Source of the DNA: a virus
Virus record (IMG/VR): IMGVR_UViG_3300046327_000071
Span: 1 to 29,939 of that record
Length of the DNA stretch: 29,939 nt
Strand: one strand, 5' to 3'
Position 1 is the first letter of the stretch, and each line of letters opens with the position of its first letter. The notes below the pieces were generated by a model that was not told the origin of the DNA, made no database searches, and worked only from the letters and a program-made list of their open reading frames with translations. A program made the translations under genes and the position numbers. Positions 1 to 29,939 of this stretch are shown here, in pieces.

Positions 1-482
1 TCTTGACGAATTACCGTTTTAGTAGATTCTAAATTCATAACTGTTTGCTCTGGTTTAATTGAGGGGATTTGTTTATTTTCTTTCACAGACCATTGAACAT
101 CTTTAACCCTTGGAAGATTTTTCCACTCCACTCTCCCCCTAGAATAGCATTTAATATCAGCAACATTAAAATATTTAAGATGTTTACTTTTTTCCTCTGG
201 AGTATATCCATTGGGGGTAACAATATTGAACATATGATAATCACAATCAGCATTATCCCACCTTAATACATAAGCAATTGAACGGATTGCTAATCCAGCG
301 ATTACTCCATCAATATCTATATCAATAGAACCACAATTGAAACACTTACCATCATTATATATTATATTACTGGTTCGGTTATCCATTATCCTATAATCCC
401 CACCAACATTTCTCATTGTGAAATTCTTTTTTATAATTGCGTTGGGAATTACACATACTCTTAAGTCTTTTTTATCTTTCAT
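1..482 (-). CDS. Hypothetical protein, 3' end outside the window
   Basis: An open frame begins at the ATG at 482 and runs without a stop to the window edge, giving 160 codons of an incomplete gene. The start reads MKDKKDLRVCVIPNAI. A single CFNCG pair lies near residue 48, followed by a DIDIDGVIAGLAIRSIAYVL stretch. One CxxC is not enough to claim a zinc finger. I do not recognise a family. The ATG follows an A-rich stretch with no Shine-Dalgarno, as elsewhere in this window. A TTGACA box lies 64 bases upstream (547-552, minus), so this is the one minus-strand gene that may have a real 5' leader. It is downstream of and codirectional with the primase gene. Confidence 0.7.
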   Translation of the reverse strand, partial: MKDKKDLRVCVIPNAIIKKNFTMRNVGGDYRIMDNRTSNIIYNDGKCFNCGSIDIDIDGVIAGLAIRSIAYVLRWDNADCDYHMFNIVTPNGYTPEEKSKHLKYFNVADIKCYSRGRVEWKNLPRVKDVQWSVKENKQIPSIKPEQTVMNLESTKTVIRQ

Positions 483-502
483 ATTTTTAATTTTTAATAA
501 CT

Positions 503-515
503 AGTGATGATCACT
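503..515. repeat. 13-base perfect inverted repeat before the 482 gene
   Basis: AGTGAT-G-ATCACT is a perfect 6-base inverted repeat about one centre base, placed between the TTGACA box at 547-552 and the ATG at 482. It could be an operator dyad or a small hairpin (AGTG/CACT stem) in the leader. Function is inference. Confidence 0.4.
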
Positions 516-523
516 CACACCCC

Positions 524-552
524 AAATATCTCACAAAATTTTCGATTGTCAA
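524..552 (-). promoter_or_regulatory. Possible sigma70-like promoter for the 482 gene
   Basis: On the minus strand TTGACA (552-547) is followed, 17 bases on, by ATATTT (529-524). The -35 is perfect but the -10 is weak. It fits the TTGACA boxes found before other minus-strand blocks, but here the ATG is over 40 bases further on rather than 6-9. Confidence 0.35.
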
Positions 553-600
553 CGCCAAAAATTCATAATCCGTTAAGTGTAAATCCCACAATCTACACAA

Positions 601-640
601 AGCAACGTTAAGCAACGGAAAGCAACACTAGGCAACAGAG
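601..640. repeat. Four short 10-base-period repeats at the primase 3' end
   Basis: Four consecutive 10-base units (AGCAACGTTA, AGCAACGGAA, AGCAACACTA, GGCAACAGAG) share the core RGCAAC in register. They span the primase stop codon (628-630) and the following intergenic bases. The helical-turn spacing resembles protein-binding iterons, but the units are short and degenerate. Confidence 0.45.
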
Positions 641-1719
641 GACCACAATAATTTAATTTTCAAAAGGCCAGATTTTCCACAAAATGAGTGTTTTTTAATA
701 AATTGGGGGGCAATCTCATCAAGTTTACAGAATACACACAGTTCATTAAAGTCTTTAAACTTCTTAAACTTATCGGGCCAAATAAAGACACATTCTCCCT
801 GCTCAAGCAACACTAAAGTCTTTGCTCTTGATGCTTTATCAATCCATTGGTTATCCAGAACCCAAATCTTCTTAAAGAACTTTAATTCCTCCAATTGTTC
901 CAACTGAATCGGCGTAAACTTGTGATGCCCTTCATTGATACCCGCCACAGCCACTCCATTTCGCACGAAACAGGCATCCAGCGGTCCTTCAAAGATAAAA
1001 ACGTCATCTAGTGAGGGATCAATCCTTTCGATCCCGAAAATCGATTTATCCGAACCGAATTTTGTCAAATAATTCGGTTTTTCATCCCATGCGAATATTC
1101 TTCTTGATTGATAATGTATAAAGTTTCCCGAAGTATCAAGAAAGGGTATGACCAGTCTGTTTTTATGGGTATAATCTCTTAGAGAGATATAAAATGCACT
1201 CGGTTTATTAACCGCAGTATTCAAACGTCTTCCCTTTATATAAGACAAAGCAGTTTGAACCAAGTGATTAGTCTTATAGAATGATAATTGATTATCATCA
1301 AATAAATTTATACAATCTTCTGGTAAGGATGGTTGTTTCTTTGATAATTTAGGAATATCAAAATCCAATTCAACAGATACTTGATTGTCTCCAATATCTT
1401 TTCTAAGTTCTTCATCCGTCATACCGGAAACTTTTCGTATCCAGCTATAAGGTTTCAAACTCTCCCCACAATTATGACAAAATATATTGTCATTTTCTGG
1501 TATGTAGAAACATCTTTTCTTTCTACCCCAACTTTTACCCTCCTTACATAAGGGACAACAGGAATTATAAGTGTTATTATATTTGTTATAACTTACCTTA
1601 TATCCTAATTCGTAAAACTTCGCTATAACGTAATCTGTTGAAAGATCAAAGGATATCTTTGTTTTCTTTAAACTTGGCATCGACAACTTTGCGAACTTCT
1701 TTCGGAACTCTTTCGACAT
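628..1719 (-). CDS. 61: DNA primase, zinc-binding and TOPRIM domains (T4 gp61-like role)
   Basis: Synthesises RNA primers for lagging-strand replication with the helicase encoded at 9796-11109. The 363-residue product has an N-terminal zinc-binding motif (CPLC at 55-58, CHNC at 81-84) and a TOPRIM core with EGPLDA at 244-249, VLDN at 287-290 and a downstream KDFNE at 322-326, the kDfNe motif of phage primases. The second TOPRIM acidic motif is reduced (LDN rather than DxD), as in some phage primases. Length is near the 342 residues of T4 gp61. The start at 1719 overlaps the preceding gene by 74 bases. ATG 1680 is an alternative that reduces the overlap; neither has a Shine-Dalgarno. Function is well supported; orthology to gp61 rather than another TOPRIM primase is inferred from context. 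Confidence 0.85.
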   Translation of the reverse strand: MSKEFRKKFAKLSMPSLKKTKISFDLSTDYVIAKFYELGYKVSYNKYNNTYNSCCPLCKEGKSWGRKKRCFYIPENDNIFCHNCGESLKPYSWIRKVSGMTDEELRKDIGDNQVSVELDFDIPKLSKKQPSLPEDCINLFDDNQLSFYKTNHLVQTALSYIKGRRLNTAVNKPSAFYISLRDYTHKNRLVIPFLDTSGNFIHYQSRRIFAWDEKPNYLTKFGSDKSIFGIERIDPSLDDVFIFEGPLDACFVRNGVAVAGINEGHHKFTPIQLEQLEELKFFKKIWVLDNQWIDKASRAKTLVLLEQGECVFIWPDKFKKFKDFNELCVFCKLDEIAPQFIKKHSFCGKSGLLKIKLLWSSVA

Positions 1720-1909
1720 ACTCTATAATACCATTATTAACCCCAAATTCAAATTTATCAATCGGAACCCATACATTTTCCATCGTCGGAGACGATAAAA
1801 ATCCATACTGATGATTATTCTTATCAATGTAGATTAACATCTTACCAACATGAACTCCTGTTTGACACGCATAAGTGTCCCCAAGTCTAATTCTTTTCTT
1901 CCAAAACAT
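1646..1909 (-). CDS. Hypothetical protein, 87 aa
   Basis: An 87-residue product beginning MFWKKRIRLGDTYACQTG, with a beta-rich central part and a charged C-terminus (KEVRKVVDAKFKENKDIL). No catalytic or metal motif is visible. The ATG at 1909 follows the stop of the upstream gene by two bases, and its end overlaps the primase start, so the three genes 1912-2214, this one and the primase are probably translationally coupled in one message. Its place just before the primase suggests a replication-associated role, but that is only guilt by association. Confidence 0.65.
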   Translation of the reverse strand: MFWKKRIRLGDTYACQTGVHVGKMLIYIDKNNHQYGFLSSPTMENVWVPIDKFEFGVNNGIIEYVERVPKEVRKVVDAKFKENKDIL

Positions 1910-1911
1910 AA

Positions 1912-2214
1912 TTATACAATACGAGTATTCATAAATCTTCCAATTTCTTCCATGAAAGCATTATCTAAAGCGGACTTCTCCATTTTTTCTTTATATACCG
2001 TCATGTTAATTGGATTTCCATCTAAATCATAACCTATAAGTTTAAAACATGATAAGAATTCACCAATAGTTCCAATTAAAGCATTGTTAAGCTCATTTTT
2101 CTTCGGTAACTTACGTTTTTCCTTGATCTGTATGGTCAAAGCTTCCTTGAGAATGTTTTTTATTTCATCATCACTGAATTCTTTGAAGTCTGGTTGTTCT
2201 GGATTAGCATCCAT
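1912..2214 (-). CDS. Hypothetical protein, 100 aa
   Basis: A 100-residue, largely helical, acidic protein with no transmembrane segment. The C-terminal half (NALIGTIGEFLSCFKLIGYD onward) is the more structured-looking part. No family recognised. It sits in the tight cluster between clamp gene 45 and primase, two bases before the next gene and 8 bases after the previous one. Confidence 0.65.
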   Translation of the reverse strand: MDANPEQPDFKEFSDDEIKNILKEALTIQIKEKRKLPKKNELNNALIGTIGEFLSCFKLIGYDLDGNPINMTVYKEKMEKSALDNAFMEEIGRFMNTRIV

Positions 2215-2222
2215 ACAACTAT

Positions 2223-2579
2223 TTAATCTTCTTTATCGGAAATACTATCAGTTTTAATATAAACGTTCTCGTCTTGCTTTTGTGGAACTCCTTTTTCAAT
2301 TAAAGTAGTAACAACTACTTCCATTGACTGTGTTCTTAGATTATAATTCTTGGTGAACTTATTTCCCCCATCATTAAATTCAAATTGAACATCCCCCGGT
2401 CCTTCCTTGTTAACATAACAAGTGATAATCAGAGAATGTCCACCGGGATCAACCATAATGGTCCACTTTCTGGGATCATGAATAGGATAATCCTTGAATA
2501 ATCTTATTGCTATGAACCCGCTATCTCTTAGTCTATTTAGGAAATATCCACCTGTTGTTACGTTGTTTTTACTTTTCAT
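2223..2579 (-). CDS. Conserved T4-like phage protein of unknown function, 118 aa
   Basis: A 118-residue product with the block GGYFLNRLRDSGFIAIRLF followed by DPRKWTIMVDPGG and a later FEFNDGGNKF. From memory this pattern is similar to a small protein kept among T4-like phages of marine cyanobacteria and related hosts; no function is known to me. The mixed beta strands suggest a small soluble domain. Its ATG overlaps the stop of the upstream gene (ATGA at 2576-2579), so translation is probably coupled. It lies in the clamp-to-primase cluster. Confidence 0.7.
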   Translation of the reverse strand: MKSKNNVTTGGYFLNRLRDSGFIAIRLFKDYPIHDPRKWTIMVDPGGHSLIITCYVNKEGPGDVQFEFNDGGNKFTKNYNLRTQSMEVVVTTLIEKGVPQKQDENVYIKTDSISDKED

Positions 2580-2920
2580 GATTTGGAAACTCCTTCTAAA
2601 AAATTTGCAGCTAATCTTAGAGACATAGCCAATCCCGCCCTGTTGTAAAATTCTTCTAAGTTATTATCTAACTTAGATTTTATAGCTTCTGTGTCAAATT
2701 TACTAGCAGCATCATGTAATTCTATACTGATTTCTTCCTTTGTATATTTTTTATTCTCCACAACAGACAATTCTGATAAATTCGCAGTGAAACTATCAAT
2801 CCAATCATGACAAGATTTATAAACTTGACATGCATCACTATCATGATAACTTCCATGCCAAGTTTTGATTGATTGTTTACATTTGGGACACTTATCCCAT
2901 GTTTCATCATGTATGCTCAT
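2576..2920 (-). CDS. Hypothetical protein with N-terminal CxxC, 114 aa
   Basis: A 114-residue protein whose N-terminus carries CPKC (residues 11-14), then H21, H26 and C31, with another CH at 37-38, which could form one zinc site. The rest is predicted helical and acidic. It starts two bases after the stop of the clamp gene and ends in a 4-base overlap with the next gene. No family recognised; a small zinc-binding accessory factor is an inference. Confidence 0.65.
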   Translation of the reverse strand: MSIHDETWDKCPKCKQSIKTWHGSYHDSDACQVYKSCHDWIDSFTANLSELSVVENKKYTKEEISIELHDAASKFDTEAIKSKLDNNLEEFYNRAGLAMSLRLAANFLEGVSKS

Positions 2921-2921
2921 A

Positions 2922-3635
2922 TTATTTGGTAAGTGAACTTAGAATATAATTTAACTCAGTGTTTCCATTTTTCAAGGTAATGTTTCCAATACCCATCTTA
3001 TTAATCTTGAATGTGAACTCTTTAGAATCCCCAAATGATAATAATTGAATGTTATCCAGATTTAAAATGAATTCATCCATTTCAAAATCAACATCGTCCC
3101 CCTCAACAGTCAGAACATCAGTGTTCATCATGGTTTTGTCTCCAAGGGACCAATACAACTTATCATCTTCTGTAAAGATGTATAATTTATTAGTGTCTTT
3201 AAAAATTGAAGATTGTTTTAACAATGAAGTTAAAAACGCTTTGGATACTTCAAACTCATATTCATATTGAAGACTTTCAATCTTGGATAATGTTAGCTTC
3301 GGAGCTACCAAAATTCCATCACCATATAAGTGATACTTGAACTTGACTTTATTACCTTTATATTCCAAATTATTGGAATTAAGATCGAATTCAACTTCCT
3401 TATCGGAAACCAAATCCAATGCTTTGGATAATTTCTTAACGGATGGAAGATTCAAAGTCTGATCAATATCAGAACTCCATTTTAAGGTTGACCATAAAAA
3501 CATACTGCGATCTTCGGATGAAGATATGGCATAGATTTTATCATCCTTTAAATTTAAAATCGCAGTATCGCTTACTTTTGATAATCCCTCAAGAAAATTC
3601 TTAAGATCCTCCTTATTAAATTTGATTTTTGACAT
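2922..3635 (-). CDS. 45: Sliding clamp, DNA polymerase processivity factor (T4 gp45-like)
   Basis: Ring-shaped clamp that tethers the polymerase and, in T4, also activates late transcription through gp55/gp33. The 237 residues are close to the 228 of T4 gp45. The pattern fits: short alternating strands, an N-terminal helix with FLEGLSKVSDTAILNL, a central FKYHLYGDGI and a C-terminal repeat of the same fold ending in NTELNYILSSLTK. There are no catalytic motifs, as expected. Its start overlaps the preceding gene by 20 bases. Unusually for this family, no clamp-loader genes (44, 62) follow; four small genes and a primase do instead. The call rests on pattern recognition and context and would need a profile search to confirm. 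Confidence 0.7.
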   Translation of the reverse strand: MSKIKFNKEDLKNFLEGLSKVSDTAILNLKDDKIYAISSSEDRSMFLWSTLKWSSDIDQTLNLPSVKKLSKALDLVSDKEVEFDLNSNNLEYKGNKVKFKYHLYGDGILVAPKLTLSKIESLQYEYEFEVSKAFLTSLLKQSSIFKDTNKLYIFTEDDKLYWSLGDKTMMNTDVLTVEGDDVDFEMDEFILNLDNIQLLSFGDSKEFTFKINKMGIGNITLKNGNTELNYILSSLTK

Positions 3636-4107
3636 GTTTCTGCTTTGGGACAGTATCCCCCTTTTCTAGTAATTCAATAACCTTTGTTATTTTTCTAGAA
3701 ATTTCTTTTAATAAAGTGTTGGTTTCGTCCTGTTTGGATGCATTAAATGAAAACTCTAATTGGTCCCCCTCTATTGGAGTTGGAAACTGTGGCATATTTG
3801 GAGCGGGTCCATTAGGATAAGGTATAAATGAAGCGGTTCCCATTGTTAAGTCGGGTTGATCTAATGGAACTGCTGGTGGAACATACATAGGCTGAGGACG
3901 AACAACAGAGGCTTGAGCAAGTCGTTGTGCTTGCTCAAGCCCTTGTTTGATATTCATACTACCATACTCGGAATGTGCTCCCGGTATGGGGTTAGACGAG
4001 GTATACTTCTCAATCACTCTGGATTCTTGATATATCGGACCAGCGAATGCTGCCAAAGCAGCAAAATCATCTGGTGACATTGGTGGTATTTCGCCAGTAT
4101 CGTGCAT
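3616..4107 (-). CDS. Proline-rich hypothetical protein, 163 aa
   Basis: A 163-residue protein with an N-terminal MSPDDFAALAAFAGPIYQES segment, a long proline-rich, probably disordered middle (PPAVPLDQP, PYPNGPAPNMPQFPTP) and a C-terminal helix (LLKEISRKITKVIELLEKG). The layout suggests a linker or tether with a short C-terminal coiled coil. Function unknown. It lies directly upstream of, and overlaps, the clamp gene; a clamp or replisome adaptor is possible but unproven. The GIY-YIG endonuclease gene ends two bases before its ATG. Confidence 0.65.
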   Translation of the reverse strand: MHDTGEIPPMSPDDFAALAAFAGPIYQESRVIEKYTSSNPIPGAHSEYGSMNIKQGLEQAQRLAQASVVRPQPMYVPPAVPLDQPDLTMGTASFIPYPNGPAPNMPQFPTPIEGDQLEFSFNASKQDETNTLLKEISRKITKVIELLEKGDTVPKQKHVKNQI

Positions 4108-4108
4108 A

Positions 4109-4837
4109 TTAATTAGTTATTTGGTTTAAATTGGTGAATCTTTTTAATTTAGCCTGTCTCATTTTTTCTTTTGATTCCTCGGATCTCTTCTTTCCTAAAT
4201 TAGCTAGTCGTCGTTTTTCTATATGTTCTTTGGAATGTTTCCTGCCTAAATTTGATTGTCTTATTTTCTCCATATGTTCTTCTGATGGTGGATTGGCTAA
4301 TCTAGCCCGTCTCATTTTTTCTTTTGATTCTTCAGAAAACTTCCGACCTATACTCGACAGTCTAATTTTTTCTTTAGTATCATCAGATCTAGGTTTTCCC
4401 AACCTAGAATGTAAAAGTCTTTCTTTGTGGTGGTTAGAAAGAACTTTACCCCTATTAGAATTTCCAATATTTCTTTTATGTTCATCTGTTAATGGAATTC
4501 CTGTTAAATCTGTCGAATATGCACATAAATTATAACCATGCTCGATATTATTAGAATTATTTAATTCTATATAATATGCTTCTCTATCTAAAAGATGTTT
4601 ATTATTTTTCAATTTATCAAAATTTTCAAACACTTCTAATATTTCAACTTTAAACGAATTCCACCCATATTTTAAAATGGCATTCTTTAAAAGTTTACCG
4701 GCATTTTTACCACACCTTTTATGTTGAGCAAGTCTGGTTTTAATACAGACAGACTTACCCACATATATTTTTCCGTTATTTATACAAGTCAATTTATAAA
4801 TTCCAGCATTTTTTGGATATTTAGATTCATCGTTCAC
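4109..4837 (-). CDS. GIY-YIG homing endonuclease with NUMOD3 repeats (1 of 3)
   Basis: Free-standing homing endonuclease. The N-terminal nuclease domain shows GIY at 12-14, YVG at 25-27, the conserved Arg near 35 and a catalytic Glu near 86 (LLDREAYYIELN). From about residue 118 follow about seven 17-residue NUMOD3-type DNA-binding repeats (pattern EExKEKxRxAxLGKxxS). The reading frame starts at GTG (4837); this gives the same N-terminal length as the two paralogues at 11116 and 12607. An ATG four bases upstream is in another frame and gives only MSER. It lies between gene 32 and the proline-rich gene, codirectional with both. Such elements cut DNA of related phages lacking them and spread by repair. 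Confidence 0.9.
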   Translation of the reverse strand: MNDESKYPKNAGIYKLTCINNGKIYVGKSVCIKTRLAQHKRCGKNAGKLLKNAILKYGWNSFKVEILEVFENFDKLKNNKHLLDREAYYIELNNSNNIEHGYNLCAYSTDLTGIPLTDEHKRNIGNSNRGKVLSNHHKERLLHSRLGKPRSDDTKEKIRLSSIGRKFSEESKEKMRRARLANPPSEEHMEKIRQSNLGRKHSKEHIEKRRLANLGKKRSEESKEKMRQAKLKRFTNLNQITN

Positions 4838-4864
4838 TCATTTATTTAGTCAGTGAGAACAAAT

Positions 4865-5794
4865 TTATTCAATATCTAGTTCAGCCAATAGATCGTCAAC
4901 ATCTGGATCAGACTTGTCGGTATCATGGAACATTGGAATGTCATCATTGGGATCTTCCTCGACAACCTTTTTCTTAGCTTCCTTTTTGGCGACTTCTTTC
5001 TTAGGTGCTACTTCCTTCTTAAGCAAAGATTTCTTTTCCGTCTTAACAGAAACGTCATCACCTTCAGTATAGAAGTGTTCATCCAATAGATTTTGAAGTT
5101 CCTCAAATGTCTTAACTGGATATAATTGAGACAGATCTAATGGGTTATTATAAATTTCATCAATTTCATCATCATCCAAATTCAATTTGGTTTTGGATGT
5201 GAAGTATGATTTCTTATAAGTGGTATAGATACCTTGTTCATCTGCAACGATTTTAAAATCACACCCATCGTTGGATAGATCGAATATCGCAGCACCGAAT
5301 TCATCAGCACGATTACCAGACATTGCATCATCTACAATTTCCTTAAGTTGTGGACCCATGTTCAAAATTTGAACCTGACCATTTAACTCCGAGTTAAATG
5401 GATTATCAATCCAATAGGCTTTAACAAGCCAACCCTCGCGTTCCTTGATAGGATTTTCGAACTTTTCGTCCTTAGCTGGGCCAGCATCTTTCCACTCCTT
5501 GTAGAGCTTCCATCTTGCTTCATTGATCGGATCACGCTCCCCGAATGACTTCAAGGATATTGCGGACACGAACGAACCATCTTTTTTAGAGGTCCAACTA
5601 TTTACATAATGATGGAAGAATGTTTTATCATCCTCGTTTTCAATTCCTTCAACATCTGGAATCAACCTAATTGTGTAGGTATGTCCTGCTGGGAACTTCA
5701 TTATGTTTGAGAAAGAACCACCTGATGTTCTTTCGGTTTTCTTTAACGCATCCTTGATTTTATCAAACATGCTTGCATTATATTTTTTAGCCAT
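4865..5794 (-). CDS. 32: Single-stranded DNA-binding protein (T4 gp32-like)
   Basis: Coats ssDNA during replication, recombination and repair and represses its own translation in T4. The 309 residues are close to the 301 of gp32. There is a basic N-terminus, an OB-type core (GHTYTIRLIPDVEG, FFHHYVNSW, EGWLVKAYWIDNP), a Lys-rich linker (repeated KKEVAPKKEVAKKEA) and a strongly acidic C-terminal tail ending DVDDLLAELDIE, the part that recruits partner proteins in T4. The zinc ribbon of T4 gp32 is missing: only one cysteine is visible (GCDF), as in the T4-like cyanophage proteins I know. Directly upstream lies a fourfold AAACT repeat and no Shine-Dalgarno. Assignment is strong. Confidence 0.85.
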   Translation of the reverse strand: MAKKYNASMFDKIKDALKKTERTSGGSFSNIMKFPAGHTYTIRLIPDVEGIENEDDKTFFHHYVNSWTSKKDGSFVSAISLKSFGERDPINEARWKLYKEWKDAGPAKDEKFENPIKEREGWLVKAYWIDNPFNSELNGQVQILNMGPQLKEIVDDAMSGNRADEFGAAIFDLSNDGCDFKIVADEQGIYTTYKKSYFTSKTKLNLDDDEIDEIYNNPLDLSQLYPVKTFEELQNLLDEHFYTEGDDVSVKTEKKSLLKKEVAPKKEVAKKEAKKKVVEEDPNDDIPMFHDTDKSDPDVDDLLAELDIE

Positions 5795-5800
5795 ATTTTT

Positions 5801-5820
5801 AGTTTAGTTTAGTTTAGTTT
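5801..5820 (-). promoter_or_regulatory. Fourfold AAACT repeat in the gene 32 leader, candidate operator
   Basis: On the minus strand four exact 5-base units (AAACT x4) lie between the stop of the membrane-protein gene and the gene 32 ATG at 5794. The sequence has no G, cannot pair with itself and lacks a Shine-Dalgarno. T4 gp32 represses its own synthesis by coating an unstructured AU-rich leader, so this is a candidate autogenous operator. The repeat is direct observation; the role is inference. Confidence 0.5.
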
Positions 5821-6049
5821 ATTTTCCGAAAGTAGCTACAATACCCAGAGCAATAAGAGCAATAACCATGCCCACAAGTAATACAGCTAACCAAATAGCT
5901 AATGGAATCCAAAGTGGGCATAATACCCAAATCCAACTCCATGATGCCACGGCGGTTAATCCAAATAGTTTAAGAAGTATAAAAATTATAGTCAATAGAC
6001 CACAAAATCCAATACCCCCCGATTGTGTTGCAATTACATTTTTACTCAT
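5819..6049 (-). CDS. Small membrane protein, Fragile-X-F-like, 76 aa
   Basis: A 76-residue hydrophobic protein with two membrane-spanning segments (about 13-33 and 44-73) around a Trp-rich turn (SWSWIWVLCPLWIP). The pattern GLLTIIFILLKLFGLT followed by W-rich PLWIPL matches small phage proteins annotated as transmembrane Fragile-X-F protein, whose role is unknown to me. It lies just upstream of gene 32 and 27 bases after the possible gene 59. The leader again holds AACTAA-like repeats and no Shine-Dalgarno. Confidence 0.75.
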   Translation of the reverse strand: MSKNVIATQSGGIGFCGLLTIIFILLKLFGLTAVASWSWIWVLCPLWIPLAIWLAVLLVGMVIALIALGIVATFGK

Positions 6050-6076
6050 ATTAGTTTTTTTCAGTTAGTTTCGTTT

Positions 6077-6691
6077 CTAGTTTTCCTTTGCTTGTTTCGC
6101 AAACTCTTTCATTTTCTTCGAAGCGAAAAATTTATTCTTTGTTATTTGAAATGTCTGATAAAAATCAGGAAATACAAATTCCAATATTCTGGATTCTACC
6201 TTCGGTTTTTTGAATGTCAATGCATGAAGTGTGTAATAATTGATTTTATGTGTTTTCAAATGCTCCACAAAACATGGCATCGTTCCTTCTATATTTAACT
6301 CATAATCCGATAATTGCAAGTTGTTTTCTATACAATATCGGATCACAAATTTCAAACTATCAGCTAGTCTCCTAAGACTATCGGGAGAATCTGGATCTTG
6401 GATTTCCAGTTGTTTCACATAATCAGTATAGCACTTGATGGCTTTCTGTTTAGTGTAAAACTCCAATGAATAATATTCATAATCTGGATAAATTTTATGA
6501 GGGGCCATGAAGAAATCCTCTTGAATTAGATTGGGATAACTGTTGAATAGCTTTTCTAATTTCTCCAATGCCATCACTTTATCCCCCTCTAAATTGGTGA
6601 AGTCCTTTTTGATCTTGAAAGCTTCACCTTTCGCTTTTCTAGAGGAAACTAGATGGTTATTATAAATTTGTTTTTGAAATTCACTTATCAT
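6077..6691 (-). CDS. Possible helicase loader (T4 gp59-like), 204 aa
   Basis: A 204-residue, basic, mainly helical protein; T4 gp59 has 217. Weak resemblances to gp59 include a central FYTKQKAIKCYTDYVKQLE helix and a C-terminal FVEHLKTHKINYYTLHAL block followed by a basic C-terminus (FFASKKMKEFAKQAKEN). In T4, gene 59 is directly upstream of gene 32 in the same direction, which is the position here apart from one small membrane gene. Gp59 loads the gp41 helicase onto gp32-coated DNA. The call is positional plus faint pattern; it could be an unrelated protein. Confidence 0.45.
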   Translation of the reverse strand: MISEFQKQIYNNHLVSSRKAKGEAFKIKKDFTNLEGDKVMALEKLEKLFNSYPNLIQEDFFMAPHKIYPDYEYYSLEFYTKQKAIKCYTDYVKQLEIQDPDSPDSLRRLADSLKFVIRYCIENNLQLSDYELNIEGTMPCFVEHLKTHKINYYTLHALTFKKPKVESRILEFVFPDFYQTFQITKNKFFASKKMKEFAKQAKEN

Positions 6692-6998
6692 TAAAATCTT
6701 TCAAATTCTGTTTTCTATCAAAATATAGAACCATTTCTTCTAATTGTTTTCCAATATATTCAACAATAAAATCACCTTTCCCGAAATCGGAATTCCTATA
6801 CTCTTTATCAAAGTTGATAAAATAATCAATACCTTCATCCGATATTGGAATGTCTTCTAATTTGGAATCATACGAAAATTTAATTTCATCTAAATAATTA
6901 TCATATATGGTGTCTAATACCTTACATTTATGCTCTACTTCAGTTTTAAATTCTGGATATCTACTCAATAAAGCTATCTGTATATTTTTAGTAATCAT
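6681..6998 (-). CDS. Hypothetical protein, 105 aa
   Basis: A 105-residue acidic, helical protein with a central ISDEGIDYFINFDKEYRNSD segment and a C-terminal LEEMVLYFDRKQNLKDF. It overlaps the next gene by 11 bases. In T4 the gene upstream of 59 is 33, the late-transcription co-activator (112 residues), so position and size would fit gp33. However, I see no clear match, and the terminal clamp-binding motif of T4 gp33 (LDFLL) is absent. Left unnamed. Confidence 0.6.
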   Translation of the reverse strand: MITKNIQIALLSRYPEFKTEVEHKCKVLDTIYDNYLDEIKFSYDSKLEDIPISDEGIDYFINFDKEYRNSDFGKGDFIVEYIGKQLEEMVLYFDRKQNLKDFNDK

Positions 6999-7003
6999 TT
7001 TAT

Positions 7004-7273
7004 TTATTTTTTAATACTTCTTGTCCAGCGTGTCACATACTTACTTTTTGCAATACTTGGATCAAATTCTAAAAACACTTTAACAAGCTCGAAGTCAGTG
7101 TCAAGATCCAGAATCTCCTTAAACACGGTTTTTAATTTTTCACTTTGAAGTGTTTGAATGAAAACATTTTGAATTGAAAGCTTTTTACCTTTCAGGTTCA
7201 TTACAAATGTGCAGAAGCATAGAAACAAGTGATTTGATTCTTCTTCAATAAGGTTGTGGGAGGGATCTATCAT
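7004..7273 (-). CDS. Hypothetical protein, 89 aa
   Basis: An 89-residue, helical protein with no visible motif apart from a short cysteine pair (LCFCTF). It overlaps the preceding gene by 4 bases (ATGA at 7270-7273) and is followed by the 105-residue gene after 5 bases, so it is part of one translationally linked run leading to gene 32. Size equals that of T4 DsbA, which lies near here in T4, but the sequences show no resemblance, so no name is given. Confidence 0.6.
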   Translation of the reverse strand: MIDPSHNLIEEESNHLFLCFCTFVMNLKGKKLSIQNVFIQTLQSEKLKTVFKEILDLDTDFELVKVFLEFDPSIAKSKYVTRWTRSIKK

Positions 7274-7848
7274 ATTTTATTATCGGTGAAATAACATTTG
7301 ATGTTATTAAATTTAAAGTCACTATCTATATCAGATGTTCCCAACATAAATTTCCCATGGTTTATTCTAGAGTAATATTTGTTATACATTTCAGCGTAAT
7401 CCCCACTGTTATCATATAACACAATATCAAAAAACCCATCGGTTTCTTTACCACCATGTTTATCCGCCCACCCAAAATATACCCCATTTGATATACCATT
7501 ATTATTTTTCAAATAAATTTCTTGAAAGTAACCAGCTAATTTATAATTAGTTGAAACATGTAATACATTTGTATTTTTTGTTTTGTTTAAAAATGCGGCT
7601 AAAGTTATTAATAACGTCGATACTCCCATTTGTCTTCCAAGTGTAACTATACCATAATCCTTCGTATACCACGAATACATAAGTTTTTGATTTTCATTAA
7701 TTGAAAATCCATTAAACTTCTCGAAGAACTCATAAAACTCTTCCTTCCCCGTCTTTGGTTTGATTATATTCATCACCTCGGACTTTAGAGTTACCCCCAA
7801 TAGTGCCGATGATGCTAATAATCCTGTTAAAAATGATCGTCTTTTCAT
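7270..7848 (-). CDS. Terminase-like ATPase fragment with Tat-signal-like N-terminus, 192 aa
   Basis: The N-terminus MKRRSFLTGLLASSALLG matches a twin-arginine export signal: RRSFL followed by a 15-residue hydrophobic stretch, but no clear AxA cleavage site. From residue 45 the protein follows the layout of a large-terminase ATPase domain: INENQKLMYSWY, then GRQMGVST at 71-78 in Walker A position (no Lys), FFDIVLYDNSGD at 139-150 in Walker B position, and KFMLGTSDIDS at 166-176 like the coupling motif. The protein ends there; no nuclease domain follows. The motifs are visible; a link to terminases is inference, and export of such a protein would be very unusual. The real packaging terminase must be elsewhere in the genome. 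Confidence 0.6.
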   Translation of the reverse strand: MKRRSFLTGLLASSALLGVTLKSEVMNIIKPKTGKEEFYEFFEKFNGFSINENQKLMYSWYTKDYGIVTLGRQMGVSTLLITLAAFLNKTKNTNVLHVSTNYKLAGYFQEIYLKNNNGISNGVYFGWADKHGGKETDGFFDIVLYDNSGDYAEMYNKYYSRINHGKFMLGTSDIDSDFKFNNIKCYFTDNKI

Positions 7849-7876
7849 AAGTTATATAGTTTTTTAATTGATTCTC

Positions 7877-8200
7877 CTAAATTTTTCCAATCTTCATCAA
7901 ATGATGATTTAGTTTATCGACGGTTTTTTCAGGGGAAATGAAATTTAATATGAGAGTAAATTTTTTTCCAGACCTTAAAGTAATTTCATAAACATCTTCA
8001 TTTCCCTCAAGAGTGGAAGAATTATCTTTAACTTTCTGAAAATCCTCCAGTAAGAAATCAGATTTAAATCCCATATAATCACTATAAAAAAATCTATCCC
8101 AATCAAAATCATCAATTTTTGATTCGTCTAATTGTAGAAAATCTTCTCGATACATATCGAGATATAATTCCTCAATAATTTTTTTATCAATCTGTTTCAT
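7877..8200 (-). CDS. Hypothetical protein, 107 aa
   Basis: An acidic protein of 107 residues beginning MKQIDKKIIEELYLDMYRED, with a C-terminal beta-rich part (VYEITLRSGKKFTLILNFISP). The frame is open to an ATG at 8233, but the ATG at 8200 overlaps the stop of the upstream gene as ATGA, the coupling arrangement used repeatedly here, so I choose it. No family recognised. Confidence 0.6.
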   Translation of the reverse strand: MKQIDKKIIEELYLDMYREDFLQLDESKIDDFDWDRFFYSDYMGFKSDFLLEDFQKVKDNSSTLEGNEDVYEITLRSGKKFTLILNFISPEKTVDKLNHHLMKIGKI

Positions 8201-8418
8201 CTCAATAAAACTGCGTCTTGTATAACTTTCCAATTTTCACCTGAAGTATTTTCTAGATACGCTACGAATCCAATAGATTTTCCAATTTCTTCAAGCTTAC
8301 CAAGCTGTTCTTCAACTGAAGCATTCACCATCCATCTATATTTTATACCATCCACAATAGAATAATAATTAACTATCTCATCTCTTGTTCCCGCCACCAT
8401 TTTATATTCTGTTATCAT
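8197..8418 (-). CDS. Hypothetical protein, 73 aa
   Basis: A small protein of 73 residues (MITEYKMVAGTRDEIVNYYS at the start) with alternating hydrophobic residues suggesting a small alpha/beta domain (VNASVEEQLGKLEEIGKSIG). The frame extends upstream to an ATG at 8487 deep inside the DHH gene; the ATG at 8418 overlaps the DHH stop as ATGA and is preferred. Ends in another ATGA overlap with the next gene. Function unknown. Confidence 0.55.
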   Translation of the reverse strand: MITEYKMVAGTRDEIVNYYSIVDGIKYRWMVNASVEEQLGKLEEIGKSIGFVAYLENTSGENWKVIQDAVLLR

Positions 8419-9272
8419 AACTGTATCTGTATTAATTTTTGTGTAAAATCCATGAACTTCTGAGTGATCTTTCCACCACTTGCCCATTCGCCCCCACCAC
8501 CATTACAAAGATTTTCAGCCATGAATGAAATATTCGCTATCGAACCTTCCGGTTTTCTAAATGAAACGAACTGTGTGTCGGGATTCACAACGATAATGAC
8601 ATCCTTTTTATGGTTGTCAATCAGTTTTTTAGCTATTTCGTTCACCGGAAGCTTGGAAAACGTTGCGATCACTGACCATTCCTTAAATTCTCCTTCATAA
8701 ATTTCCAACTTCTCGTATTCTTCATTAATAGCATCGAAAAATGCTTCCGCTAATTCCATTTCCTTATCAGTAAGGCCATCATAGCCATTCCAGAATCTAT
8801 TTACAAATGTTTTGAATCGATTATATTTTGTATTTCTATAAAGACCATTAAGATACTCAGATTCCTTATGTTTTAAAGAATATACGTTGTAATCATCCAC
8901 ATAAAGTATCAATCTTTTCAGATCATTGGGTATTTCAAACTTTTCTTTAAACTTCTTATAAAGTAACTTACAGCATGATGAATATTCTTCGGAAATAATG
9001 GAAGAATCAAACACATTTAACTTTTCCCCACGGTCTGAAACGAAAACCACCTTATGGTCATCGATTTTATTAACCAAGGACTGATCTAGAACCATTCCGA
9101 CCACAAATACTTTGTCATAATTATCTAAATTATGTTCCCAATCGGAATATTGGTTCAAGAAATCACCAAAGAATACAGATTTATAATCCATATCAGGAAA
9201 AATATTTCCCAACAAGATGGTAGAACATGCTCCATCAAGATCAGAATTAGCCCATACAAAAATTTTAGACAT
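8415..9272 (-). CDS. DHH-superfamily phosphoesterase-like protein, active site partly missing
   Basis: A 285-residue protein with the layout of DHH/DHHA1 phosphoesterases (RecJ, nanoRNase and cyclic-dinucleotide hydrolases). Motif I appears as NSDLDGACS at 9-17, a motif II Asp in MVLDQS near 63, the DHH position as SDRGE at 79-83, and the C-terminal substrate-binding glycine motif as GGGGEWASGG at 258-267. The usual metal-binding His of motif I and the two His of DHH are absent, so it may be catalytically altered or only bind nucleotides. In its usual form it would degrade short RNA or DNA. It has its own TTGACA promoter (9282-9309) and starts the run of genes that leads to gene 32. Confidence 0.75.
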   Translation of the reverse strand: MSKIFVWANSDLDGACSTILLGNIFPDMDYKSVFFGDFLNQYSDWEHNLDNYDKVFVVGMVLDQSLVNKIDDHKVVFVSDRGEKLNVFDSSIISEEYSSCCKLLYKKFKEKFEIPNDLKRLILYVDDYNVYSLKHKESEYLNGLYRNTKYNRFKTFVNRFWNGYDGLTDKEMELAEAFFDAINEEYEKLEIYEGEFKEWSVIATFSKLPVNEIAKKLIDNHKKDVIIVVNPDTQFVSFRKPEGSIANISFMAENLCNGGGGEWASGGKITQKFMDFTQKLIQIQL

Positions 9273-9281
9273 CTATACCTA

Positions 9282-9309
9282 TAATTATCATAGAATTATG
9301 AAATGTCAA
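9282..9309 (-). promoter_or_regulatory. Promoter for the DHH gene, near-leaderless
   Basis: Minus strand: TTGACA (9309-9304), 16 bases, TAATTA (9287-9282), with TGA directly before the -10. Only 9 bases separate the -10 from the ATG at 9272, so the transcript should begin within a few bases of the start codon. Confidence 0.6.
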
Positions 9310-9325
9310 TCGAAATCGACTGAGT

Positions 9326-9760
9326 TTAAATATCCTTTTTAACTCCCCAAAATGCTCCTCTAATTTTAGAAACTTTAGGAAGATCATAAAATTTATCTTC
9401 GAATAAATAATAGATCTGCTCATAAAGTAACCCATAAAAACTAAAATTTCTATATGTTTTAGAATAATGGTCCACTACACTTTCAAATTTATTTTCATCA
9501 ACCACGAAAGCTTCTATTGAAGTAGTATTTCCAATTTCAGCCTTTTGAAAAATCTCCCTATCCAAATTGGTCGGGGTTAAAATTTCAGTCAATTCAGCAA
9601 CATCCAATACCCAACTATTGCAACAAATATCATCAGTTTCCAAATTAACCAATGATACTGGACCATACATAGGTGTATTGGTGACATTAACTCCGTGCTT
9701 CTGTAAAATGTCTACATATATTTGTAGATCGCTATTTGTTTTCTCAATTCTCTCACTCAT
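9326..9760 (-). CDS. Hypothetical protein, 144 aa
   Basis: A 144-residue acidic soluble protein (start MSERIEKTNSDLQIYVDILQ) with a CC pair (DICCNSW) and an aromatic C-terminal part (YGLLYEQIYYLF). No family recognised. It stands between helicase 41 and the DHH gene with 35- and 53-base gaps. A TTGACA lies at 9782-9787 (minus), but only 21 bases before the ATG and without a convincing -10, so its transcription may come from the helicase side. The ATG has no Shine-Dalgarno. Confidence 0.65.
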   Translation of the reverse strand: MSERIEKTNSDLQIYVDILQKHGVNVTNTPMYGPVSLVNLETDDICCNSWVLDVAELTEILTPTNLDREIFQKAEIGNTTSIEAFVVDENKFESVVDHYSKTYRNFSFYGLLYEQIYYLFEDKFYDLPKVSKIRGAFWGVKKDI

Positions 9761-9795
9761 ATCTGTTATATATTTTTACATTGTCAATCAAGTTT

Positions 9796-11109
9796 TTAAC
9801 TTTTGGCCAATCGTTCTAATACTGAGAGGTCGTCATCATTCATCACTTCCTCTTCTTCCTCGGATTGGGTTATAGTGAGAGTATTATAATCAATTCTCAT
9901 GGGTTGCACCATACCTCTTGGACCAAAGCGGTTCTTCATCATACCTAGTTTGATAAGACCCATTTCCATGTCCTCTTCCGATTGAAATATCGACATGATT
10001 ACATCAGCAGTTGCAGCCACGCCAATGCTGCCTGCAATTCCCTCCATTCCGGGATTATCTTTACCAAATTCTTGTCTTCCTAATTGAATTGCTGATATAA
10101 CAGGGCAATGAAATATGTAAGACATAGCTCTGATCTGCTCACATACATACATTATGCGCTCATATGAGTTGGACCCCTTATCGGTGTATAAAAGAGATAG
10201 ATAATCTACGACAATAGCATCTAAATGAACACCAGTATCGATTAATTTCTTTATAAATGCTGATAATTGCTTAGGAGTGATCGTAGAAGGTGGAAATTCC
10301 TTAATAAATAGCTTACCACTGGTCTTTCCTTCCTCTTTTAGAGCATATCTAAGGGTATGTGTATCCTCTTTGAAGTTTTTTAGAGGTATCTTAGTGACAT
10401 TAGATGCGATTCTCTTAGCATAAAGCATCTCAGACATCTCCAGAGACACCACAAGGACGTTCTTACCCTGTTCAGCGATGTTTGCCGCCACATTACCAAG
10501 GAAGATACTCTTACCGATGTTGGCTTGACCAGCAAATATATACAATGCCTTACCATCTTGTCTATAACCACCCCCTAAATGCTCATCCACCCACTCCCAA
10601 CCAGAGGAAATATATATATCTTCGTTGAGAATATCATCAATTAACTTATCAACATCTTCAAATAGTTCAATGCCACGTTCAGTATCAAGACAAATTCTAC
10701 AAATATCTTCGAATGCATCCAATACTTCGGATGGATTTTTAACTTTCTTCTCGGAATTCTCCGCTATCTCAAGAATATTACACCAAGTAGCACGTTCCTT
10801 TAGGAATCTTTCGGTATTTTGATAAAGTTCATCCTTATCAAAGGTCTTATCCATGACTTTAAACGACTCCACTAATCGTTTAAAGTCATTCCTCATCCCA
10901 TCACTGTTTAAATACGGCTTGATTTCTGTAATTGTGGGTAATTTATGACGCTTATCATAAAAATCCTTAACAATTTCAAAGTATTTTGCTATATTTGCCT
11001 GCTCAAAATACTCAGGCTTGATGTAATCGGCTATAGAATTTAAATACGTACTGTCAGTCATAGCTTTATAGGCTATGATTTTTTCATATTCTAGAAGATC
11101 GATATCCAT
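9796..11109 (-). CDS. 41: Replicative DNA helicase, DnaB family (T4 gp41-like)
   Basis: Hexameric 5'-3' helicase that unwinds the fork and works with the primase. The 437 residues (T4 gp41: 475) include a small helical N-terminal domain and a RecA-type core with Walker A GQANIGKS at 194-201, SLEMS near 222-226, Walker B VVDYLSLL around Asp302 and a Gln-rich AIQLGRQEFG motif near 345. The C-terminus is acidic (QSEEEEEVMNDDD), where T4-like helicases contact partners. The ATG at 11109 follows the stop of a GIY-YIG endonuclease by six bases and lacks a Shine-Dalgarno. A second, truncated copy of the gene's first codons lies on the far side of that endonuclease (11957-12028). Confidence 0.92.
   Translation of the reverse strand: MDIDLLEYEKIIAYKAMTDSTYLNSIADYIKPEYFEQANIAKYFEIVKDFYDKRHKLPTITEIKPYLNSDGMRNDFKRLVESFKVMDKTFDKDELYQNTERFLKERATWCNILEIAENSEKKVKNPSEVLDAFEDICRICLDTERGIELFEDVDKLIDDILNEDIYISSGWEWVDEHLGGGYRQDGKALYIFAGQANIGKSIFLGNVAANIAEQGKNVLVVSLEMSEMLYAKRIASNVTKIPLKNFKEDTHTLRYALKEEGKTSGKLFIKEFPPSTITPKQLSAFIKKLIDTGVHLDAIVVDYLSLLYTDKGSNSYERIMYVCEQIRAMSYIFHCPVISAIQLGRQEFGKDNPGMEGIAGSIGVAATADVIMSIFQSEEDMEMGLIKLGMMKNRFGPRGMVQPMRIDYNTLTITQSEEEEEVMNDDDLSVLERLAKS
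11073..11091 (-). repeat. 19-base direct repeat, copy inside gene 41
   Basis: GAATATGAAAAAATCATAG occurs here, codons 7-12 of gene 41, and again at 11992-12010 upstream of the GIY-YIG gene, in the same orientation. In both copies it starts exactly 18 bases after an ATG. Together they flank the endonuclease gene. Confidence 0.85.
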
Positions 11110-11115
11110 ATTAAA

Positions 11116-11970
11116 TTAATTAATATTTTTTAATTTTACCTGTCTCATTTTATCTTTCGTTTCCTCCGATAAACGTTTACCTAATTTTACTTGTCTCATT
11201 TTCTCCTTGGATTCTTCTGAATGTTTATGACCTTTAGCATTGCTTGTTTTACCCAATTTATTTTTACTCATTTTCTCTTTAGTTTCTTTTGAATGTGTAT
11301 ATCCTACTCTATTACTAGGTTTTCCTAATCTAGATCGACTCATCCTATCCTTTATTTCTTGTGATCTTTTTTTACCTTTCTGACTTTTACTCATTTTCTC
11401 TTTAGTTTCTTCAGATATTATTTTATCCTTATTAGCCTTCCCTATATTATCTTTATGGGTCTGTGAAAGTTTCTTTCCTAAATTTTTCTTTCGTATATTT
11501 TCTTTATGTTCTTCGGTAAATGGGGGTCTTGTTCTACCCCTCCAAGTAGAACCTATTTTATATCTATGTTCTTCTGAAAACGGACGCCCCAAATTAGCTT
11601 TTCTAAGCTTTTCTTTAACGCTTTCTAACATTGGAATTCCTGTTTTATCTGTAGAAAATTTACATATATTATATCCTTTATCTTTATTTGTTGAGTCGTA
11701 TAATTCAATATAATAAGATTCTCTATGTAAGAGAGAATCGTTATCTTTTATTTTATCGAACTCTTCGAATATCTCCAATATTTCAATATTGAAGGCATCC
11801 CACCCATATTTAAATAAAGCATTTTGGAAATAATATCCACCTTTAGATCTTTTATGATAGTTTAATCGTGATCTAATATCAACTGATTTGCCTATATAAA
11901 CCTTTCCATTTTCAATACATGTAAATTTATAAATTCCCGCCTTCTTTGGATATATTTTAATTGTTTCCAT
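11116..11970 (-). CDS. GIY-YIG homing endonuclease with NUMOD3 repeats (2 of 3)
   Basis: A 284-residue paralogue of the genes at 4109 and 12607. The N-terminal domain has GIY at 12-14, YIG at 25-27, the conserved Arg in DIRSRL and the catalytic Glu in LLHRESYYIEL. After a STDKTGIP linker follow about nine NUMOD3-type repeats, two with short inserts (NRVGYTHSKE, NAKGHKHSEE). It sits directly before helicase gene 41, and a remnant of the gene 41 start lies directly upstream of it, so it probably entered at or near the 5' end of gene 41. ATG at 11970, no Shine-Dalgarno. Confidence 0.9.
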   Translation of the reverse strand: METIKIYPKKAGIYKFTCIENGKVYIGKSVDIRSRLNYHKRSKGGYYFQNALFKYGWDAFNIEILEIFEEFDKIKDNDSLLHRESYYIELYDSTNKDKGYNICKFSTDKTGIPMLESVKEKLRKANLGRPFSEEHRYKIGSTWRGRTRPPFTEEHKENIRKKNLGKKLSQTHKDNIGKANKDKIISEETKEKMSKSQKGKKRSQEIKDRMSRSRLGKPSNRVGYTHSKETKEKMSKNKLGKTSNAKGHKHSEESKEKMRQVKLGKRLSEETKDKMRQVKLKNIN

Positions 11971-12028
11971 TAAAATATTTAATGAATAGATCTATGATTT
12001 TTTCATATTCATCTAAGTCAATGATCAT
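11957..12028 (-). pseudogene. Truncated copy of the gene 41 5' end
   Basis: A 23-codon frame starts at ATG 12028, one base after the stop of the HExxH gene, and reads MIIDLDEYEKIIDLFIKY before stopping inside the start of the endonuclease gene. Gene 41 starts MDIDLLEYEKIIAYKAM. Ten of the first twelve residues agree and the two DNA copies share 19 identical bases at the same distance from the ATG. The first 18 bases differ partly at synonymous sites. I read it as the leftover original start of gene 41, displaced when the endonuclease came in with its own version of the downstream start. It could still be translated as a short peptide. Confidence 0.65.
11992..12010 (-). repeat. 19-base direct repeat, copy upstream of the endonuclease
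   Basis: Second copy of GAATATGAAAAAATCATAG, lying in the truncated gene 41 start. See the copy at 11073-11091; the two are 919 bases apart and enclose the GIY-YIG gene. Confidence 0.85.
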
Positions 12029-12610
12029 TTAGATAAGTTTCAAATATTGCTTATATTGTTTTTCGGTAATGTTATCTTTATCTAAGTAGAATTCCAAATC
12101 CATCAATTTATCTGGCATACTTTTAACTAGAGTTGTTGTATATGGTGTTTCCTTATACCATTTTCGTTCCTGATGGACGATATTATAAAATAATAGGTAA
12201 GAATTAGACGACTTACAATATTCTTCAACATCAACATCTAATTTGTATTGTTTAATCTGGTCCAAGGCTCGTTTTTCACAATCCCATTCCAACTCGATTA
12301 CCCCTCTTATAGCATACTCTATAATATCCTTTCGGAAAAACTTACCATCCAACCAATCAAAAACTATTCCACAATTATTAATCAATTTCATGAAGTATTT
12401 TCGATCAGTCTTCCATTGTAAATAGTGACAATATTCATGAATAAAGATTTCAAATCCCATTTTATTTTGCATGGATACTATAAATTCCTTATTTTCGTAA
12501 TCAAACGATCCCCCAAAATCTCCGATCTTTTTACTTTGTTGTAATAAAATTGAATACTTATCCCTAATAAGTTCTGATACCACCTTACATATGTAATTAT
12601 CTCTTGTCAT
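12029..12610 (-). CDS. Putative zinc metallopeptidase-like protein (HExxH), 193 aa
   Basis: A 193-residue soluble protein with FIHEYCHYLQW, an HExxH zinc-peptidase motif at 58-62, and a downstream ELEWDCEKRAL (about 106-116) whose acidic residues could be the third zinc ligand. This is the minimal-gluzincin layout of small phage and SprT/ImmA-like proteases, but I cannot assign a subfamily. There is no signal peptide, so action would be in the cytoplasm on host or phage proteins. Its ATG overlaps the stop of the third GIY-YIG gene (ATGA, 12607-12610). The motif is visible; the proteolytic function is inferred. Confidence 0.65.
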   Translation of the reverse strand: MTRDNYICKVVSELIRDKYSILLQQSKKIGDFGGSFDYENKEFIVSMQNKMGFEIFIHEYCHYLQWKTDRKYFMKLINNCGIVFDWLDGKFFRKDIIEYAIRGVIELEWDCEKRALDQIKQYKLDVDVEEYCKSSNSYLLFYNIVHQERKWYKETPYTTTLVKSMPDKLMDLEFYLDKDNITEKQYKQYLKLI

Positions 12611-13431
12611 ATTTGTTGTATTTGTTTATTTGCGGATTTTCTCATCTTTTCTTTAGTTTCTTCTGAATGTTTATATCCCGGTCTTTTATTTTTTATTCCT
12701 GTCTGAGCTATACTCATTCGTTCTTTAGATTCCTCTGAATGTTTTCTACCCAATACTGCACGACCTATCTTTTCTTTACTTTCATCAGAATGTTTAAAAT
12801 TTTTTCTTTTGCTGGGTTTATCTTTATACAATAACCTAAGTTTTTCTTTACTTTCATCTGACATTTTTTTACCCAAATTCGCTTTACGTAATTTTTCTCT
12901 ATGTTCATCGGACATTTTTTTACCCAAATTCGCTTTACGTAATTTTTCTCTATGTTCATCGGATCTTGGGGGTCTATTTAATGCCGATATTCTCATATTC
13001 TCCCTAGATTCTTTAGAAAATGGACCTGTTTTTTTACCTAATTTAGATATACGTATCTTCTCTTTGGTTTCTTCTGAATGTTTTACACCACTTCTATCAT
13101 TGGAATATTTACATATATTATATCCCTTATCTGGATTGTGAGACTCGAATAAATCTATATAATATGTCTCCCGTTCTAGAAGAAAATTATTATCTCTTAC
13201 CTTATCAAAGTTATCCACTATCTCTAATATATCAACCCTAAAATTATCCCACCCGTATTTTAAAATTACACTCTGTAAGTAATATTTAATATTAGAATTT
13301 TTTCCCTGCCATTTATGGGCCGCAAGTCTGCTGTATATATTTACAGACTTTCCAATATAAATTTTATTATTAATATTACAAGTTAATTTATATATTCCAG
13401 CTTCTTTCGGATAATTATTTTTAATCTTCAT
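12607..13431 (-). CDS. GIY-YIG homing endonuclease with NUMOD3 repeats (3 of 3)
   Basis: A 274-residue paralogue of the genes at 4109 and 11116: GIY at 12-14, YIG at 25-27, conserved Arg in NIYSRL, catalytic Glu in LLERETYYIDL. About nine NUMOD3-type repeats follow, two of them identical (MSDEHREKLRKANLGKK), produced by an exact 51-base tandem duplication at 12860-12961. It lies between the decayed glycosyltransferase copy and the HExxH gene, overlapping the latter by 4 bases. It is probably active, since the frame is intact and the motifs are complete. Confidence 0.9.
   Translation of the reverse strand: MKIKNNYPKEAGIYKLTCNINNKIYIGKSVNIYSRLAAHKWQGKNSNIKYYLQSVILKYGWDNFRVDILEIVDNFDKVRDNNFLLERETYYIDLFESHNPDKGYNICKYSNDRSGVKHSEETKEKIRISKLGKKTGPFSKESRENMRISALNRPPRSDEHREKLRKANLGKKMSDEHREKLRKANLGKKMSDESKEKLRLLYKDKPSKRKNFKHSDESKEKIGRAVLGRKHSEESKERMSIAQTGIKNKRPGYKHSEETKEKMRKSANKQIQQI
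12860..12961 (-). repeat. Perfect 51-base tandem duplication in the NUMOD3 array
   Basis: The segment 12860-12910 is repeated base for base at 12911-12961. It encodes one 17-residue NUMOD3 unit, so the copy keeps the frame. Neighbouring units share protein sequence but not DNA identity, so this duplication is recent. Confidence 0.92.
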
Positions 13432-13451
13432 TTAATTATTTAACTAACAAT

Positions 13452-13822
13452 TTAAGAATATTTTGAAATGAAGTATTTTTCTCCCTCTCTCCACTCATCT
13501 GTGAATTCTCTAAGTCCCGGTGACTCATGAGTAATCAGAATGTCCCCAACGCCAACCCTACCACCCTGTAAGTGGAAGTCAACTACCTTTAAGAGACGAT
13601 TCATCCAACAATCTCTCAACCTCCCCCCAAGATTCTATTACACTCATTTTTATATCCACCAAACTTCCAAAATTCCCAGAAATAGGGTTTTCTCATCTTT
13701 GGAACACAATCCAATTCATATAAACAGCCATTATCAATAGTTTTAGATTGCATCTCGATTATCTTTTCTGATAAATTGGTATGATTCCAATAATCACATC
13801 GTATAGTTTTAATTTTCTTCAT
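13452..13822 (-). pseudogene. Decayed glycosyltransferase copy, frameshifted
   Basis: The minus strand opens at ATG 13822 (MKKIKTIRCDYWNHTNLSEK) and stops at 13616-13618 after 68 codons. Downstream, another frame encodes RVGVGDILITHESPGLREFT, then DEWREGEKYF, ending at 13452, which closely matches the C-terminus of the intact glycosyltransferase at 14886-15581. At least one frameshift separates the two parts. Either one base is missing in the six-G run (13623-13628), or two indels are present, since a third frame reads EVERLLDESSLKG, like IETMRFDED of the intact gene. The first 60 codons do not resemble the intact gene, so this may be a chimera. It retains its own promoter. A sequencing error is not excluded. 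Confidence 0.65.
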
Positions 13823-13831
13823 TGTTATTTT

Positions 13832-13859
13832 AACTTATCATAATAGTGGCTGTTGTCAA
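13832..13859 (-). promoter_or_regulatory. Promoter for the decayed glycosyltransferase copy
   Basis: Minus strand: TTGACA (13859-13854), 16 bases, TAAGTT (13837-13832), with TGA before the -10. The ATG at 13822 lies 9 bases beyond the -10. Same architecture as the promoters at 9282, 15588 and 22835. Confidence 0.55.
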
Positions 13860-13887
13860 TCTCCATTTTTACGATTTCGTCATAGAA

Positions 13888-14910
13888 ATGCTAAATAATA
13901 GTATGACAACGAAAGAATACTATTTATCAATATATGGTGAAAACATGAGCAAACACAAAGTTCTAAAAGAACCACACCACAAAGATTTATTAAATGTTAC
14001 CAATTTTCTACCACCAGATTCGACACCAATGGAGAGGATTTACTGCCTAATAAACAACGTAACATCAATTCCTATGTGTGAACGTGAGGGGTGTGGCGAG
14101 TATGTCAAATTTCCCCATCATCTATCTAAAAATGATAGATATTATAGAAGATTCTGTTCAACTAAATGTTCTAATAACGATACTAACGTTCAGATGGAGA
14201 AATCTAAAACCTGTATTTCAAATTATGGAGTGGATAATCCGTCAAAGAGTATAGAAATTCATCAAAGAAAAGTTAACACAGTTATGGAAAACTACGGTGG
14301 ATTTTTGATGACATCTCCAACACTATCAAAAATAATCAGAGAGTCAAATATACTAAAATATGGCTATGCAATACCATCTAAATCTTTGGTCGTTAAAAAT
14401 AAAATAAAATATTCTCATATTAATCGAAGTAAAGCTGAAAAACATATATCTTCGGAGAAAAGAAAACAGACCATGATTTTAAAATATGGTATTGACCACA
14501 GCCCTATTAATTTCTATTCTAAAATAGCATCTAAGTATATAGAACATTTTATATCGGAAAACAATCTAAATAAAAATCTTTGTTTGTATGGACAAGACGA
14601 ATTTTTCATCAGAAAAAACAATAAAATATATTTCTTCGATTTGGTAAAATTTAAAACTTTGGAAGGACTAAAAGCCAAAAATTATAATGATATTGAACTT
14701 ATATTAGAATACGATGGGAAATTTTGGCATCCCACCATAAACGAATGTATTACCTATAGAAACACACCTATGATAAAACAAGGTATGACTTACAGGGAAA
14801 AGTTTTTATACGATCTTAAAAAGAAAAAAGTAGCCAAAGATTTAATATATAAAAACAATGGAACTTTTATAACATATAAAGAAAATCAGATAGTTAGAAT
14901 ATTACCATAA
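13888..14910 (+). CDS. Homing endonuclease, Vsr/PD-(D/E)XK-like, plus strand
   Basis: Product of about 340 residues with a cysteine zinc site (CEREGCGEYV then FCSTKCS), three spaced NYG/KYG repeats (NYGVDNPSKS, KYGYAIPSKS, KYGIDHSPIN) of the kind seen in DNA-binding parts of phage homing endonucleases, and a C-terminal LILEYDGKFWHP, the Glu-Asp-His signature of Vsr-like (EDxHD) nucleases such as I-Bth0305I. It runs against its neighbours and its 3' end overlaps the convergent glycosyltransferase by 25 bases. The frame is open from a GTG at 13846; ATGs at 13888, 13903 and 13945 are alternatives, and 13888 is a compromise choice without a clear ribosome site. Direct repeats of glycosyltransferase 3' sequence flank it. 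Confidence 0.75.
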   Translation: MLNNSMTTKEYYLSIYGENMSKHKVLKEPHHKDLLNVTNFLPPDSTPMERIYCLINNVTSIPMCEREGCGEYVKFPHHLSKNDRYYRRFCSTKCSNNDTNVQMEKSKTCISNYGVDNPSKSIEIHQRKVNTVMENYGGFLMTSPTLSKIIRESNILKYGYAIPSKSLVVKNKIKYSHINRSKAEKHISSEKRKQTMILKYGIDHSPINFYSKIASKYIEHFISENNLNKNLCLYGQDEFFIRKNNKIYFFDLVKFKTLEGLKAKNYNDIELILEYDGKFWHPTINECITYRNTPMIKQGMTYREKFLYDLKKKKVAKDLIYKNNGTFITYKENQIVRILP

Positions 14911-15581
14911 TACTTCTCGTATTTCTTAAAAAAATATTTTTCACCTTCCAACCAATCATTAGTAAATTCCCTAAGTCCGGGTGATTCATGAGTTATTAAG
15001 ATATCTCCCACTCCCACTCTTAATTTTTTAAAAACTGCGTCTAAAGATCCCAAAATGTCATAAAAGTGAAACTTAGATGGACAATCCTCGTCAAATCTCA
15101 TTGTTTCTATAGCTTTCCTATTAAGTGCCATAAAAACACCATCAATCATAACAACTTTATGTGGATATGGTCCAAAATTTGTAGGTGGACACCGTTCCCC
15201 ATGTCTATGTTGAACACATCCATGTAAATAATCCCCATAGTAATCTGATTTACCCATCAAATGCCACAAAGCGGGTGATTTCAATTCTATCTTTGAGGTT
15301 CCTGCAACTCCTACTAAATCAAAATCATCAAAGAGTTTTTCAAGCTTTGGAATTGGATTTTCCTCTAATATTACGTCATCGTGAACTAATATGAGACAAT
15401 CAACGTCTTCCTTTAACGCTTTTGTGATTTGATAGTTATAAAGTGTAGTCAAAGATTCTTTATTATCTCCAAAATAATTTACCTTATCTAAATTAAACTT
15501 TAATAAACTATCAAAAATAGTGGTTTGATCAAGTTGATGTTTTTGAGTAGCTACACAAACTCTAGGATTTTCAATTTTCAT
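14886..15581 (-). CDS. Glycosyltransferase, GT-A fold (family 2-like), 231 aa
   Basis: Transfers a sugar from a nucleotide donor; acceptor unknown. The N-terminal half has a Rossmann-like start (RVCVATQKHQLDQTTIFDSL) and a DxD-type metal site in LILVHDDVILEEN. The C-terminal half has MIDGVFMALNRKAIE, FHFYDILGSLDAVF and RVGVGDILITHESPG, typical of family 2-like phage enzymes. No membrane segment. It has its own compact promoter. The 3' end is duplicated in a decayed copy beyond the Vsr-like endonuclease. With the GT-B enzyme and methyltransferase at 22.0-24.1 kb it may serve to modify phage DNA or virion, or host surface; the sequence does not decide. Confidence 0.8.
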   Translation of the reverse strand: MKIENPRVCVATQKHQLDQTTIFDSLLKFNLDKVNYFGDNKESLTTLYNYQITKALKEDVDCLILVHDDVILEENPIPKLEKLFDDFDLVGVAGTSKIELKSPALWHLMGKSDYYGDYLHGCVQHRHGERCPPTNFGPYPHKVVMIDGVFMALNRKAIETMRFDEDCPSKFHFYDILGSLDAVFKKLRVGVGDILITHESPGLREFTNDWLEGEKYFFKKYEKYYGNILTI

Positions 15582-15587
15582 GAATTT

Positions 15588-15615
15588 AGCCTATCACGAC
15601 TAAAAAAAATGTCAA
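15588..15615 (-). promoter_or_regulatory. Promoter for the GT-A glycosyltransferase, near-leaderless
   Basis: Minus strand: TTGACA (15615-15610), 16 bases, TAGGCT (15593-15588), with TGA directly before the -10. The ATG at 15581 follows after 6 bases, so the message should start at or next to the start codon. Confidence 0.55.
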
Positions 15616-15625
15616 ATAATTAAAT

Positions 15626-17212
15626 ATGTATATGACTAAATACGGATTTTCCTATTATAACCAACGTGCTGAAGTTTTTAATGAAATGGCCCGTCCAAGT
15701 CCATTAACTAAAATGGGGGAACATGGTGCTATCGGTAAGCAACTTTTAGACCAAGTTGGTAAAATAATGAAACTTGGAAATATTGAGGATTCTGAAGGTC
15801 AAACAGTTCCGGGTTTACCTCTAAATGTTCATAAAAACAGAGTTTTAAGATATTTTCTTTACATGTTAAATGAAAACGAAGGTATAGAAGACGGGGAGGA
15901 ATCAGAAGATGATGGAACTTTTGCCAGAAGTAGTGATGGGATTGTAAATTTATCAAAAAGACTTTTAAGTATTCCTTTGGATGAAAAGGCGAAAGATCAT
16001 GGATTTATGACTTCCGATGCATTATATCGTGCGGCTATAATGAAATCCATAGAAAATAATCCCCAATATGTAACTTCTCCCGAATTTAAACAAGCAGTAT
16101 TAAACACAACCTCCATTGCTGATTACATGAGACAAGGTAGAGTTGCTACACATTCCAGTTACTCTATTAATAAAGCAAAAGAACAAGAAGAGAAGCATGG
16201 TGGTGCTGCTATTGAAGATATTCACTCCGCTCAAATGGATATTAAAGATACTCTAACCCAAATCCATAAAGCGATGGGTTACAAGAGACGTAAAATGTCT
16301 GGTAAACCCGAACAACCATCTTCCGGTGTATCGAATGATTTCACGGAAAACATAACAAATATTTTAAAAACTTTAGAAGAATTATCGATATTTAAAAAAG
16401 TATTAGATCGTATCACTACATCTAATGTGGATATGGGAACAGAAGATTCCGATCAACAAGGAACCTTTAGAAAAGCATTGCAATTTAACCAAATGTTGGA
16501 ACATCCATTAGGAGACGCTGAAATTGCATCATTAGCAATTCTTCCCAGAGATAAAACTGGTAATACCATTATAGAAGATTTGATCGAACAATTCTCGGAG
16601 TTAAAAGATACTGGAATACCAATTGAAGAATTTCAAAATGAAATTTCTGATATCATGTCTTATACACCCAACGAAGTTCATCCTGTCTTAAATCTTATTC
16701 TAAATGATGTTACACAATCCGAAGATAAATCTGATGAATATCCCGGATATGATTCAGAAATATTAAAACAATACCTTACTACTCCCGAACAAACGGAGGC
16801 ATTTGATAGATATTATCAATGGTATATTAATAATATGCAGGATAGAATGGAAAAAGCCAAAGAAGCGGCAGAATACGCCAAAGCTGGTTACGAAGAATAT
16901 AAAGGTATGCTTCCAGAATTAAGAAGAAATTACGCGGAATTCCTCAATAGATGGAAAACTAAAAATGCCAAAAAACAAGTCGATCATGCCAATAGCTTGA
17001 GAGTTAATGATGATGATGTTCTCAAGCAACATGGATTATCACCGGATGATATGGATGATTATGTGGCGTCTAAAGTTCCCAAAAAGGAATCCTATGTGAT
17101 GTCTTACATGACAGAACAAGTGTTCAAAGACAAATTCACCCCGAAAGGTGAATTTAAAGATCGTGGATTTAAGAAGCTGAATTATCTAGAATGGTTAGAA
17201 AGAAATTCTTAA
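15626..17212 (+). CDS. Unknown protein, 528 aa, probably late
   Basis: A 528-residue plus-strand gene inside a minus-strand replication region. There is no signal peptide or membrane segment. The sequence is acidic, mostly helical, with a Gly/Glu/Asp-rich loop (EGIEDGEESEDDG) near residue 90 and a probable coiled coil at about 405-455 (NMQDRMEKAKEAAEYAKAGY). No enzyme motif is visible. Opposite strand to the early genes suggests late expression, and size and composition would suit a virion or head-assembly protein. ATTAAATA overlaps the first ATG, a weak late-promoter look-alike; ATG 15632 is an alternative start. Its TAA and the uvsX TAA overlap in a shared TTAA (17209-17212). Function unknown. 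Confidence 0.75.
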   Translation: MYMTKYGFSYYNQRAEVFNEMARPSPLTKMGEHGAIGKQLLDQVGKIMKLGNIEDSEGQTVPGLPLNVHKNRVLRYFLYMLNENEGIEDGEESEDDGTFARSSDGIVNLSKRLLSIPLDEKAKDHGFMTSDALYRAAIMKSIENNPQYVTSPEFKQAVLNTTSIADYMRQGRVATHSSYSINKAKEQEEKHGGAAIEDIHSAQMDIKDTLTQIHKAMGYKRRKMSGKPEQPSSGVSNDFTENITNILKTLEELSIFKKVLDRITTSNVDMGTEDSDQQGTFRKALQFNQMLEHPLGDAEIASLAILPRDKTGNTIIEDLIEQFSELKDTGIPIEEFQNEISDIMSYTPNEVHPVLNLILNDVTQSEDKSDEYPGYDSEILKQYLTTPEQTEAFDRYYQWYINNMQDRMEKAKEAAEYAKAGYEEYKGMLPELRRNYAEFLNRWKTKNAKKQVDHANSLRVNDDDVLKQHGLSPDDMDDYVASKVPKKESYVMSYMTEQVFKDKFTPKGEFKDRGFKKLNYLEWLERNS

Positions 17213-18414
17213 GTTTCTTCCACCTTATCAATTTTAGCAGACACCTTTCTTTTAATATCCTTTAATTTATCCAAAGGAGATTCTACTTTAGTCTCTTTCA
17301 CATCAGAGTCATCTTCATCGTTGCCCTCCTCATCAAAAGGTTCATCGTTAACAGACGAGTATGCCCATTCCGTATCGATTCTCCTTTCTAATTCTTCCAA
17401 AAGGTTAGGCCAAACAGTTTTATCTTCTCTCCAAGACTTATAATACCCAAGAGATTCACCCTTCCAATCCTTATACGTCTTACCCTCAAGAACAACGACT
17501 CCAAGATCTTTCATAATCTCCAAAAGTCCATATGTTTTATGTAAGCCATTTGCAAAGGATAAATAAAGTTCAACTTCCAAATATTGCTTGGCGAATCTAT
17601 TTTTTACCGTATAACAACGAAGGAACACGGCGTTATAACCCTTTTGCCCCGCAGCTAACTTGGGATCAATTGAATCTTTATCATTTGCCTTAAGTGGTTT
17701 TCTTCCTAATTGGATTGTTACTGAAGGTTTATAAATAGCACCTTCCCCACCCGGCATGTGTTTAACTAATGATGGATACATCGCACTTGGATCACCATAC
17801 ACTTCGTTCGTTACGACAATGGTGGTCTTGGATATCTTACTCCAATTAACACATGTCTTAAGTAATGATTTAATAGCCTTGGCATTGGTTCCCATATCAG
17901 CAGCAGCATTACCTTCGCTCATTCGTTTCTCTCCCAATTCAGTTTCCATTTGAGCCATGTTATCGATTATAATAACAAACTTACCTTGGGTTCCTTCGGT
18001 TTTTGAAACCTTTTCCAAGAACTGCTTGATGGCAATTTTAGTGTTTTCAACTGTTGTGGTTGAAATATATTTTACTTTCTTAGGATCAATTCCGAACTTC
18101 GTACAGCCTTCCTTATCGATAGCATTTTCACTATCAAATACAACAACAAACTTACCCATTTTTTGAGCGTTCTTCATGATATTCTGCATGAAGAACGTCT
18201 TGCCCGTCATGGAACCACCCGCAAATTGTGTCACTCTTCCAACAGGAATTCCCTTGTATAAGGAGCGTGATATAATGGCATTCAATGCCATTGATCCGGT
18301 ATCAATCCATTCATCCACAGTGGAAAGAGTGTCTTGATCCAGATAAGTTGCATATGGAGTTATCTCATCAAGAGAATCCATAAGATCGAAATATTTTTTA
18401 TCTTCTTTGATCAT
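17209..18414 (-). CDS. uvsX: Recombinase UvsX (RecA family)
   Basis: Forms filaments on ssDNA and performs strand exchange for recombination-dependent replication and repair. The 401 residues (T4 UvsX: 391) show Walker A GGSMTGKT at 66-73, a conserved VVFDSEN near 91-97, Walker B FVIIIDN ending at Asp151, the loop region (MSEGNAAADMGTNAKAIK) that contacts DNA and a late RCYTVKNRFAK. The C-terminus is acidic then basic (DEEGNDEDDSD, then KDIKRKVSAKIDK). It acts with UvsY (29204-29593) and gp32 encoded here. It is followed by the convergent 528-residue gene with overlapping stop codons. Confidence 0.92.
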   Translation of the reverse strand: MIKEDKKYFDLMDSLDEITPYATYLDQDTLSTVDEWIDTGSMALNAIISRSLYKGIPVGRVTQFAGGSMTGKTFFMQNIMKNAQKMGKFVVVFDSENAIDKEGCTKFGIDPKKVKYISTTTVENTKIAIKQFLEKVSKTEGTQGKFVIIIDNMAQMETELGEKRMSEGNAAADMGTNAKAIKSLLKTCVNWSKISKTTIVVTNEVYGDPSAMYPSLVKHMPGGEGAIYKPSVTIQLGRKPLKANDKDSIDPKLAAGQKGYNAVFLRCYTVKNRFAKQYLEVELYLSFANGLHKTYGLLEIMKDLGVVVLEGKTYKDWKGESLGYYKSWREDKTVWPNLLEELERRIDTEWAYSSVNDEPFDEEGNDEDDSDVKETKVESPLDKLKDIKRKVSAKIDKVEET

Positions 18415-18417
18415 AAA

Positions 18418-18720
18418 TTATAATTTTATTCTAATGTTTAACTCTTTTAAAGACTCAATTCTATATTGAAGATCGGTATGAATACTTTCCAATTTTTCTC
18501 CCAAAGGACTAATACTACATCTAATACGTTTATTCTCCCCGGATGAATCTTGAGGATATTCTGGAGCTAACACTGGTTTCAATCGTTCACTCATCTCTGT
18601 AATTTGATAATATAACACTTCTATAGCTTTATAAATATTATCAATTTGTAATTCAATTTCAGAAAAATCCTTGGGAGGAGATATGGGGTCATACCCCCCG
18701 GTATATTTTATATCATTCAT
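18418..18720 (-). CDS. Hypothetical protein, 100 aa, coiled-coil-like
   Basis: A 100-residue protein with a Pro/Gly-rich N-terminus (YTGGYDPISPPKDFSE) and two amphipathic helices (about 24-48 and 74-98) likely to form a coiled coil. No family recognised. It lies between the 113-residue gene and uvsX with short gaps, and so is transcribed with polymerase and recombinase. Confidence 0.65.
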   Translation of the reverse strand: MNDIKYTGGYDPISPPKDFSEIELQIDNIYKAIEVLYYQITEMSERLKPVLAPEYPQDSSGENKRIRCSISPLGEKLESIHTDLQYRIESLKELNIRIKL

Positions 18721-18731
18721 ATATTAGTTCC

Positions 18732-19073
18732 TTAGATATCGTTTATACTGATAACTTTCGGGTTATTCACCACTGGTGCTGGGGGAGTATTAATAGCGGC
18801 GTATCTAGCCAAAATGTCTGGATTTAGTTGAACATTACTCACTGTAATTGCCGTCTTACTATAAGTCCAAGTATTTTCAGTTCTATGTTCCTTATCCAAG
18901 AGTTCAAAAAAGAACAATGGAAAAACTTGTAGTTCCAGTTGTCCATTTTGGGATGGTTGAAAATGAAGAACGATTGGGTTGTATAGAGACAACGTGGTAT
19001 CCGTTTCTCCGATTTCTTCTCCAAGTATTGTTCTTCCAATTTGATCAATAATTACTGCGTGTTTTGGTGTCAT
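18732..19073 (-). CDS. Conserved T4-like phage protein of unknown function, 113 aa
   Basis: A 113-residue beta-rich protein. The block HAVIIDQIGRTILGEEIGET, followed by a LYNPIVLHFQ strand, then FPLFFFELLD and a C-terminal NPDILARYAAI, resembles from memory a small protein common in T4-like phages of marine bacteria. The short strands around GRTI suggest a small beta-barrel, possibly Sm-like, but that is a guess. Function unknown. It starts 5 bases after the preceding stop. Confidence 0.7.
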   Translation of the reverse strand: MTPKHAVIIDQIGRTILGEEIGETDTTLSLYNPIVLHFQPSQNGQLELQVFPLFFFELLDKEHRTENTWTYSKTAITVSNVQLNPDILARYAAINTPPAPVVNNPKVISINDI

Positions 19074-19078
19074 AGTAA

Positions 19079-19468
19079 TTATAATTTATCATAGTTGAGG
19101 ATAAAGTCAACCCTTAAATCAGTTAAAAGAGATTTAATTTTTACTGCGAATTTATTAGATGCCCTTGGTTTATTCATGGACTTTATATATTCAAGTATCT
19201 CAATTACTTTCCTATCCAATGAATTAAAAGACATATGATCTATTGGTTGATCAAGTAAAATTCTCAAGGTATAATCATCTATATTTCTAGTAAGTTGGAG
19301 TTCTCCCTGTTCAGGAGAATTCTTGGTCAAAATCTGTTGTCGAATATCCTCCATTTGTGGATTATTAAACGGTCCATCATCATTACCAATTAATGCATTT
19401 GAAAATTTAACAATCGCTAAATTTTCTGCATCGTCCAACCCCTTAATATACGCTTCGTTAATTGTCAT
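19079..19468 (-). CDS. Hypothetical protein, 129 aa
   Basis: Starts at ATG 19468 (MTINEAYIKGLDDAENLAIV), overlapping the polymerase stop by 11 bases; a TTG at 19486 in the same frame is less likely. The product is helical with no catalytic motif. A GAGG lies 12 bases before the ATG inside the polymerase gene, one of the few Shine-Dalgarno-like strings here, though too far away for a normal site. The close coupling to the polymerase suggests an accessory role, unproven. Confidence 0.65.
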   Translation of the reverse strand: MTINEAYIKGLDDAENLAIVKFSNALIGNDDGPFNNPQMEDIRQQILTKNSPEQGELQLTRNIDDYTLRILLDQPIDHMSFNSLDRKVIEILEYIKSMNKPRASNKFAVKIKSLLTDLRVDFILNYDKL

Positions 19469-22028
19469 CTTTAAAAAAATCCTCAAGTTCTATTTTAACA
19501 TTTTCGTTTGGTTTTCTAAGTTTCCAATTAACTGCTTTATATAAGGCATTCATCGATTTAAATACTAAGTCATTGAACATGATTTCATAATCAATATCAA
19601 ATATTTCCGCTAATTCTTGGGGATATTTACCCATGTATCCAACACAGTCAATTCCATATTTATTGGGAGCTTTTAGAATAAGATATCTAATTTTGTCTCC
19701 CTGTTTTAGATATGGATATTTGGATTTAATATCAAGTTCCTCTAAAAGAACATTGAAAAAATGTGCAGCTTTCATATGCTGTTGCATACCCTTGGACGTT
19801 CTAAACTTATCACAACCCTTTACGTATTTATCAAATGTATTAATTCCACTAATTCTGGAAACTGTCTCTATTGGAAGTTCTTTAAACTTCTCATATACAT
19901 CATTGAATAGTTTATTAGTTTCCCCTAATGATCTTGTCGTAATCATTGTTTCCATGACCTTTTTTATATGGGGTTTTAATAATTTAGGCATTGTAGATTT
20001 GACCACAGATACTCCAGCATACTTAAATTTATTAACCTTTATTCCCTCACTATCTAATACATGAAGTATATAATGCTTCTTACCTAGGAAAATTCCTCTA
20101 TCACAAATGGTTTCTCTTTTGTAAATTATTCTACTATCAATAGATCTAAATGATTTCACGAACCAGTTGGATATATTAGTATTGATATAATTCTCAACTT
20201 CGTCACAAATTTTTAAAAACTTCGGAGATACTTCATCACCATCCTTAACTTCACAATCAATATTTCCTAATGAGAAATAACCAGAGTCGGTATCCCCTGC
20301 TATACAGGATTTTTCAGCATCCTCTTCAGATATATTAAATATACTAGTTAAACATTCGATAAAAAGAGCCTTATTTTTCTTATTAACTGCTTGTCCAGTT
20401 AGAGTTACTGATGCAGCAATATCATCATCTGCCATAGCAGCATATGGGGTTCCCGTATATCCATATACAGAATTTAGTGTGATCTTATAAGCGTTTTGGA
20501 ATGTATCACACTTCTGAATCTCGTATTTAATTTTAGATATCTCTTCTTTTGAAAGAGTATCCTTTTCATCCAACAATTTTTTAGAGAGTTGGAATCCCTT
20601 ATATTTCATAGCCTTTCTCTTCGTGTAGAGATTGTCCAAGAACTCGGCCATAATTCCCTTTTTCTTTTGAGAAAATAAGTGTCCAGATTTTGAAATAGCA
20701 GCCTTTTCCTCATTAAGATATTTTGCGAAACTAGCTTTATCTAATTCAAATGTTTTTCCAGAGATGTGGTGGATATTAAATTTATCGCCATTCCTCTCCA
20801 TCTTTCCAAGCTTTGTCTCTGGAGAAATGTTTAGGGAAATCATTATACTTGGATATAGGGAGTTGGCATCAAATGATACCATGTTTTTAACAAATCCAGC
20901 CTTTGTTTCCTGAACATATCCACCGGGATTCTTACCCTCTCTTTTGGCTCCCATAGTAAAGGTTGGAATAAACTCACCCCTTTCTCTAGACTTGATAGCA
21001 ATTGATCCATTAATAACTGGAACTGTTTTAACAGCAGCCTCTAGGGAAGTAAGTCCTTGAATTGCTAAGAACCTAATCAATGATATATAGTCAAGTTTCA
21101 CATCCAGCTTAGATATAAGTTCAACGTCCTGTATATTATACTCAACATACCTCTTCCAGTCATTAACCGATAAGTTCCAAAGACTTCCCTCATATTCTAC
21201 CTTATTTTCATCTAGTTCCTGTTCAGCAATGTAATCTAATTTATATGACTCTTGCTTCTCCCTTTCAAACTTCTTGAAGAGAACCATATAATCCAAACAT
21301 GAAACTCCGTCGATCACATATTCTTTACTTGGCATTCCAAACTTACCCGTAGGATTTATTTTCTCATAGATCCTACCCATAGGTGATAATTTATCAGCCC
21401 ATTCCTTTCCAAGTTCAAAAGTAATCCTGTTTATAATGTAAGGAACGTCATATCCTGAAGAATTCCACCCACATAATACATCTGGATAATCATTTGAGAA
21501 ATATTTTATGAATTTCTTAAGTAAATCATGTTCAGATTTACAGTGATGGTATATTACATCCTTTCTATCAGCATCATATGCCTTTAAACCAAAGACTGTA
21601 TACTTTTTATCAAGAGAATCGTAACATGTTAAAAGATTTATAACCGTATCAGCCAATTCCACATCTGGCATTTTATCAGGATGGGGATTTTCAATGTCTA
21701 TTATACAAACCTTTAATGGATGACTCCCAAAGTCATCATCCTCATTACAATGGTAGTAATTATCGATTAGAAACTGTTGATATGGTGGAAGATTCTCGAA
21801 GATTCTCCTAATTCCAGACTCTTTTACAAACTTATTTCGATCCCAAAGAGTTTCAAACTCTCGTTTCTTTAAAGTTGTTCCATAAATGGATTTGGAATCA
21901 CCATTCTTACTTTCCAAGTATAGGTATGGTTTGTAATCCAATTCTTGAAATACTCTATTCCCTTGAGCATCCCAAGTCCAGAGGTGGATGGATTTACTTT
22001 TCGAATTATACACACAATTTCTATACAT
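19458..22028 (-). CDS. 43: DNA polymerase, family B (T4 gp43-like)
   Basis: Replicative polymerase with proofreading. The 856 residues (T4 gp43: 898) hold the exonuclease motifs (CIIDIEN with D111/E113; WNSSGYD with N189 and D194; YNIQD near 297-301) and the polymerase motifs A (SFDANSLYPS, 385-394), B (KITLNSVYGYTG, about 515-526) and C (AGDTDS, 577-582). All catalytic aspartates are present. It starts two bases after the methyltransferase stop, without a Shine-Dalgarno. In T4 gene 43 follows the clamp and loader genes; here it follows two sugar/methyl-transfer genes instead. Confidence 0.95.
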   Translation of the reverse strand: MYRNCVYNSKSKSIHLWTWDAQGNRVFQELDYKPYLYLESKNGDSKSIYGTTLKKREFETLWDRNKFVKESGIRRIFENLPPYQQFLIDNYYHCNEDDDFGSHPLKVCIIDIENPHPDKMPDVELADTVINLLTCYDSLDKKYTVFGLKAYDADRKDVIYHHCKSEHDLLKKFIKYFSNDYPDVLCGWNSSGYDVPYIINRITFELGKEWADKLSPMGRIYEKINPTGKFGMPSKEYVIDGVSCLDYMVLFKKFEREKQESYKLDYIAEQELDENKVEYEGSLWNLSVNDWKRYVEYNIQDVELISKLDVKLDYISLIRFLAIQGLTSLEAAVKTVPVINGSIAIKSRERGEFIPTFTMGAKREGKNPGGYVQETKAGFVKNMVSFDANSLYPSIMISLNISPETKLGKMERNGDKFNIHHISGKTFELDKASFAKYLNEEKAAISKSGHLFSQKKKGIMAEFLDNLYTKRKAMKYKGFQLSKKLLDEKDTLSKEEISKIKYEIQKCDTFQNAYKITLNSVYGYTGTPYAAMADDDIAASVTLTGQAVNKKNKALFIECLTSIFNISEEDAEKSCIAGDTDSGYFSLGNIDCEVKDGDEVSPKFLKICDEVENYINTNISNWFVKSFRSIDSRIIYKRETICDRGIFLGKKHYILHVLDSEGIKVNKFKYAGVSVVKSTMPKLLKPHIKKVMETMITTRSLGETNKLFNDVYEKFKELPIETVSRISGINTFDKYVKGCDKFRTSKGMQQHMKAAHFFNVLLEELDIKSKYPYLKQGDKIRYLILKAPNKYGIDCVGYMGKYPQELAEIFDIDYEIMFNDLVFKSMNALYKAVNWKLRKPNENVKIELEDFFKDDN

Positions 22029-22030
22029 AA

Positions 22031-22828
22031 TTATTGTTTTACAGTATCCAAATAAAATAGATGTAATCCCAATTGGTTTTTATTAAATGCTTTATATACA
22101 TTACAGGGAACGAACTTCCCTTCTATCATTTTATAAAATTCATCGATGGTTGGAAGTTCAATAGTTTGCCCATAATGGAAAGTTTTACCCCCTATACATA
22201 TTCCTAATATCATTGAGCTAAAATTCGTAGTATCTAATATCTCATATGATTGATTTATATACTTTTCAATTTGAGATTTTTCTAAATGTTGGAACACATT
22301 AAACGAATATATTAGATTAAATTTATTTTTGTAAAGTTGTAATTGTTCATCACTCAAGGTTCCATCTTCTCCTTCCACTTCAATACAATCATCAAATCTC
22401 GAAATTAAATCAAATCCCGTGTAGTCGTAGGTGTTTGCGTCTTTGGTTTTTAGATATTCGAATATACTACCATAACCCGCACCAATTTCTGCAATATTTG
22501 TATGTATACATCGAGACTCTGCATTCATGAAAAACAAATCCATTAACCCTGAAACACCAGAATAATGGGCAATTGACCAATTCACTTTATTAGCATCTTC
22601 TATTTTCTTAATATTAAGATCAGTTAATAACTTGACATCGTTATTAGCTATTGGATCAGTTCCAAAAAATTCATGTGATGCTTTCCAAAAATTTTTATAG
22701 TTTATTTTTTTAAACTTACTACAAAACTCTTCATTATTATATAATTCTGAACGAAATTGTTTATATGTTTCAAAGTTAGTTATACCATATTCAACCCAAA
22801 CCTTCTTGAATTCTTCAATTGTTTCCAT
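22031..22828 (-). CDS. SAM-dependent methyltransferase, class I
   Basis: A 265-residue protein. The Rossmann methyltransferase core starts at NIAEIGAGYGSIFEYL (motif I, about 111-126), followed by YTGFDLI (motif II acidic position) and FNLIYSFNVFQHL (motif IV region). The N-terminal hundred residues are a helical cap with several aromatic residues. There are no NPPY/DPPY-type motifs, so it is unlikely to be a DNA amino-methyltransferase; O-methylation of sugars or small molecules is more likely, in keeping with the glycosyltransferase upstream. It has its own promoter overlapping the glycosyltransferase stop, and polymerase follows two bases later. Confidence 0.75.
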   Translation of the reverse strand: METIEEFKKVWVEYGITNFETYKQFRSELYNNEEFCSKFKKINYKNFWKASHEFFGTDPIANNDVKLLTDLNIKKIEDANKVNWSIAHYSGVSGLMDLFFMNAESRCIHTNIAEIGAGYGSIFEYLKTKDANTYDYTGFDLISRFDDCIEVEGEDGTLSDEQLQLYKNKFNLIYSFNVFQHLEKSQIEKYINQSYEILDTTNFSSMILGICIGGKTFHYGQTIELPTIDEFYKMIEGKFVPCNVYKAFNKNQLGLHLFYLDTVKQ

Positions 22829-22834
22829 TTCTGG

Positions 22835-22862
22835 ATGGTATCACCCCTGTAAAAAATGTCAA
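22835..22862 (-). promoter_or_regulatory. Promoter for the methyltransferase and polymerase genes
   Basis: Minus strand: TTGACA (22862-22857), 16 bases, TACCAT (22840-22835) preceded by TGA, an extended -10. The ATG at 22828 follows after 6 bases. The -35 overlaps the last codons of the upstream glycosyltransferase. It would drive methyltransferase, DNA polymerase and onward. Confidence 0.6.
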
Positions 22863-24070
22863 GGGTTCCACTTCTTCAAATAATGTCGTTTCGTTGATCC
22901 CCAAGGAGTATCAAACGCTTCCAAGAAGCAACCGATATTTTGTGGATGTTCAAGGAATCTGGATTCTCCAATCTTTCTCAACTCGGGAACAAGACTATAA
23001 TACTTGGAACGATTCTTCCAATTAGTAATCATTTCAACTTTTTCTGCTAATTCTTCAGCAGTTTTAAATCTTAATGATGTGGGAGCAGAACTATATGTAA
23101 CCATGTCCTGACAGATACATGGAATACCTAATTGAGCAGCTTCTATAAATTTAATATCAGACTTTGCTCTATTAAAAGGTATATCCATTAACGGTGCAAT
23201 GAATACTTGAGCATTTAACGATGCTAAAAAGTTTGGATAATTTAATAAATTAACCCAAGGATGAAACTCAATTTCTTTTGATTGAACATATGGATGTAAT
23301 GCTGGGGGAAATGCTCCAATGAATACAAACTGGTATTTGTGTCTATTATCAATTATGAATTGTAATACATGTGTGAAGTCATCTTGACCACCTGACTTAT
23401 TTTTAACATCAAAGTGAGCACCAGAACCAGCATACACAACTCTTGGTTTCTTCTTAAATTTTTCAAAATTGTCACATATTCTACGATAATCATATTGATG
23501 GCCGATCCACCAATGGGGCATAAAGTTTGGAACCACCGTGACCTTTTGTTGTCCAGTTTTCTCAATATATAGATCTTTCATATATTGACAAGTTACAGTA
23601 ACTTCATCAACCATATTAATCATATCTACACAATTTTGACGTATTTCATCTGAATCAAATCCAAATTTGGAGGCATTATGGTCTGGAATTTCTTCTCTGA
23701 ACACAACATCATCCACTTCATAAATCAATTTAAATCCAAATTCGGGTTGAATGGATTTTAAATATTCCATGAATTGCTTTTGGTGTGGTGCGGCTTGTCT
23801 TTGAAGGCTTATACATTTGATATTGTGGAAGAATCCCTTCTCCGTAACCATTTTAGTTAATTCAGTGACATCACCATGACCTATCATATTGATATGATTC
23901 GTTACAAATGATCGTCTATACTGCGCGCATCCATCTCGTCCAGCTAAAAAATTTATATATCTATTTTCTATTTGTGGTGGAGATTCCACTAATTGTGGTA
24001 TTTGGGATGGTCCAAATGGTGAAGCGAAAGGTGCGGCAAAAGGTTTTGTGAATGGACTTACAGTTATCAT
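22859..24070 (-). CDS. Glycosyltransferase, GT-B fold (family 4-like)
   Basis: A 403-residue enzyme. The N-terminus is a proline/phenylalanine repeat (SPFTKPFAAPFASPFGPSQ), probably disordered. Then come FLAGRDGCAQYRRSF, the start of the GT-B N-domain as in many phage family 4 enzymes, YEVDDVVF, VTVVPNFMP at the domain hinge, VVYAGSGAHFD at the start of the C-domain and RAKSDIKFIEAAQLGIP, the donor-binding segment with the usual Glu. Acceptor unknown. It forms a unit with the methyltransferase, just upstream of polymerase. Own promoter at 24077-24105. Confidence 0.82.
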   Translation of the reverse strand: MITVSPFTKPFAAPFASPFGPSQIPQLVESPPQIENRYINFLAGRDGCAQYRRSFVTNHINMIGHGDVTELTKMVTEKGFFHNIKCISLQRQAAPHQKQFMEYLKSIQPEFGFKLIYEVDDVVFREEIPDHNASKFGFDSDEIRQNCVDMINMVDEVTVTCQYMKDLYIEKTGQQKVTVVPNFMPHWWIGHQYDYRRICDNFEKFKKKPRVVYAGSGAHFDVKNKSGGQDDFTHVLQFIIDNRHKYQFVFIGAFPPALHPYVQSKEIEFHPWVNLLNYPNFLASLNAQVFIAPLMDIPFNRAKSDIKFIEAAQLGIPCICQDMVTYSSAPTSLRFKTAEELAEKVEMITNWKNRSKYYSLVPELRKIGESRFLEHPQNIGCFLEAFDTPWGSTKRHYLKKWNP

Positions 24071-24076
24071 TGAAAA

Positions 24077-24105
24077 TAATTACTTCTCCATGATATAAAA
24101 GTCAA
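24077..24105 (-). promoter_or_regulatory. Promoter for the GT-B glycosyltransferase, near-leaderless
   Basis: Minus strand: TTGACT (24105-24100), 17 bases, TAATTA (24082-24077). The ATG at 24070 follows after 6 bases. One mismatch in the -35 and no TG extension, otherwise the same compact layout as the others. Confidence 0.5.
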
Positions 24106-24137
24106 ACAAATAACCTGCATCAACAACAGATTCTCGT

Positions 24138-24334
24138 TTAATTAAATTTTTCCGAATTTAATTCTAAAACCACTCTTTCTTTCAAAGAAAAACATACACC
24201 ACATATAAAATGTTCAATGTTTTCTTTACATCCCCACTCACATCCACAATTTTCACATTAAGCCTAAAAAGGCTACCGTGTTCATTTAATAAACATTTAG
24301 GAATCTTTTTAACCATGTCCTTAAAATGATTCAT
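24138..24334 (-). pseudogene. Small zinc-finger gene with a 1-base frameshift
   Basis: From ATG 24334, three bases after the gene 46 stop, the frame reads MNHFKDMVKKIPKCLLNEHG, then SLFRL. One frame over it continues as CENCGCEWGCKENIEHFICG then VCFSLKERVVLELNSE, stopping at 24138. The second part has six cysteines and a histidine in zinc-finger spacing and no start codon of its own: the codon before it is TAA. One base is missing at about 24257-24260; restoring it gives a 65-residue protein. Either the gene is decaying, the sequence has an indel error, or recoding occurs near the adjacent hairpin. Similar small Cys-rich proteins are kept in T4-like phages, as far as I recall. Confidence 0.65.
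24261..24274 (-). other. Hairpin AGCCT-TTTT-AGGCT
   Basis: A perfect 5-base stem with a 4-base loop on the minus strand, inside the zinc-finger gene and directly before the frameshift point. It could be a chance structure, a weak terminator-like hairpin (no T-tract follows) or a recoding element. Confidence 0.45.
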
Positions 24335-24337
24335 CTG

Positions 24338-26143
24338 TCATAACACCCTTCTTGTTATTTTATTTTCCTTCTCAAGATTAACAGTTTCCCCATCAATATG
24401 CTTCATGGTTTCTTTTCTATGGGATATGGCATATGAGGAGAGCTTATCCTTATCAATTCTCTCCTTTATTACCTCAATCAATAAATCCAATCCACGTTCA
24501 TCAAATGCGGAGTCCAATATCTCATCAAGAAACTCAACATTAGAGGATATTCCTGAAATTTTTCTCTTAATATCCTTGAATGCCCACGAACATGCGATGT
24601 CAATGGTCTTACGTTCTCCCCCGGAAAAACTCCAATAACATAATTTTGATCCTCTATCATCTGTCATTTGTTCATCAAAGTATTCGTCAAACTTACATTT
24701 CATGGACATACCAAGAGTATTGATATATTTCTGAATTGAAGTGTTTAACATACCCAGAAGTCTTTTTATTATAAAGGATTTTATACCTTCTTCTCCAAGA
24801 ATGAATTTACAAGATTCATAATCATCTTGTTTTAGTGTTAATTCCTTAAGATTTTCTGATTCCGTATTAAATCTCTCCTCTGTTTCTGTAATCAAATCTT
24901 CAAAATTCTGTAGTCCCACATTCGTCTCATTTAAATCTTCATTGAGAGTTTCCAAACTCTTCTCATAATGTTTTAATGAGTCGTATAAGGTATCATTCTT
25001 CTGACGATTAAATTTATTTTGGAAAATAGAATTTTCCAATTCGGATATTTTGTTTTTAATCTTCTCTTTTAATTTTTTATTTTTATCTAATTCTATTTTA
25101 GATAATTCTAAAGATTCATTATGTGATTTTAATAATTGTTCACACGCTTCCAACTCATCTTTGACATGATCTGAATTATGAGGGATATCTTGACGACATT
25201 TCGAACACTTACTTCCAAAATCGATAGAATTTAATTCCTTTATTTGGGATTCTCGTCCCTTGATATTCATTGTATCATGTGAAATAGAAATATTACAGTC
25301 ACTTATTTTACAATCTACATTTTCTAAAGCCTTTTGATATTTTTCTAATTCCTTTTCAAGATCAAAATTTTCAACAAACACCAAAGCTTTCATTTCATCT
25401 TTAACTCTAGATATGTTTTCTTCAATTTCTAGCTTTCTTTTTTTAAGATTCTCTTCCTTTTCTTCAATCTGTTTCTTCTGAGAGTGGAATTGAGTCTTTA
25501 ATGTGTTAATAGAATTTGTTATCTCCTGACACTTGGTAGAAGATATGGATAATTCTGCTTTGTTTTCCTTAATATACTCCTTCAAATCCTTAAGCATCTT
25601 ACCGAAAATTTCCAAAGCGAAAATATCTTCAATAAACTTGCGCTTATCCTCTGGTTTCTTGGCCATGAATGGAACATTATCACTTAAAGATAAAATATCG
25701 CATGATTTACACATAACAGAATTGGAACCGATAAGATCACAAATATATTTGTTGGTATTCGCTATAGAATCCTTGGAAATATCCTCTTCCGTATCTCCTA
25801 ATTTATAGAGTTCACACTTCGTAGGCTTAACTTGTCTTACAATTTTATAGGAATTGGTTCCCGTATCTGTTTGAACATCAAAATACAACTCAATATTGCC
25901 TTTTCCTTTGGTTACATTATTCGAAATGAACTCTTTATTGATATTTCTAATAGTGGTTCCAAATACAGCGTAATAAAATGCTTCGATAATTGAAGACTTT
26001 CCAACCGCATTCTTACGTTCAGGGTTATCGATATTGATTCCAGTAATAAGGTTCAATCCATGTTGGAAATCGATAGTAATTGAATCTTTTCCAATACTAA
26101 GAAAATCTTGAATTATCAGTTTTTTATACTTTATTTTTCTCAT
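24338..26143 (-). CDS. 46: Recombination endonuclease subunit, SbcC/Rad50-like ATPase (T4 gp46)
   Basis: Together with the gp47 nuclease it resects DNA ends for recombination and host DNA breakdown. The 601 residues (T4 gp46: 560) show Walker A NAVGKS at 45-50, a long central coiled coil (about 180-450) with a zinc hook CSKC at 313-316 near its middle, the ABC signature SFSGGE at 505-510 and Walker B/D-loop VEFLDEILDSAFD at 536-548. All key motifs are intact. Its start overlaps the end of gene 47 by 20 bases, so the two subunits are probably co-translated. Confidence 0.93.
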   Translation of the reverse strand: MRKIKYKKLIIQDFLSIGKDSITIDFQHGLNLITGINIDNPERKNAVGKSSIIEAFYYAVFGTTIRNINKEFISNNVTKGKGNIELYFDVQTDTGTNSYKIVRQVKPTKCELYKLGDTEEDISKDSIANTNKYICDLIGSNSVMCKSCDILSLSDNVPFMAKKPEDKRKFIEDIFALEIFGKMLKDLKEYIKENKAELSISSTKCQEITNSINTLKTQFHSQKKQIEEKEENLKKRKLEIEENISRVKDEMKALVFVENFDLEKELEKYQKALENVDCKISDCNISISHDTMNIKGRESQIKELNSIDFGSKCSKCRQDIPHNSDHVKDELEACEQLLKSHNESLELSKIELDKNKKLKEKIKNKISELENSIFQNKFNRQKNDTLYDSLKHYEKSLETLNEDLNETNVGLQNFEDLITETEERFNTESENLKELTLKQDDYESCKFILGEEGIKSFIIKRLLGMLNTSIQKYINTLGMSMKCKFDEYFDEQMTDDRGSKLCYWSFSGGERKTIDIACSWAFKDIKRKISGISSNVEFLDEILDSAFDERGLDLLIEVIKERIDKDKLSSYAISHRKETMKHIDGETVNLEKENKITRRVL

Positions 26144-27146
26144 ATAAATCTTTCATTATTTTTGATATTCTCTTTTCCTTCTCATCTTCAAATTTTAACT
26201 GATCAATGAACTCTTCAATTGAATCCATTAAATCTATAGCGTCAATTTCCTCAATATCATCAATTGATTTGGTTACTACGTTATATTCAGTATGAAATTG
26301 AAATGGTTTGAATTTTGAAATGTAGCTCTGAACCTTTTCAACTTGCTTTTCATTAGCCCCAATATCCACAATGAGTTTAACTACATTGTTTTGAAAATCA
26401 TCTTTTATATAACTCTTAATTTTAGATACAAAAATCTTAACAAATTTAGGAGACACTGTATTCTCAAAAAATTCCAATGAACCATCTTCAATATCAAGAA
26501 TATGATAACCCTTAATGTTCCCATAATCATTGAAATCATGAGAAAAGGTATTTCCAACGTAATGAATATTTCCTTCGTTATACTTCTTAGAACTTCTAAG
26601 ATGGAAATGTCCAGAATAAACATTACTAGTTTTACTAGCAAGAAGATCCATCGCAGATAATCCATGATCACAAACCTTGAAATTGTTCATCTTAAAGTTT
26701 ATAATCTCAAAATGTCCAAATATATAATCGAATTTACCATCGGGAACTTCAGAATTCCAAGGAACGAACAACATCTTATTGCCGAATTCATCGATTGTTA
26801 AGTTTTTATCAACAATTGTTAAATTTTTGTGACCATTTAATAGTCCAAGACTATGAACATCTGATCTATTTTTGTAATAGGCATCATGATTACCCACAAT
26901 CATGATCATGTTAAAGTCTTCGAACTTTTCAAGTATTTGAGAAGCAACATGAATAGTTTGAACACTGATTTCAGAACGATTATGAAAGAAGTCTCCAAGG
27001 AAAAATATATCCTTGATCTTTTGTTTGTTTAATTCATCAACAATCCAATCCGCCCATTTAAGGGCGACTTCATGCCACTGTTCTGAATTTCCATATAATC
27101 CTAAATGAAGATCTGAAAATATTGCTACTTTAGATTTTTTTATCAT
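26124..27146 (-). CDS. 47: Recombination endonuclease subunit, Mre11/SbcD-like (T4 gp47)
   Basis: Metal-dependent phosphoesterase partner of gp46. The 340 residues match T4 gp47 (339) in length. Conserved motifs are SDLHLG at 11-16, GDFFHNRSE at 51-59, GNHD at 85-88, GHFE at 144-147 and GHFH at 179-182, giving the full metal and catalytic set. A C-terminal acidic/basic helical tail (DLMDSIEEFIDQL) would bind the gp46 coiled coil. The ATG at 27146 lies in a TATCATTTTT direct repeat; the second ATG in that repeat, at 27156, is out of frame. Confidence 0.93.
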   Translation of the reverse strand: MIKKSKVAIFSDLHLGLYGNSEQWHEVALKWADWIVDELNKQKIKDIFFLGDFFHNRSEISVQTIHVASQILEKFEDFNMIMIVGNHDAYYKNRSDVHSLGLLNGHKNLTIVDKNLTIDEFGNKMLFVPWNSEVPDGKFDYIFGHFEIINFKMNNFKVCDHGLSAMDLLASKTSNVYSGHFHLRSSKKYNEGNIHYVGNTFSHDFNDYGNIKGYHILDIEDGSLEFFENTVSPKFVKIFVSKIKSYIKDDFQNNVVKLIVDIGANEKQVEKVQSYISKFKPFQFHTEYNVVTKSIDDIEEIDAIDLMDSIEEFIDQLKFEDEKEKRISKIMKDLYEKNKV

Positions 27147-27152
27147 TTTTTA

Positions 27153-27305
27153 TCATTTTTTTGATGCTAAAATTAATCCTACATTTGCCGTAGAGTATGC
27201 GAACCATACCAATGCCCAAGCATATTGGAACTTCAGTAAGTATGACACACCAACGGAGAAATACAAGAGTGCTGATATCGAAATAACTATTTGTTCAAAG
27301 TTCAT
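27153..27305 (-). CDS. Small membrane protein between genes 55 and 47, 50 aa
   Basis: ATG 27305 overlaps the gene 55 stop as ATGA and the frame ends at 27153, seven bases before gene 47. The product starts MNFEQIVISISALLYFSVGV, continues SYLLKFQYAWALVWFAYSTA and ends in NVGLILASKK: two membrane-spanning segments with a short basic-aromatic turn. From memory a similar small protein sits in the same place in T4-like cyanophages. Function unknown. The ATGA coupling, tight fit and protein-like sequence make it a real gene despite its size. Confidence 0.75.
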   Translation of the reverse strand: MNFEQIVISISALLYFSVGVSYLLKFQYAWALVWFAYSTANVGLILASKK

Positions 27306-27769
27306 TCGTAGTAACTATCATTTGAGTCGTGTTCCAACATTGGTTTGATATAAACAGAACCGTGGGATGAATCGTTCATCTCATTCTCATAAACTATCTG
27401 TTTATATTCTTCAAGTCCATCATGTTGTCTTTTTTCTTTCTTAATTCTATTCGAAAAAGCGTGCCAAGCAATCTGATTAAAATAAGAAAACGGATTAAAT
27501 GTTGATTCGATTCGAAATAATTTATTTTCCAATGCTGAATACATCTTAACTATGGCATCACCAACCATTTCTTCTTTCCAAGATGAAGTGTAATTTATAA
27601 ATCGCCAATTATAACTAAGCCCCTCTGCTATCTTGACTATATTCTCAGCTAACTCGTTTGTCATGTTATCATCTTCGTAGTATTTTGTTAATTGCTCACG
27701 AAATTTCTTGGATGACACGTAATAACGTTCCTTAATTTCTTTATTAGTGATCAAATGAACACCTCCCAT
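27302..27769 (-). CDS. 55: Late-transcription sigma factor (T4 gp55-like)
   Basis: Directs host RNA polymerase to TATAAATA late promoters. The 155 residues (T4: 185) match gp55 in the region 2-like core: KIAEGLSYNWRFINYTSSWK, then EEMVGDAIVKMYSAL, then NPFSYFNQIAWHAFSNRIKK (about 46-111), aligned with IAEGLSKRFNFSGYTQSWK and ITQACFNAFVQRIKKE of T4. T4 gp55 ends in a clamp-binding tail with SLDFLYE; here the end is SNDSYYE, so contact with the clamp may be weaker or different. Starts shortly after the uvsW stop. Confidence 0.88.
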   Translation of the reverse strand: MGGVHLITNKEIKERYYVSSKKFREQLTKYYEDDNMTNELAENIVKIAEGLSYNWRFINYTSSWKEEMVGDAIVKMYSALENKLFRIESTFNPFSYFNQIAWHAFSNRIKKEKRQHDGLEEYKQIVYENEMNDSSHGSVYIKPMLEHDSNDSYYE

Positions 27770-27788
27770 ATACTTTTTTCTTTCATAT

Positions 27789-29204
27789 TCATATTGTTAT
27801 TGATGTTTCTTTCCAATTAATTTGCTCTTCATCATAAAACTTTTTTCTTTCTTCTACATGTTCTGTGGAGAACTTGAAATTATCATATAAATCAAATATT
27901 ACAAGTCTTAGTTTTTCTTCATGTAATCGAAGTCCTCTTCCAATTGATTGAACTATTCGAATGAAAGATTTACCACCAGCCGCGAAAATAATATAATGTA
28001 AATTTTTAATGTTAATTCCTGTAGAAAAAATGGATGACATTGCAATCGTAACAACATCATTATTATTTTCCATTATTTCCTTTATTCGTTCACGTTCTTC
28101 AACTGGAACGTCTCCATGCACAAAATATGTCTGTTTATTTTTAAACTGAAGATGACTATGTAGATTATCACCGTGTTCCAATCGATTCACAAGAATGAGA
28201 ACATTTTTATCCATTTTTGACACTAATTTACGAATTACTTCATGTCGATCATCATCACTTTGTATAATCTGTAATTCTTTTTTATATCCTCGGACTTTAT
28301 ACTTATGATTAAGTTTTAAGATTCTAATAATAACATCACTTAAAAACTTTTCATCACGCAATTCCTTTGAATTCTTTTCAAATATAATTGGACCGAATGT
28401 TCCTATAATTTTCCACCAATGTATTTTTTCCTTTGGTAGTGTTCCCGTAAATCCAAACTTATTTGGAGTTTTTATTTTAGAAATAATCTTTGTTATTTCG
28501 TTAGAAAAACGATTTCCGTGGCATTCATCTCTTAATACCAAATCAACATCCACTAAATCCTTAAAGTTTCCAAATTGGGAACATAATAATTCAGTATTGA
28601 CAATAACCACTTCGGTATCCTGTCGTTCCATGTTCCCTGTCCAACCCGAATACGAGAATGTCACCTGATAGTCCTTAAAATCGTTTAGAAGTTGTGTCAC
28701 TAGTCCTGTCCCCGGAACTACAATCAAACACTTCACAGACCCTCTCAGACGCTTCCAGTTCTCAATTAGAGAAGCCTGTATTAATGATTTTCCCGATCCC
28801 GTGGCACTAACCACTGTTCCCCTACCCACACTTATACAACTCCATAAACAATCCGTTTGATAATCTCTTAATTTATGAGCTAATTCATCCCATACTGTAA
28901 AATTTTTAATTCCACAATGCATTTCTTGTTTAAATTCATCAGTATAATGAATATCTGAAATAGATTCTGTCATTAGAAACTTTAAAATTTCATTATACAA
29001 ACCAAAATCAAACATTCCCGATGATTGTATGGCATAAGATCGATCTGGAATGTTACGATTAACACCCTTAAGTCTCAATTTCATTTGAGCAAATGATGCA
29101 TTGGGATCTTTTTCGGAAAAATGATTACGAATAAACGTCAACATTGATTCATCACAAATCAACTTACCTTTTCTATAAGATTTATTATAATCAAAAGTTA
29201 TCAT
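27789..29204 (-). CDS. uvsW: Helicase UvsW (superfamily 2)
   Basis: Unwinds branched DNA and R-loops and in T4 switches replication from origin to recombination mode. The 471 residues (T4: about 500) have an N-terminal accessory domain, Walker A ATGSGKS at 134-140, DECH at 226-229 (motif II), FTGTLP at 252-257 (motif III), a VHGD near 362-365 and motif VI QSIGRGLR at 419-426. ATG 29204 overlaps the uvsY stop (TAATG). A clear assignment within SF2; UvsW specifically by the adjacent uvsY. Confidence 0.92.
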   Translation of the reverse strand: MITFDYNKSYRKGKLICDESMLTFIRNHFSEKDPNASFAQMKLRLKGVNRNIPDRSYAIQSSGMFDFGLYNEILKFLMTESISDIHYTDEFKQEMHCGIKNFTVWDELAHKLRDYQTDCLWSCISVGRGTVVSATGSGKSLIQASLIENWKRLRGSVKCLIVVPGTGLVTQLLNDFKDYQVTFSYSGWTGNMERQDTEVVIVNTELLCSQFGNFKDLVDVDLVLRDECHGNRFSNEITKIISKIKTPNKFGFTGTLPKEKIHWWKIIGTFGPIIFEKNSKELRDEKFLSDVIIRILKLNHKYKVRGYKKELQIIQSDDDRHEVIRKLVSKMDKNVLILVNRLEHGDNLHSHLQFKNKQTYFVHGDVPVEERERIKEIMENNNDVVTIAMSSIFSTGINIKNLHYIIFAAGGKSFIRIVQSIGRGLRLHEEKLRLVIFDLYDNFKFSTEHVEERKKFYDEEQINWKETSITI

Positions 29205-29593
29205 TACATCTGCATTTCCTTAATGGATATCATATTTCTAATATCCTGTGCAATATATGTAATACCTTTGACTACATAATCCAAATATTCTATTAATAGA
29301 TCCATATCCTGAAGTTTAACATCTATTTCCTCTATTTCCGTGGTGTTCTCAAGCTTGTCTAAAGTCTGTTTTGATAGATTGACGATTCCCTCAGATATTG
29401 CCTTTTTAATATTGGCATCCTTCAACTGCTTTCTCTCCTTTAAAAGTTTAAACTTCAGTTTCTTGGCATCAATCAAACGTTCCACCCATAAATGCTTCTC
29501 AGAAGGAACACGCATTACACGATCCTCCATGTTCATATCCGTTATTTTTGTGAACTCTCTGTATTCCTGTTTATATTGATCGTACAAATTCAT
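29204..29593 (-). CDS. uvsY: Recombination mediator UvsY
   Basis: Helps UvsX load onto gp32-coated ssDNA. The 129-residue protein (T4 UvsY: 137) is fully helical and basic in the middle (ERLIDAKKLKFKLLKERKQL), with a late DMDLLIEYLDYVVKGITYIA and IRNMISIKEM. In T4-like phages uvsY and uvsW are adjacent and codirectional, as here, and the T4 protein has the same size and end pattern (helix followed by IKHIQDM). It is the first gene of the recombination/late-transcription operon and starts 8 bases after a strong promoter. Confidence 0.75.
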   Translation of the reverse strand: MNLYDQYKQEYREFTKITDMNMEDRVMRVPSEKHLWVERLIDAKKLKFKLLKERKQLKDANIKKAISEGIVNLSKQTLDKLENTTEIEEIDVKLQDMDLLIEYLDYVVKGITYIAQDIRNMISIKEMQM

Positions 29594-29601
29594 CTTAGTT
29601 T

Positions 29602-29629
29602 AGTATAAATAGATATATGAGATTGTCAA
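29602..29629 (-). promoter_or_regulatory. Early-type promoter of the uvsY-uvsW-55-47-46 operon
   Basis: Minus strand: TTGACA (29629-29624), 16 bases, TATACT (29607-29602), the best sigma70-type match in the window. The uvsY ATG at 29593 follows after 8 bases. Its -10 shares bases with the opposing late promoter at 29604-29611. Confidence 0.65.
29604..29611 (+). promoter_or_regulatory. T4-type late promoter TATAAATA
   Basis: A perfect T4 late -10 (TATAAATA), 5 bases before the ATG of the plus-strand gene at 29617. The string is expected by chance in AT-rich DNA, but its position directly before a divergent gene and the presence of gp55 support it. The transcript would be nearly leaderless. 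Confidence 0.6.
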
Positions 29630-29865
29630 TAGCAGAACATGAAAAAATATCAAAACTTTACGAAGAAAAGGTTTTAGTTGAGATGGATGTTGCTGGTATC
29701 ATGGGCGGTGCTCCAACTTCTGGTGGTAGTCTTGAAAATATTGACGGTTACGCTGCGGGTGATACTAGAATACCTAAAGTTTTAGGTGCTGTTCAGACTC
29801 GAAAAGGTCTTGTGAAGAAAAAAGGTAAGAAAACGAGAAAAGTTCGCTCTAATAAGTTATTATAA
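29617..29865 (+). CDS. Small late protein, 82 aa, unknown
   Basis: An 82-residue protein with an N-terminal amphipathic helix (RLSIAEHEKISKLYEEKVLV), a Gly/Thr/Ser-rich centre (GIMGGAPTSGGSLENIDGYA) and a very basic C-terminus (KKKGKKTRKVRSNKLL). No family recognised. The late promoter and plus orientation suggest a virion-associated or packaging-time protein; the basic tail would suit DNA or RNA binding. A second ATG at codon 23 is possible as a start. The remaining 74 bases to the window end are AT-only-rich with no gene visible; they hold an AU-only dyad (TTATTAT at 29899-29905, ATAATAA at 29913-29919). Confidence 0.7.
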   Translation: MRLSIAEHEKISKLYEEKVLVEMDVAGIMGGAPTSGGSLENIDGYAAGDTRIPKVLGAVQTRKGLVKKKGKKTRKVRSNKLL

Positions 29866-29939
29866 TTGGTACAACTACGTAATAACATTTCTTATTCTTT
29901 ATTATTATTAATATAATAACTATAACAATATAATATTAC

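Follow-up and report, generated by a model that had tools for sequence, protein, structure and literature searches.

A Tat-type signal joined to a probably inactive relative of the terminase ATPase domain in uncultured T4-like phages

Among described systems, the closest to the protein considered here is the ATPase domain of the terminase large subunit (TerL; gp17 in T4; Pfam Terminase_6N, PF03237). The family that we present shares with this domain the Q-motif, the Arg-Gln of the P-loop, the RQxGx[ST]T motif, the RG before the Walker B strand and the order of secondary structure elements. It differs in having no P-loop lysine at either of two positions, no catalytic glutamate and no nuclease domain, and in carrying a Tat-type signal. 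Its gene is also a separate one: it belongs to the early/replication region, and the same phages have a complete TerL gene at another place. The second lysine position is the one that terminases with a deviant Walker A use, reportedly described by Mitchell and Rao in 2004 (cited in PMC5727402). The other known element is the Tat signal, which has twin arginines followed by x-F and a Gly-rich, moderately hydrophobic h-region of at least 12 residues; a basic residue in the c-region, frequent though not essential, acts in Sec avoidance (PMC7317946). The N-terminus of the family fits this published anatomy.

The window, by which we mean the whole stretch of 29,939 bases that was analysed, is the record of an uncultured virus with a T4-like replication module. 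Its genes encode a DnaB-type helicase, a primase, a family B polymerase, UvsX, UvsW, a UvsY-like protein, SbcCD, a late sigma factor and gp32, and no packaging gene is found in its 29,939 bases (the Terminase_6N search is empty). On the minus strand an ORF with an ATG start occupies 7270-7848 and encodes 192 aa. A preliminary description had read this ORF as a terminase-ATPase-like layout that follows a Tat-type signal and ends before any nuclease domain, lying among replication genes near gene 32 and outside the packaging cluster, and this reading stands. The motifs that were quoted for it (MKRRSFLTGLLASSALLGV, GRQMGVST, FFDIVLYDNSGD and KFMLGTSDIDS) are all present, the reading frame ends directly behind the ATPase-like portion, and a DHH gene and gp32 flank it.

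The signal peptide-like segment (residues 1-24, MKRRSFLTGLLASSALLGVTLKSE) maps to 7777-7848 (minus strand, like all features of the gene) and starts with MKRRSFL and a hydrophobic stretch. Its twin arginine (residues 3-4) is at 7837-7842, and Lys22, a c-region residue of the Sec-avoidance-like basic kind (for the role of such residues see PMC7317946), is at 7783-7785. Further along lies the signature FNGFxIxxxQK (residues 45-55, 7684-7716), with F45, N46, G47, F48, I50, Q54 and K55 invariant, which the hhalign alignment places on the TerL Q-motif. The degenerate Walker A, RQMGVST (residues 72-78, 7615-7635), retains the P-loop arginine and has neither the canonical nor the deviant lysine. In the degenerate Walker B, DIVLYDN (residues 141-147, 7408-7428), the aspartate is retained and the catalytic glutamate is replaced.

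The gene sits in a slot whose borders, all on the minus strand, are conserved. The upstream border is the gene of a DHH-family phosphoesterase (8415-9272; Pfam DHH 1.9e-4, and synteny). From the ORF list and the comparison with relatives, the slot also holds two small ORFs with no assigned function, one of 96 aa (8197-8487) that overlaps the end of the DHH gene and one of 118 aa from a TTG, probably shorter (7877-8233). The downstream border is a conserved 89-aa gene (7004-7273; 60-88% identical in relatives), followed by a 204-aa gene conserved in relatives (6077-6691) and by the gene of a gp32-like single-strand DNA-binding protein (4865-5794; Pfam gp32 2e-10, phrog_224 6.5e-22). This is the order of T4 genes 33, 59 and 32, and it is by gene order only that the 89-aa and 204-aa genes are given the positions of genes 33 and 59.

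Other observations can be made in the window. Three GIY-YIG-type homing endonuclease genes (4109-4837, 11116-11970 and 12607-13431) are scattered through the replication region. On the plus strand, opposite to the direction of its neighbours, 15626-17212 encodes a 528-aa protein that has no PHROG match and is highly variable among relatives (27-69% identity). A paucity of Shine-Dalgarno motifs combined with A+T-rich upstream regions is a habit of Bacteroidota phages. Because a Shine-Dalgarno-like motif precedes only 3 of the 31 gene starts in the window and the upstream regions are about 80% A+T, the sequence suggests a Bacteroidota-type host for this phage.

Does the protein belong to a family? 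It has no significant Pfam, NCBIfam or PHROG family and no PDB sequence match, and no homologue is present in the bacterial genome contigs searched. Among 50,697 deposited phage records there is no relative either (tblastn with the window protein and with the L071 and L069 homologues; best matches at chance level). Ordinary searches returned only two near-identical contigs, which differ by a single amino-acid change (V25A), with a synonymous change besides in one of the two, and whose frame is undamaged. A degenerate DNA pattern that combines the twin arginine, the Q-motif glutamine and RQxGx[ST]T at loose spacing matches once in the window and never in shuffles. On the viral collection the pattern gives a set of matches, most sharing a 233-base spacing, and the translations form a clear family with the blocks MKRR.F..., E(E/D)FY.FF.KFNGFPIN..QK and (N)GRQ.G.[ST]T. 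Since this pattern demanded RR, the conservation of RR was rechecked by a protein-alignment scan and by an RR-free pattern, and these added L080/L081, L082 and L084. Altogether there are about 10 homologous loci with at least seven distinct sequences, all in uncultured T4-like phages. The proteins are 177-192 aa long and end just past the ATPase-like part, and the homologues, at 31-45% identity, have the same layout and the same genomic place. In relatives without the gene at the slot, a search found the family absent elsewhere. We also considered a chance ORF, which is rejected by these homologues of the same layout and place, by a TerL profile score twice the best of 300 column shuffles and by the intact frame in the near-identical contigs.

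We turn to the relationship with TerL. Using hhalign, the family profile is aligned to 14 TerL ATPase domains, both whole and without the signal. The probability is 86.9% for the whole profile (E 4e-6) and 89.9% with the signal removed (E 1.7e-6), and the alignment, at about 16% identity, runs through the Q-motif, Walker A, the RG motif and Walker B. Among 300 column shuffles the best score is 23.5, against 47.7 for the real profile, and the best probability is 3.3%; the reversed alignment gives 0.1%. Other P-loop profiles give 0.2% (UvsW), 2.3% (DnaB) and 1.9% (UvsX). In 19 whole phage records, the best matches of the family HMM are the family itself and then mostly TerL genes; a standalone ATPase (L119:453-1319) of a 484-kb phage is also among them. 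A single-protein profile test against TerL is only suggestive (10.8 bits, with none of 5000 shuffles as high), and the relationship became firm after the homologues found by the pattern were included. On these sequence grounds the body is demonstrably homologous to the TerL ATPase domain. That the anatomy as a whole is a dead TerL-ATPase relative behind a Tat-type signal we hold to be very probable.

The structural comparison uses an AlphaFold model built from eight sequences, which is of moderate quality (pLDDT 60.6, pTM 0.60); the single-sequence model (pLDDT 35.6) is of no use. With the moderate model, VIA-align gives Z 9.8 for reverse gyrase, 7.6 for HK97 TerL, 7.3 for PhiV-1 TerL and 6.6 for T4 gp17, the TerL matches, P74-26 among them, falling at Z 6.5-7.6. 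Foldseek against the PDB and viral models has no match under E 0.001, and the reverse-gyrase helicase domain appears at E 0.05. A predicted fold without relation to terminases had been named as a refutation of the terminase reading. The predicted fold does match the TerLs of HK97, PhiV-1, P74-26 and T4 and so does not refute it, but the helicase domain of reverse gyrase ranks higher. As predicted, the fold is a P-loop fold, which alone does not choose terminase over helicase.

The active site is degenerate throughout the family. Both the canonical P-loop lysine and the deviant one are absent in all members, and Walker B reads DN, DQ or DC where TerLs have DE; each of the 21 TerL-type proteins examined carries either the canonical lysine or, in those that lack it (RQxG[IL][ST]T), a lysine two residues before the arginine. 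The preliminary description had singled out the missing Walker lysine. The residue is indeed absent, but this is not odd by itself: the annotated TerLs of Flavobacterium phage immuto and Microcystis phage Mel-JY01 likewise have RQxGIST and no canonical lysine, and the idea that its loss is in itself remarkable is therefore rejected. Those two proteins differ from the family in being full-length terminases that keep the lysine two residues before the arginine and the DE of Walker B. The unusual point, as read from the alignment, is that both lysines and the Walker B glutamate are all missing in the family. Because neither lysine is present and D[N/Q/C] stands in place of DE, the ATPase is probably dead. 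A separate TerL is detected in six of the contigs that bear the family, and in four of them (L085-L088) the canonical RQSGKTT can be read. A side observation concerns TerL itself: the 947-aa TerL at L022:556-3399 (IMGVR_UViG_3300000553_000009) has a large intein-like insertion within Walker A (RQVGK...HNSTL), and an open frame of about 900 aa in another contig (L090) may hold a similar one.

The N-terminus of the family reads M[KR]RRxF[LI]. The preliminary description had named conservation of the twin arginine in homologues as a check, and every aligned sequence has MxRRxF, also the ones recovered by the two scans without the RR requirement. The RR-free pattern, for example, recovered L084, which begins MKRRNF, and no homologue without RR was found by that pattern or by the protein-alignment scan. 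The 14-residue hydrophobic core is moderately hydrophobic (mean hydropathy 1.6-2.05 across the family), and Lys22 in the c-region is invariant across the aligned family. By eye, a candidate AxA-like cleavage site can be seen as AVA in the L077 group and AKA in L074, and a weaker one (LKS) in the window protein. Generic Tat models score below their cut-offs: the window protein has E 0.18 and 12.2 bits against Pfam TAT_signal, whose cut-off is 22.7, and the best E values in the family are 0.032 (Pfam) and 0.017 (TIGR01409). We consider real export or membrane anchoring somewhat more likely than not. In a 211,724-base relative without the family at the slot (G002), the minus strand of L120:363-620 encodes a small protein with MKRRGFIGSLVGFIGLPF near its start, which points to Tat-like signals on other proteins of this phage group.

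The order DHH gene, family gene, 89-aa gene holds in every member long enough to judge, and ATGA overlaps are frequent. In the DHH tree the carriers fall in three separated parts, and the window phage is nested among ten relatives without the gene. In these, the slot either has nothing in it or is taken up by other small ORFs or by a homing endonuclease. The slot of L006 has a homing endonuclease of the GIY-YIG type, the same as those in the window. At L012:1180-1605, L059:5051-5443 and L060:4762-5235 the slot is filled by a truncated protein related to gp21, the prohead protease. The L060 protein matches Peptidase_S77 (0.0035) and phrog_207 (1.2e-5), and in these slot proteins the catalytic His and Ser, found within NHP and MSTR in the real enzyme of L114, are replaced. 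Because the protease relatives of L012, L059 and L060 show no evident signal peptide, the slot is not reserved for exported proteins. Elsewhere in the group, the DnaB-type helicase gene of L075 appears to lie in two pieces (2878-4230 and 5349-5846), and the roughly 1.1 kb between them is probably an insertion.

The body of the protein changes faster than its surroundings. Between L080 (8121-8549) and L082 the end of the DHH gene, the signal segment and the next gene are 95-100% identical in DNA, and the bodies are 34% identical in protein; this demonstrates a body allele replaced behind a constant signal and constant flanks. Among L077, L070 and L080 the flanks are 93-100% identical and the body differs by 14-20%. 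The dN/dS of the body is 0.11-0.41; in the comparisons among L077, L070 and L080 it exceeds the value for the flanking genes (0.02-0.16) by a factor of 2-10, yet stays below 1. Given the exchange of body alleles and a dN/dS that is raised yet below 1, the body reads as a constrained yet fast-diversifying passenger behind a constant signal.

How might such a protein be used? The best overall explanation, in which our confidence falls a little short of even, is an accessory protein derived from the TerL ATPase that would be envelope-targeted, non-enzymatic and used in competition. The protein would fold in the cytoplasm and then pass to the Tat translocon of the host, and its action, whether as a periplasmic or as an inner-membrane-anchored protein, would need no ATP. 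The diversified domain would bind a varying partner, most likely one that decides the outcome between competing phages, by superinfection exclusion or by blocking a factor of the rival or of the host. Its use would come early in infection, in phage-phage competition or against the host. The competition or exclusion role, which we infer solely from the patchy distribution, the location in the early region and the diversification of the body, is possible rather than probable; the allelic exchange of the body points more to competition or arms-race biology than to a structural tether.

Such a tether is one of several alternatives to be weighed, and the chief rival among them is a decoy role against immune sensors of TerL. 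Of these sensors, Avs1-4 recognise TerL or portal proteins (PMC12931631), and an early, dead TerL-like domain in the cytoplasm might occupy these Avs-type STAND receptors and hide the real terminase, with the N-terminal segment only parking the complex at the membrane. The body does diversify, the Avs3-PhiV-1 TerL complex (8dgc) is among the matches of the predicted fold (Z 7.3), and the dead prohead-protease relative in the same slot elsewhere would make mimicry of late morphogenesis enzymes a shared theme. However, a mimic should retain the surface that is recognised, while the family keeps only its low identity to TerL and has its nucleotide site destroyed, and an export signal would take the protein out of the cytoplasm, so we think the decoy unlikely. 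The tether, in which an uncleaved signal would keep a P-loop domain that binds DNA or terminase attached to the inner membrane and localise replication or packaging complexes, is quite unlikely. It would suit descent from a DNA-translocating domain and a gene that has ATGA overlaps with its neighbours and precedes those in the 33-59-32 positions, but the gene is missing from many close relatives that retain all its neighbours and is thus dispensable. The swapping of body alleles between flanks that are 95-100% identical is likewise unexpected for a partner of conserved phage proteins, and the invariant c-region lysine and the AxA-like sites fit cleavage rather than an anchor.

Two further readings concern the nature of the body itself. 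With a reverse-gyrase helicase domain as the top fold match of the model (Z 9.8; Foldseek E 0.05), the body might be a dead superfamily 1/2 helicase domain instead of a terminase domain. This is very unlikely, as the profile matches TerL (87-90%) and not UvsW helicases (0.2%), the next-best matches of the family profile over whole records are mostly TerL genes, and RQxGxST, an RG ahead of Walker B and this spacing of the Q-motif are all characteristic of terminases. The loss of the catalytic residues and of the nuclease domain, together with the patchy distribution, would also suit a decaying, functionless terminase fragment kept by chance beside core genes, with an N-terminus that is merely Tat-like. 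Such a remnant would hardly keep its frame intact in at least seven distinct sequences, a body dN/dS of 0.11-0.41, a conserved location and an invariant RR, h-region and Lys22 at 31-45% overall identity, and we regard it as very unlikely.

Returning to the envelope-targeted accessory protein, a more specific form of it would have dead copies of late morphogenesis enzymes (the terminase ATPase with its export signal and, in relatives, the prohead protease) serve as a fast-diversifying early weapon or shield in one dedicated slot. The terminase version would then exclude superinfecting phages or counter rivals from within the cell envelope, independently of ATP; in this full form the proposal is doubtful. 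Should the protein truly be exported, a domain from a packaging motor would operate where there is no ATP. The loss of all its catalytic residues would agree with that, and the family would then clearly exemplify a phage enzyme turned to use as a binding protein. The constant signal, the hypervariable passenger, the fixed slot and the second dead morphogenesis enzyme in relatives make for a concrete and testable place in T4-like phages in which to seek genes of anti-defence or of competition among phages.

The terminase domain is already known, and what is new is its combination with an export signal and its likely use. An exported relative of terminase had been taken as undescribed, and our literature search agrees: it turned up no account of an export signal on a relative of terminase. 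The standalone TerL-type ATPase at L119:453-1319 (LR756508.1, from an uncultured 484-kb phage; 288 aa) is likewise short and encoded apart from the real TerL, but it differs in its ribbon-helix-helix-like N-terminus, its intact deviant Walker A (KSRQLGITT), its DE and its lack of a signal peptide. PHROG family 2586 (166 aa, no assigned function) weakly matches a family member (E 0.003) and also matches TerL ATPase domains. Measured against TerL, the family fails the defining features and is a repurposed terminase domain, not a terminase. The T-even proteins Imm and Sp are early superinfection-exclusion proteins, small and located in the envelope. The family would resemble them as small, early, envelope-located phage accessory proteins; Imm and Sp differ in being neither terminase-derived nor Tat-targeted, and we propose no relationship in sequence.
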